Below are positions 1-64,000 of a stretch of 64,000 bases of DNA, piece after piece. The notes below the pieces were generated by a model. It was not told the DNA's origin. It searched no databases and was given only the letters and a program-made list of their open reading frames with translations. This DNA comes from Crambe crambe (taxonomy: Eukaryota; Porifera; Demospongiae; Poecilosclerida; Crambeidae), in the NCBI GenBank assembly GCA_963924555.1, contig OZ004581.1, forward strand, positions 806,001 through 870,000, written 5' to 3'. Both the position numbers and the translations under genes were made by a program. The first letter of the stretch is position 1, and each line of letters opens with the position of its first letter.

Positions 1-85
1 GTTTGGAAATAACCTATCGTGCTCTAGCTGATGTTTGGTAATGCCATGCACCAGGTGATTCTTGTGGTTTTGGTTAAAGAAATAC

Positions 86-283
86 CTGTTCCTGTGGTTG
101 ATAAAAAGTGTTACTGAGGTCTGTTTCTGTCAAGACCCATCTCTCGAGGTAAGGGAGAAGATGCTTCACTTTGAGGCCTTTCTTGATGGATGGCTTCAGT
201 TGAGCCAGGACACGATGGACCTGTTCATCCTTCAAGTCATCTAGTAATGACAAAATCCTCATCTTAAATTTATTATAGTCCAT
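86..283 (-). CDS. Putative 5' coding exon, unknown protein (partial)
   Basis: An ATG at 283 opens 66 codons that end at a good donor (CAG|GTATTT) near 85, so this looks like the first coding exon of a minus-strand gene running off the left edge. The peptide is helical and charged (LLDDLKDEQVHRVLAQLKP, then LLPYLERWVL), loosely like a death-fold or CARD-type helical bundle. I do not recognise the family, and the rest of the gene is outside the window. Confidence 0.35.
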
Positions 284-1920
284 GCTGTTGCCGAGGTAAT
301 ATTAGCTGTCAGCCATGTATTATGTCAATGGAGAGTTGCCCTCCAATAGGGTGCCGTTTACATACAAGTAGTAAAACTCTAATAATAGAGAGGGTAACTT
401 ACTAGTCATGAAGCAGCCGGATATATAGCTGCAGCTCAAAGTCCCTACCCATCCCTCCTCATAGTTCATTTTAGACACACACACACACACACACGCTCTA
501 CACAGAGACAGTCACATACACTCTGTCCAAGAGAAAATTACATCAGTCTAGTTTCTTGTCTTGCCACTATGCTTTATTATTCATTACTGGTTGGCTGGCT
601 TCCCACCAGGAGCCATCTCAGGACACTTGTAATCATTGGATGGTCTTGCCCCTATGCCTTCAATGAATCCTGGGGAGAACCCTGGTGCCCACAACTAATT
701 ATGTAATCAGACTTTGTACTGTTGCTGATGGTGGATTAGACTAGACCCAAGCCCAATCACAAAGGAAGGAATCTTGCTAGACTAATCATTTCACTTTCCA
801 AATAGCAGCATGGCTTATAAGACTGCAAAGACACACCATAGATATACTACACACCAACTTCTCTCAAAGCTTTCAGTTTATATCTTAGTGACCATCCCAT
901 CGTCGTACCTTTTCCAAACATATCTCTACCAAATAACTCCCTCAGGATCTTTTTCTCCTCTTTGGAATAGGTGGAAGCCATCTTATCAATTTATTTCTTT
1001 TAAATAGATAGGCCTAAAATTACGGTCTGGGTGAATTTTTGAAAATTTGAACTCGTAAGGTAGGCGGGGACATGGGGCTTTCGACTTTTTTTCAGAAACT
1101 ACAAAGATTGAGAGGCAGTCTTTATACCTGCAGTAACTAGACTATAACTGCTACTTGTTTAAGTGCATGCTTAGCTAAACTCTTCTTCCACCGTTCTGGA
1201 CTGCATCGTGCCCCGAAATCTATAATCGTCGAACTGAAACTTTCTACGTCACGATCTTGTGCATTTCAAGCAGGCCTGGTTGAACATCAAGAGAGCGCAG
1301 GAAAAAAGTGCATGTGTATCAGATAAACCAAGGTCATCTCTCTCTAAAATGTTTCATGTTGGGTTGCTAGCTAGCTCTATCAGAGATTTCTACCAGTAGT
1401 GTCCGGAGTTACCCCAAACCGCGATTTTATACTAGCTATGAATTTTCCCACAAGAGTAAGTACTAAAATAATAACGCTTGGGGCCTTGATAGATGGAGAG
1501 TTCAGCTTCTTTTTGAACTTTACTGCTCGATCATAGCTGCAAAGTTATCCTTCCCAATTGAAAGTTCGTCCGGAGTTACCCCCGCCTACCTTGTTGTGCG
1601 CATGGAGAAAGACTCTTTTCAAGGCTCTTCTTTCTCTCACTATCGGCAATGCATACTGAAGAGGCTACCCATCTCACCGTGATGTCAGACTCTACACCTA
1701 CCTAAAGAAACACCATTGGTACGAGACTGTCGGCAATGCATACTGATGAGGCTACCCATCTGGTAGACAAGCCAGACTCCGCACATTGGTCCACGCCACC
1801 ACGTATATACATCTAGCAGTCATCGATCCAGCACAGTTCTGTCATCCAGTGTCAATTGAGTATCAACATTTTATAGCTTTTCCCCTATATCTTGAAACAC
1901 CAGGCTGGGGTATCCCGTAT
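284..1920. other. Non-coding stretch, no gene seen
   Basis: No coding exon can be supported here. It contains a short CA microsatellite (about 477-495) and a 32-bp direct repeat (1643-1674 and 1730-1761, sharing GGCAATGCATACTGA). A GTCCGGAGTTACCCC motif is also repeated near 1400 and 1569. Open frames at 810-1007 and 1786-1989 look random. Confidence 0.6.
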
Positions 1921-2296
1921 AAGGCCATGCCAAGTTGCATCTTAGTTTCAGGTCCTCTAGACCTCAAAAAATTGAGGCGAGAGGGCTAGGATATGGGATT
2001 ATTTTAATGATATTCATATAATATTTATAGATTAAAATTAACCACAACATAATAATTAAAAACCACATAAATTAAAATTTCTTCTAAAGGGGTTGAGCAC
2101 AGAAATGCAGAATATAAATTCACAATAGATGTTATTTTTGATGGTAGTTAGTAGAAGCTCTTTACATCTTAGTTATTAGGATAGTTGAGCGCATGTGCCA
2201 GTAATTATGATGATGTCATATGATCCTCAAACACTCAATACCCCATATTTCAATGCGGGCAAGGACCTGAAACTAACATGCAAGTTGGAGTGGCCT
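1921..2296. repeat. Foldback / MITE-like element
   Basis: Imperfect inverted arms of about 35 bp lie at 1921-1957 and 2261-2295 (core TTAGTTTCAGGTCCT and its complement). They flank an AT-rich centre with no coding capacity, the form of a non-autonomous DNA element. Confidence 0.45.
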
Positions 2297-2533
2297 AACC
2301 TAGGCACAGCAGGCCTATTAAACTTTCACTCACCTGAGCACGATGCATGCAGCTGATTTTCTACTTCACATAATTTAGAGCCTGGGTATACGACGAGGCT
2401 CTAAAAAAATTTTGATCTAGCAATATGGGGTGCCACAGTGGCAGTTTTGAATAATATACATACATTGTGGTATGTGCCACCAGTTTGTTGTGGTGTTTCT
2501 GCCCCTGAAAGTGGATCATTTTCTAATATCGCA

Positions 2534-2680
2534 GGGGTTGGACAAGGTCAATTATTGCTGAGTAGGCACTTTTTATTCACAGTGTGCTTTGAACGTGGAG
2601 AGAAAAGCAACTGAACCCAATCAATCCCCAGGGGGGTCGGACAAGGTCAATTATTGCTGAGTAGGCACTTTTTATTCACA
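2534..2680. repeat. Direct repeat pair, about 45 bp, 100-bp spacing
   Basis: The block starting GGACAAGGTCAATTATTGCT occurs nearly identically at about 2538-2580 and 2638-2680. Confidence 0.7.
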
Positions 2681-2807
2681 TAGAATTTCAATACATTTTT
2701 TGAAGTTGCTATTCCTCGAGATGTGTACGCTTTGAATGGACTTGAATTGGACTGTAGATAGATCTAACAGGTAGATTTATGAAAATAGACTGAACCCAAT
2801 CCATCCC

Positions 2808-2970
2808 CGTCCTGTTTTGGAGATTCAGAAAAAGGTTAATTACTAACTGAATTTCAAAGCCCAGGTAAAACTGGTTTGCTTTCTAGCAACTAGCTTACTA
2901 GATCTTTCTTGTGCCCAGGGAAACAGCCTATGGTTAATTACATTCCAACCATTCTTTACTGCGCGTCTAT
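2808..2970 (+). repeat. Dispersed repeat, copy 1 of 2
   Basis: The segment from CCGTCCTGTTTTGGAGATTC to about TTTCTTGTGCCCA recurs with small indels at 4718-4875. The two copies flank the decayed mobile-element ORF at 3.2-3.9 kb, so they may be ends of one element or two insertions of a short repeat. Confidence 0.6.
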
Positions 2971-3169
2971 TCAGTCGTTACGCGCTACGCCAGCAGCCCA
3001 TTGATTTATTTATTTATATATATTTTTTGAACTGATAATTTTTTTTTTCAGTCTCTACGAAAATAATGGGCAGGGCTAGCAAGCTAGCCTGTGCCCAGAA
3101 CAATAAAAACTGGTCACTGGTAAACATAGAGTTCCAAGTTGTCTTTAAACAACCCCATCCACCTCAGCT

Positions 3170-3920
3170 GGTCTGGTGGGTGTGCGGCGAATCCACATTG
3201 AGGCATTGCCCCTCCATAAACATATGGCGAGCCTTTGGAAAAGGTGGGTGGTAGAGTCAGGAGTTCATTTGCTATTTGACGATCCTAGGAACAGGCTGAG
3301 AATCCAAAAATTTTCAAGCAGGCTAGGCATGACACCAGATCATACTTGTATGCTGACACTTGATAATGACACAAATACCTACAAAATGGAAAGAGTTACT
3401 CAAATGTAGAAATGCAAAAGAAAAGTTACAACTTTTCTATCGGCTTATATAGTTGATATAGAGGTGACCACAAATGGTGTACTAGAGATCCGGAACACAA
3501 TATTCCAACCACTCTATTCGCTTCTACTGGCTGTGATTGCATACCATTCTTTTTTGAGATAGGGAAGTCACTATTTTATCGAGTATCAAGATTTATCTTA
3601 GGTCATCGAAAGGATTCATTTGCCACACATCTCAACTTACATGAACTAGCAAATAGCAGTCTGCTAGCATTAGTTGGATGCACTTATTTCAAGAAGCACA
3701 ATAATGCCTTTGGCGGTGAAACTCCTGAATCAGTCTTCAATCGTTTCAGTGGAGCAACTTCATTCCTCGAACACCATCGCCAGTGGTTAGACCATCTTTT
3801 TGTGACACAATTTGGGACAGAATTTCCTTTGAAAATGAGCTGATCCCATCACTCGAAGCAATTCGACATCACTGATCTGCGTGTGTCGGGTTCAGAGCAC
3901 GTTCGAAAGTTTGAATAGTT
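3170..3920 (+). pseudogene. Decayed mobile-element-associated ORF
   Basis: Discontinuous coding remnants on the plus strand resemble a multicopy invertebrate protein family. A piece at about 3250-3408 includes VHLLFDDPRNRLR. A long frame at 3453-3843 has no ATG and contains TLFASTGCDCIPFF and then LVGCTYFKKHNNAF. After a frameshift near 3795 comes IWDRISFENELIPSLEAI (3806-3860), followed by a stop. From memory, the motif order (DDP, T-L-F-x-S-x-G-C-D, GC-x-Y-F-K-K-H, ENELIPS-x-EA) matches ORFs that recur in sponge and cnidarian genomes, probably nuclease-like and element-borne. The multiple frame breaks mean it is dead. The family name is uncertain. Confidence 0.55.
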
Positions 3921-4246
3921 CGAGCCTTCTATTGCAGACTATGCATTTCCACTGATAATTCAATGCTTGTGTAGAAATTTCATTAATTCTATGTTCTTCC
4001 ATTATAGGGTGGGTATATTGAACTTGCGTTTGTTCTTTGCACAGAAGACGATTGGAGCAGGGTCTCTCCTTGTGTACATCAGACTAGATGAGACGATCTG
4101 TAACACACCTTCGGTTTCCTGCCATTTCTGGATTTATATTATTGTTATTGTTATTACTTACTTGTATGTATAGACAAGTGGCTGTGGTAATTAGCAGAGC
4201 AGCTGTACTGGATTGCCTGCTGACATGATTTTCGCGCATTTCAATC

Positions 4247-4290
4247 ACTTGTTTGTTTGTCTGTGTATAATCGAATTCCATTATTAAAAT
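4247..4290. repeat. Dispersed 44-bp repeat, possible element 3' end
   Basis: A segment containing TGTCTGTGTATAATCGAATT is essentially identical at 54551-54594, and an A-rich tract follows both copies. This could be the 3' tail of a retroelement. The regions around it (3921-4246 and 4291-4717) show nothing else I can support. Confidence 0.5.
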
Positions 4291-4717
4291 TATTAATTAA
4301 AAAAAAAATCACTTGTAGCGCATGCACTGGTTATGCAAAATGATATTAACTTTTGCTATCCAAACACTAAATATAGGTTCAAATAAATGGTCAGGAACGC
4401 TGGTCGGTAGCGATCATGGAAGGTCCTCTGCAATGCGCAAGAGTACGAATAAGTGGATCCAACTTCAGGGGCTGTAATGTCGTTTTAGTAAATCTGTGAG
4501 TGATGAAAAAGATATACGTGGTTAGTGTATGAACGTAGCTTCATGCCAAGGTATGTCTAACACTACGGAAGACTGTATAATTAGCTAGTAAAGTACCGTT
4601 ATTTAGCAGTCACTTCCGGTCGTGCAATTAAATTGGCCTGCTGGCGAATGGCGTAACGACATTGCAAAGCTTTGCGAGCCAATTTCGCAAAAAGCTTGTC
4701 CGACCCTGGCCAATTCC

Positions 4718-4875
4718 TGTCCTGTTTTGGAGATTCAGAAAAAGGTTAATTGCTAACTGAATTTCAAAGCCCAGCTATTGGTTTGCTTTAGCTTACTAGA
4801 TCTTTCTTGTGCCCACTACCAGGTAAAAATTATCTACAAACACTTAGCCTAGCATTCTCTACCGCGCATCTATAA
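4718..4875 (+). repeat. Dispersed repeat, copy 2 of 2
   Basis: Second copy of the block at 2808-2970. The 185 bp between it and the next gene hold no coding signal. Confidence 0.6.
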
Positions 4876-5060
4876 AACTTTGCGAGCCAATTTCGCGAAA
4901 GTGCAAGGGGTGTGGCCAAGCTCACGTGCAGTTAAACTTGGAACTTGAGATCGAGAGCTGGCTGTGCATATGCCCCTCTAGCTCTACCCGATTGAGACTA
5001 AACACCAGACCTGGACCACGGTCCGGCGATCACCACTACGATCGATCATTATGATCATAG

Positions 5061-5175
5061 ATGGCCGAAGATTCTTTAGATCTGAGGGGTGAGTAATAGA
5101 ATAGATCCAGGGCGAGTCTAAGTGTTTGGTTATGACTTTTTTGATGCTAGTCGCGCGTTCAGGCGATAGCCGCGC

Positions 5176-5206
<31 letters not shown>

Positions 5207-6087
5207 GAGGGGGAGGAAGGAAAAAAAGAAAAGAAGTTGACACATAAGTAATTATCTGGCAGCAGAGTTCAGTGCTGCTGCTGCCAACAAGCTATAAAGA
5301 ATTTTGTTTCGGGAAGGATTTTTTGTGCGGGTACAGTATAGCTAGCTATAGCAATTGTTAGCAGAAAAAGTGGTCATGGCCAAGTAAACACAACCCATTT
5401 TTAGGTTATCCGAATTACATTTGTTTTAGTAGTGTATTGTATTCTTTCTAATTGATGCACCACCCTAATTCCTAATTTAAGAGCCAATAATGCCATTTTA
5501 TGTACCACACCTCCGACCTGGAAGTATTTTTCCTTGGCTCTTCAACACTTTCTTTGCAGGCTCCAGTGCAGGTTCTGGGCTTGAGTAGTCTCTCGGGCTA
5601 CCCCTCAGTCGTATGGCTGGTACCTCCTTTAAATCTTTCCCATACCTAGCTAACCAATGTACAATTTTCTGCAGATTTGCCAATAAAAAGATGTTTCAGC
5701 ATCTTAAAAGGAAAAGTGATAAATTCATTGGAAAGTAGGAGTGATAAGAATGAAGTGCTAGAAAGGTGTCTTGTGTCAAAACTTGATCATAACTTACATT
5801 ACGAGTACAGAACAATGAGTGTGGATAAGCTCTTCAACCATAACCATCTGGGTCATAGACTCTGGTGGAATGACCCATCAATTTTAAAGGAGCTAGCAGA
5901 AGCAGTTGGTTGTGGTGCAGATTATCATGAGTACTTTATTTTACTTCATGCACACTCTACTGATAATAATGTCAAGAAAGTAATAGTGCCAAAAAATGGA
6001 TCTCAGCACTTTGATGTTGAAACTGGCTTCAAGTGGTCAAGAAGAAAAACAGAGTGTAACAATGACAAGAATCCCAGAAGTGAATAA
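5061..6087 (+). CDS. Two-exon gene, 146-aa protein of unknown function
   Basis: Exon 1 (5061-5088) starts with an ATG and encodes MAEDSLDLR, ending at a strong donor (G|GTGAGT). Exon 2 (5675-6087) follows a TTTTCTGCAG acceptor and runs to TAA. The phases fit: one base left by exon 1, two taken up by exon 2, giving 441 nt in all. The product is charged and has no signal peptide or membrane segment. Its first half looks helical (SILKGKVINSLESRSDKNEV), the centre has an aromatic patch (GHRLWWNDP), and the C-terminus is basic. I do not recognise the family. The intron holds a poly-T run (5176-5204). The stop is only 176 bp upstream of the FNIP start codon on the same strand. The call rests on matched splice sites and frame, not homology. 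Confidence 0.5.
5176..5204. repeat. Poly-T tract
   Basis: 29 consecutive T inside the intron of the 146-aa gene. Confidence 0.9.
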
Positions 6088-6141
6088 ATGTCACATTTCT
6101 TTCCTCCGCATTTTATATTTATTAATGACTTATATTATCCG

Positions 6142-6191
6142 CACGTGAGACTGATCGATCGCGCGCATGCACATGAGCTTGTCATGTGACC
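6142..6191. promoter_or_regulatory. Two CLEAR/M-box-like sites in the FNIP promoter
   Basis: A CACGTGAG E-box at 6142-6149 and GTCATGTGAC at 6181-6190 lie about 120 and 80 bp upstream of the FNIP ATG. MiT/TFE factors (TFEB, TFE3, MITF) bind CACGTG and TCATGTGA sites, and vertebrate FLCN and FNIP2 are established TFEB/TFE3 targets. That these sites work here is inference. Confidence 0.45.
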
Positions 6192-6263
6192 AGCTATTAT
6201 AAAATCTATGATAAAATTAAAGATGAGCTTGAGCGAAGCATAAGGCTTAGTGCTAGATGAACT

Positions 6264-9200
6264 ATGAGTGCCATGTTGGGAGGAGTGACTAAACTCTTTG
6301 GGATCTCCAGAAAGAAACTTGCTGGACCCAAAGAGAACATGTAAGTATAAAGATAAGTAAATTACCCAGCAGTATGGAGGCTGCAGCTGCCATCAAAGTA
6401 TACCAATGAATATAGACTCTTCCTAGCTAGCTTAGCTTATCAACTGTATAAGCTTAGTTGTATTTCATATGATGACAATAGGCTGCTGTAAATATTTCTG
6501 ATAGAGTATATCAAGTTTAGAATTTATTTTGATTGATGCTGTTGCACTGTGAATCAGCTATATATTGCATGCACCTTCAGCTCTACCCTTAGTTCCCTTC
6601 TTATTTGCTTAGTATATCCAGTAGACACTGACTGTCCAACTTGCAAGCTGCTTCACTACAGTTGGTGTACACTTGAACTATGTAGTAAATACACTATGGT
6701 CAGGTCACATGGTAACAATTACCATATACAGTCAGACTCTAGCCTGACCTTATTGAGGACTTAGACGAGTATATACTCTACTGACAACTACATACAGGTA
6801 GCAAGCAAGTCATGTGACCCTGTCATTGCTGTATGTAGCCTGAGGTCATATCACAATGAAAATGGGGCCATGTGGTTGTCACATGTGTGTATGTATGTAA
6901 TAGCAATTTAGCACCATTAAAGTGTACCTTGTGATGTGCACATGTTGTCTGTAACTCAATCAACACTTGTAGTAGGTGAAGAAGAGGTGTCTCTTCTTGC
7001 ATCCAATCAACAGGTGAACCCACCTGAAACAGACACCTCTGTATGCAGTGGAACCACCTCTATTCTGATGGAGACATTTCTGTATAACAGTAGAACCTTT
7101 CTATTCCAACCCCCTGAAATGGAGACACCTCTATTCCAACCCCCTTACAGTGGAACCTCTCTATTTCAACTCCCTGAAATGGAGACACCTCTGTATAATA
7201 CTCTATTCCAACCCCCCTGAAATGGAAACACCTACACAGGACATCTTCATCCATTAAAGGATTGTTGTTCCTTGTAGTCTGAGTCTGTTTCCACTTCACT
7301 GGCTTTTCATACTGGGAAAAAAACAAAACAGTGATATCATGATATCCCATTGAAGCATACCTACTCTAGAATTATGATTATAACTCTTAGACTCAAACAT
7401 GTGATGGCTCCATTAAAGGTTGGTGCACAGGTGACCATGTTCCAGCAAGCACTTGTGAGCTATGAATAGAGTTAAATGATTAGTTCCTAATGTCATTCAC
7501 GCACTCTGTACACAGAGTCATGAGACAATAGTGGAGCTAAGTGCATGAATTTTCAACCCAATTTGGCAACAGTTAAGCTGTTTGGTAACACTCATCACTG
7601 TTGTAGCATTGTCAGATATGTTACCTGCTAAGCTGTACTGTGTCATCGAGTCATGTGACCCTTGTGATCACATACTTAAAATCACACGACCTCAGACTGG
7701 AATCATGTCAGATGGCCTCAGAATCATGTGATGTGACTATGGAGTCTAGTTCATGTGACAGTGTGTGTAGCAGATGAGTTTTGTGATTACAGGTTCAGCC
7801 CTAACATGAATAGACCAGACATGTGACCTTGTACCTCCCCTTATTGAATCATATGACCCTTGAACCCTATATTGAATTGAATGAACCCTCAAATTGAGAC
7901 AGCTTGACCAATCAAAGGTCATGTGACCAAACTACATCTAACTGCCAGCATCCTTACCAATTTAAGATCATATGACCATTAGATCATATCCTATCCTGTG
8001 AGTTCAAAAAGTACTTTGATCTCTGGAAAGGGGAGGGGGGAGGAGCAGATGGAAATACCATGTTGCATTTGAATCTGCAGTAATATAAAATGAAAATCTA
8101 TCACGATTTTATTCAGGAAGCTCTACAACTATCAGACTATATTATATTACATTTTTTCTAATGTGGTTTTAGGGAAATTTCAATTATCTCTCCTTTTATA
8201 ATGTGGTTTCTAAAGCAAATGCCATTTTTGAACCTGAAGTAACCCTTTCATCTTTCATGCCTGCAGGGAAATTTCCTCATTGCATTAGTAAATCATCGGT
8301 ACCTTAAAACTTTTCATTTCAATCGATGTTTAACAGTTATTCACTTTTGCATCTCCATTGTGTGCAAATAATGAAAAACGAGTTCTTTGTGTGTATCTGT
8401 CACTGAGAATGGACATGATTATCTTTTGTTGATTTTTGTCAAGACCTTTGTTTCAAAAGGTTTCATCCAGCTGCAACCAATTGCAATCTTGTTTCGTATG
8501 AGTGGGAACCTCATCGTTACACACTATTAACTGTCACATCTGTTGCCATGCCATTAATCGACATCACATGATATTAGATTAGCTGTTAGTAGGATGTTAT
8601 AACTGTGTTACTAACACAGAGCAGTTTGTTTAGCAAAAAACACATAAACTTCCAAATTTCTATAGGGTTAAGCATCATACGCTCTTAGAAGTTTATGCTT
8701 TGTTACAATATCACTATAGGATAACATAAACTTCCCAATTATTATATAACGAAGCATAGCCAGATGTGGAATTTTATGGCTAGTTACGATATCATTCTGC
8801 TTTGTTTATAACAGCGATCATAAGCTTCTTGTAATCATTTCCTTGAAGTCATGTGCTATATTGAAACATCAAATCATGTTTGTTATCAAATTCTTGTCCC
8901 AGTGGTGGGTCATGTGATTGGTGTCGCCATAGAAATACATGAAGTCATAGGATGATCTCCTTGTATTCAAACACTGCAGGAAAATGTCCTCTTAGAAGCT
9001 GCTTCCCCCACTTAAGGTCATGTGATAGCAATTACCATAGAAATGCTGGACAATTTGGCATGCATTCCCACACGTATTAGAAGATGCTCATCAAAGCCTT
9101 ACATTATTGTACAAAGCATATATTTCTGATTTTTTGTATAAATATAGTAAAGGTATTTGGAAGTTGATGCCTTGTTTCCAATGGCTTCTTGGTACTATAT

Positions 9201-11294
9201 ATTTTGTATAAAGTTAATGATTTCATTTGGAAATTAATATCTTTTTTGTTGTGCATGTTCCTTAGGCATGCCAAAAGCATGCCAAGTCTTTAACTGTCAC
9301 AAGGCAAGTGTTTCCTTAATACTGATTGCTCAAGTATTTCAGTGTATAGGAAGTTTATGGCTTGCTCCTCCTAATGGGTAGTTTTCACGCATGCCTAAGT
9401 ATGTTGGAGGTTTATGTGACATCAAAGCTTGTGCTGTTTAAGGATCAGTTATCATTTTATCTCCAAAGCAAGTGTCTATGAATTATGCCTTGGTCTATGG
9501 ACTTAACCTTGTTTATTCAGGGGCTAACAATTCAGCATAATCATACCCGTTGGTCACATGTCTATGTTTTCTCTTATGGCATGGAGTTGCTATGCAACAT
9601 GACATGTGACTCTATGTAATCATGAGGTGTTGATTTCGGTTGTTGATAGTGCATTCATATGAAGCATAACATGAAAAGCTTCTTGTCCACTAGACATATC
9701 AATAAAGTGTCTTGTTGCATTCCTCGTATCAGAAATCATGCATTATCCATGCCACACCCCCCATGGGTACTTGTTGCAGAGCTCTTGATGATCAAAGTCC
9801 ATCGTATTACCCATATCACAATGAGCCAAGTCTAACGATCCTTGTCCAATGATCCCATCCAGTATTGTCCATGCCACACCCCTCACATTGGTACTTGTTG
9901 GAGAGCTCTCAATGAGCTGAGCCCAATGGGCCCACATCTAACTACAGTGGAGCCATGGGCCCACATCTAACTACAGCGGAGCAATGGGTACCTACAGTGG
10001 AATCTGATACATTTGGGGCTCAGCCTTTTATCCTCCTTTTGGAGGTTATTTTGTATAGAGTGTATATACAAAGGTACTTTTAGATTGTCGAGGTTTGTCC
10101 TCTTTTGGAGTGTCCTTTGTTGGAGGTTCAACTGTACTTTTCATATCCTCTCACAGAGAGAGCGAACGACATGCTCGCCATCTGCTGCACCCGCTAGGCC
10201 TGAGTGTTCCAGAGTTGACTCCCAACAGAGTGAGAGTGGTGGTCTTCCGAGATGAAAAGGGCATCAAGCAGCCAATCTTTGACTCGCAGCAGCTCACCAA
10301 TGAGGAAGGGGAGGTAAGGTCATGTGATAGGACTAAGTTGTTTCCCATTATTCCATATAAGGATACATCGTGGTATCCTCAACTTCAGTTGGTGGCTGCT
10401 CTATAGGTTAATTGGGAACCTCATGCTAACCACATGCAGGTTGCATGCAAGCCACATGGAGATTGCATGCAAACCATATGATTTAACCTTAGACCAGTAC
10501 AGTATTCCACTATAATTTACTGATAGTATACTATATTTTACTGATAGTATACTAAGACTTCCTATATTCATATATTCCTTAGGAACAGTGTACACGGTCA
10601 CTGTGTGACATGAGGTGTGGGGAACGTCTGGAGTTCTCTCTCTCCACTTCCTCCAATGGAGTGGTCCCCAGCAGCACACGTTCAGCAGGTTGGGGAACTC
10701 AATCCGGCAAAACCAGGAGGGGCATACTAGTCAAGAGACCGGTAAGAATTCTGGAGGGCACACGAAACTTAGCTCTCATTGTACCAATTTACTGATTTCT
10801 ATCTCTGTATTCCTCTAATTTATTTACCCATGAAACTCAGTATTTCTCGAGTTTACTGATTTATGGTCTGTATTCTTGTAGTCTACTGACTCTGAGTTGC
10901 TAGGAGAAATGATGTTTGGTTCCATGCCCATGAAGGTTATTGGGGACACAGTGAAAGTCCACTACATAAGGTGAGGAAATCCCTGATAATCATAGGCATT
11001 AGGGTGGTTATATTCTCTAATTAAAGCACATTAGGGGAAGTCCCAAATTGGTCGGTTACAGTTGCCTTATTTGAGCATTAGGAAAGATTAAAGCATACAA
11101 CTTTTCCTCTAGATCAACTGATCAGCTCATGCTTTCCAAAGTCTTCACTTCTCAGCGAAGACCTCTTCCCCAGTGTTCCCTCATGGACTTCACCGATAGT
11201 TGTCCCTTACCGAGTGACTCTCCCGTGCGAAGTGTGGAGCGATCATTCAGTACAGGATCGAAGAGTCAAAGACATGTTTCTCCTGGTAAGCAGT

Positions 11295-11339
<45 letters not shown>

Positions 11340-12654
11340 CTTAGACTTTACTGCATGAAGAAAGTGTACCATATTGGATGTAGACGAAATTCTGAATCAC
11401 TGGTGTGAAAGTTTTTTCAAACAAGATATTCGGAAATAGATCAGTTTTGTGACTTTCTTATATTTCAGAAATCTCTCGTCCTCACTCATCCACTCTCAGC
11501 GTGCCAATTTCCTCGTCCCAACACTTGTCCTCCCTCTCCACATCCCCCTACACCACGTCTTCCAACCACACCCACTCGCCCCCCTCTCCTCTCAGTTCCC
11601 TCAACTCTCCCTCCTTCTCTTCCAGTCTCAGCAGGCGGATACAGAGGTCAAGGTCCACTAGTTTAGAGAATGCATCGGAACTGTACAGAAAAGTCCTGAA
11701 GCCGTTAGACAAGGTAAGGGGTGGTCATAGAAACATACTTAGCTGTAGCTATGTACTCAAATGTAATTATACTTTTTCTAGCCTTCAAACCTTACCAGAA
11801 AGAAAAGGAAATATGCTATTGGCGTGATTATTTCTCTTAGTGAGCTCAGCAAGCCCGAGATCAGGCACTTCCAGTCTTTCATGTTCTCCCATTTCACTCT
11901 ATTTGATGCCCACCTGGAACGGCTCAAGATAGGGGTGGAGGAGGCATGCACTAATAGGAATCAGGGCATGCTGGATTCTATTACTAGGGCTTATGACGTC
12001 TTCTTGGAGGATTTCATCTCATTATACAGAACTCCAAGGATAGAGGTAGAATAATAGTCTCTCTCTCTCTCTCTCTCTCTCTACCAAGGATAGTAGTTTA
12101 TAATAATGATCTCTCTCTATCTCACTCTCTCTCTTACAGTCTCCTGTTTGGCTAAGCTTAGTGAGTCGTGCTGACAAACGAAAGGAAGTGTGCCTTCAGT
12201 TCATGGAAGAGTTTGCATCAGCCATTGTTGAAATGGACACTAAGGAAACAAAATTGTAAGTTCATAAGATTCTGAGTAGTATTAGTTATGGAGCAATCTC
12301 CTTCCCTCCAGTTTTCTCTCTTCTCTTCTCACTGCTGTTCTTTCTCATCACCTTGCCTGGATCTTCACAGTCAGTCAGCAACACTCGACTGACCCTAACA
12401 GCAGGCACTACAAGCATGCTTCTAAATCTGTAAGTCTGTAGTAAGGTTTTCTTGAAAGTTGAATGTTGGCATAAGGGAGAGATATGGAAGGGAAAGGAAT
12501 TAGAGAGAGAAGTGAAAAACTAAACTTTCTGTTTCTTCTCTCTTTTTATAGCTTGGAGTTCTTGCTGAAAGTCATCCTTACAACCCCTTATGGGCTCAGC
12601 TTGGGTGAGTTAACAATTCCCTATCCTGTTATTGCACAAACATTTAAACATTTA

Positions 12655-12707
<53 letters not shown>

Positions 12708-15700
12708 ACACAACAACAGTGACCTCTTTGGCTTGGTCAGTAACCCACTGAAGATCTCTCGCACCATCGTCACAGGGCAGTCTTCCTCCATTGTCTCTCG
12801 ACTCCTCTACATCCTGACCTACTTCATTCGTTGTTCCGAGGTGGAGCCTGGACTACATCCTGTAAGCTAAAAACCAGTGTAGCTTCCAAATAATGCACAC
12901 CTAATATCTAATTGTCTAAATAATGCACACCTAGCCATTATGTCCACATAGTGCACAGGTTATATGGTATCTTATACCCAGGCCCAGTATTTTGAGAATG
13001 TATTCCAAATAGTGCACATCATGGTACATTTTATATTTTCACAGGACCCCACACCAGTTTTTTCCACATCTGCTCCCATAGCAACAACAGCACAAAAACC
13101 TGTCACCAGAGACATGCGAATCCCTTCAGGCAGTAGTGTCAGTGAGAGCAGCTTTGCTGGTGAGAAGCTCCACGAGGTGGGCAGCCATTTAGAAGACAAT
13201 GATATCTTTGGATCAAGAGCTAGTTCTGTGACAGTTATGAGTGAGCCAGATCACCATTTCTCTCCCTTTGCTTCCCCCGTCAACCATGGTGCGGATACGC
13301 CCATCGTCAGGACACACCCCTTCAGCATCCGTAGCTCATTTTTGAGTCCCTGTGAAAACAGAAAAAGTAGTCAGAGTGAGTCAGACTCAATCGATGGATC
13401 GCAACATTTGCGAGGACATGAGGTAGCTTCCAATACAAGCTGCAGGACGAATAAGAAATTCATCGTACAAAGTAAACCGAGTGACACTTTTTCAACATCA
13501 CAAGCTTCATATTCGTCTTTGAAGAAAAACTCTCCATTGCTTTCATCCGCTCGACAGACAGTTAATTCCTCTACCTCCATTTTGTACGATGGGAGGAAAA
13601 AAGAAAGTGACGTTTTCACATCTCCCCTTCCTGATGTTGCAAGTCATCGATGCAATTGTCATTATGGCAACCCTAACATGTGTTCAAACATGGCCCAGTG
13701 TGAGAGCATGGGTCTCTGTCCAAACCAAGATGGTTTCCTTGTCTTTGACCCCACCAAGAAGCTGAAGAAAAGCAGATCTTGTCACGGTCATGCCCATTCA
13801 CCACTGTATAGTTGTGAGACGGATGAGGAGTATTCCTTAAGCCACTTGGCAACATGTGGAATGCTGGGTCCTCCCAGCTCCCTGGACTCCGCCCCTTCAG
13901 CCCCTCCCTCTCACACGTCTTGTAGCAGCTTGGATAGTGGGTATGAGCAATCGTGGTCCTTAACAAACAGCTCTCGAGATAGTTATGCCGAGATTACAAA
14001 TAGTTTCGTGATGGTGAGCTCTAATAAGAATAATACCCTTCCTGGGCAGTTATCTGGAGATAGTGGTATCAAGTGTTGCTGTGGAGAATGCGATTTGGGA
14101 AGGAGCAGTCAGTGTTCGTGTCAGAGAAAGTGCAAAAGGACGTTACTCCCCGATCTTGTCGGTCAGGAAATGGCAGGTAAAAGACAATCTGATCAATTCA
14201 CTTCCAGAAGAGCTCAAATTGGTGCTAATCTCTCACAAAATGATCAAACTGGTTATAATCTATCAAATGCATCTTCTGCCTCTACTGGTATTTCTACTAA
14301 AGGAGAAGCTCCTTCAAATATGCGAGATGATCAAGATGTAATGAACAGTTTATTTCCACTCAAACTCTCCAATCATGTTCCAAGGAAGACGAGTGGTGCT
14401 GACGACTTGCCTTCTCCACTCTCTCCAGGTGGATCGGACAGTGATCCCCCTGTAGAAGACTTCCCTGTGACCGCTGACCCCCTCCAGACCCTTAAGCCTG
14501 TGAAATTGAAAAACCATATGAAAGCATTGTCTCAAAAGCTTACAACTTCTTCAGAGAATGTGAATGTACCGTCATCTGATTTTGTTGGGGTGGAAAAAAA
14601 TTCTGAAGAGCAAAGAGAAGAAGAGAGTGATTTAGAAAATTCAGATTCCACTCCGAAGTTCTTTGTTGGTTCAGCTTCGGCAGCCCAATCTTCATCAACC
14701 ACACCCTCTTCCACCTTGCGTTCCATCTCCAGTCTTCTTCCGTCCTCCATGAATCCTCGAAATCCCTCACACTCGCTCCCCTTGATCCCCTCTGTGGATC
14801 CCGCCTGCACTGCTGACAGAGGCACTTGTAATGACCTACAGAGTGTCTGTAGTGAAGCCGATAGTGGGCGTGGCACTGATAATGGTCTCAGTATTGGATC
14901 TCAGAGCACCTATTGTGAGTCGGAGAATGGCCGTGGCACAAATGAAAATAATGGGTGTGGTCCTGATGGTGGATCATGTCAGCAAGAATCAGACAGACCA
15001 GGTTCTTCATCAAATACCCTCAATGTTCTTCCTAGTCTACAATATCAGCAGGACCAACGTGCAACCAGCTCGCCTCCCGTCTTTGGCTGCCAGATTAGAC
15101 AAGAGAATGAAGAGGTGTGTTCACTGGGAGGGGCTACTAGATCGTTCCCTCGTCTTTCCAAGAGGCAGTGTAGCAGTAGCAATCAGGAACTCTCATGTAG
15201 CAACACAGGTGAGGCGGATAAATTGGAATTCCGATCACTCGAGACCTTTCGTAGCAACCACCCACCTTCCGTGCTTCATCAGCAGTTGCACGAGCACGAC
15301 CAATCGCTGCTTTCTGGTGACAGACCTCGGGCCCTGAATCAGTTTGATAACTTCACCGATGTCCCTTTACCCAATCTGGAGGAATTCGATTTGGACATGC
15401 CCTCCATTCAAGACAGGTGGGGAAAAGCTGAATCAGCACATCGACAGGAAATATCTGACTTTGGCCACTCTCTCTTCGTGGGGTAAGTTTTCTAAACAGT
15501 GACCTCCAAATAATGGACACACTTGGGGAGAGATCTTTTGGAGGTTATTTTGTATAGAGTTTGCATACAATGGTAGATTGTCTTTTTTTTTGTTGAAAGG
15601 TTTGTCCTCTTTTGGAGTGTCTTATCGGAAGTTCCACGTAGTAGAATTCTGGCATACTATTCTATATATACTACGTTATCCAAATTATTTTTGCCTCAGG

Positions 15701-17447
15701 GTTTCGCCTCATTACTTACCAGACTTTGTCCTACATGGGACCACCGAAAGTGCAGGTCAGAGTTTTCAGGACAAACTCTACAAGGACCTAGCTCATGCTG
15801 TCAAGGTAGGCCTTTAGGACAAGTGATTGGAGAGCAGGAACTTTCTAAATTATCGTTGTTTTATTTCTCTTATTCACAGTATTCCATAATAGACGAGCCA
15901 GTGGACCATGGTGTGGGTATTGTGGCTGACACTGATACGTGGACAGTGAAAGTCGTGGCAGTCTCCAAGAGTCTGCAGACCAGTGACGTCATTTGTGGCT
16001 CAGGTTTGGTCCAGCCTGCAAAGTGTGTCAAACAGATGCTCAGCTCTGTCAAGAACATGCACTCCATTAGGATGCCACCTGAATTTGTGAGTCCTGGCCT
16101 CCTGTTATAATTACATATTCAGATTCCAAATAATGCATGCTACTTCAAATGATGCACACCTTACAGGTGACAATAGATTCTAAATGATGCACACTTTACT
16201 CCATTCTTTACTCTTTCCTTCTTTCTGTGAAGTGTCTATCACATGTGGAGGACTGCCTGATGTCATTGAATGAGAAAAGTGTGATGTTGGCAGAGGCTTT
16301 GCTAGAGAAAGGAAACGATGCAGACATGGATGAAATACTGCCCAAAATTGTAGATGGACTGAGGTATGTAAAGTGTTATGTCACAGAGTATGGTGTTCTT
16401 GGATAACCCTGTCATAATTATGAGGTATTTGAGGTTGGTTTAGTTGTACAGTGAATTGCAAGTTGGTTGTCCAGTGTAAGATGCAAAATCTAAAAGAGCT
16501 GTGTAAACTTGAGGCTGTTCCTGAATAGATGTGTGGCTTTTCCTCAATAGATGCAAGTTTTATTGCAGTCAATTTGTGCTCTACATTTGGACAACCAACT
16601 TGCAATTCACTGTATGGCTGTGGTAATGTATACAGCAGATTGCAGTGATCTTGCAACATGAAATCCAGAACAGCAAAACCAAAATTTACATAGTCTCCTT
16701 TCAAATGGCTTTGGAGTTGGGCTACTTGAAAGGAGGCTATGTAAATTTTTGGTTTTGGCTGTTCTGGATTTGTATTGCAAGATCACTGCAATCTGCTGTA
16801 ACTACAGCTAATTTGGCTACTAAATTGAATGTTGAACTTTGATCTGCCACAAGGATGCCTCACAAGTTCCTCCTTCGTCCTTATTATTGTGGGGGTTCAA
16901 GTACCGGGAGTGTAAAGGTTATCGGCATTGTTAGGGTGCATGTTTATCAGTCAAGAGTTCTAAGAATGCCTTTGGAGATTGCAGTGCTGATAATCACTGT
17001 TTCTGAGCTTAATGAGCCTAATGTATGTTATCTGTCTACAGTAGTTTGCAGAATAATTGTCATGCATCAGGCAGGGATTGAAGTATATATGGCTTGGGAA
17101 CAATAGAATTGTTTTCATAGCCCTACTGTTCTTAGCCACCACAGCTGCTGCCTATCTCTGCCTTATGCATGACAACTGTTCTGCAAACTACTGTATATAA
17201 CTATTAAGCTTTAATGGTGTCTGATCAATACACCTGTTAGTGTCTGATCAAAAAAAACAAAAACAAAAAAAAAAAACTCATCAAAGAGGTGCTTACTATT
17301 ATTTCTTCTTTCTTATTTCCTAGCGTTGCTTCCACGGACATATCCATGCTCTTTGCTCTTGCTGCTGTCAACTGTCATGATCCTGACCTTTCAGCTCGCT
17401 TCAACCATAAGCACATGAGGTGGAGCATTGGGAAGCACTTCATTTGA
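6264..17447 (+). CDS. FNIP: Folliculin-interacting protein (FNIP), 16 exons, 1532 aa
   Basis: FNIP pairs with folliculin as the GAP for RagC/D at the lysosome, controlling mTORC1 and TFEB/TFE3. Exons: 6264-6340, 10157-10313, 10583-10741, 10882-10970, 11113-11285, 11469-11713, 11782-12045, 12140-12255, 12312-12429, 12552-12604, 12720-12861, 13045-15482, 15700-15805, 15880-16086, 16233-16363, 17324-17447. All have consensus sites and phases join (4599 nt). Diagnostic FNIP stretches include RVRVVVFRDEKG and LLGEMMFGSMPM followed by DQLMLSKVF (N-terminal longin region). Also present are AIGVIISLSE, SHHLAW, HPYNPLWAQLG, RLLYILTYFIRCSE (central DENN-like part) and HYLPDFVLHG (C-terminal DENN). Exon 12 encodes about 813 low-complexity Ser/Thr-rich residues (about 531-1344) with two Cys-rich patches, making this longer than human FNIP1/2 (about 1100-1170 aa). 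The tiny first exon (MSAMLGGVTKLFG) resembles the vertebrate FNIP start. Confidence 0.93.
7022..7225. repeat. Short array of the about 50-bp CCTCTATTCCAACCCCC repeat
   Basis: Four degenerate units alternate CTATTCCAACCCCC, GAAATGGAGACACCTCT and CAGTGGAACC. It is the same family as the cleaner array at 31105-31445. Lies in FNIP intron 1. Confidence 0.8.
10010..10140. mobile_element. TACAGTGGAACCTCC MITE family, copy in FNIP intron 1
   Basis: Shares GAGGTTATTTTGTATAGAGT and TTTGTCCTCTTTTGGAGTGT with the full-length copy at 20100-20257 (reverse orientation). It ends only about 17 bp before the exon 2 splice acceptor. Confidence 0.75.
11299..11338. repeat. (GA)n microsatellite
   Basis: About 19 GA units directly after the donor of FNIP exon 5; open frames through it (RERERE) are artefacts. 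Confidence 0.9.
12657..12703. repeat. (CT)n microsatellite
   Basis: About 22 CT units form the polypyrimidine region before FNIP exon 11. A shorter CT run (12059-12080) lies in intron 7. Confidence 0.9.
15500..15640. mobile_element. TACAGTGGAACCTCC MITE family, copy in FNIP intron 12
   Basis: Contains CCTCCAAATAATGGACACAC, GAGGTTATTTTGTATAGAGT and TTTGTCCTCTTTTGGAGTGT, as in the full-length copy near 20.1 kb. It fills the intron between the giant exon and exon 13. Confidence 0.8.
16446..16616. repeat. Foldback element (26-bp perfect arms)
   Basis: ACAGTGAATTGCAAGTTGGT at about 16448 is the exact reverse complement of sequence ending near 16613; the loop is about 115 bp. In FNIP intron 15. 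Confidence 0.8.
16625..16805. mobile_element. Foldback MITE with about 75-bp arms
   Basis: The two halves are near-perfect inverted copies (GCAGATTGCAGTGATCTTGC at the left; its complement at the right end), with the core AAAACCAAAATTTACATAG. A shortened relative lies at 45470-45575 in an SLC38 intron, so this is a transposed family. Confidence 0.8.
17035..17197. repeat. Foldback element (about 40-bp arms)
   Basis: ACAGTAGTTTGCAGAATAAT at about 17038 pairs with the region ending ACAACTGTTCTGCAAACTAC near 17193. It is the third palindromic unit in the same FNIP intron. Confidence 0.7.
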
Positions 17448-18676
17448 TCAACTATCAAAACTTTTGGTGAAGAAAAGCAAATTGGATTCATCATCATAAT
17501 GTTATTACACTCTGTTTAGTTATTCAATTTTTCAAATCGTTTGATGGTAAAGTTCCCTTTCATTTCACTTAATTAGAAGAGATTTGATTTCCCCTGGCCC
17601 CCCCCCCCTCCCCCTTTCCTGGTATAGGTATTGAATTTCATTGACTCTCTATATGTACTGTATATCTACTAACAATCAATCAATCATTTTTATGCTCATT
17701 AATTAAAAAAATTATAAAAGAATGGTTGCAGCTGTACATTATGCTTATAATCATATGCATTGCACATACTTGCATTAGTCATTAGTGCATCATACTTGCA
17801 TAATTTTTATGCATGCAGGGTTTTGCCAAAAAAGTGCCAAAAAAGTCCCATAACGTGAGGGAAACTGGACCATTTGAATTCTTGTTCAGAATAGTGTAAA
17901 TCTTACATTCCTTGCACACATTTTCAAGAACTTTGAGGCCCTCTCCCTCAAATTAATCCTGTCTGCCACCTTTAAAGGTCAACTAATAAAACTATTCTTG
18001 GCTACCATTATAATGTGGGATGAAATTTTGTTCAATACAAGTCATCACAGTTCAATACTATTTTTTATGCAGAAATTTTTTATTTTTTTATTTTTTTTTT
18101 AACCACAATATTTCATTATAGCAGTATTCACAAATCTTTTTCTTAAAGATTAGCCTTAGGTTGGGTCTTGAGACTACAGCTAAGGCACACGTGGAGTTTT
18201 ATTATTGTGTTGAAATCAATATAATTATTGCTCCTCAGTTATGTAGCTTGTAAACTTTAATTTTGTGGGATAAGATCCCTTATCACATGATTATAGACCC
18301 CCAGCTGTGGCAAAAGCATAATGTTGTGGTTTCGACAGTCAATCTTAAACAATAACAGACATGAGGAAACAAGAATGAATCTCATTACAAGCTGCCTTCA
18401 ACTTCCTGTCACTGGTCTCATCTCTCAGCTTAGGAGTGTGCATCTGGCCTGCATGCTCCCTCCAGGATTCATGAGAAGCATGACTTGTGGAAAGAACACA
18501 TGACATTGTTGAAGTTTCTGATTACTATGACGTGCCATGAGCTTGCTTGCAGCAAAGAGCGTGATGATTGTGCATGCCAGTGGAAAAACTTGCGAATTTG
18601 TCTGCAGACTGCAGTTTTATCATCCTGCACATTAGAATGAATCATTCTGCATTGTGATCGATTTTTAGGTGGGAAA
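17448..18676. other. FNIP 3' flank, no firm gene
   Basis: AT-rich 3' UTR and intergenic DNA with a C-rich run near 17598. A frame from about 18437 to 18627 (containing HEKHDLWKEHMTLLKFLITM) is open and has good composition. It could be an upstream exon of the next gene, but I could not join it with matching splice sites. Confidence 0.4.
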
Positions 18677-19078
18677 ATGAGTGTGGAAATTGAATCTCGG
18701 ACACTTCTGTTGCAAAATGCTGAAGATCTCACTTCATTGGTTCAAGGTGAGTGTAGCAATCTTGGGATCTCTTTAACTCCAGCCGTTAAAGAAGATCAGA
18801 TAACTTCTAAGGAGAAAGTTTTGATAGAAAAAGTCTCGTTTCCAGATGAGCTCAAGTTCAGTGTGCAGGTTAATCTTTCTTCATCAAAGAAGGCATACCT
18901 TAACCTTCTCTCAGATTTAAACGAGAGCGATTCTTTTGAAGATTTGTGGAGTTTTAATCAGCTTGACCCCAGTAACTACCAGCACCCGATGTCCTCAATG
19001 GACGTGTCTTTCTTCATGTCGCAGCCATCACCTCCACCAGATGAAAAGAGACAACAAGAGACAAAGAGAGGAAAGTGA
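18677..19078 (+). CDS. Unrecognised 133-aa ORF, probably a terminal exon
   Basis: An open frame from ATG 18677 to TGA 19078 encodes an acidic/Ser-rich protein (SVEIESRTLLLQNAED near the start, LLSDLNESDSFEDLWSFNQL in the middle, PSPPPDEKRQQET near the end). A polypyrimidine-AG acceptor (GATTTTTAG) lies 8 bp before the ATG with the frame open up to it, so it may be the last exon of a longer gene. No domain, signal peptide or membrane segment is apparent. It sits between FNIP (same strand) and the 3' end of the ABC transporter (opposite strand). Confidence 0.45.
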   Translation: MSVEIESRTLLLQNAEDLTSLVQGECSNLGISLTPAVKEDQITSKEKVLIEKVSFPDELKFSVQVNLSSSKKAYLNLLSDLNESDSFEDLWSFNQLDPSNYQHPMSSMDVSFFMSQPSPPPDEKRQQETKRGK

Positions 19079-19680
19079 ATAATGCAGGGAAAGATACCAA
19101 ACAGAAAAAATGTACAATGCTTGCTGCTGCTTTTAATCATTTTGCTGTTTTATATAATATACTTAGTTAGCTAAAAAAAATTTATAACACTAGACTCATC
19201 TGCTAACCATACTTTCATTGAATGCCTTGACACTTTGGCCCAGATAATGAAATACTACCAAGTGACTGAAGATAAATAACCCAACATATACCAAAGTGCA
19301 ATTTATATAACTATGTACTAGCCTGATGACATTCCACGTTGTTCCTGTTGGCAAAAAACAAAAAAAAACTTTACTGAGCACGACTTTATGTAGTTATCTA
19401 ACATGGCTACCATGGAGAAAGAAACTCTTATTGAAGTTTGTCCTCCAATGCAACATGGCTGCAATTACCATGGTAATCACCAAGGAGAAAGTACTTCACC
19501 CCCTCCAACATAGCTGACATTACCATGACATTACCATGGAGATTTATAGAATGTACACTGTGTAAAAAATAAAACTAATCTGTGCTGAACTACTTCAATA
19601 AATAAAACATGTTTTAGTACACGATAACAGAGTTATAAACAGAGTGTTCAATTCTTAATAACATTAACGTTTGCTGTAAA
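19079..19680. other. Convergent 3' flanks, no gene
   Basis: AT-rich. Poly-A signals for the plus-strand ORF are plausible near 19568 and 19600 (AATAAA in AAAATAAAACTAA and AATAAATAAAACATG). No coding signal. Confidence 0.5.
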
Positions 19681-22600
19681 TTATGAGCCAAACTCTTCAG
19701 TGGTAGAATCGATGGGTTTGTATTCATAAGCTCCACGACCGTCAAATTGAAGCACGTACTGTGAATGTAAGGAAAGAGTGAGAAGTTGTAATAGTGTCAA
19801 CATATCTTCTTCAACTGTAGCCATCAGTAAGTCTACCAACTACCCACTAACAGAGCTTAGTAAAAACGATGTACAAAGGTTTGAGAATTTGTATTAGTAT
19901 CTACATATCTTCTTCACCACAGCCATCAGTAAGTCTATCAGCTAGCTACCCACTAATACAGCTTAAGTTAAAATCCAACCATGTTCCTTACCTGATAAAA
20001 ATTAATGGTTGCTAAGCACTTTGTACTATTCACTATAACTATAGCATAGTTCCATAATTTTGTAGTCGGAGGATATTGGAGGCTATCTCTAATACAGGAA
20101 TACAGTGGAACCTCCAATAAAGGACACTCTGAAAGAGGAGAAACCTCTCAACAAAGGACAATCCAAGAGTACGTACCTTTGTATATACACTCTATACAAA
20201 ATAACCTCTACAAGGGACACCCAAGTGCGTCCATTATTTGGAGGTTCCACTGTATTGGATTATTGGGTTGGATGATAATAGCATAGTACAACTTCATTCT
20301 GAGTATTTCTATTGGTACTACTATCTTACCTCATGGTGTTTCCACAGTGACTTCCTGTGGGAGACAGTGAAGAGGGTGATCTCCTTTTCCCTGCAGTGGG
20401 AGTAGATGAAGCCCTCCACGTCCACGCTCACAGCACTTGTGCACTCGTCAAGGATGGCAAACTGTGGCTGATGGTAGAACAACCGGGCCATCTGGGTACA
20501 GTGTGCATCATATGGAGTATGATAGGTACATCATTATAGAGTGTATTATAGAGAATAGTGTGGATTAGAGTAAGGTGCTAATAAGGGTATGAAGGAAGTA
20601 ATGATTGGTATACTGATTATGTCAATAATAGAGTGCCAAGTTCTAATAAAGAGTAACGAGTGCTAGAATTGGTGCACATTAATTAGAATTAGATGATAAA
20701 ATGCTTACAGCCATTCTCTGTTTTTCTCCTCCACTAAGCACGTCCATCCAATCTTGGACAGCAGTCCAGCCTCCCTCACGCTCATGTAGGTATGACAGCT
20801 GGACCTAAAGTCACATGATGGTCACATGATAGTACGATATTGTATACAGAGTGGGAATTGGATTTACCTTATCCAAGAAGTCGGCCAGATCATCATCTGA
20901 AATGCCCTTCTGTGTCTGATCCGTGACGGTGTCTGGGTAGATCACCTGATCTCTCAGAGTGCCGAGGGTCATGTAGGGACGCTGGGGCACATAGAAGAGC
21001 TTACTCCTGTGAGGCTTCACCAGACGCCCCCCAAATAGCGGCCAGAGCTGTAAACAGTCACACACAAAACAAGATAAAAGAGATTCCTTCCAAGTGGTGT
21101 TAAAAAAAAGATAATGTATATTACCCATCCTTCTTCTCCCCTTCTCTCTCCCATTCCTCTTCCCCTCACCCCTTTCCCTCCCTATCACTCTCTCTCTCCC
21201 TTCCCCCTCCCTCTCTCTAGCTCTAATCCTCCCCCTCCCTCCCTCTCTCTTCTATTTTCCCTACCTCCCCAAGAATCCTGAAGAGTGAGCTCTTTCCACA
21301 GCCATTTGGTCCGCACACCAAAACATTCATCCCAGATTTCACCTCAAAGTTCATGTTCTTTACCAAAACATCTCCATTAGGTGTCACCAAGGGAACAGAC
21401 TCAAACCTGTGTAGATAAAGTTCAGTAATCTTTGAGTATACTGACTTTTATATTAAGAGTATGTAATCGGATCAACATCCTTTACCAACTTAATCACTGT
21501 CAGGATTTTATTTTAACTAGTTAGTAATCTATGTGTATGCATTCATGGTGATGACCCCCTTTACCAAGTTAGTAATTGGATCAGTAATCTTGTTTAGTAT
21601 TCAGTATTCTAACCTGATTACACGATCCTGTTCTATGACTTCACCTCCACCTGGCACAAGTGGCACACAAGGTTGGTTGTCTACAGGAAAAATCAGTATA
21701 ATTCCATATGTACACTTGAGATTTGGACATAATTATGAGGTGGTTTTCATAGCAGTGTTTTTCTTCATGAAAAAAATTTCATGGTTAATTTCATAAGTCT
21801 GTTAATGATTCATGTCTTTTTTGTGACTTAAAAAGTACCTAATGATTATGGGAGGTGGGTGGGAAGGATGGAATGGAGCCCGAGGGTGGGGACATCCAGT
21901 AGGAGTGAGGAATAAGTCTCTCCGACCCTCCCCTCTCTCTATTACAGCAGGGTATGTGTTTCTTTCTTGAGCATCTTACATACCTTCTGTCTGAGTGTCT
22001 TTACTGGTCTGTGTGACCATGGTTCTCTCATACACGCCTTTCTCAATGTCCTTCAGTACCACCAATAACTCATACACACGAGAAGTGAACCTGCACAGAC
22101 ATACCGGCATCCATAAAATTCCTTATGCAGGATAAAGGATGGACAACCTCTACAAAGGACAAAAGGCTAGGTCAAGTGAGGTTCTACTGTATAGTTGCAG
22201 CACATAATTCAGACTCCAGAATTGTGAGCACAGGGATTTCTCCATAGTCAAGATATCAGTCATTTAAAAAATATATATATAATCATATTTCTAACTGAAC
22301 ATAACACAGACCTATGTACATGAATGTTATAATAATTATTGATTAAGGACAAGTAGCACGAGGGATTACAGTCTGGATCGGTGCCAGCACGCATTCTGTG
22401 TTAAAGTCTCCACACTGCCAACATCCTTGGGTCCTTCTTCTCAAACAAATGAAGCAGAATTCTGTCTTGCATTGCTTGCACTGTATGTGCTTGCAACCTT
22501 CAGCATGTTCAATCAAAGAGCCACAGTGAGGGCAAGCTCGTTTTTTATAAATTTCAATCTTAATGAAGTCCACTTTCACTTTTCCACAGTCACGTAAGAT

Positions 22601-25600
22601 AGCAAGATTTTCACCATCGCTACATTCAAAGTTGCCACAGGTTGAAGACGAAAGAGGATTCTTCCAATCTCTGAGGCAATACCAGCAAAAATAATTATCA
22701 GAGTTAGTCTTTTTTGAGCATATTAAGCATTTAACAGAATTTATCTTGGGATCTTCACGAGTGATGTAGCTATCGCATTTTGGACACTGGTTAATATCAC
22801 TACTGTTAAAACATACATTGTTTTCAATGCCCATCTCTAGCTGTTGCATTTCAGTGGCAGTGGCTCCACCATATCGCTTGATGACAGACGCTGACCAAAC
22901 AGCCTCGCAGAGTGGACACTTAATTTCAGTCTTTCTGTCCTTTATTTCGTTCCAACAATATTCCATCAGTCCTGCAGGTGATATAGAGTGGCCACATGGC
23001 ATTTCCAGTACAATGACTCTATCATCTTTGTAATTCATATGAGTAATCAAACATTTTCCCTCGCTTCTCGGAAGAGAACTTTCGATACTCTGATTATTAA
23101 GATCAAGATCACCAAAGAACCATGATTTGAAGTATGACACTACCTTCTCTACCATGCTTCCTCCTGGAAGTCGCATAACAAGCATTATATTAGATCCATT
23201 TTGTAGTGTTTCATAATCAGACAGTTTTTTATCATCTTGCATATAACGAGAGACATAAATGAGCTGTTGATGGGAAGCACTTATCCCGGTCTTCTTTTCT
23301 ACCAACTGTTTCAGCACCTTCACTGTAGTATTCTGGAAATAAACACTCAATATAATCATGTGGCTAGGGTGGAATGGTGTGGATAACTTTTTGTCTTACT
23401 TACCTCTGGATGGGGGCTATCGATGTTGATCGTATGAGTCTTTCCTTCCAACCCCTTGATGAATAATTGCCACAACATTGCTACCAGAATGCTATGCCCT
23501 AGCAGGCTGAGATGGCAGTATGCTCATGTAAGCTGATGTGGTAGCTTATATACTTTTTTTCTATTTCGGTACTTTCCCTGGTACTTTCCCTCTGTTTCAG
23601 AGTGCAAGATGTGATGGCTTTGAGGGCAGATGTGATTGATTGAAGGTCAAGGTTCAAGGAACAGCATTTTATATTGGTAAAACAATATGAGGATACTTCA
23701 TCATCCCTTTGCCATAATGATGCACGCATTAGCTGGTCCCCCATATTCTGAACATAAAGAAGGGCAAATCCAAGTCTTGGTGTGTTCCATTCTCATTAAA
23801 AATTTGCTTGGGGGGGGGGGGGGGGGGGGGGGTGCAAAAATTTGAGGAGAGGCAATTACAATGTAATAGTGGAATTCTACACAGCTCATACACACGAGAA
23901 GTGAACCGGCACAGATATATATACCACATCCATAAAAAGTCCTTAAACAGTAGAATCTCTGATAAAGGACACTTTAAAAGAGGACATATCAACCTCTCTA
24001 CAAAGGACAACAGGCTAGGTCACAAGTGAGGAATTTCAGCCATTTTTAATTTTACTTTTAGAGCACAGGGATTTCCTCATGAGTCAGGGGAAGTCAAGAT
24101 ATCCGCCATTTTGAATTTTTAAAACTCAATAACAACAAAAAATACCTGTTTCAACACAAGAATGCTATAATAATTATTGAGTTGGAGTAGCACGAGGGAT
24201 TACAGTCTGGATTGATGCCAACACACATTCTGTGTTAAAGTCTCCACACTGCCAACTTCCTTGGGTCCTTCTTCTCAAACAAATGAAGCAGAATTCTGTC
24301 TTGCATTGCTCGCAGTGTATGTGCTTGCAACCTTCAGCATGTTCAATCAAAGAGCCACAGTGAGGGCAAGCTCGTTTTTTTATAAATTTCAATCTTAACG
24401 AAGTCCACTTTCACCTTTCCAGAGTCACGTAAGTTAGCAAGACGTTCAGCATCTCTACAATCAAAGTTGCCACAAGTTGAAGACGAAAGAGGATTCTTCC
24501 AATCTCTGAGGCAATACCAGCAAAAATAATTATCAGAGTTAGTCTTTTTTGAGCATATTAAGCATTTAACAGAATTTATTTTGGGATCTTTACGAGTGAT
24601 GTAGCTCTCGCATTTTGGACACTGGTTAATATCACTACTGTTAAAGCATACATTCTTTTCAATGCCCATCTCTAGCTGTTGCATTTCAGTGGCAGTGGCT
24701 CCACCATATTGCCTGATAACAGACACTGACCAGACAGCCTCACAGAGTGGACACTTGATTTCAGTCTTTCTGTCCTTTATTTCGTTCCAACAATATTCCA
24801 TCAATCCCTCAGGTGACATAGCATGGCCACATGGCATCTCCAGTACAATGACTCCATCATCTTCGTAATTCATATGAGTAATCAAACATTTTCCATCGCT
24901 TCTCGGAAGAGAACTATCGATACTCCGATTATTAAGACCACGATTATCAAAGAGAAATGATCTGAATACAGATACAATTTTCTCTACCATGCTTCCTCCT
25001 GGAAGTCGCATAACAAGCATTATATTAGATCCATTTTGTAGTGCTTCATAATCAGACAGTTTTTTATCATCTTGCATATAACGAGAGACATAAATGAGCT
25101 GTTGATGGGAAGTATTTATCCCAGTCTTCTCCTCCACTAACTGCTTCAGTGTCTTCACTGTAGTTTTCTGGAAATAACAAGATAGATTTCTATCTTGGTA
25201 GACTTTCATGATGATTATTTCTTACCTCTGGATGGGGGCTATCAATGTTGATCGTATGGGTCTTCCCTTCCAACCCCTTGATGAACAATTGCCACAACAT
25301 TGCCACCAGCACTCAATAGCAAGCAACCACGTACTTTATAGAAAAGACACCAAAAAGCGAGCAAACACAGAAAAGATGCTGGTGGTATAGTCGCAACACA
25401 CCCTAGTTATATATCGCCTAGTTAACAGAATGACGCAATCTGGTACAATCCCAGGTGCTTTTTCCCTAATGGCCAATGACCCCTATCGATAACATTGTAT
25501 GTCTGTTACATGTACACACATGATCCAGCAGGGTACAAATAGCTGGCATTCTTAGGCTACTTGATGAAGAAGACTCGTGCACATCTGAATACAATTGTGA

Positions 25601-28600
25601 ATGTTTCTCACAATGGAACACATGTCTATCGCATTAACCTCTTGACAAGCTCTGCTGAACTACTGGAGGGTTTAGGAAATATATCAAAGTCCTATGTACT
25701 GATACAAGTATTGTGGGGTGCTCAGTTTATCATAAGTTGTCACAAAAAGAAACTGATGTAAGAGAGTAGACTCTTCATTGTTAATCACCTTCCACTACAA
25801 AACTTAATTATATATAAAAAAGACATTGTACAATAGATACACTGACCCTGATCTAATGGTATGCATGAGTCACTTATAGTATTGAGTGTTCATACGTTAT
25901 AATGTGGAATGATAGTTTGGATTGGAGCCTCTATGCATTGATCATTGAATGAACCACAGGACCAGCTTCCATAGGAAATCTTTCTTCTCAAACAAATGAA
26001 GCAAAACTCTGTCTTGCAAGCTGTGCATTGCATGTTCTTGCATCCATCAGACAACTCTATCATGGTGCCACAGTGAACACACGCCCGGTATTTAAAAATC
26101 GTGCAATCTTTTATGTAAGCCACTTTCACCCTGCCACAGTCGCACAGCAGAGCCAAGATTCTAGCATCATTACATGAAGAATTTCCACAGCTGGTAGATG
26201 AAACAGAAGTCTTCCATACTTTCAGGCAGTACCAGCAGAAATGATATTTAGGACGTCCATGCATTTTGCAACCGACACACTCCACACAACTATCATTTGG
26301 GTTTTGGCGAGTGCAGTAGGTTTGACATTTGAGACACTGCTTGATATTGTCATTCTTGTCGCAAAAATTTCTAGACAAACCTACTTCTAGTAAACCCAAT
26401 TCTTTGGTACTAATGCCACCATATCGCTTGACAACAGCCAACGACCACTCCACCTCATAAAGAGGACACTTGATTTCGCTCTTCCTTTCTCTGGTCCAAC
26501 AGTAGTCCATCAATCCACCGGATGACATTGAATGACCACATGGCATTGCCCATACCATAACTCCATCCTGTTCAAAATCGCAACCAGTGCATGATCATAC
26601 AATAGTCGCTACTTTTGGAAGAGATTTGTCCACAGTCCGTTTGGGCCCAAAATGAACTTTCAATGACTCCACATCAGATGTTAGGTTCTCAAGCAGGCTT
26701 CCCCCCTTCAGCCTTGCAACGAGAAAAATATTGGACATATGTCCAAGTGGAGAATATTTAGCATAAATTTTTCCTCGAAATCCATTGATGAACAGTTGCC
26801 AAGCCATTGGTACTAAGAGAAGAGACTTAGTATATGCTCTTGCAAGCTGATGTGTCAAAAAAGAGAGAATTAATGGTCTTGCAAGCTGATGTGTCCACAA
26901 AGAGAGAAAAGTAAGTAGTTTATAAACCAGTGTCTAGGTGCTTTTTATTGTTATGAATTGACATAGCAACCACAATTATGCATGTTTCTGTTGGTCATCA
27001 AAGCTATTCCTGACATCAGGTGTGCGTTATGAGAACACTGGAGCCCATGGACCAGCTATGCAAAGAGAGGCTGGCATGATCAGCATTTGTGTCTAGTCTT
27101 CATGTCTATGTGGTTATAACTACTGCTCATAATTATGTAGAACAGAATTGGGCTACTGCACATGGACAGTCCTGGTTTTGCTTTAAGTTTTTGAACATGA
27201 ATTAATCCGCCAATAGTCCTTTTAATTCTGAGAATGATGACACACACTGAGACCATCAATATTATTCCTAGTGGGCTATGGTATACTGTTTTCTTACCCT
27301 GCCAGCCTTGTCATCTCCCTCCCAGCTAGCACCAGTCGTCCGATAGCTTCAGCCATCCTCACCAACATCCGTCCACTTCTATAGTAATCCTGTATATCCC
27401 AGTAATTTCTAGTAATTTAACAGGAAACTACAGAGGATTGCAGGTTGGTTGAGGGAGAAGATTTTGCTTATTGACATAATATACCACTAGCCATTGTTCA
27501 GAACAATAGCTAGTGGCCTCTTACGTAAACAGCCAAAGTCTTCTCCTCAACCAATCTGCAATCCTCTGTATCAGTAATTTCATAGTATACTGGAAAGGGG
27601 GGAGTAAAGTACCACTTTCTGTTCTAGTATTCTGATAGTAATTGCCAGTATTCTTATCAGTATTCTCATAGTAATTTAGTATACTCACCAGTAGGATCTC
27701 ATTGTGTGTGCTATGGAGATGCCTAGGATCAGAGAGGTCCAAGAAGGGCTTACTCACAGCTAAGTACCCAACAACTGTTGCCAAATCTACACAAAATACA
27801 TAGACACATAGTGATTAGTACAGTGTGCTGTTAGGACATGATGGAGTGGCTTTTATAGAGAGATGGTCTCTTTAGGGAGGTTGAGGTGCTATTGGGACAT
27901 GGTGGAGTGGCCTTCATAGAGAGGTGGTCTCTTTAGGGAGGTTGAAATAGCTGGAATAGGTGCTGTTGGGACATGGTGGAGTGGTCTTAATAGAGAGGTG
28001 GTCTCTTTAGGGAGGTTGAAATAGCTGGAATAGGTGCTGTTGGGACATGGTGGAGTGGTCTTAATAGAGAGGTAGTCTCTTTAGGGAGGTTGAAATAGCT
28101 GGAATAGGTGCTGTTGGGACATGGTGGAATGGCCTTTATAGAGAGATGGTCTCTTTAGGGAGGTTGAAATATCTGGAATAGGTGCTGTTGGGACATGGTG
28201 GAGTGGCTTTAATAGAGAGGTGGTCTCTTTAGGGAGGTTGAAATAAGTGCTGACATGGTGGAGTGGTCTTGATGTAGGAAGGTAGGGAGGTGGCCTCACG
28301 TACACTTTGCTATGACAGTGTCGATGAATCCCATGGAGAATCTGAATAGGATGAAGTCCCTCAAGTGATCTACCAGCTCCATGAAGGTGGATTGCACCGT
28401 TTGACACTCCCGAGAGCTCCCTTGGTAGAAGGAGATCTCCTCACTACATAGGAAGTATAGAAAAGTATGAGAATTTAAGTGAGATCACACAAACTAGATT
28501 ACTAAGTGTCTGAATGAGATTACTAGAAATTTGTGAATGAGATTACTGCATTAATAAGATTACAAGCATGCAGGACACAGACTCATTGTAAGAATACTAG

Positions 28601-28825
28601 AGATTACATATACAGATTACTAACCTATTAGTGATGACCCTGGAGTTCACATATCTCAGTTTCCCTTCCAGCTGCTGCTCCTTTACAGTCATCAATCCAA
28701 CAGGAGAACGCAACCTACAGGAACAGAAATATCTCTATGCTAACTAATTATTGTCTATACTACATGATTGTAGGAAACTAGCTTATTGTTTCCCCTGGAC
28801 ACATACTAAGTCCAGGAACTCTATG

Positions 28826-28867
<42 letters not shown>

Positions 28868-30402
28868 TAATAATAGACTCGGGCACCCAGGGCTAGCTGT
28901 AACAATTGGAAACCCTGCCCCTCGGCTAAAGTTGCACTATGGCAGTGTAGAGTGACTTAGTCTTAGTCCATTTGCATGCTGAACCCCAACCCCTGCCCTT
29001 GCCCTAGGGCTAGGGACGAAGCCCTAGTTTTAGCCTAGGGTTAGCCGTAACAATTGGAAACTCTGCCCCTCAGCTAAAGTTGCACTATAACAATGTAGAG
29101 TGACTTATGTGGAATAATGGCTTGGATTGGAGCCTCTTAATCATTGAATGCAGCTTCGACTCAAACAAAACTCTGTCTTGCAAGCTGTGCACTGCATGTG
29201 CTTGTATCCTCTATCAAACTTTCCCCACCCCAGAAATTTCAATACCCTTTTTCTAACAAGAGGTTGCTTGGTGTGAGTGGGTGTGGTATTGCAAAATTTC
29301 CACTCAGTGATTTGATAATATATTTTTGTTATTACTTGCTCACCTAGTGAGGATTAGACCTGATACCGCCAGATAGGAGAGCATGGTAAAGGGTCCCCTG
29401 CCTCCTATGCTCTCCGTCAGCTGGTACACGTATAAGCAGATGTCCAGAACAGGCTACAAGCAACACGCACTAATTAAAGTCATAATGAAATCAGTGTTCG
29501 TGTTCTCCCTAAATATTAGGTGACTGGGTGGTGCCACATATCAAAGGGTGTTTGTGGTTAATCAACATTCTATTGATCACATTAAAGGGAAGATGCCCCT
29601 ATGCTGAAAGGTATGCTATGCTGGGGAGAACACTATGAATTAGAACGTGTACCAATATTACACACATACCTTGCACACATTGGAGTACAGCTCTCCAAGG
29701 GTGTCGCAAAATTTCTCCACATCTTGGGTAAGCAGCTGGTCGGCATTGGCGATCCGGTTGTCCAGGTTAGCCATCTTGTAGAACGTGAATCCCCTAAGGA
29801 AGCAAAAAGAAAGGAAAAGTCTAGCCTCAGGGCCCTTTGAGAGATCACAGGGCCAATTATTTGATGGCTACATACATAGCACTGAATCTGTACTGATTTC
29901 AAACACCTGCTCTAAGCGTCAAATTAACAGGAAAATCTGCAGCTTTGCCTGGACACATTTGTCCTGTGTTAGTATACCGTACTCGCGCGTTATTAGGCGT
30001 ATGCGCTTATATCTCCACAGGAAGCAAACCACCGCTTAATAGCGAGTATGCGCCTAACGGCGAGATGGATAATTTAATTTAGGTGGGCATTACTTAGAGT
30101 ATCGCGTGAAGAACCAGCAGTAAGCGGCAGTTCTGTGCAGAAACACAGTTTTAAGTGAGGTAAGCTTAGCAAAGAGTTGCTAAACCAGTAAGAGAACACA
30201 AATAAGCCAGAAGAAGCAGAAATAGAGCTTATAAGTAAGGAGCGCTTAACAAAGGGTAGTTAGTGCAGCAAGAAAACCAGCGCCTAACAATGAATGTGCG
30301 CTTATTAGCTAGATGCACCTAATAACGCGCGAGTACGGTAATTGCCCCTGGATCAAAGACTCTGTCTTCGAGATATTTTCCCCCTTTGATGTGGTCAATG
30401 GC

Positions 30403-30460
<58 letters not shown>

Positions 30461-31916
30461 TCCCCTAAGATTTCACATACCTCATATATCTAGTGTAGAG
30501 ATGTGTAGATAGTCGAGTCCTAAATCTCAACTTCAGCTCATTTAGTCCATACTATACGAGAAAGAGGAGGGAGGGGGATTGGGGGGAGGAGGGAGCAGTA
30601 AATGAACGATTACAGAGGCTAATGAGATGCAGAGTTAATTATGATCCACTCATACCTTCAGCAAGTTGTTGACAACAGATATCTAATTGAATGACAGAAA
30701 AGGAAATTAAAAAAACAACAACTTATTTCTTGCCGTAGGTTAACACGTACGATTGGCATGGCAGTGATAAACTTCATCAAAAAGACCTTAAACTCAGAAA
30801 AATTCCTTCCTATGATGGACCTGGGGAGGGAAGGAAGGGGAGGAGGAAGAAGGAGGGAGGGGAGGAAGAGGAGGAGAGAGATAAAAGGTGGAAGGGAAGG
30901 ACGGAGGGAAGGGAAAAAAGTTTTCAACAACTCTTTGTGACTGGACTTATGCAGCCTCACCCTTCAATGGCTGTCCCATTTTGGATCATCCACACATCAG
31001 CATAGGTTCTCAGAATCATCATGGTAGCCACAAGAATCATGTAGGCACACTGCAGATAGGGAGGGTGCAAAGTTCATCATAATATGTATCACCCTCTGAG
31101 ATGGAGATCTAGTGGAACTCCTCTATTCCAACCCCCTGAAATGGAGACACCTCTGTATACAGTGGAACCCCTCTATTCCAGCCCCCTGAAATGGAGACAC
31201 CTCTGTATACAGTGGAACCCCTCTATTCCAACCCCTTGAAATGGAGATACCTCTGTATACAGTGGAACCCCTCTATTCCAACCCCCCTGAAATGGAGACA
31301 CCTCTGTATACAGTGGAAACCCTCTATTCCAACCCCTTGAAATGGAGATACCTCTGTATACAGTGGAACCCCTCTATTCCAACCTCCTGAAATGGAGACA
31401 CCTCTGTATACAGCAGGACCAACCCCCTGGAAATGGAGACCCCTCTGGAAACCTTTTCCTTACCTCGGGGGTAAAGACCCCAGGAATGATGATACGTAGC
31501 AACATCCACAAACGTCTGAGGAATTTCATGTCCACAGCTGCTCTTTCTTTCTTCTTCTTAGCATCCTTCTTCTACATAAAAGCAGTTCTTTAATATCCGA
31601 TACAGGGCAATTTGGGGGTGGGTTGCCTACCTGATCTTTTATGACATCTCGTATTTTCCTAAAGGAAGAATTATAAGAATGACACAGATATTAAGAAATT
31701 GAGACTCTAAACTCTAAAGGCTTTGAAGAGCAGGAATGATATGAAAGCACAGTCAATTAACTTCCCTTTACCCACTTCAGTGGTTGCTACGTACCTTGCA
31801 TCATGTATCCTCCTATTGACATAGAAAGCTATTCCAGCTCCGAGGGAGGCAGTTGCAACCACTGCCTTCAAGTTCATTGGCGGGATAGCCCCCAAGAACT
31901 TGGATAAACCCGCCAT
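19681..31916 (-). CDS. ABCD3: Peroxisomal half-ABC transporter, ABCD3/PMP70-like, 20 exons, 666 aa
   Basis: ABCD3 imports branched-chain and long-chain acyl-CoAs and bile-acid precursors into peroxisomes as a dimer of half-transporters. Exons 5' to 3': 31795-31916, 31631-31658, 31464-31571, 30961-31049, 30751-30820, 30656-30682, 30481-30551, 29670-29793, 29344-29453, 28625-28714, 28304-28443, 27689-27786, 27298-27389, 21984-22090, 21614-21680, 21265-21406, 20868-21047, 20709-20804, 20330-20491, 19681-19758. These total 2001 nt with all phases consistent. Visible features: N-terminus MAGLSKFLG like PMP70, the EAA-like segment NSRVITNSEEISFY, and Walker [10 protein letters not shown] (about residue 480). 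Further on are [16 protein letters not shown], signature [10 protein letters not shown] (about 580), Walker B FAILDE (about 600), H-loop VSHRKS, and a C-terminus ending TTEEFGS. Length matches human ABCD3 (659 aa). Intron 13 (5.2 kb) houses the RBR gene array. Confidence 0.95.
20100..20257. mobile_element. Full-length MITE, TIR CAGTGGAACCTCC, TA target site
   Basis: About 155 bp bounded by TA-CAGTGGAACCTCCAA and its inverted end TTGGAGGTTCCACTG-TA. The flanking TA dinucleotides fit a Tc1/mariner-type TA duplication. The interior has no ORF. It is the reference copy for at least ten related fragments in the window. Lies in ABCD3 intron 19. Confidence 0.85.
22343..23478 (-). CDS. Ubiquitin-like + RBR E3 ubiquitin ligase, copy A (intact)
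   Basis: Two exons: 23404-23478 (25 codons, [20 protein letters not shown]) and 22343-23332, giving 354 aa. Residues 1-83 form a ubiquitin-like domain with ubiquitin landmarks: the GKT turn, [13 protein letters not shown], and a C-terminal LVMRLPGG. Next comes a RING1-like region (CLITH, then [13 protein letters not shown]), an IBR (CPKC to CLIC, FCWYC, CGNFEC) and RING2 [23 protein letters not shown]2 has HHARI/parkin spacing, with the catalytic-type Cys in EGC at about residue 305. RBR ligases take ubiquitin from an E2 onto that Cys before transfer. The order resembles parkin, but the RING1-IBR body is closer to an invertebrate/fish RBR family of unknown role. It lies in ABCD3 intron 13 in sense orientation and needs its own promoter, poly(A) site, or both. 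Confidence 0.88.
23812..23832. repeat. Poly-G tract
   Basis: About 21 consecutive G between RBR copies A and B, just right of the duplicated exon-14 fragment's neighbour sequence. Confidence 0.85.
23885..23907 (-). pseudogene. Duplicated stub of ABCD3 exon 14 with dead splice acceptor
   Basis: The first about 22 nt of exon 14 (encoding FTSRVYE) and its 3' splice region are copied here by the RBR tandem duplication. On the minus strand the real acceptor reads CTGTGCAG|GTTCAC, and the stub reads CTGTGCCG|GTTCAC, so the AG is lost. The stub lies between exons 13 and 14 and would otherwise compete for splicing. Confidence 0.8.
24174..25300 (-). pseudogene. Ubl-RBR ligase copy B, frameshifted before RING2
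   Basis: Same two-exon layout as copy A (25226-25300 and 24174-25167), and close in sequence throughout. The Ubl ends RLPGG, and the RING1-like and IBR regions are intact. A run of seven T at about 24375-24381, against six in copy A, adds one base. This shifts the frame at IEIYKK, so the protein ends soon after, without the catalytic RING2. The RING2 coding sequence ([19 protein letters not shown]) is still preserved in the next frame down to its stop. That fits a very young pseudogene, a homopolymer sequencing error, or a truncated ligase-dead product. Confidence 0.8.
25890..26816 (-). pseudogene. Ubl-RBR ligase copy C, decayed and diverged
   Basis: An ATG at 26816 begins [13 protein letters not shown], but the Ubl core (about 45 residues) is missing and the frame jumps to [10 protein letters not shown]. 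An in-frame TGA at 26595-26597 separates this from the rest, which continues in the same frame. The rest comprises [15 protein letters not shown] (a zinc-ligand Cys changed to Tyr), IBR FCWYC and RING2 [20 protein letters not shown], to a stop at 25890. It is only moderately similar to A and B, so it is an older duplicate. A C-terminal 222-codon frame (26558-25890) is still open and could conceivably be expressed. Confidence 0.75.
27840..28275. repeat. About 76-bp minisatellite array
   Basis: Six imperfect units with AATAGCTGGAATAGGTGCTG, GGGACATGGTGGAGTGG and GAGAGGTGGTCTCTTTAGGG. Fills ABCD3 intron 11. The same family runs inverted at 46690-47235, with single units at 49045-49150 and 51380-51450. 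Confidence 0.9.
28832..28864. repeat. (CT)n microsatellite
   Basis: About 16 CT units in ABCD3 intron 9. Confidence 0.9.
28889..29106. repeat. Direct repeat, about 70 bp, two copies
   Basis: GTAACAATTGGAAACCCTGC and CTAAAGTTGCACTAT occur at about 28898-28965 and repeat at 29047-29106. Between them is a GGGCTAGGG/CCCTAG-rich stretch. Confidence 0.75.
29103..29220 (-). pseudogene. Relic of an Ubl-RBR ligase 3' end
   Basis: AATAATGGCTTGGATTGGAG followed by CAAAACTCTGTCTTGCAAGC matches the C-terminal coding region of copy C (25900-26045) with internal deletions. It lies in ABCD3 intron 9, about 2.3 kb from the main array, so the family has inserted or recombined there too. Confidence 0.65.
30403..30458. 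repeat. (TA)n microsatellite
   Basis: About 27 TA units next to the donor of ABCD3 exon 7, within intron 7. Confidence 0.9.
31105..31445. repeat. 50-bp tandem repeat array
   Basis: Six to seven units of AGTGGAACCCCTCTATTCCA, then ACCCCCTGAAATGGAGACAC, then CTCTGTATAC. Lies in ABCD3 intron 3. The CAGTGGAACC part resembles the MITE terminus, suggesting the array grew from a MITE end. Confidence 0.9.
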
Positions 31917-32378
31917 TCTGGTCCAAACTAGGAAAATTGTAACACTTGTCATTTATAGCTTCTATCACATATAAAAACTTACTGGACGGTTTTTAGTGTC
32001 CTCTGCAGACTTCTTTCCACACTGCACAGACCTCAGTTTCGCTCTAAAACACTTAAAAAATAAAACGGCAGCCCTCGTCTTTTCTGCACGTGACAAGCAG
32101 GGGCGTGGCTCAGCAAAATGAGCATTTGAATAGGCGACACCGTACCAAGATAATCATGCGCGCTATCCATGGAAGTTTAGTAGAAGTTTAGTGTGTAAGC
32201 TCTGAATGGCGATCATGAAGTTAAGGGACGTGAAGCGATCTAACATATCACGTATTGAACCATGATCAACGGAGCAAGCTATTACCCTGCACAGAATTTG
32301 TTCAACTTCTAGACGCTGGATATCCGAGGTTTTAGGGGCGGAAATTAATTAAAGTCGGTGTAGTTAAGTTAGTGTAGT
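31917..32378. promoter_or_regulatory. Bidirectional promoter interval, ABCD3 (-) / N4BP2 (+)
   Basis: The two start codons are 462 bp apart, head to head. An acceptor-like TTTTCCTAG just before the ABCD3 ATG on the minus strand suggests a short 5' UTR intron. A CACGTG E-box lies at about 32087-32092. No TATA box is obvious. Confidence 0.5.
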
Positions 32379-34229
32379 ATGGACGCCTTGGACAGGCTTC
32401 AGGAGGTGTTTCCAACAGTGGACGGAGAGGTGGTGGCTATTTTGTTGAGGGAATGCAATAATGATGGTGAGGCCTAGCGCCTGAGTTAATTTTAATTATA
32501 GTATCCAGAGGTAGTTTACTGGAATTTGTGCATATAATGTACAGAAAGTGTAGCAGACAGTCTGTTTTTAGTGCATCCTCTGTCTAGTTGTTAATTTCTT
32601 TTTCTTTTAGTTGATATGACAACAGAGAAACTGTTGGAGATTTCTGGTCAGAAAGTGGCCAGGACTTCTCCTAATATACTGAGACAGGGTTATGACAGCG
32701 AATGGCCTTCCTTCAACGCTACCGCTGCACAACCCTTGGGAAAATCCACATCAACGAAAAAGAACCAAGAAAGGAAAGATGCTCGCAAGGGACCCGAAAA
32801 CGAGTGGAGCCAAGTTCGGAAGAGGCAAGATCGCATGGAAGACTCTCGTAGGCAGAAACCAGAGAAGTTTTGGGCAATGTTTTCGCCACCTGATTCCGAT
32901 GGTCAGGGACAGCAATTCCTGCCTCCTGAGACTGCTGGGGAGAGGAAACCGGTTTTACCGGTTGGACGACATCACAATTCCGTTCACATGCCTGTTGCTG
33001 CTGGAATGAGGAGTACTCCTGGGGTCCATTCCCGTGTTGGAATGGGACAAAATTCTGGTGTTCAGTCTGGTACTGAAAGGGGGACTAAGTCTGAGGCTCG
33101 TTCTGGAACCTATATGCCCGATATGGGTTTCAATCTGAATCAGCAAGCGTACATGGCGGCATGGTTGGAAGGCACCCATCATAACCCTCCTTTGAACTCA
33201 CTGGAGAGAGGGCAAAGGTCGTACCTACCGATGCAGCCACCAGGGATGAATATGCCTCCACACCCACCTATGCAAGGGGGCAGCGCCCCCCGTCAAACAA
33301 TGCTACAACGCCCACTAATGCAAGGTCCCAACATGCCACATTTGACCATGCCACACCCACCAATGCAGGGACCCAATATGCCATACCCGCCTTCTATGCA
33401 AGGACCCAACCAGAGCAGTGAAAACTTTAACTCATACTCAATGGTCCCACCTCCGGCTCCTATGCATGGAAGTCTATATAGTCACCCTTTACCCAACCAA
33501 GAGCAGTACGGCTATCCTGTTCATGGAGCAAAGGGGACTGCTAGAGACAGTAAAAGGGAGTGGCCTGTAGCCATGGAAACTGATGGGCGTGGCAGCATGG
33601 TACCCCCACCGGGAAGGAGTGTTTCCAATGATGAAGGTCAAAGGAGAAAGGACAAGAGGAGCACCAGGAAGATGGAAACTGCAGAACATGGACCCATTTC
33701 CAAATCACCGCTGTTCAATTCCCATTCTTCTGGTGAGGTGGAGAAGCTGGGTAGACAAGAGGTGGTGGAGAAGAAACTCGTTCTCCTGAGGGGGTTGCCT
33801 GGAAGTGGGAAGACAACCTTAGCTAGGTAAGCTGTTCATAGCCTCACTAAGCAACATGTCCTGTGTATGCCCATGTAAGGACACTCTGGAAGAGGACAAC
33901 CTCTCTACAAAAGACAATCTAAAAGTACCTTTATTATTACAATACACACTCTATACAAAATAACCTCCAAAAGAGACCTCTACAAAGGACAAAAGGTTGG
34001 GTCCCAAGTGTGTCCATGTTTCAACACTCTCAACTATAATTGTCCTCCAAAAGTTACCATAATTATTAGTACAAAGTTCACTAAGGTCACAATCTCATTG
34101 CGCAATCTGCATGTAGGGAGGGAAAAGCCCTTTACAAGGTTAAGATATTCATTCCCTGGTACTGTGTTAAGATATTCATTCCCTGGTACTGTGTTAAGAA
34201 AGTGTACAAAATAATGAAGATCTTTAAAT

Positions 34230-34291
<62 letters not shown>

Positions 34292-34318
34292 CCATGCATA
34301 CATGCAGCATAATTTAAT

Positions 34319-34380
<62 letters not shown>

Positions 34381-36153
34381 CTCATCTGTTTCAGGAGTCT
34401 TGTGGGTAAGAATGGTGTCATTTGCTGTACTGATGATTTCTTTGTCCACAACGGAGAGTAAGTGTAATTGTACTCTTAGTGCATTTTCCCCCAGTGGACA
34501 GCACTCCCCCTCCCATTATTTATTAATTATTTTTTTAAAGGTATTTGTTTGATCCTTCAAAATTGACTGAAAATCATGAAAAAAACAGGAAGAAAGGTAA
34601 TGAATACTTTCCTTGCCCGTATCCCTATCCCCCTCCCCCCTATGTCCTATTCTCCATCCTCCCCCTCCCCGTGTCCTATTCTCCATCCTTCCCTCCCTCT
34701 CCTCCCTCCCCCTGTACCCTTCCCTGTGTCGTATTCCCCCTCCTCCCCTTCCCTTCCTTTTGTCCTTCCTAATTTAATATCTGATGTGTATGTATGTACA
34801 TATACGCACATCATAGCTCGTGAAGCCATGGTGGCGGGAAAGTCCCCTGTCATTATTGACAACACCAACAAGAGTGCTTGGGAGATGAAACCCTACGTCC
34901 TATTTGTAAGTAAGACATCCTTCACCTTGCCCCTTGATCATTCACTATAACTGCTATAACTTTCTCAATTCTTAACCAAATTTCTAGTTTAATGCATCAA
35001 CAGAGAGCTGATGATCCACTCTCTCAGCTGGTGTTTAAAATTTGAAATTTGGTTAAGAATTGAGAAAATTAAAGCAGTTATAGTGAACGATCAAGGTGCA
35101 ACGTGAATGCAAAATTTAATAGACTTTAGATGTGTGTATGATAAATAATTATTTATGGGGGAGAAAAAGATGTGCTTCTTTCCAATGAAAGATGAAGCAA
35201 AAATATTAGGTATTCAAAAGTGAACTAACATGATGTGTGGGGAGAAAAGTACGAAGAAAAAAAAAAAAGCACAACATACATAGATTTGTTAAGGCCAAAG
35301 TGAACAAAAACCTTTACACACATTCAAAGGTTAACGTCCACTGTATTTGGTATGATGTTTTTATTTTTTATTTTGTGTGTATACCCTCAGGCGAATGAGT
35401 CGAACTACACGGTGGAGATACTGGAGCCTAACACCCCATGGCGCTTCAAGACAGTGGAGTTGGCAAAGTACGTTTACAAGCAAGTAGGGAGATGATCGGA
35501 TCCATAGTAATGCATTCAGAAATTCTGTTAACACATTTCAACTTTTAACCAAGTACACCTGTTCTTCATATTGAACCTGAGAGGTGATAGATGTATAGAA
35601 GTGAGCAATTATATACAAAGGAGGTTCATAGTGGTAGTAAACAGAGATATTGTACACCTGTCCATATTGGACCTAACACCCAGGTGATAGGTGGACAGAA
35701 GTAGTTTCACAGATGAAATAGTACACCCAGTGTATATTTAGAGAGGTGATAGGTACAATTCCAGTTTCACAGAGGAAATTGTACACCCAGTGGTATATTT
35801 AGAGAGGTGATAGGTGGACAGAAGTGAGTGATTCTAGTTTCACAGAGGAAGCAATAACACCTGTCAACACCCAGTGGTATATTTAGAGAGGTGATAGATG
35901 GACAGGAGTGAGCAATTCTAGTTTCATGGAGGAAGTAGCACACCAGTGGTATATATAGAGAGAGGTGAGATTGTGCACAAGTGTTGTGTAAGCAGAGGAA
36001 GTCCATATTGGACCTAACACCCAGTGAGTCGTATGTTATCATGACTTCCCAGCAATGCAGAGCTTCTGTCACTTCCCTTTGACTGGACATTGACAGGATC
36101 AAATATGACCAGGGATTGAGGGGAGGGGGAAAAAAATTATTAATTTTTTTAAT

Positions 36154-36198
<45 letters not shown>

Positions 36199-39100
36199 AT
36201 CAAAGTCACTCTATTATCTCATCCACTTTATTAGGAGAAATAAACACGGCGTTACCAGACATGCTTTGGACAAGCTTCTGGACCGATTTGAGCATCGGAT
36301 CTCCCTGGAATCAATCCTCCTTAGCGAACCTCCATCGAACAAGAGGGAAAGTAGTGGTGACTCGTATTACGAACGGGGGCACCCCCCTTCCTCCTCGTCG
36401 TCCTCTGGCAGACAAGCACCAAGAGAGGGTGAGCCTGGCAGAACAGGTGCCTTGAATTCTTCACTAGATGAGACCAGGGACTCATCATCATTGCAGAAAG
36501 TGTCTTCAAAGCACCAGGATGGCAAAGTGACTCATATTATCGATGACAAAAAGGGTGGTGGTGAGGTTAAAGCTGGTACTTTGAGCAAGCCTTCTGGTAA
36601 AGGGTCAGCAAAAGCCCGAAATCCTCCACACAAGAAGAGTAGCAGAGAAGAACAATTGAGTGAAGTGGTTCAGGGTGATGACAAGATGCAAAGTGATGAT
36701 CCTTCTCCAACTGAGACGCTAACAAAAGTTAAATCCACCTCCAAAAAGGATTCATCTGCCAAAGAAAGTGGTAATCTTGGTGAGAATTCTTCCGTTGCTA
36801 AGGGGAAGGGAGGAAAGCACAGGGAAACACCCCATGACACCACACCCCACGAGGGAGGGGATATCGGAGCTTACCGGGACAAGGAAGGGGTGGCTGTGAT
36901 TGGTTACAACAAGAAGTACCCTCGGAAGAAAGTCGCTCCCGTATACAATAAAGCACCAAGGTTCACCAGGGAGGAACCCGATGTTGGAGTGGGCAGGGCC
37001 AAGGAAGAAAGGGGTGTGGTCAGGGATGATAAAGGGAAGAGAACTGATGAGAGTTCAAAGTTTAGCAAGACAGTTGCAACCACAAAGGACAACAAAGCGA
37101 GGAGTACTGGAGATGAGGGCACTACTGATAGAGGTGGCTCACTAGCCAATGAGAAACAAGTGAAAAGAGGGGAGTGGCCAAGATCTAATAGTACAGAGGA
37201 GGCAGGGGAAAAGAAGGAGAAGGTGGATGATCTGATATTTGATCAGTGGGACTCGTCTGAGGAGATGGAGTCTCTTGGGGAGGACGATTATGAAGAAGAA
37301 GAAGAGGAGGAAGGAAAGGAAGATGAAGAAGTTGAAGACAACACTGAAGTTAATGGAGACAAAAAGAAAAAAGTAGAAGATGGAGGTGAAAAGGAAAAAG
37401 TGGAAGAAGTGAGTGAAATTGAAATCAAACAGGAAGAAGTGGAAGGTAAAGAAAAGTTGGAAGTTCCAGATGGAGGTGATTTGGACAAAAAGAATCCAGT
37501 GACTTTAAGTGCAGCTGCCCTCCATATCCTGGCACATGACAGGAACACTGATCCATGGAGGGCGGGTCTCCCTCCTCGCCGCCCAAGACAACGGAAATTC
37601 AGTTCCAAACTAGAGAACGCTCTAACAGAAACTCAACATGACAAGTACACTAGGGAAGGCCAGTTGGACGAACAGAAATTCTCTCTTAGCAACCAAAAGA
37701 AACTCGTTACTCAAATCATTACAGAACATAAGTTGATGTGTGAATTAGCTGAAGTTGAGGTAAACCCTGTTACTAATCATGATGATGTCTCGGTACAGAC
37801 TGTTTTGGAAAGGTCAAAGGTGAATGGTTACCATAGTTACCTGCCTAATGAGATGGTGGATATGATGTTTAGAGATCGTCCACTTTTGCCGGCTCTTTTG
37901 GTACAACCGAAGATTGGAACGGAATTAAAATCATCTGGAATGGAGAAGGGGACTAAGACTTCTGGCACTGGATTGGATTTGGGACTTGGACTGAACAAAG
38001 AATCTCAGCTTCTGAAGATCTTTGGAACTGATGCGAAAAAACTTGAAAGTAAGAATGAGGATGGAAAAATTGGAATGGAATCGGAGACAAAGTACAAGGA
38101 CAGTAAGAGTGAAAATCAGGCATCTAACCTCTATGAAGAAGACCCAGCCATAGTACATAAAGTAGCCATTGCAGGGAATGGAAATAGACTCACACCATCT
38201 TCAACTTCGGACATCGTTTTGATAGAAGATCCTTGTATCCTTAAAGTTTCCTCTGTTGCTAGTCGATTGATTCACCCTGGCAACAACCCTACACCTGAGG
38301 TCAGCTCAAAGTCAAAATCTCAAAAAGACCCTTGGAATAGAGATGTTTATGATCCTGAAGACCCTTTACCGAAAAACATTGGTGTAAATTTGTTTCCGTC
38401 TGCCTTCCCTTCGGCCTTTTCTGGAGTGGATGAGGCTATCAGCATGTCTAAGGGGGAGATGACAACGAGGGAAGATGTGGTATTACCCTATTTTCCCTCG
38501 GGAACTTTGAATGGAAGTTGGGGGTCAGGTGACGGGGAAATAGGACCTGCTGGATGGGATCATGATACTTTTGCTACTTCCAATGGCAGCACAACATCAC
38601 TGGAGAATTTGAAAGAAGGGGGTGTGGTTGGTGGGTGGGGCCAGAAGTTGTCAAGTGAATTGAATGCAGATTTGGTAAATGGTAGTCAATCGAAAGTAAT
38701 ATCAGTTCAAGAAATTGAAGGATCTGGTTCCGCATTGGATGATATGTCACAATTCCGTTCCAAAGAAGATTCGAACGAGTCATTTCCGCTCAGGAGTGGA
38801 TCTGGAATGGGAAATCTGTCCAATAAGAGCACAGGCAGTAAAACTGATCTATTGGCACAAGAAAAAATGCACTTAAAAACCACACCCACCACAAAACAGG
38901 AAGACGGTGATGAAGTTCCCTGCCTGCTTACATCAGAGCGGTTGCCATGGTCATCTGATACAAGTGGGGCCTACTCAAGTACCCCTGGTCCCATTGAATA
39001 CTCCTTAAATGGCAACCTCCATTCTGCTGACTCGGCAAGCACAATCATGCACGAAGTGACAACATCGGCATCAGTACCTTACCATCCTTCACAATCTCCA

Positions 39101-42100
39101 ATCGAATTTCCACCAGATGATTCAACCAATCAAATGGAAGCCGAAGTTGAGGTTTGGTCACATGACGGTTCTGATTTCATGCTCACGGAGGAGTCTCTTT
39201 CGAGTCAGAATGATTTGGAGTTCTTGAAAGGATGTTTTCCACTAGTGGAGGAAGCAATTTTGCAAGAGCTGCTCACCAAAAGTGACTTCAACATTGAGGA
39301 AACTGTTTCGATTGCTCTCTACTATTCCGCCATGGATTTGGACTCTCAACTTTCACCAAATTCTAATCAAGCAAATTTCGCTTATGGCTTTATGGCTCAA
39401 GTCAGCAACGAATCGAATTCTTCTACCAGTTCTGGAGGTAATGGAGCAAATTCGACTTTTTCTGAGCAAAGAGGAAAGGATGAAAATATTAGCAAGGATG
39501 AAGAAATCGCACGAGCTTTGCAGGAGAAATTGGATAAAGAGGATGAAGAAGCCATGTCACGCGATGATGGTGGTGTGCACTATTTGGAAGAGGAGCACGA
39601 CCCAACAGGGGAGGATTGCAATCTCGTGTTGAAGCTCACGTCATCTCTCGCCCGACAACTGCAGGAGTTATTTGGATCTGTTGAGAGCCATTTGCCATTA
39701 CCAGGTTAGGATGCCATATCACTAATAGAGAGATCTGCATTACATGGAACCTCTGAATAGTGGACACACTTGGGACCCAACCCCTTTTGTCCTTTGTAGA
39801 GAAGTTGTCCTCTTTTGGAGGTTATTTTGTATAGTGTATATGCTAAAGTCCCTTTTTTTGTTCAGAAGTTTGTCCTGTCCGAGGTTTCCTGTTACCGTAG
39901 TGACTGAAGCACAGGACACTGTCCAGATATACACCTACAATAATTTTCATGGAAGAAATTTTTGTGATTTTGAATAGCGGGACTTCACTGTGTGGTTCAT
40001 ATGAAAATTTAACCCTAGAAAAAAAATTTTTTCTAAACATTTATGTACATCAGATCTGTATTCTATGTAGGTGCTATTAATGACAAGGATTTAGAGATAC
40101 TTTTATCGGAGAAGATGGCAAGGAGGCTTTATCAAGGATGGGTGCACACTTTACAGGTATGCTCATGACCTTTATGTGCACGTTTGGTAAAGGGTTCTCT
40201 GGTCATTCAAAAGAACAATGACAAACAACAACAACAATAACAACAACAGCAGCAAACAACTTATAGTGTTGAGCAGTGAGTATGGAAGTAGAGAGCTCTA
40301 AGTCAACTATCCTTTCAGAATTCTCTTGCCAGTTGATCAATGTTGTAGCTAGCTATTTTCATTTTTATCATTTTAGGCTAAGAAAATTGAATATCAAGTG
40401 AAGTCAGACTTACTTCTGAGTGAGTCTCTGCCCCCTATAAAAGTCCAGGAGGCATCTGATGGGGAGGGGAACACTGTCAGTAGCAAGTCAGACAAGAAGA
40501 AGAAGAACAAACAGAAGAAAAAGAGGAAAAAGTTCCTCACTGATCCAGTTATCAAGAGCACACGTGATGAAAGAAGGTGTGGATTATTTAGAACAAAACA
40601 CTATGAGTGTACAATTGAATTCTTTTCTCGTATTATTTAGTTCCTCGCCATCTACACTCAAGTTTTCAACTGCAGTGAAGCAGAACATGCCTCCGGTCAC
40701 TGTTGGGCAAAGGAAGACCTCTGACGAGACAAGCCGTTCCCCTGGACCGTTGAGGAGTCTGTTACTCCAACTTCATCAACAGTTCCCCAAGATTCGTGAT
40801 GTTATCGTAAATCGAGTTCTTGTTGATAATAAGTATGTAATACAGTATGCTAAAAGACCTTTTAAATATATCTACCCTTTACCAGGTTTGATGAAGCAAG
40901 CACAATAGAACAACTGAATTTGATACAAAGTGGGAAGATTCCTCCTCCAGTTGTAGAACCTCCCTCCGAGATAGAAACGGGATCTCAGTCACGTCCTGCC
41001 ACCCATCCACCTCTCGCAAGACCTCCCACTCATCGCGATTATCTCAGGAAACACAAAGCACGAGTCGAAGGCAAGAAGCTGAGACCAGATGAGGAGGAAG
41101 ATGATAGTAAGTGTTATTAAGAAGTGACAATGAAGGCCACAGTGAAACCTCTTGAGTAATGACACACACTTGGGACTCATCTTTTTGTCCTTTGTAAAGA
41201 GGTTATCCACTAGAGTGAGGGTACTTTTAGATTTTATTTGTCCAGTTTGGAGTATCCTTAATCGGAGGATCCATTGAAATCCCTGACCAGTGGCACACCC
41301 ATATTATATAATAGAGAGGCTGAATGACTGAATGAAGTTCTTTTGATATCAAGTACTATATATGATCGATCTATGTTATTAATGACCCTTTACCTACTAG
41401 CACAAGCTATGATCATGATTCTTTTGTACCTACTAGCAAAACGAAGTTATCAGGAGATAGACTACCCGTCATACAGCGACATGAGAGCAGAGGCAGCACT
41501 GCACGCTAAACTCCGAGCCGAAAGCTTCCAGAAAGCAGCCCATGCGCGGTCCAAGAAGCAGTATGAGCTTGCCGTTTATTACGCACAGCAGGTAAATAAG
41601 ACCTTCTATCCCTCCCCTCCCCTTACTTAGCTTAGCTACTTAGCAAAGAGGTTATATGATCATATAAATAGCATATGAGTTGTGCAACCCTTTACCATAT
41701 TCTTGTACTGTGATCGGTGCCACCCATTACCAGCTGTATTTATATGATTCAGGGGCACATGTACACAGCAAAGATGAAAGAAGCAAATGACAGAGCAGCC
41801 GACTACACTCTGCAGTATCAGTAAGTGTGATACACACATGGATCACATGATACTCACATGACCTTGCATGGTGCATCACATGATAATCACACGACACCTT
41901 TATACAGTAATACATGGATGATAATCACATGACCTTGTACAGGAATAAGTATCAAGTAATACATGCGTCACATGATAATCACATGACCTTATACAGAAAT
42001 GAAGGCATGAGAAATCGGCTTGACTTGCACGGACTGCATGTTACTGAGGCACTGGAGGCTCTGAAAGAAAAGCTCAATCAAACAGCAGCGGGTAAGTTGA

Positions 42101-42703
42101 CTCACCCTAAAGGGTACTGAGATTGTGGAAGTTTCTCAGGGCCTAGTTGATCTGACATTTGATTTGCTGGCATAGCACTGATTTGCACTGATCTCAAATA
42201 TCTTTCTATTTTAATGGTGTCAAACCAACAGCAAAATGGCTGGTCAAACTGCTGTTTTGCCTGGATTCGTCCTGTGTCAGATCTCTCTCTCTCTCTCTCT
42301 ACAGGAACTACTCTTCAGGTGATCACAGGGTATGGAAGTCACAGCAAAGCAGGAGAGGCAAAGATTAAACCTGCTGTCCTAAGCATGTTGAAGAACAGTG
42401 GTTATAAGTGAGTGAGCATCAGCTATATAGAGTGTTGGACATCACACGATATGTGGTAGTTTTCTGTAGCATTAGCCAGTGCAGGTACAGATGTTGTTGT
42501 TGGCCAAAAAAAAAAAAAAAAAAAAAAATCAATGAGAATTAATCCTGGGTATAATTGGAGGGGTTTTACTCATCCCTTGGAGATTATTGTCATATTGTAT
42601 AATAGGAAGGGTTTTACCACTAATTTTCACTCGACTTGACTTTTTTTCTTTGCCTAGATATGAGGAGAGGAATCGTGGATGTCTGAAGGTGCTGGTAAAC
42701 TGA
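32379..42703 (+). CDS. N4BP2: N4BP2-like CUE / P-loop kinase / DUF1771-Smr protein, 16 exons, 2074 aa
   Basis: Exons: 32379-32466, 32611-33826, 34395-34457, 34541-34596, 34817-34905, 35391-35467, 36235-39704, 40071-40156, 40377-40576, 40641-40832, 40886-41106, 41437-41591, 41753-41820, 41997-42091, 42305-42407, 42658-42703 (6225 nt, phases join). Domains: CUE at residues about 1-45 (LQEVFPTVDG), a Met/Pro-rich linker, and polynucleotide-kinase-type P-loop GLPGSGKTT (about 430) with IIDNTNKSAWEMKPYV. After a long disordered acidic/Lys-rich region come a second CUE (LKGCFPLVEE), a MIU/UIM-like helix (DEEIARALQEKLDKED), a CUE-like LHQQFPKIRDV, DUF1771 (YSDMRAEAALH) and a C-terminal Smr. Smr carries LDLHGLHVTEAL and ITGYGSHS. 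Human N4BP2 (1770 aa) binds NEDD4 and BCL3; relatives yeast Cue2 and worm NONU-1 cut mRNA at stalled or collided ribosomes, an activity carried by Smr. A role in no-go decay here is inference. Confidence 0.93.
33870..34025. mobile_element. TACAGTGGAACCTCC MITE family, fragment
   Basis: GGACACTCTGGAAGAGGACA, TACACTCTATACAAAATAAC and CAAGTGTGTCCAT match the interior of the full-length MITE. In N4BP2 intron 2. Confidence 0.75.
34138..34380. repeat. 29-bp tandem pair, then (GA)n and (CT)n
   Basis: TTAAGATATTCATTCCCTGG is repeated at about 34140 and 34169. A (GA)n run follows at 34229-34287 and a (CT)n run at 34323-34379, the last abutting the N4BP2 exon 3 acceptor. The GA and CT tracts are mutually complementary and could form a hairpin in the pre-mRNA. 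Confidence 0.85.
34928..35105. repeat. Foldback element (about 50-bp arms)
   Basis: CACTATAACTGCTATAACTT with AATTCTTAACCAAATTTC (34942-34988) pairs with the inverse at about 35040-35095. In N4BP2 intron 5. Confidence 0.75.
35560..36010. repeat. Degenerate about 75-bp tandem repeats
   Basis: Repeated GGTATATTTAGAGAGGTGAT, GGTGGACAGAAGTGAG and CTAGTTTCACAGAGGAA modules fill N4BP2 intron 6. Confidence 0.75.
36164..36197. repeat. Poly-G tract
   Basis: About 34 G just upstream of the acceptor of the giant N4BP2 exon 7; translated frames through it are artefacts. Confidence 0.9.
39745..39905. mobile_element. TACAGTGGAACCTCC MITE family, copy
   Basis: ATGGAACCTCTGAATAGTGG, then TTTTGGAGGTTATTTTGTAT and TTTGTCC, as in the reference copy. 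In N4BP2 intron 7. Confidence 0.75.
41140..41285. mobile_element. TACAGTGGAACCTCC MITE family, copy
   Basis: CAGTGAAACCTCTTGAGTAA through TCGGAGGATCCATTG, with both terminal regions recognisable but diverged. In N4BP2 intron 11. Confidence 0.7.
41845..41996. repeat. Degenerate minisatellite duplicating a 3' splice site
   Basis: Units with TCACATGATAATCACATGAC followed by CTTRTACAG occur three to four times. TATACAG (about 41907), TGTACAG (41941) and TATACAG (41996) are all potential acceptors. Only the last keeps the N4BP2 frame; the middle one would read GAA TAA. Confidence 0.75.
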
Positions 42704-43287
42704 CTTGACTGGACCACCTATATAGCCACATTACTTTAACTACAAAAACACACTTATTAATGATAATATTACAGCATGCATCTTTTAGAAATATTTTTAA
42801 AAACTGTTGTTGTATGCCGTTTACATTTTGCTATATTTTTTTACACTCTCTTGGGAATACCTGCCTTATGTATCTTTTATAAGACCACTTCAATTGGTTT
42901 TTGACCTCATACAGAGACGACCTCCCATTATATGAAACCACGGTTGCTATAGGCAGCTGGTTTCACCGTGGTTAAGATTGTAATGAATGAAAGACATAGA
43001 AATGCCAGACAGAAATTGCACACCTGTACACATACAGAATGATGCACATATATGACATTGTATGCATTTAAAAAAAAGTGATTTACACTCAGTAGTACTC
43101 TGGCTTGTGACGAATTGAACTTTTGATTCTTGATTCTATTATATCACAGTCTACTCCTTTCCTATAGGATGGGATGCCAAGCTAAAAACTACAACTACTG
43201 GAAGAAAGAATGTCAGTTGATGACAGCTATATTGCAATGGTACACTACTAATTAAAGGGGCAATGTTAATAATATCAAAGTCACGCA
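42704..43287. other. Convergent 3' flanks
   Basis: 3' ends of N4BP2 (+) and the four-TM gene (-) face each other over 584 bp. A possible hairpin (ATGAAACCACGGTTGC... GGTTTCACCGTGGTTA) spans 42931-42975. No coding signal. Confidence 0.5.
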
Positions 43288-44749
43288 TCACACCATAGCC
43301 TTGATGAGTTTGGTCGAAGGCATTTTAGGCTGAGATTTCACGCTCGCACGAGATTGTGTCGATTTACTTTCGTCACCAGCAGTGGCTTTGTGTATAGCCC
43401 ATACGCATGCAGCTATGGAGACACCGATGAAGATGAAGAGGAAGATGAACATGATTATGACGTAGACCACAATCCTCGGACAGAGTGCCTGGCTACCAGA
43501 TTGAGGCCCGAAAGTTGAAATCAAGTAAGTGCCAAAACCAAGCCAGATTAAGTAGAGGAGGAATGCGAGGATTAATAGGACGAGTCCCACTATTCCACAG
43601 ATCTGTACACCCTTTGGGAGGCTGAAGTTGCAGCAAAGGATGACGAAGCTGCAGCAACACACGAAGGTGAACGCCACCATAATAGCACAGAAGATACCAG
43701 CATTCTGTAGGGTGGAAATTGCAAATGGGATGGGGGAGATGGGAGGGGAGTGTGATGGGGAGGGGGAGGGGAGTGTGATGGGGGAGAGGGAGGGGAGTGT
43801 GATGGGGGAGAGGGGAGGGGAGTGTGATGGGGGAGAGGGGAGGGGAGTGTGATGGGGGAGAGGGGAGGGGAGTGTGATGGGGGAGAGGGGAGGGGAGTGT
43901 GATGGGGGAGAGGGGAAGGGAGTGTGATGGGAGAGGGGAGGAGGTTATTATTATTATTATCGCCCTGATTAGAAAGGTGGCCTGATTAGAGAAGTGTCCT
44001 GATTAGAAAAGTATCCTTAGAGAGGGTTTTTGTATTCAACATTGAGGGGGTCAGAGATGCAACTTACTAACATCCACCAGACATAGGCATTGGCTCGAAT
44101 GGAGGGCACCGTTATATCTTTCTGACCTCGCGTTGAGTTACCACAAATGAAAGCTGCTTTGAAATCTCTCATCCCAGTAGGCACGCCTGACACAACTATG
44201 ATAACCAGAATTGGAGGCAAAAAGAAGAATGAGGTTATATAAATTATGTTGCAGCAACACTTACGAATGGCACCCCCAAGAATCAAGACAAAGATCCCAA
44301 TAGACAGAATTACACAGCCTAAAAAATAAATAAATAAGAGCATCATTCAACTTTTGTATTCAATTGAGGACACCTCTACACCAATCTAACGGCTATTTTA
44401 CTTTCATGGCACCAATCTAACGGTTATTTTACTTTCATGGCCCTAAGAAAAATACATCTCTCCCTAAAATGGGGGGGGCATGGTCATTTTTGCTATGGTC
44501 TTATCATAGATAGAACCTGGTCTTCTAAACAATAAATATTACCATAGCAGATGAGCCGATTCCATGGTGACAGTCTGCATACTGTCTCACAACACTTGAC
44601 ACAGCATCCTTGCAACTTATCAGAGGTACCAGTGCCCTCTATACAGCATGAAAGTATATAAACAGTTATCTATGTTAGCTAGATAGGCTAGCTACATCAT
44701 AAGTGGCCAGATCTTCTAGATAACACTTACGTCGTAGCCTTCCAACCAT
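43288..44749 (-). CDS. Four-transmembrane protein, 260 aa, unknown family
   Basis: Exons 5' to 3': 44731-44749, 44543-44638, 44068-44318, 43288-43704 (783 nt, phases join). The start is a short cytosolic-type stretch rich in Cys (GCCVKCCETVC), possibly palmitoylated. Hydrophobic segments follow: CVILSIGIFVLILGGAI, SFFFLPPILVIIVV, a paired stretch AGIFCAIMVAFTFVCCCSFV / ICGIVGLVLLILAFLLYLIW, and VVYVIIMFIFLFIFIGVSIA. Between the second and third is a loop with a glycosylation-type NST (CGNSTRG). The tail is Ser/Lys-rich. The layout recalls tetraspan families, but the tetraspanin CCG signature is absent. It is head-to-head with the amino-acid transporter, 155 bp between start codons. Confidence 0.75.
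43735..43940. repeat. G-rich minisatellite, about 23-25-bp unit
   Basis: About eight units of AGTGTGATGGGGGAGAGGGG in intron 3 of the four-TM gene; guanine-rich and potentially G-quadruplex forming. Confidence 0.9.
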
Positions 44750-44904
44750 TGCACCGTTGCTGTTAAAGTGTTTCAGTGGTCAAAGCTAACCTCCCTCTGG
44801 CGGGTGACCACTTAGCAGAGTATCCGAAGAGGTAGTTCCGGATATCCCCGCCGTGCGGTGCTGGCAGAGGAAGCCACACCTCTATCACATGCAAGTTGTG
44901 AATA
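44750..44904. promoter_or_regulatory. Compact bidirectional promoter interval
   Basis: Only 155 bp separate the start codons of the four-TM gene (-) and the SLC38-like gene (+). The interval is GC-richer than its surroundings (CCGCCGTGCGGTGCTGGC) and has no TATA box. Confidence 0.5.
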
Positions 44905-45961
44905 ATGGATAGTGAGAGGAAGAGGACGTCTTTCTCGTCTTCTCCGACTCTAGAAAAGATGGATCACCCTTCGAACGAAGTTCAGGTGGCACCCGGGTTT
45001 TGGGGGAAGCTGCAAGGTGCGTGGCGAAGAGTCACCAGAGGAACAGTTGTGTCCTCCATTTTCATCTTGCTCACCACTTGTATGGGAGCGGGGACTCTAT
45101 CGCTACCTTATGCATTTGCGCAAGGAGGGATTTTTGTATTCAGCATCATATTCTTCCTGATCATGGTATGATAGCACTAGCAGCCTAATAGCTGTCGGTA
45201 TTTTAACATTTTTGGCTGCATGATGGTTGCTCAGACAACTGAGCAGCTGCTAGAACTTAACCTGCTAGCAACATAACCATGTATGTGTAGTTCAGCTTTG
45301 ATCAGTGCTTGCTACTACTATGTTTCCTAATGTGGTTGCATCAAAGAAACTGGGTAGAACGTGGTTATTTTCTAGGATCTGTCAAAGAGCTCGAAGAATG
45401 TAACCAGAATTAGCACCAATTTGACCTTACAGATGTATGAAATAATAGCATTTGCACATATTAATTGCTGAGCAGATTCCAGTGATCTTGCAACAGCAAA
45501 ACCAAATTTACATAGCAAATGGTTTTGGAGTTGGGCAAGAGGCTATGTAAATTTTGGTTTTGCTGCTATTCTTTGTGATGTAGTTGGGTCACATGACTAG
45601 TTGGGAATTTGGGGAAAACAAGTTGATGAACTCGGAAAGGACACAATAGGAGAGTTTAGCCAGTTCACTCTTAACAGTGACCTCAATCATACCACATCAC
45701 AGGGTTATCTCAGTGTGCAAAGATTGTTATTGAGATTTTAGGATAACATTAAGCTTAGTGGTATGGATATCTGACCAAATTATTCTGCTTGTTATATTGA
45801 ATCTCTTGCTCTGTTATTAATTATCATGTAGATTATGTCAATTTACGTTGGGAAGATGCTGCTGAATAGCCAGCGCTATGCTTCTGAAGTATATCCCAAG
45901 CTAGAGGTGTGGAGTTACGAGGATTTGGCGTATGCTTCTTTTGGTGTGATAGGAAGGGTAA

Positions 45962-46026
<65 letters not shown>

Positions 46027-46176
46027 TTTTTCTGTCCCTTTCCTCTTCTCTAGATTATTTCTCTGCTAACCATTGCTGTTCTTCTCTTTCTGGCCCTGAT
46101 TGCCTACATGATCTACACACGAGATCAGGTGAGCTTTCAGGTGTACCATATTTAATAATATGCATTACTACCCTCT

Positions 46177-46210
<34 letters not shown>

Positions 46211-47829
46211 TCACCTCTCTCCCTCTCCTCCCCCTCTCTCCCTCTTCTCCCCTTCTCTCCCTCTCCTCTCCCTCCTCTCTCCCTCTCCTCCCCCTCTCTC
46301 CCTTTCCTCCCCTTCTCTCCCTCTCCTCTCCCTCTCCCCCCTCTCTCCCTCTCCTCCCCCTCTCTCCCTTTCCTCCCCTTCTCTCCCTTTCCTCCCTCCC
46401 CTTCTCTTCCATCTCTCTTCCCCTATCCTGTCCCCTCCCCTCTCCTCCATCCCTCCCCCTAGTTGGCAGCAGTGATGCAATATGTGCACTCTGAGAATCT
46501 GATCAGTGACTGTTCCCCCCTCCTCAATTGCGGAGTCCTCATGTGCATAGCATTCATTCCTATTTTCCCTGTCACCCTCCTCCGAAAACTTACCCCCCTG
46601 CAATTCACAAGCTTCCTGAGGTGAGAGGAACTGGTTACACTGCCAGACCTGTTACCCTATAATGAGACCATTGCAAGCACCTACTTCAAGCACCACCTCT
46701 CTTTATTAAGGCCACTCCACCATGCCCACCAAAAAGCACCTATTCCACTTCCCTAAAGAGACCACCTCTCTATTAAGGCCACTCCACCATGTCCCAACAC
46801 CACCTATTCCAGCTATTTCAACCTCCCTAAAGAGACCACCTCTCTATTAAGGCCACTCCACCATGTCCCAATAACACCTATTCCAGCTATTTCAACCTCC
46901 CTAAAGAGACCACCTCTCTATTAAGGCCACTCCACCATGTCCCAACAGCACCTATTCCAGCTATTTTAACCTCCCTAAAGGACCACCTCTCTATTAAGGC
47001 CACTCCACCATGTCCCAACAGCACCTATTCCAGCTATTTCAACCTCCCTAAAGAGACCACCTCTCTATTAAGGCCACTCCACCATGTCCCAACAGCACCT
47101 ATTCCAGCTATTTCAACCTAAAGAGACCACCTCTCTATTAAGGCCACTCCACCATGTCCCAACAGCACCTATTCCAGCTATTTCAACCTTCCTAAAGAGA
47201 CCACCTCTCTATTAAGGTCACTCCAAGCACCTCCCTAAAGAGAGAGAATTTGTCCTTGCTTTCATTAGGTATTTCAGCCAGAGAATGAATTGCAATCACT
47301 GTAACAATAATGTGCATTTCTTCTTTTTCTCACATACTAACATACAGCATATTCAGCATCTTTCTCGTGGCAATCATCATCACAGCGCACACAATTAGAG
47401 CACATATCGAAGATGCAGCCGGGATCAACGGCACTTGGCTTCCCAAGGACCGCACCATTGACCTGGCCCCACAGGGGTTCATGGGCGTCCTTAAAGTCAT
47501 CTCCTACTGCAGTCTCTCCTTCATCTGCCATTTTAATCTCCTTCCTCTTGAGAAGGAACTCGTGAGACCAACGAAGACAAAAGTCTACACCATCATTGTT
47601 GGCTCCATATTGATAGCCTACACCATCTATAACTTGGTGGTGTTCTCCGCCTATTTTGAAGTATGTGAATCTTGTATGAAGGGATTTTTATAGATATATC
47701 CCCCCATTCCAATGGTGGATTTTTATTTCATAAAGCCGAGAAAAATTCTACCCCTCTATTTGCAACTGCACCCCCTTTTTAGGACCACACCCCTTCCTAA
47801 GCCTATATATTATTCTCTCTCTCTCTCTC

Positions 47830-47867
<38 letters not shown>

Positions 47868-49533
47868 CAGTTCTATGGTGACATTAAGTCAGACATCACT
47901 CTGGGTTACCCTTACAACGATGTGATGATCACCATCGCTCGTGCATTTCTCTTTGTGACTATCCTAATGCACTATCCTGTGCTCCTCCATCCAACCAGAT
48001 CCAACATCAATGGGTAAGTCCCTTTGATTATTAATTGTCATCAAGCAATACAAAGGACACTCTGAAAGAGGACAAACCTCTTAACAAAGGATAATCTAAA
48101 AGTACCTTTGAATGTACTCTAATAACCTCCCATCTCCGCAAAGGACAAAAAGATGGGTCCCAAGTGTGATAGAGAGGTTCCATTGGCATTTCATTGTTGA
48201 GGGGTTCCATTGGCATTTCATTGTTGAGGGGGTTCTATAGGCATTTCATTATTGAGGTGGTTCCATTGGCATTTTATTGTTGAGGGGGTTCCATTGACAT
48301 TTCATTGTTGAAAGGGTTCCATTGGCATTTTAATGTTGAGGGGGTTCCATTAGCATTTCATTGTTGAGGGGGTTCCATTGGCATTTCATTGTTGAGGGGG
48401 TTCCATTGGCAATTCATTGTTGAGGGGTTCCATTGGCATTTCATTGTTGAGGGGGTTCCATTGGCATTTCATTGTTGAGGGGGTTCCATTGGCATTTCAT
48501 TGTTGAGGGGGTTCCATTGGCAATTCATTTTTGAGGGGATTCCATTGGCATTTCATAGTTGAGGGGGTTCCATTGGCAATTCATTGTTGAGGGGTTCCAT
48601 TGGCATTTCATTGTTGAGGGGTTCCATTGGCATTTCATTGTTGAGGGGTTCCATTGGCATTTCATTGTTGATGGGTTCCATTATACATATGTAGAATCTG
48701 ATATCCAGAGGGTTTCCACTATAAATTTCATGAATCCCCTCATTTTTCTCTGCAGAGCTGTGTACCTCGTCTATAAGCTCATCAAAAAATGCTGCAAGAA
48801 GAAGGAGAGTTGGGACATCCAGGACGACGAGGAAAAGCCCTTCCTCTCCGCCCCTGCCCCTTCAGAGGGCAGTGACAAAAATTTGGACATGGATTTTCAC
48901 GTTCCCTCACTGTTATGGTTCATCGAGACTCTGATTATCTTTTCTACCACCTTCATCATAGCAACATTTATTAATGATGTGAGTCTAATTGGAAAATCAT
49001 AGTGATGACAGTGAGTGTTCCGTTCCAATGACAGTGACCCAGATTTATTTAGGGAGGTTGAAATAGCTGGAATAGGTGCTATTGGGACATGGTGGAGTGG
49101 CCTTAATAGAGAGGTGGTCTCTTTAGGGAGGTTGAAATAGGCTGGAATAGATATCACTGTAACAATGATTATAGAGGTTATGATAATATTTAAACAGGTT
49201 GGACTGGTGTGGAGTTTTGTAGGCTCGACAGCTGGGGTTCTCGTCCTCTATGTGTACCCGGCTGCCTTCTACCTTCGTCTACGCTGCGTGCGCTATAAGA
49301 AGCGTGCCAAGAAGACTAGCACGGACATCAGAGCTCAGTACAACATTTATGCATTGCTGAAGGAAGGGATTGCATGGGTCATTTTTGGAATCGGCTTGGT
49401 CTTGCTCGTGGTGGAGAACTATCAGGCCATATATGATGTAGTGAAGGCAAATGAAGGCTCTAGCAATAACACCAATAGCTCTCTGCCTGTCTGTCATATC
49501 TTCTGCAGCCCTGAACTTAATATAACAGTTTGA
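44905..49533 (+). CDS. SLC38-type amino-acid transporter (AAAP family), 8 exons, 544 aa
   Basis: Exons: 44905-45165, 45832-45957, 46054-46128, 46463-46620, 47348-47660, 47871-48013, 48756-48978, 49198-49533 (1635 nt, phases join). The first membrane segment carries the family hallmark TCMGAGTLSLPYAFAQGG. About ten to eleven hydrophobic segments follow, including ISLLTIAVLLFLALIAYMIY, IFLVAIIITAHTI, TIIVGSILIAYTIYNLVV, FIETLIIFSTTFIIATF, WSFVGSTAGVLVLYVYPAAF and GIAWVIFGIGLVLLVV. SVSCHFN-type sequence (SLSFICHFN) fits the Na+-coupled neutral amino-acid transporters (SLC38A7-like). There is a potential N-glycosylation site NGT in the long loop of exon 5. Substrate cannot be told from sequence alone. 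A pseudogene copy of exons 7-8 lies 2 kb downstream. Confidence 0.88.
45470..45575. mobile_element. Short relative of the 16.6-kb foldback MITE
   Basis: AGTGATCTTGCAACAGCAAA, ACCAAATTTACATAG and the inverted GGCTATGTAAATTTTGG reproduce the centre of the 16625-16805 element. In SLC38 intron 1, the remainder of which (45166-45831) shows nothing else. Confidence 0.75.
45967..46022. repeat. (GA)n microsatellite
   Basis: About 27 GA units right after the SLC38 exon 2 donor. Confidence 0.9.
46176..46460. repeat. Poly-C and CTCCC-rich low-complexity tract
   Basis: About 32 C followed by 240 bp of CTCTCCCTCTCC variants, ending at the SLC38 exon 4 acceptor. Long Pro/Ser or Arg/Gly/Glu frames here are artefacts. 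Confidence 0.9.
46690..47240. repeat. About 76-bp minisatellite array (inverted relative to 27.8 kb)
   Basis: Seven units of CCACTCCACCATGTCCCAAC, AGCACCTATTCCAGCTATTT, CAACCTCCCTAAAGAGACCA and CCTCTCTATTAAGG. In SLC38 intron 4. Relative to the host gene's transcription, both this array and the ABCD3 one have the same polarity. Confidence 0.9.
47815..47868. repeat. (CT)n microsatellite
   Basis: About 27 CT units forming the pyrimidine tract of the SLC38 exon 6 acceptor. Confidence 0.9.
48045..48180. mobile_element. TACAGTGGAACCTCC MITE family, copy
   Basis: AAAGGACACTCTGAAAGAGG, ACAAACCTCTTAACAAAGGA and CCCAAGTGTGATAGAGAGG; the right end merges into the 28-bp array that follows. Confidence 0.75.
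48176..48685. repeat. 28-bp tandem repeat array, about 18 units
   Basis: Unit GGTTCCATTGGCATTTCATT followed by GTTGAGGG, with one-base length changes. It fills SLC38 intron 6 to within about 70 bp of exon 7. There are no unique spacers, so it is not CRISPR-like. Confidence 0.95.
49045..49155. repeat. 76-bp minisatellite family, 1.5 units
   Basis: TTAGGGAGGTTGAAATAGCT twice around GGGACATGGTGGAGTGGCCT, in SLC38 intron 7. Confidence 0.85.
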
Positions 49534-49619
49534 CAGTATGTATTACTTTCCCCCTTTCTTCTTCCTGGTATTTCAAAAATGTGATTTGTGCATCTTTAAA
49601 TAACCTGATACTAATGCTT

Positions 49620-49700
49620 TCTAGAACCCTAAAAGTACTCCAAAAGAGGACAACCTCTTCAAAAGGTGGGTCCCAAGTGTGTCCATTATTCACTGAAAAG
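49620..49700. mobile_element. TACAGTGGAACCTCC MITE family, fragment
   Basis: TACTCCAAAAGAGGACAACC, CTTCAAAAGGTGGGTCCC and GTGTCCATTATTCA. Lies in the 3' flank of the SLC38 gene; 49701-49848 holds nothing else visible. Confidence 0.65.
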
Positions 49701-49848
49701 AGGATGCCTACAATTATAAAAACTAATCTAGCGACTGCGAGGAAGATATACAATAAATGATCCTGGATTTTCCTCTTTATATCTGCATGGAAGAAATGGA
49801 AGGAAAACATATAGCCAATTCAAAAAGGGTCAATAGTAGGTCTACAAC

Positions 49849-50558
49849 TCACCCGTATCCTTTCTGATTTAAGTACTGTGTAACAGCAGGTTTTATTTTG
49901 GGCTGATTGTCCACACTGTGTTTCCCTCGACCAGTAATGACACGAAGGTGATCTGTATAAAGACATAGTGTCAGTGTGTGATTGTGCATAATGTATGGGC
50001 TATGCAATATGCTAATGGGCTAGCTATTCACCATCTGTTGCAACTGTATTACAACTGTAGTTACACAATATGAATACTAGTTAGAGTAGTTAGCACAATG
50101 TTTGTCACAAACATTGGCCCAGATTCTATGTAGTCTTGCAGGCCACACCCCCACCTTCCTTACCTAGTACCTTGCGGTGGTGGGGGTGTGGCCTGCAAGA
50201 CTAGATTCTATATGCGCAGGCACTAATATACTAGTTTTAATAGTCTCGCTAGCCAGACTCTTTTCCCCCTTACTATACTCTGATCACTTACTTCTTCCCT
50301 TGGCTGCTGCACTATTCAGGTCATCCTTAAGTTTCTCTATTGCTTGGGTAACAGAGAGTCCATGGAGATCAGTAGCATGGTCCATATAACTACTACTAGA
50401 ATACTAATAATAATACGGGGATAGCTCTATCACTGGTTAGTTCCGCACCCATCTGTTTCATCTGCTCCTTCTGGATTCGGATGGGGAGGTGGCGGAGGCG
50501 GATCTCCGTAGATCATCCTCACAATGAAATCTCGGATGCCATAATAGAGCCACGCCAT
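49849..50558 (-). CDS. Small Smr-domain protein, copy a, 105 aa
   Basis: Exons 50449-50558, 50292-50395, 49849-49952 (318 nt, phases join; the first donor, GG|GTGCGG, is weak). The N-terminus MAWLYYGIRDFIVRMIYG looks like an amphipathic helix, followed by a Pro-rich linker. The Smr domain is nearly minimal: ATDLHGLSVTQAIEKL in exon 2 and HLRVITGRGKHSVDNQPKIK in exon 3, ending NQKGYG. The DLHG and GRG motifs are the conserved parts of Smr nuclease domains. DUF1771 is absent, unlike copy d. Smr domains act on RNA in no-go decay (Cue2, NONU-1) and on branched DNA in MutS2. The target of this protein is unknown. Confidence 0.72.
50110..50218. repeat. Near-perfect hairpin, about 33-bp arms
   Basis: GTCTTGCAGGCCACACCCCC at about 50130 is mirrored by GGGGGTGTGGCCTGCAAGAC at about 50184, with a short loop of about 22 bp. 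Lies in intron 2 of Smr copy a. Confidence 0.9.
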
Positions 50559-51080
50559 TTAAAAAACAGCTATGGGAATGCTATATAAGTGTAAATGCCT
50601 AAGCCATCGGCGTAGCTAACCTTATTCTGTGTACAGGAATCCACACCTCTTCTTTCAAATAATTATGCGCACGCGCAGTGCAGACGTATTTATAACCACA
50701 CCTTCTTTCAGCGCAGCGATCGCGAGGAGGAGGCCAATGTCCACTGCCAGGTGGGAGAGCAAACGTCTGCTGTATATTATTATATGCTCTATGATTGATT
50801 GATTGATCAATCTGATTGATTGATTGAATATTGACCACAGGCACTATACATGAACTATGTAGAAAATTATTTGTGTTTTCCTTGCTTTATCGTATCTAGT
50901 AGTTATTACTTTGTGTAGTAGTGTCAGTGATAGTATTATCATCCAGATAAAATACGTCAACCCTGGTTAGTGAGATAGCTCTCATGTGGACAGATGCACA
51001 ATATAAGAGCCTGCGAAAGAGGACAAACCTCTCAGCAAAGGACAATACCTTTGTGTGTGTGTGTGTATATATATCTGCAG
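50559..51080. other. Smr-a upstream region
   Basis: Holds the Smr-a promoter, a GATT-rich patch (50788-50827), a MITE fragment (about 51005-51050) and a GT microsatellite (51053-51064). No coding signal. Confidence 0.5.
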
Positions 51081-51835
51081 AACAACTGTGTACTTTGTCT
51101 ATAAGCTCATCAAAAAATGCTGCAAGAAGAAGGAGAGTTGGGACATCCAGGATGACGAGGAAAAGCCCTTCCTCCCCGCCCCTGCCCCCTCAGAGGGCAG
51201 TGACAAACATTTGGACATGGATTTTCACGTTCCCGGTTCATCGAGACTCTGGCTAGCAATATTTATTAATGATGTGAGTTTGATTGGAAAATCATAGTGT
51301 CTCATTCCGATGACAGTGATTAGTAAACTAGTGTTCCGTTCCAATGATTTAGAAAATCCTATTCTATGACCCAGCTTTATTCTGGAATAGGTGCTGTTGG
51401 GACATGGTGGAGTGGCCTTAATAGAGAAGTGGTCTCTTTCGGGAGGTTGAGTGGTGAGAGGTGGTCAGGTTGAAATAGCTGTCACTGCAACAACAATGAG
51501 GTTTCAGAGGGTCTAATTATGATAATATCTAAACAGGTTGGACTGGTGTGGAGTTTTGTAGGCTCGACAGCTGGGGTTCTCGTCCTCTATGTGTACCCGG
51601 CCGCCTTCTACCTTCGTCTATGTTGTGTGCACTATAAGAAGCGTACCAAGAAGACTAGCACAGACATTAGAGCTCAGTACAACATCTATGCATTGCTGAA
51701 GGAAGGGATTGCATGGGTTATTTTTGGAATTGGCTTGGTCTTGAAAACTATCAGGCCATATATGATGTAGTGAAGGTGAATGAAATAAGCTCTAGCAATG
51801 ATACCAATAGCTCTCTGTCTGTCATATCATAGATA
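51081..51835 (+). pseudogene. Pseudogene copy of SLC38 exons 7-8
   Basis: A copy of exon 7 (51081-51273, after an ATCTGCAG acceptor) encodes LVYKLIKKCCKKKESW-type sequence but has lost the FIETLIIFSTTFI membrane segment. A copy of exon 8 (51537-51771) follows. A 10-bp deletion after IFGIGLVL shifts the frame to an early stop, and the downstream coding sequence is still recognisable to about 51835. The intron also copied a 76-bp minisatellite unit. The first six exons are absent, so this is a segmental, unprocessed duplication. Confidence 0.85.
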
Positions 51836-51859
51836 TTCACACTTTCTATCTAGGTTTCT

Positions 51860-51965
51860 AGCTAGAACCTCCAATAAATAGCTAAATATCTCAACAAAAG
51901 ACAATCTATACAAAATAACCTCCAAAAGAAGACAACCTCTCTTCAAAAGGTGGGTCCCACATTTG
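51860..51965. mobile_element. TACAGTGGAACCTCC MITE family, fragment
   Basis: AGAACCTCCAATAAATAGCT, CTATACAAAATAACCTCCAA and GGTGGGTCCCA. Follows the SLC38 pseudogene just as the MITE at 49620 follows the real gene, so it was probably part of the same duplication. Confidence 0.7.
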
Positions 51966-52072
51966 TAAAAATGAAAGTGCACCATTTTATCCCAATACAC
52001 ACACTATTTTGTTTTTAGTGTGTGTATTGGGACAATTTAGTGTGCAGCACACACTTTCATTCTTACAGTGCA
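51965..52072. repeat. Foldback element (about 45-bp arms)
   Basis: AATGAAAGTGCACC with CCCAATACACACACTA on the left pairs with TAGTGTGTGTATTGGGA and CACACTTTCATTCTTACA on the right. The next 400 bp, to 52471, hold no gene. Confidence 0.75.
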
Positions 52073-52471
52073 AGTATGTCCATTATTCAGTAATGTTTGG
52101 GAAGGAAATGTACTAAAATTGTTCCTGGATTTTCTTCCACTTTATGTGATCTGTGTGGAGAAGAAAAAGAATGACTTAGAAATCAGGGGATGGGAAGTGT
52201 GTGTGGTTGGGGGGGGGGAGGGATTGATGCAAAAATTAGTACACCATGTACCAGTACAGTGGCGGATTCATTGCGCGCGCGAAAATTTTGGTTGGGCCAC
52301 GCCCATTTACTTGACCACACCCACTTCTGAGGCTGACTGGATCTGCCACTGTACACTGTTATTTGTAGCTTAGTGAATCATGATGTTATTGGTTCCAGAC
52401 TGTGGCCAAGGGAAAATTAGTGTGTATCTACAAACTTTATCTTGTGTTTTTCCTTGTTCTCCTCCAAGTAG

Positions 52472-53483
52472 CTACTTAATGACTGCTGGTTTTATCTTCG
52501 GTTCTTTGTTTTTGCTATGAATTCCTCTACCAGTAATAACACGAAGGTGATCTGTGCATAGGAGAATCCAGCTTATAATGAATATATAGAGCCATTATAA
52601 AACATTTCTGATCAACTGCCCCCCCCCCCCATTAGAAAGTAGCAAAATTAGTAGCTGAAATCGTGTCTTGATCAGACAGAAGTGGTCAGAAGTGGTATGT
52701 CCCTTAGGTATAATGTACTTTATAATAACAGTGTAACAGTGACGGCTCTAGTACGACTATAGCAAATACTGAAATGGGAAGAATAAAAAAAGCTCTAGAG
52801 TGCTTGTAAGAGCAGGAAAATTACATTACTCATTTATATTATTTTATTGTTCTACTTAGTATGTCCAATCTGTCATGTGTAATGGCAACTCCAACCAGGA
52901 TGTCTAACTAATGGGAGGTTTGATTTCTTAACACCATGTCTAGATTGTTGTAGTAGCTACATTGGTACACAAGGACAAGGCTTGCTTACATCGTATGAAC
53001 AAAAAGTTAATTCATAAGACTTGTCCTTGAATATTTATTTTATCATCATCTCCACACACAAACTTGAAAAGGGCTTGTGAAAGATGCTGAACCACTTACT
53101 TGTCTCAGTTGCTTCATGCTACCTACAGTACTACTAACTACAGTTTCAAATGTCTCAGCTAATGCACTTATTTAATATGGCTAGTGAGGGACCAGACTAC
53201 TAGCTAGGTGAGAGAGAAAAAGAAACATACTTTCGTTGTTTTCATATGCTTTATTTAGGTCTCTTTTCAAGTATCTCCAGTGCTTCTTAGACAGTATATC
53301 CATGGAGATCAGTGGCATGATCCGTATATCCTCTATTATAGCAATGGATAAACAACTAATCACTTAGCTATATTCCTACCCTTGGGGGATAAGATCAGAG
53401 TAATCTTCTGGAGGATCTTTTGGAGGATCTTCTGGAGGATTTCCAAAGATCAGCCTCTTTATTCTATTGTAGAGCCACGCCAT
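52472..53483 (-). pseudogene. Smr-domain gene copy b, decayed
   Basis: The three-exon structure of copy a is kept: exon 1 53380-53483 (MAWLYNRIKRLIFG plus PPEDPP repeats), exon 2 ending at 53332, exon 3 52472-52551. Exon 2 reads DHATDLHGYTV and then a stop codon, and a second stop follows about 14 codons later. Exon 3 keeps HLRVITGRGIHSKN but stops early after KPAVIK. Two or more nonsense changes make a functional Smr protein unlikely. Confidence 0.7.
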
Positions 53484-53700
53484 TGCAATTTTAATCAGAC
53501 TAACCCTTGCGCATGCGCTAAGGGTTTCGCTACACGACCTTTGACCTGCAAATAATAATAATGCCTACGCGCGCGCATGAGCATTATAGTACAAACTAAT
53601 CTAGCGAACACAATAAATAATCCTGGATTTTCCTCTTTATATCTGCATGGAAGAAATGGGGAAAATATATTTCAAAAAGGCGCAATAGTAGGTCTACAAC

Positions 53701-54355
53701 TCACCCGTATCCTTTCTGATTTAAGTACTGGATAACAGCTGGTTTTATTTTTGGCTGATTATCCCCACTGAGTTTCCCTCGACCAGTAATGACACGAAGG
53801 TGATCTGTATAAAGACATAGTGTCAGTGTGTCAACTGTGCATATGTATAGGCTATGTAATATGTTAATGGGCTAGCTATAAATCTTATTCACCATCTGTT
53901 ACAACTGTAGAGACACAATGAATAGAGTAGTTAGCACAGATTCTGTGCAGTGCTATGTACTAGTTTTAATAGTCTCACTAACCAGATTCTTTCCCCCCTT
54001 ACTATTACTCTGATCAGACCACTGTCCAGGGTCATAATCCCTAACTTACTTCTTCCCTTGGCTGATGCACTATTCAGGGCATCCTTAAGTTTCTCCATAG
54101 CTTTGCATCCTTAAGTTTCTCCATAGCTTCGGTAACAGTGAGTCCATGGAGATCAACAGCATAGTCCATATAACCACCACTAGAATATTAATAATAATAT
54201 GGGGATGTATACCTCTATCACTGGTTAGTTCCGCACCCATCTGTTTCAACATTTCCTTCTGGATTTGGATGGGGAGGTGACGGAGGCGGATCTCCATAGA
54301 TCATCCTCATAATTCGGATAATGAAATCTCGGATGCCATAATAGAGCCACGCCAT
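53701..54355 (-). pseudogene. Smr-domain gene copy c, frameshifted by a 26-bp tandem duplication
   Basis: Nearly identical in layout to copy a: ATG at 54355 (MAWLYYGIRDFII), middle exon at about 54055-54190, last exon 53701-53805 with HLRVITGRGKLSGDNQPKIK. In the middle exon, 26 bp (CTATGGAGAAACTTAAGGAT plus GCAAAG on the minus strand) are repeated in tandem. This shifts the frame right after TVTEAMEKLKDA. Otherwise the copy is well preserved, so the break is recent. Confidence 0.75.
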
Positions 54356-54827
54356 TTAAAAAACAGCTCTGGGAATGCTATATAAGTGTAAATGCCTATT
54401 GCATGATTCGGCGTAGCTAACCTTATTCTGTGTACAGGAATCCACACCTTTTCTTTCAAATAATTATGCGCATGCGCATTAAACGCCTGTTTATGGCTAC
54501 ATCGCCTCCCAACTCTCCCCCCCTCTCTAGACGGAGTGCCATGACTTGGACTTGTTTGTTTGTCTGTGTATAATCGAATTCCATTATTAAAATAAATTAT
54601 AGAATAAAATAAAAAATATAAAAAATAAAAATTAAAATACTACACTGTTACTGAGACCTACAATATTTAACCACACCTTCTTTCAAATATGCTCATCACC
54701 ACGAATACCCAGGGGGAGCAAACATCTGCTGTCTATGATTGATTGATGAATATTGACCACAGGCGCTACACATGAACTACATTGTAGAAAAATATTTATG
54801 TGTTCCTTCGTTCCTTGCTGTAAATAA

Positions 54828-55483
54828 TTATTTCGTATCTAGTCCTGTACTACTTTGTGTAGTAGTGCCAGTGATGGTATTACCATCCAGTGAGTAAAAT
54901 ATATCAGGGTTGGGACGATTAAAACCCTTCACTGCTCTGAAGAAACCACCAATACCATCTTGATTAGAGGTCAAAGGTTGCACAGCCCACATTGAAGTGT
55001 CATCCTTGCTTCCTGATTTCTTATCATTCCAAATTAGGTGTCCCGATGTTGCCCTTTCGACCAGATCTGACTGGATACAAGCATATCTCGAGGTCAGGTG
55101 AGTAGGCGGTCCGTATCCAAGATTAACAAGATCTCCAAGACAAATGTAACCTTGTTTCGGAATGGGACGCCAAAAGGATACATCTTGACGACCACCTGTG
55201 CCTTTGTCATTCCATATCTGAATGTAGTTGACTGGATGAGATACAGCATCAGGAAGAAGGGGCTTCACAAGAGGGGAACTACCCATCATGAAGTCGTTAT
55301 AATCTCTCTGGGCAAAGTGTCCAATCATATAATAGCCCCTGGGAATGGTGGGCTGGAAGACAGCAAGATTATATTTTGATCCAGTCCCATAGTCAGCGTA
55401 AAAACGGAATCCAATTTGAGTTGTGAGAATATCCAATGCAGCTTGCACTGGAGCTGCCACAACAACTGAAAAATAATTAACAC

Positions 55484-55514
<31 letters not shown>

Positions 55515-55710
55515 GTTGTAGGGCTAGCTAACTGCATGCAGCTATAGCTAATTGCTAATGCATCTTTTAGCCTGAAGCTTGTTTAATCGTTCTTGGCAGT
55601 AGCTATAACTAATATGCTATAGTATTAAATGTAGCTAAAGCATTTCCATGGATACCTTGTGATCCCACTACAGCAATGCAGAGAAGTAGCAATGTTATCT
55701 TGTCAGACAT
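54828..55710 (-). CDS. Secreted VPS62-like (DUF946) protein, copy 1, 230 aa
   Basis: Two exons: 55656-55710 and 54828-55465 (693 nt). Residues 1-18 are a signal peptide (MSDKITLLLLCIAVVGSQ), with VVVAAP around the cleavage region. The mature part has three copies of a G-x-G plus acidic/aromatic motif typical of the VPS62/DUF946 fold: ADYGTGSKYNLAVFQP, WNDKGTGGRQDVSFWRPIP and WNDKKSGSKDDTSMWAV. GYYMIGHFAQ and GYICLGDLVNLGY loops lie between them. Despite the yeast-derived name, no vacuolar-sorting role is implied; secretion is inferred from the signal peptide. The intron carries a CAA-repeat at its 3' end (55482-55512) also seen in copy 2. Upstream is a TATA box. Confidence 0.82.
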
Positions 55711-55818
55711 GTTTTCTTCTTAGTTGAGATTTTTTTCTCTTTCTTGAAGAATCTTCGCAATCTTCAGCAATTCGGATTTGAAGTAGAAGTAGTAGCATGC
55801 AGAATAATTCTTGCGTCC

Positions 55819-55826
55819 TATTTATA
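55819..55826 (-). promoter_or_regulatory. TATA box of VPS62-like copy 1
   Basis: TATAAATA on the minus strand, in context GCAGTATAAATAGGA, 109 bp upstream of the ATG. Copy 2 has the identical box at 110 bp. Confidence 0.7.
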
Positions 55827-55859
55827 CTGCTATACAACTGGCCTTCAAAAATAATTTAA

Positions 55860-56265
55860 TAATTCACTCACAAATCAATCTTCCACACTACGTAGCTGCA
55901 TGCTTCCAATAATGGTCAATTCCTTCACTTGAATGAATACTTTCGTTACTGCTTAGCTATCTTCCTAATATTCCAGCTGCCCAAAATAATATTATTCTTC
56001 CACACTAGCTGCATGCTTCTAATTCCTTCACCATTCCGCTTAGTTGAATGAATACTTTCGTTTACTGCTTAGCTACCTTCCTAATATTCCAGCTGCCTCA
56101 TCCTCTCCAAAATAATATTAATTTACTCAGTCTTCCACACTAGCTGCATGCTTCCAATAATGGTCAATTCCTTCACTAAATTCATCCATCTGCTTAGTTG
56201 AATGAATATTTTGTTTACTTTTAACATTCCATTCTTTCATGAGCTAGCTATAGTATTTAACAGAG
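55860..56265. repeat. Iterated upstream cassette of the VPS62-like gene
   Basis: Three to four copies of a about 110-bp block: TTCCACACTAGCTGCATGCT, AATAATGGTCAATTCCTTCA, GTTGAATGAATACTTTCG. The block recurs upstream of the other VPS62 copies (60570-60670; 62235-62465), so the promoter region travels with the gene. 56266-56496 is AT-rich with no gene. Confidence 0.8.
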
Positions 56266-56496
56266 TGCTGTCCTGTCACTGAATCGATGAAATTTGGTGT
56301 AGAGATATTGTATTATAATACAAGGATGAGTATCGGCTAAATTAAGGATAACTTTGCTGTCACAATAATTGACACTATTCTGGGTGAATTTGTTTATTTT
56401 GATAACAAGTTAGTGAGACTGCAATGTACTTTCCAATTCAGCTCTCATGTGGTTTTGCTAGACAGATGCACAATATAAGAGCCTGGATTATCCTGT

Positions 56497-57742
56497 TCAT
56501 ACCTGCACCAGAGAGACATGGGTGGAATCACTCAATAATGAGTGTGCAAGGGTCACATATGCATATCCATGCTCCTTGAAGAAATTGATGATTTTCGGCT
56601 TAATTTTTGCTTGTTGGTTTTGACTGTGACTTCCTTGACCAGAAATTATGTGTAGCACCTCTACATAATAGGAGGAGGAGAAGAAGTCAATTAGCTAGCT
56701 ACAAATTTAGAGATAATAGCAAAATGGTTGGACATCCAAACATTGAAAATTGGTTGGCCATTAATTTTCCTGGCAGATCAGAACTGCTGATAGCTAACAG
56801 CAGGACACAGGACATTTCCCGGTCAAAATAATTGTCAAAATGTCCTATCACAATTAATTTGGTGACTGATTATCAAAATGTTGCCACAATGCATATTTCT
56901 ACTCCATAGCCAAATGTCCTGGCAAATGTTCAGTCAAACTGGAAATGTGACTCAGGACATCATGCCTGGACATTACTTTTTAGAAACACTGGATTGATGA
57001 CAACTAATGTAATTTTATTCCGAGTGGTGATTAAACATTGATCTTACTTTTATTTGTAGCCTTGATCTTTTTTTCAAGTTCTTCCAGGGCTTCGTTGACA
57101 CGCAAGCCATGAAGGTCAATGGTATCCTCTGTATTATTGGGACTGAAGAGAAGGAAAGCCCATGTAGCCAAAGAAATGAAAAAAGGAAGAGATTAAGGGT
57201 ACACGGAGAGATTAAGGGTACAAGGGGAGATAGGGTGAGAGAATATTTGAAAGGATTATAACTAATACATGCCATACTTCATCCTCATGATGTATTCCAC
57301 AGCTTTCTCGTTGGCTTGCTTCATCTTTCTCCCATGTTCCTTGGCCTGCAGGAATGGAATATTAACTTACAGCAACAGTGACAATGTGGATTTCAGAGAA
57401 AATGAAGAATGAAAGAAAGAAAGAAAGAAAGAAAGAAAGAAAAAGAAGAAAAGTGCCACTTTTCCCGATCTTCACCCATAAACCAACCTTTTTGACATGC
57501 TTGTTAGCTGAGACATGATCACCATCAGCTCTTGCCTCATCTGCCCTTTTGAAATACTCATCCTTCAACTCGGCATGTTCTTGAGCTTCTCTCCTAAACT
57601 TGTTATCAAACAACTCCTGATTTTCTCTACCTCTGGAATGTGCTGACTGTAGCCGGTTATTTTCTGCATCTTCTGGAGTGGGCCCTCCTCGAAATAGATC
57701 CAGGAAGCTCTGAAAGGTTCTGGACAGCCATCGGGCTACCAT
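56497..57742 (-). CDS. DUF1771-Smr protein, copy d (intact), 193 aa
   Basis: Exons 57488-57742, 57278-57345, 57048-57142, 56497-56660 (582 nt, phases join). The N-terminus MVARWLSRTFQSFLDLFRGG is an amphipathic-type helix. Residues about 38-110 are a charged helical DUF1771 (FRREAQEHAELKDEYFKRAD and AKEHGRKMKQANEKAVEYI). Smr follows: TIDLHGLRVNEALEELEKK and LHIISGQGSHSQNQQAKIK, ending after HGYAYVTL. Canonical Smr has G-R-G, and here it is G-Q-G. The DUF1771-Smr pair is the same as at the N4BP2 C-terminus 14 kb away. The last exon could splice further (CAG|GTATGA at the stop). Confidence 0.82.
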
Positions 57743-58505
57743 GTCTACATGTCATTGAACAGGAAGAAACCACTGCTGAACCACATGCACAACTGAGTTT
57801 GAGAAGATCAAAAGGAAAATCCTCTTTTATGGTGTTATCAGGTTTTCTGATAACCAAATTATCACCAAAAAATCATGTTGCTAGTATTGGCTATATAGTG
57901 CTAGCTAAGCTAGCTAAATGTACATGGGTGCAGCCTGGGCCTATGCATGGAGAGGATCAGATCAGACCACTCTTACTTTCTAGCTATGGCCCAACACAGT
58001 TTATACCACCCCTATGGTCTCACGAGCTATGTAATTTTGGCCATCCTAAGTAAAATCATCTTCCTAAGCCACTGATATAAGGAGTTATGATGACATTCCA
58101 TGAAAAGTGCTCTGGGGTGAAAAATCATTAATGTTCCAACGTAGCATTATGGAAACTCCGTGCCTAAAGCAAAAGGTTCTAACATTAACTACACGTTATG
58201 GGACATTGTAGCCACACTATTGGTAATTGCTCTTACCTACCAGTATAGAAGCGCTCTGGTAGTCTCGCGGGCCCCGCCCCTAGGCCCTGCAAGCAGCATG
58301 AGATTAAATAGACCACGCCTTCAATCATGGGAATAGACCACGCCTTCATTCATATCATGCGCGCGCATGTTTATATAGAAAGCATGATATTGTGTATAGA
58401 AAGCCTGTTATCTATGATTGTATGTACAAATTCTGATTGAGTGAGTATACTGACGTTCATGAGTAATCAGCTAGATAAACAATGAATGATCCCGGGTTCT
58501 GCTCT
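57743..58505. other. Between Smr copies d and e, no gene seen
   Basis: Smr-d promoter side plus spacer. The plus-strand frame 57640-58053 overlaps Smr-d exon 1 and has no supporting signal. Confidence 0.5.
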
Positions 58506-60130
58506 TCATAGCTGCAGTGGAGGAGAGAAGGAAATGACAATTAAAATACATGGCTTGATAAGATAACATCTGATTAATAAAGCTCCCACATACGCATATT
58601 GATGCTCCTCAAAGTAAGCGATAACTTTGGGCTTGAGTCTTGCTTGGTGGTTCTCACTGTGACTACCTCGGCAGTTAGGATAGCTGCAAGGGGGAGGGAA
58701 TCCTTCGATGTGATCAGCTATGTAGGTCATTTAACTTTACTGTCACTCCCACATTCATTTTACACTGAGTAGATGCATTTCAGACTATAGCTACGTGACT
58801 TGTGAAAGTATTATTATATTGTTATACGTTACTATGATGTAATCTTGTATCACATGTTCACTCCTTGATTTGGGACCCTTGAGTAAAGACTTGAGAAACC
58901 ATGCTGTCCAGCAATATTAACATATATTAAGTTTTGCCCTTAAAATTGAGAAATCAAGCTAATATTGACCTCCCTCTCATGGAAATAAAAATCTTCACGA
59001 AATTACCATTGAAATAAGGCATCTATAGCCGTTGAAATAGCCAACTTAATCACCCATTCAGATTTTTGGCATTTTCTTGCCTGCATTTGTGATCTCTATC
59101 TTCTTTTTAAGTTCTTCCAAGGCTTCTTTGACATACAATCCATGAAGATCAATAGTGTTCCCTGTGTTATTGGGACTGTACATATTATAGAAGGAGAGGG
59201 GGAAAAAATAGAACCATAACTTCCACAAGGAAAAAGAAGTAATAAAATATAGCTCCTAGCTGCAATTCGGCCATAATGTCCAGGGATTTTTTGCTCATTC
59301 AACATGATGGCCCCATTACTATGAAGCTACATTGTGGTCACTACTCAGTATGACCGGTTTGAGTCCACACAACCATAATATTAGCTATAAGGCCAGTGTT
59401 AATAATATTCATGTTTCTGGTCAACCGCCTGCATTGGAAAATTGGCACCGTTCTAGAAGCCATCATTGTATTAGCCCTAGCCCTAGTGCTTGTACTTGTG
59501 ATGATTTTGTGGCTAGAAAAATGGACATTGATAATAATGTATAATGGATAATAACTACTGCCCAGCCGCGTGGTTGTGAGGAAAAATCCTGACCAGAAAC
59601 ATGAATGTCATTAACACTGGCCTAACAGAGAATCTGAATTTTTTTAGGGAATTTAATCCAGGATTTACTTCCAGGAATTGACAGGTACCTATAACTATGA
59701 TAATTATTTTGTACTTTGTTCTCATAATGTACTTCACAGCCTTTTCATTTTCTTCATCCATTTTTCTTTTATGCTCCATGGCCTATAGGAATTACTGTAC
59801 ATAATATTTTCAAACTGCTCGTTATGATAGAATTATATAGTTTACTTAACGTTCAAGCATCTATGTACGTTCAAGATGTGAATTAAGGAATTTCTCATCA
59901 GACCAACTAGGTTCTAAGAATTTCAAGCCTCATGGAGGCATTAGGTTTGATGTGCTAAATGTTTTGAAATTAATGCAAATCTACCTTCTGGACATATCTG
60001 TTAGCAGCTGTGTAATCATCATCACTTCTTGCTTCGTCCGCCATTTTGAAATATTTATCCTTCAACTGAGAATGCTCTTTTGCTTCTCTCCTGAACTCAT
60101 TATTAAATAATTCCTCATTATCAAATGACT
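58506..60130 (-). CDS. DUF1771-Smr gene copy e, 5'-truncated
   Basis: Exons equivalent to Smr-d: 59985-60130 (truncated; DNEELFNNEFRREAKEHSQL), 59715-59782 (AMEHKRKMDEENEKAVKYIM, 68 nt as in copy d), 59081-59175 (NTIDLHGLYVKEALEELKKK, 95 nt as in copy d) and 58506-58717. The third exon ends CAG|GCAAGA, a GC-type donor. In the last exon the Smr loop is altered: HIEGFPPPCSYPNCRGSHSE replaces the usual LxVITGRGSHS, adding about nine residues, though the frame stays open. The 5' end is lost at about 60130, where it abuts a VPS62 fragment in another frame, and no start codon is visible. Probably a pseudogene with unusually intact exons. Confidence 0.6.
59366..59635. mobile_element. Foldback MITE in Smr-e intron
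   Basis: Arms of about 55 bp: AGGCCAGTGTTAATAATATT with CATGTTTCTGGTCA on the left, inverted as TGACCAGAAACATGAATGTC with TAACACTGGCCTA on the right. Open frames within are artefacts. Confidence 0.75.
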
Positions 60131-60369
60131 GTACTCTGAGTCAGCGTAAAAACGGAATCCAATTTGAGTTGTGAGAATATCCAATACAGCTTGCACTGGA
60201 GCTGCCACAACAACTGAAAAATAATTATATCAATAATTAACACTAAACAACAACAACAACAAGTTGTAACTCTATAGCTATATAGTAACAGACTAAAAGT
60301 GTTTCCATGGATACCTTGTGATCCCACTACAGCAATGCAGAGAAGTAGCAATGTTATCTTGCCAGACAT
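60131..60369 (-). pseudogene. VPS62-like gene fragment, copy 3, fused to Smr-e
   Basis: The signal-peptide exon (60315-60369, MSGKITLLLLCIAVVGSQ) and the first about 80 nt of exon 2 (to FRFYAD, ending near 60131) are intact. The sequence then crosses into Smr-e exon 1 in a different frame. Translated through, it would give a short secreted peptide of about 60 residues ending at a stop inside the Smr-e exon. Confidence 0.8.
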
Positions 60370-60974
60370 AGCTATTTTCTTTTTAGTAGCTAGATTTTCC
60401 CTTTCTTCTTCAGCAATTTGGATTTGAAGTAGCTCACATGCAGAATAATTATATTCTTGCCTTCTATCTATAGCAGTAAGCTCTATATACTATCTGCTAT
60501 ACAACTAGCTGCCAATCTCCAAAATTAATCATGATACTGTGTTAGCTAAATTACCAATTCACTCACAACCTTCCACACTAGCTGCATGCTTCCAATAATG
60601 GCTAATTCCTTCTCTAAATTCATCCATCCGTTTAGTTGAATGAATACTTTCGTAATACTGCTTGCCTTCCTCAATTATCGAGTCTGGCCCACGAGACTAG
60701 CTAGTTGGCACAAATATTGAGAATAATTGCAACCTACGAAGATTGATTTCAGTATAAATTGCTCCCATTTTCAGTATTTTACCATGAATTTCAATATTTT
60801 CAGAGTAATGTAATATAAAATGTGTATAGTAAGTTTCAATATTTTTGAAAATTCTTCAGTTTTTTCAGTAAAAATACTGATGAATCAGTATAGTTGGAGG
60901 CTCTGTGATTGGTTCTCCTGACTGAGAGAGAGTGATCACACTAGCTATGACTACTTGGTAAGTGCACTAGCTAT
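60370..60974. other. Upstream region of VPS62 fragment
   Basis: One copy of the VPS62 upstream cassette (about 60570-60670), then AT-rich DNA with no gene. Confidence 0.5.
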
Positions 60975-61190
60975 TAAGGGCATTCTTAAAACTTCTCCAT
61001 TGCTTTGGTAACAGAGAATCCATGGATAGCTAATTAGTTAGAATGATAGAATCTAGCTAAGGGAACAGGGATAGCTATATCACTGGTTAACCCCCCAACC
61101 CATCTGTTTCATCTTCTCCAGGATCTACATTCACTATATAATATTATGAAGAGTCTTGGATTCCATAGCAGAGCCATGCCTTAACAAAAA
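60975..61190 (-). pseudogene. Relic of a small Smr gene (copy f)
   Basis: TTGGTAACAGAGAATCCATG (about 61003) matches the DLHG exon of Smr-a. TCACTGGTTAACCCCCCAAC, CCATCTGTTTCATC and CCATAGCAGAGCCATGCC (61079-61182) match its first exon. Most of the coding sequence is deleted. Confidence 0.6.
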
Positions 61191-61299
61191 AAAACCACAA
61201 CAAACGCATGCGCATTGAAATACTAGCAATTCTCTTCTGAAAAATCAAACATAGTTAGTTAATTGTGTTCACAGTACAGTTTAATTTGTAGCCAAAACT

Positions 61300-62081
61300 T
61301 TATGTAGCAGTGATACCATCCAGTGAGTAGATTGCCCCGGGACGATTATAACCCTTCACTACTTTGAAGAAACCAGCAATACCATCATGACTAGCGGTCA
61401 AAGGTTGCACAGCCCACATCGAAGTGTCTTCCTTGCCTCCTGATTTCCGATCATTCCAAATTAGGTTTCCAGATGTTGCCGTTTCGACCAGATCGTACCG
61501 GACACAAGCATAACTTGAGGTCAGGTGAGTAGGCGGACTGTATCCAAGATTAACAAGATCTCCGAGACAAACGTAACCCGGAGGCGGAATGGGACGCCAA
61601 AAGGATGCATCTTGACGACCACCTGTGCCTTTGTCATTCCATATCTGAATGTAGTGGGTTGGATGAGATATGGCACCGTTAATAAGGGGCTTCACAAGAG
61701 GAGAAGTACCCTTCATGAAGTTGTCATGATCTCTCTGGGCAAAGTGTCCCAGCATATAATAGCCACTGGGAATGGAGGGCTGGAAGACAGCAAGATTCAG
61801 TCGTGCCCCAGTCCTACTATCAGTGTAAAAACGGTGTCCGTTTTGAGTTGTGAGAATATCCAATGCAGCCTGTGGAGCTGCCACAACAACTGAAAAATAT
61901 ATCAATTGACACTAAACAACAACAACAACAACAACAATAACAATAACAACAATTGTTGCTTACATACGTAGCTACAGCTCCCTATTAAAGGTCACTTATA
62001 TTGTCCATGCATGGATAGCTAGCTACCTTGTGACCCCACTACAGCAATGCAGAGAAGTAGCAATGTTATCTTGTCAGACAT
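61300..62081 (-). CDS. Secreted VPS62-like (DUF946) protein, copy 2, 214 aa
   Basis: Two exons: 62027-62081 (signal peptide identical to copy 1) and 61300-61889 (645 nt). About 75-80% alike to copy 1 by eye, with the same three motif repeats: TDSRTGARLNLAVFQP, WNDKGTGGRQDASFWRPIP and WNDRKSGGKEDTSMWAV. It lacks the last about 15 residues of copy 1, ending SLDGITAT. Differences cluster at exposed-looking positions (for example TQIGFRFYADYGTG in copy 1 and TQNGHRFYTDSRTG here). A CAA-repeat again precedes the exon 2 acceptor (61911-61950). Confidence 0.82.
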
Positions 62082-62190
62082 GTTTTCTTCTTAGTTGAGA
62101 TTTTTTTCCTCCTTCTTGAAGAATCTTCGCAATCTTCAACAATTCGGATTTGAAGTAGAAGCAGTGGCATGCAGAATAATTCTTGCCTCC

Positions 62191-62198
62191 TATTTATA
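62191..62198 (-). promoter_or_regulatory. TATA box of VPS62-like copy 2
   Basis: TATAAATA on the minus strand in context GCAGTATAAATAGGAGG, 110 bp upstream of the ATG. Confidence 0.7.
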
Positions 62199-62224
62199 CT
62201 GCTACACAACCAGTCTCCAAAATT

Positions 62225-62465
62225 AATTATTCACTCACAATCTTCCACACTAGATGCTTCCAATAATGGTTAATCCCTTCACCATTCCGCTTAGTTGAAT
62301 GAATACTTTCGTTTACTGCTTATACAGTATTATATTTCTTCCACACCAGCTGCATGCTTCCTTCACCATTCCGCTTAGTTGAATGAATACTTTTGTTTAC
62401 TGCTTATACAATATTATATTTCTTCCACACCAGCTGCATGCTTCCTTCACCATTCCGCTTAGTTG
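62225..62465. repeat. Iterated upstream cassette, VPS62-like copy 2
   Basis: Three units of CACCATTCCGCTTAGTTGAA with TGAATACTTTYGTTTACTGC and CACCAGCTGCATGCTTCC, the same family as 55860-56265. Confidence 0.8.
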
Positions 62466-62516
62466 TGTTTTTATTTGCTGTAAATATTATGTAGCTAATG
62501 ATTATAAATTATACAG

Positions 62517-63127
62517 CTATTCAAATTCATCATGATAGTGAGCGTGAGCACTGGGTTACCAGCACCTACTCTAATGGAGAAGTTTTGCTTTATGATAGCT
62601 CTTCAACTGGAGCCATATCACTATCACTACAATCTCAGCTAGCAGAAATATACAAGGATGCTATCAAGGATGATATGCTTATGGTTACGATTGTTCCAAT
62701 GCAGCAACAAGATGGTCCATTTGACTGTGGCTTATTCAGCATTGCAGCTGCATACTATGCAGCATGGGGACGAAGTCTTAGAACCATATCTTTTGATCAG
62801 TCTGCTATGCGTTCTCACCTGAAGCAATGCTTTATGGATGGTAAACTATCACCCTTTCCAGCATCCCTTGCATTAAATGTGAATCGGTGTCAATTGAAGC
62901 ATGTTATTATCCATGTTTTCTGTGTGTGTTTGAATATTGAATCCTATAATTCCAATATGATTGAGTGTGACCATTGCCAAAGATGGTATCACTTTAAGTG
63001 TGTTCAGCTGAAAGAAGAGCCTTCTTCAAAATGGTATTGCTCCAAATGCAACACTCACAAGGAAAACCGGCCCCCTTCCCCTTGTTCACCTCATTTTTCC
63101 ACTCGTGAGAATGCTGTGAGAAGTTAG
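62517..63127 (+). CDS. ULP1-like (C48) protease / PHD finger ORF, partial
   Basis: The frame opens after an acceptor (TTATACAG|CT at 62516). It shows the C48 catalytic layout: His in EHWVTSTYSNGEVLLYDSS with its Asp, then Gln and Cys in QQDGPFDCGLFSIAAAYY. A PHD finger follows: CVC, then MIECDHCQRWYHFKCV and WYCSKC. ULP1-type proteases cleave SUMO-like tails; PHD fingers read histone H3. This pairing recurs in multicopy ORFs of invertebrate genomes, often tied to DNA transposons, so a domesticated or decaying element gene is likely. The N-terminal part lies upstream or is lost. The stop at 63125-63127 could be bypassed by a GTGAGA donor at about 63115. Confidence 0.7.
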
Positions 63128-63325
63128 TACCAAGGACCTCATTGCCAAGTTTGCACGTTTAATTCCAATTCTCAAAGATCCTAATGTAAGTAATCACCAA
63201 CTACTGTAGCTAGCATTATAGTTACTATGATATACCCCAGGGTAAACAGTGAATCTCCACCTCAGCTAGGAAATGCAGTGTTATTTTTTGCTGCTGTATG
63301 CTTAATAATAATTTATGATTTACAG

Positions 63326-63652
63326 ATGAGTTAAAGAACGCAAGTAATATGATTAGCTGCCTAACATCATCACAGTATAAGGCTGCAGTTAATTTCCTGG
63401 TGTCAGTCTTTTGCCAGAAAGATATGAAGGTATTTTTTTCTTTTCAAGTAACATGGTTATCATTTAGGACATAATATATGCAGCTTTTCTCCTATACCAT
63501 GGATGTGTTGTATCCACAAGGATTGCAGCGTATCATAATGGACATGTTTGGTGTTGATAATGAAAAGGTATTAGTTATAGCTATTATGTTTATCGCTACA
63601 AGTCTGTTATAATGTTATAATTATACAGGCTCTTCGCATCATGTACTACTAG
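63326..63652 (+). CDS. Three terminal exon candidates, unknown protein
   Basis: 63326-63429 (ELKNASNMISCLTSSQYKAA and on to CQKDMK), 63484-63567 (LFSYTMDVLYPQGLQRIIMD) and 63629-63652 (ALRIMYY, then TAG) have proper AG/GT borders and compatible phases. They may be the 3' end of the ULP/PHD gene or of a separate element-borne gene. The link from 63127 could not be fixed, though a mini-exon candidate (63153-63186, FARLIPILKDPN, donor GTAAGT) lies between. Confidence 0.5.
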
Positions 63653-63775
63653 CTGAGCGTCAGCAGTGATTTGTGCACTGACGTTATGTAACATTTATCC
63701 CTTATTTCATTAATTTAGCTATGTATCCTGTAGTTTTCTTCAAGCTACTGTATGTGTGCATTGAGATGTTGTTAT

Positions 63776-63950
63776 CAATCTTGGGTTGGGGTCCCCATAA
63801 TATTACTAGTTTGGGGACCCCATCCCAGTTAAGGGGGGTCCCCATAATATTAAAGGGATCCCTAAAATTTTGGGGTTGGGGTCCCCATAATATTACTCCT
63901 TTGGGGACCCGGGGACCCATTTTTAGGGGGTCCCCCCAAAATTATGACAC
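63776..63950. repeat. GGGGTCCCC-rich internal repeat
   Basis: GGTCCCCATAATATTA occurs three times, with GGGGACCC/GGGTCCCC inverted pairs throughout. Probably an end or satellite portion of a repeat continuing past the window. Confidence 0.8.
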
Positions 63951-63972
63951 CGGGTCGAATCCGGGTTAGAAC

Positions 63973-63990
63973 CCCCGTGTATACACGGGG
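63973..63990. repeat. Perfect 18-bp palindrome
   Basis: CCCCGTGTATACACGGGG, fully self-complementary, directly after the GGGGACCC repeat. Confidence 0.9.
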
Positions 63991-64000
63991 CTTATGATTG

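Follow-up and report, generated by a model that had tools for sequence, protein, structure and literature searches.

A Ubl-RBR-like gene array within an intron of ABCD3 in the sponge Crambe crambe, with a copied edge of a host exon

The window, a stretch of 64,000 nucleotides from the Crambe crambe genome (contig OZ004581.1), contains three Ubl-RBR-like copies (A, B, and C) that lie within one intron of ABCD3, the PMP70 gene (Table 1). When the two host exons flanking this intron were joined in frame, the best match was human ABCD3 (E 6.6e-24), followed by ABCD1 (7e-05), and the next nucleotide-binding exon (21223-21420) also matched human ABCD3. The entire array is located within this single host intron, as is the case for a nested gene, and A, B, C, and ABCD3 are all encoded on the minus strand. 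This agrees with an earlier note on this DNA, which had described a Ubl-RBR array nested in a PMP70 intron on the host's strand; its start for the array, 22070, has to be moved, since that position falls in the host exon and the intron begins at 22091. Near the array, there is a 74-base tandem repeat (27810-28253).

Table 1. Positions of the host exons, the host intron, the three copies, and the associated elements in the window
Feature	Position	Strand	Remarks
ABCD3 exon 3' of intron	21984..22090	-	acceptor AG at 22091-22092; low edge placed by eye at a GTATG donor
ABCD3 intron containing the array	22091..27297	-	phase 2; 5,207 bases; GT donor, AG acceptor
Copy A exon 2	22343..23332	-	remaining Ubl, atypical RING1, IBR, RING2 with putative catalytic Cys; open to the stop
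Copy A exon 1	23404..23478	-	residues 1-25, in which the Ubl begins
Element 5' of A	23519..23540	-	22 bases, 20/22 identical to a stretch 5' of C
Copied downstream host exon edge	23885..23919	-	22 exon bases (23885-23906) plus intron end; 33/35 bases shared with 22069-22103 (94%)
Copy B exon 2	24174..25167	-	frame lost at the A-run 24375-24381 (T on the plus strand); RING2 in another frame, 24177-24410
Copy B exon 1	25226..25300	-	two-exon structure as in A
Copy C RBR piece	25890..26594	-	open; RING1 CPLY, RING2 C-x-Asn
Copy C 5' piece	26595..26807	-	start of the Ubl plus linker; Ubl core and intron absent; ends at an in-frame TGA
ABCD3 exon 5' of intron	27298..27389	-	donor GTAAG; high edge placed by eye at an ACAG acceptor

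Copy A consists of two exons separated by a GT-AG intron and is open throughout (22343-23478), encoding 354 amino acids. The Pfam query, which comprised exon 2 and 11 intron codons without exon 1, matched ubiquitin (1.7e-12), IBR_1 (1.9e-10), and IBR (1e-07), the latter two above their cut-offs with two stretches each and placing an IBR between RING1 and RING2, while zf-RING_2 reached only 0.079. The RING2 of A matches the RING2 of ARIH1 (7.6e-05), ARIH2 (8.9e-04), and parkin (0.0077), and the RING2 cysteine is retained as C-x-His, so that the description of A as intact with a RING2 Cys is borne out by the open frame and by these alignments. In copy B (24174-25300), a run of seven A residues replaces the six found in A and shifts the frame just 5' of RING2; the RING2 part continues in the other frame, where it still matches Pfam IBR_1 (1.5e-09). 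In copy C (about 25890-26807), most of the Ubl is gone, an in-frame TGA lies between the linker and RING1, and a RING1 cysteine has been replaced (CPLY for CPLC). The three copies are thus in differing states of decay, as had been claimed: A is open, B carries a one-base shift, and C has the TGA and the lost RING1 Cys. Putative TATA-like words occur 5' of A (-195 and -74), B (-113 and -40), C (-117), and a relative on contig C16 (-59). Among 11 poly(A)-like words sought in the 260 bases after the A stop, only AATAAT was found, AATAAA and ATTAAA being absent. The word GGGAAANTACC, which by eye occurs twice 5' of A and also 5' of the C16 relative, was dropped, as these two upstream regions are no more alike than expected by chance.

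RING1 usually has a spacing that includes CGH-x2-Cys. In all six of the aligned relatives it is non-canonical: a Ser takes the place of the Cys in CGH-x2-Cys, the initial C-x2-C is found in C alone, and the invariant positions are C138-G-H140, S143, and C164-P165. The RING2 motif is C-x-His in A, in the tail of B, and in the C9 relative, C-x-Gln in C16, C-x-Asn in C, and C-x-Arg in C17. PMC3305615 defines an RBR by RING1, IBR, and a RING2 with an active-site Cys and describes the thioester mechanism; given the RING2 match and the C-x-His of A, a thioester mechanism as in the RBR ligases is the likely mode of action. Copy A is therefore best called RBR-like, probably with the mechanism of an RBR ligase but without one of the defining features, a canonical RING1.

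The genome, assembled into 119 contigs with a total of 143.14 Mb, was searched with A and with two relatives, C9 and C17. With A as the query, 28 matches had an E value no higher than 0.001; nine of them lie in six loci (A, B, C, C16, C9, and C17), 18 comprise the Ubl only, and one comprises RING2 only; the C9 and C17 searches (27 and 84 matches) added no further Ubl-RBR locus. As only the best candidates are scored in such searches, the family has at least six loci. The C16, C9, and C17 relatives are located elsewhere in the genome, each as a single locus, and the proposal that the intron is the site of this ligase family is not supported. Likewise, the genome-wide search with copy A that had been suggested for other arrays, extended to three whole-genome searches, found no second array among the best-scored candidates. 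The protein of the C16 relative carries two Ubls and matches Pfam IBR_1 and IBR above cut-off, and the C17 relative has a second Ubl frame directly upstream. In a six-member tree (223 columns), the grouping of A with B is firm, and for the placement of C relative to C16 none of the three tested topologies was rejected.

NCBIfam returned only rad23, below its cut-off, for two of four proteins, and eight pattern matches to viral relatives yielded none that could be confirmed. Two matches were set aside by eye: one on C18, a protein that combines a Ubl with a RING at its C-terminus and has no RBR of the A type, and the RING2 match on C5, which is Ariadne-like. For the suggested role in innate immunity or element control, nothing was found beyond the C9 relative beside a weak NACHT match. 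There (L030, 2075-2512 on the plus strand and 4571-5506 on the minus strand), the C9 relative adjoins a NACHT-like stretch with a Pfam value of 2.7e-4, below the cut-off. The C16 relative is flanked by two very similar stretches (L029, 76-2350 and 6028-9816) whose translations resemble, by eye, an RTEL1-type helicase. Genes that, as judged by eye, join a Ubl to a C-terminal RING form a cluster (L053, 2673-3812, 4105-5042, and 5506-5880) of at least two copies, one seemingly fragmented. Long frames of up to 2,093 amino acids with many divergent ubiquitin-like repeats lie at C17:1296658-1298823, 1310664-1314092, and 1325333-1329232 and at C16:2406778-2409914, and C16 also has regular repeats spaced by 228 bases, seemingly ordinary polyubiquitin and distinct from the divergent-repeat frames. 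Finally, several IBR matches in frames of 931 to 1,578 amino acids at C16:2018536-2133155 perhaps mark another RBR cluster. A similar uncharacterised family may occur in fish. Among the titles listed in the literature on sponge RBR proteins and Ubl-RBR expansion, most subscription papers being outside reach, none describes a Ubl-RBR-like group with a reduced RING1.

The likeness between A and B begins 9 bases before the ATG (23487 in A and 25309 in B) and extends through the 3' flank to the edge of the host exon. Identity is 79/84 over exon 1 and the 9 bases, 40/46 over the RBR intron (25 more gapped), 913/986 over exon 2 (4 gapped), 167/193 over the 3' flank (40 gapped), and 37/40 over the host edge (1 gapped). 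A genome DNA search with 21980-22160 found two places, the host edge and its copy. Because the RBR intron occupies the identical position in A, B, and the C16 relative, the genes were copied as DNA and not by retroposition, and because the A/B likeness reaches the host exon edge, the duplication occurred within the host gene and took with it 22 exon bases and the acceptor. The acceptor in the copied edge is CG, while the true host acceptor is AG. We take this to mean that a site doing harm, or serving no use, was lost, although one change among few cannot demonstrate selection. A dispersed repeat with many genome copies lies at 23940-24030 in the window; it is dense on contig C3, with at least 54 matches when the best 40 of 292 candidates were scored.

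Upstream of the genes the pattern is different. The intron, 3' flank, and host edge are copied as in a tandem duplication, but the upstream flanks of A and B are alike only at chance level (59/500 shuffles and 93/500 window stretches score as high). The A and C16-relative upstream regions are also at chance level (211/500 shuffles and 195/500 window stretches), and the same test gave no likeness above chance for B and C, B and C16, or C and C16. Above chance is only the 22-base element shared by A and C (0/500 shuffles and 4/500 window stretches). Since a simple tandem duplication predicts that A and B are alike upstream, a later replacement or conversion must be added. It could be argued that the three copies are older and separate, and that A and B were made alike by gene conversion, which would have covered the coding part and the 3' flank. 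This would account for the end of the likeness 9 bases 5' of the ATG and for an A upstream region that shares the 22-base element with C and nothing above chance with B. However, the like stretch includes the copied host edge, so a duplication of that edge is needed at some time in any case, and the same pattern would result if sequence had been inserted or deleted upstream of either B or A; we regard conversion of separate copies as unlikely. A duplication within the intron remains our preferred reading, and with it the idea of a birth-and-death family holds in a weaker form, limited to this intron, where a duplication gave A and B, and B and C have decayed.

The substitutions separating the copies bear on which of them still works. 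Over the 286 codons before the shift, A and B differ with a dS of 0.162 and a dN of 0.063 (ratio 0.39), and over the 66 codons of the RING2 part with a dS of 0.087 and a dN of 0.050 (ratio 0.58); dS values of 2.7 between A and C16 and 1.34 between A and C are too high for dating. When the changes were assigned to branches with the C16 relative as outgroup (13 changes being unassignable), the A branch had 17 synonymous and 22 replacement changes, departing from neutrality (P 0.0013), and the B branch had 8 synonymous and 15 replacement changes, which is not significant (P 0.093). By these counts, copy A looks to be under constraint.

As the damage in B is a single homopolymer base, it is recent, or else it may be a sequence error. 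This raises the question of whether B is itself a working gene, the 7-A frame shift being an error of sequence or assembly or confined to a single allele. The one homopolymer base is the only coding break seen in B, and the changes on its branch lean in the direction seen for A (P 0.057 up to the shift and 0.093 overall). Against this, errors in a run of seven should be rare in long-read assemblies at high depth, and we consider a working B doubtful. The opposite view, that the whole array is dead and A too is a recent pseudogene lying silent in the intron, draws on the broken state of B and C and on the absence of AATAAA and ATTAAA from the 260 bases after the A stop, but it has to face a frame that is open over 354 codons and the synonymous excess on the A branch, and it appears improbable to us. 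It is scarcely credible that the RBR exons belong to ABCD3, whether as alternative exons or as 3' ends: the strand is shared and the weak poly(A) context after A would permit read-through to the next host exon, but A and B each begin with a start codon and an exon 1 of their own, and a host exon spliced to RBR exon 2 would lose the frame because the host intron is in phase 2 and the RBR intron in phase 0.

Taken together, the data make it likely that a Ubl-RBR-like gene became nested as DNA in the ABCD3 intron and was duplicated there, with A working and B and C broken. We hypothesize that the gene entered the intron on the host's strand and that the duplication giving A and B, which also copied the adjoining host exon edge, probably came about by unequal exchange or replication slip. 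As the stray acceptor lacks its AG, the host would be able to join its true donor to its true acceptor. Copy A would most likely be a functional gene that has a start of its own, and its product would receive ubiquitin from an E2 on the RING2 Cys before transferring it to a target, the Ubl serving a regulatory or docking role; B would be a recent broken copy and C an older one. Transcription of the array in its own right, enzymatic activity, and tolerance by splicing are what we infer from the sequence, and the earlier argument that the copies must be spliced out with the intron or end host transcripts is logically right. A bolder proposal can be framed, in which a little-described Ubl-RBR-like lineage with a reduced RING1 is maintained in an intron array on the host's strand, the activity of the array sets the level of full-length ABCD3, and the loss of the stray acceptor was selected. 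If this were true, transcription from A would cut short or disturb host transcripts and couple peroxisomal import to a ubiquitin signal, and the loss of the stray acceptor would reflect selection for a clean host splice; we hold it to be very improbable.

The nested, duplicated gene that we favor is made of known kinds of event and protein, namely gene nesting, local tandem duplication, and an RBR-like ligase, and the unusual part is the copied host exon edge. It offers a readable case of a nested gene multiplying in a housekeeping intron, in which a host splice acceptor was copied and then lost, and it draws attention to RBR-like proteins in which RING1 is reduced, leaving the general picture unchanged.

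With respect to known RBR ligases, A has in common with parkin and HOIL-1/RBCK1 the N-terminal Ubl, the IBR, and the RING2 Cys at the catalytic place, but its RING1, unlike theirs, is non-canonical. Parkin has a RING0 between the Ubl and RING1, whereas A has 35 residues from the end of the Ubl to the first RING1 Cys, too few for such a domain. HOIL-1/RBCK1 has an NZF zinc finger between the Ubl and the RBR, and A has no NZF match at E up to 1. The Ariadne type is not known to carry a Ubl. The ARI1-type RBR expansion in Caenorhabditis (PMC6288150) is a recent, lineage-specific gain; RBR genes were gained in both cases, but the sponge searches found only six loci among the best-scored candidates, and these have a Ubl.

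Nested genes are numerous in some sponge annotations and scarce or absent in others. According to PMC10282587, Aphrocallistes vastus, Amphimedon queenslandica, and Sycon ciliatum have 2,432, 3,358, and 5,032 nested genes, respectively, against 83 in Oopsacas and 0 in Ephydatia; its authors see annotation settings as the probable reason for low counts in some genomes and give 5-10% of genes as the typical nested share. PMC8467205 gives opposite-strand orientation for 220/296 simple nested pairs in human and 193/248 in mouse, so that the same-strand arrangement found here belongs to a minority in mammals (about 22-26%) and is not rare. At the imprinted mammalian locus H13/Mcts2, PMC13309782 reports experimental evidence that nested transcription ends host transcripts early; in both cases a gene lies within a host gene, the sponge array being described from its sequence. 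As in other sponges and animals, the gene resides in a single intron, but here it is present as three tandem copies together with a copied edge of its host.
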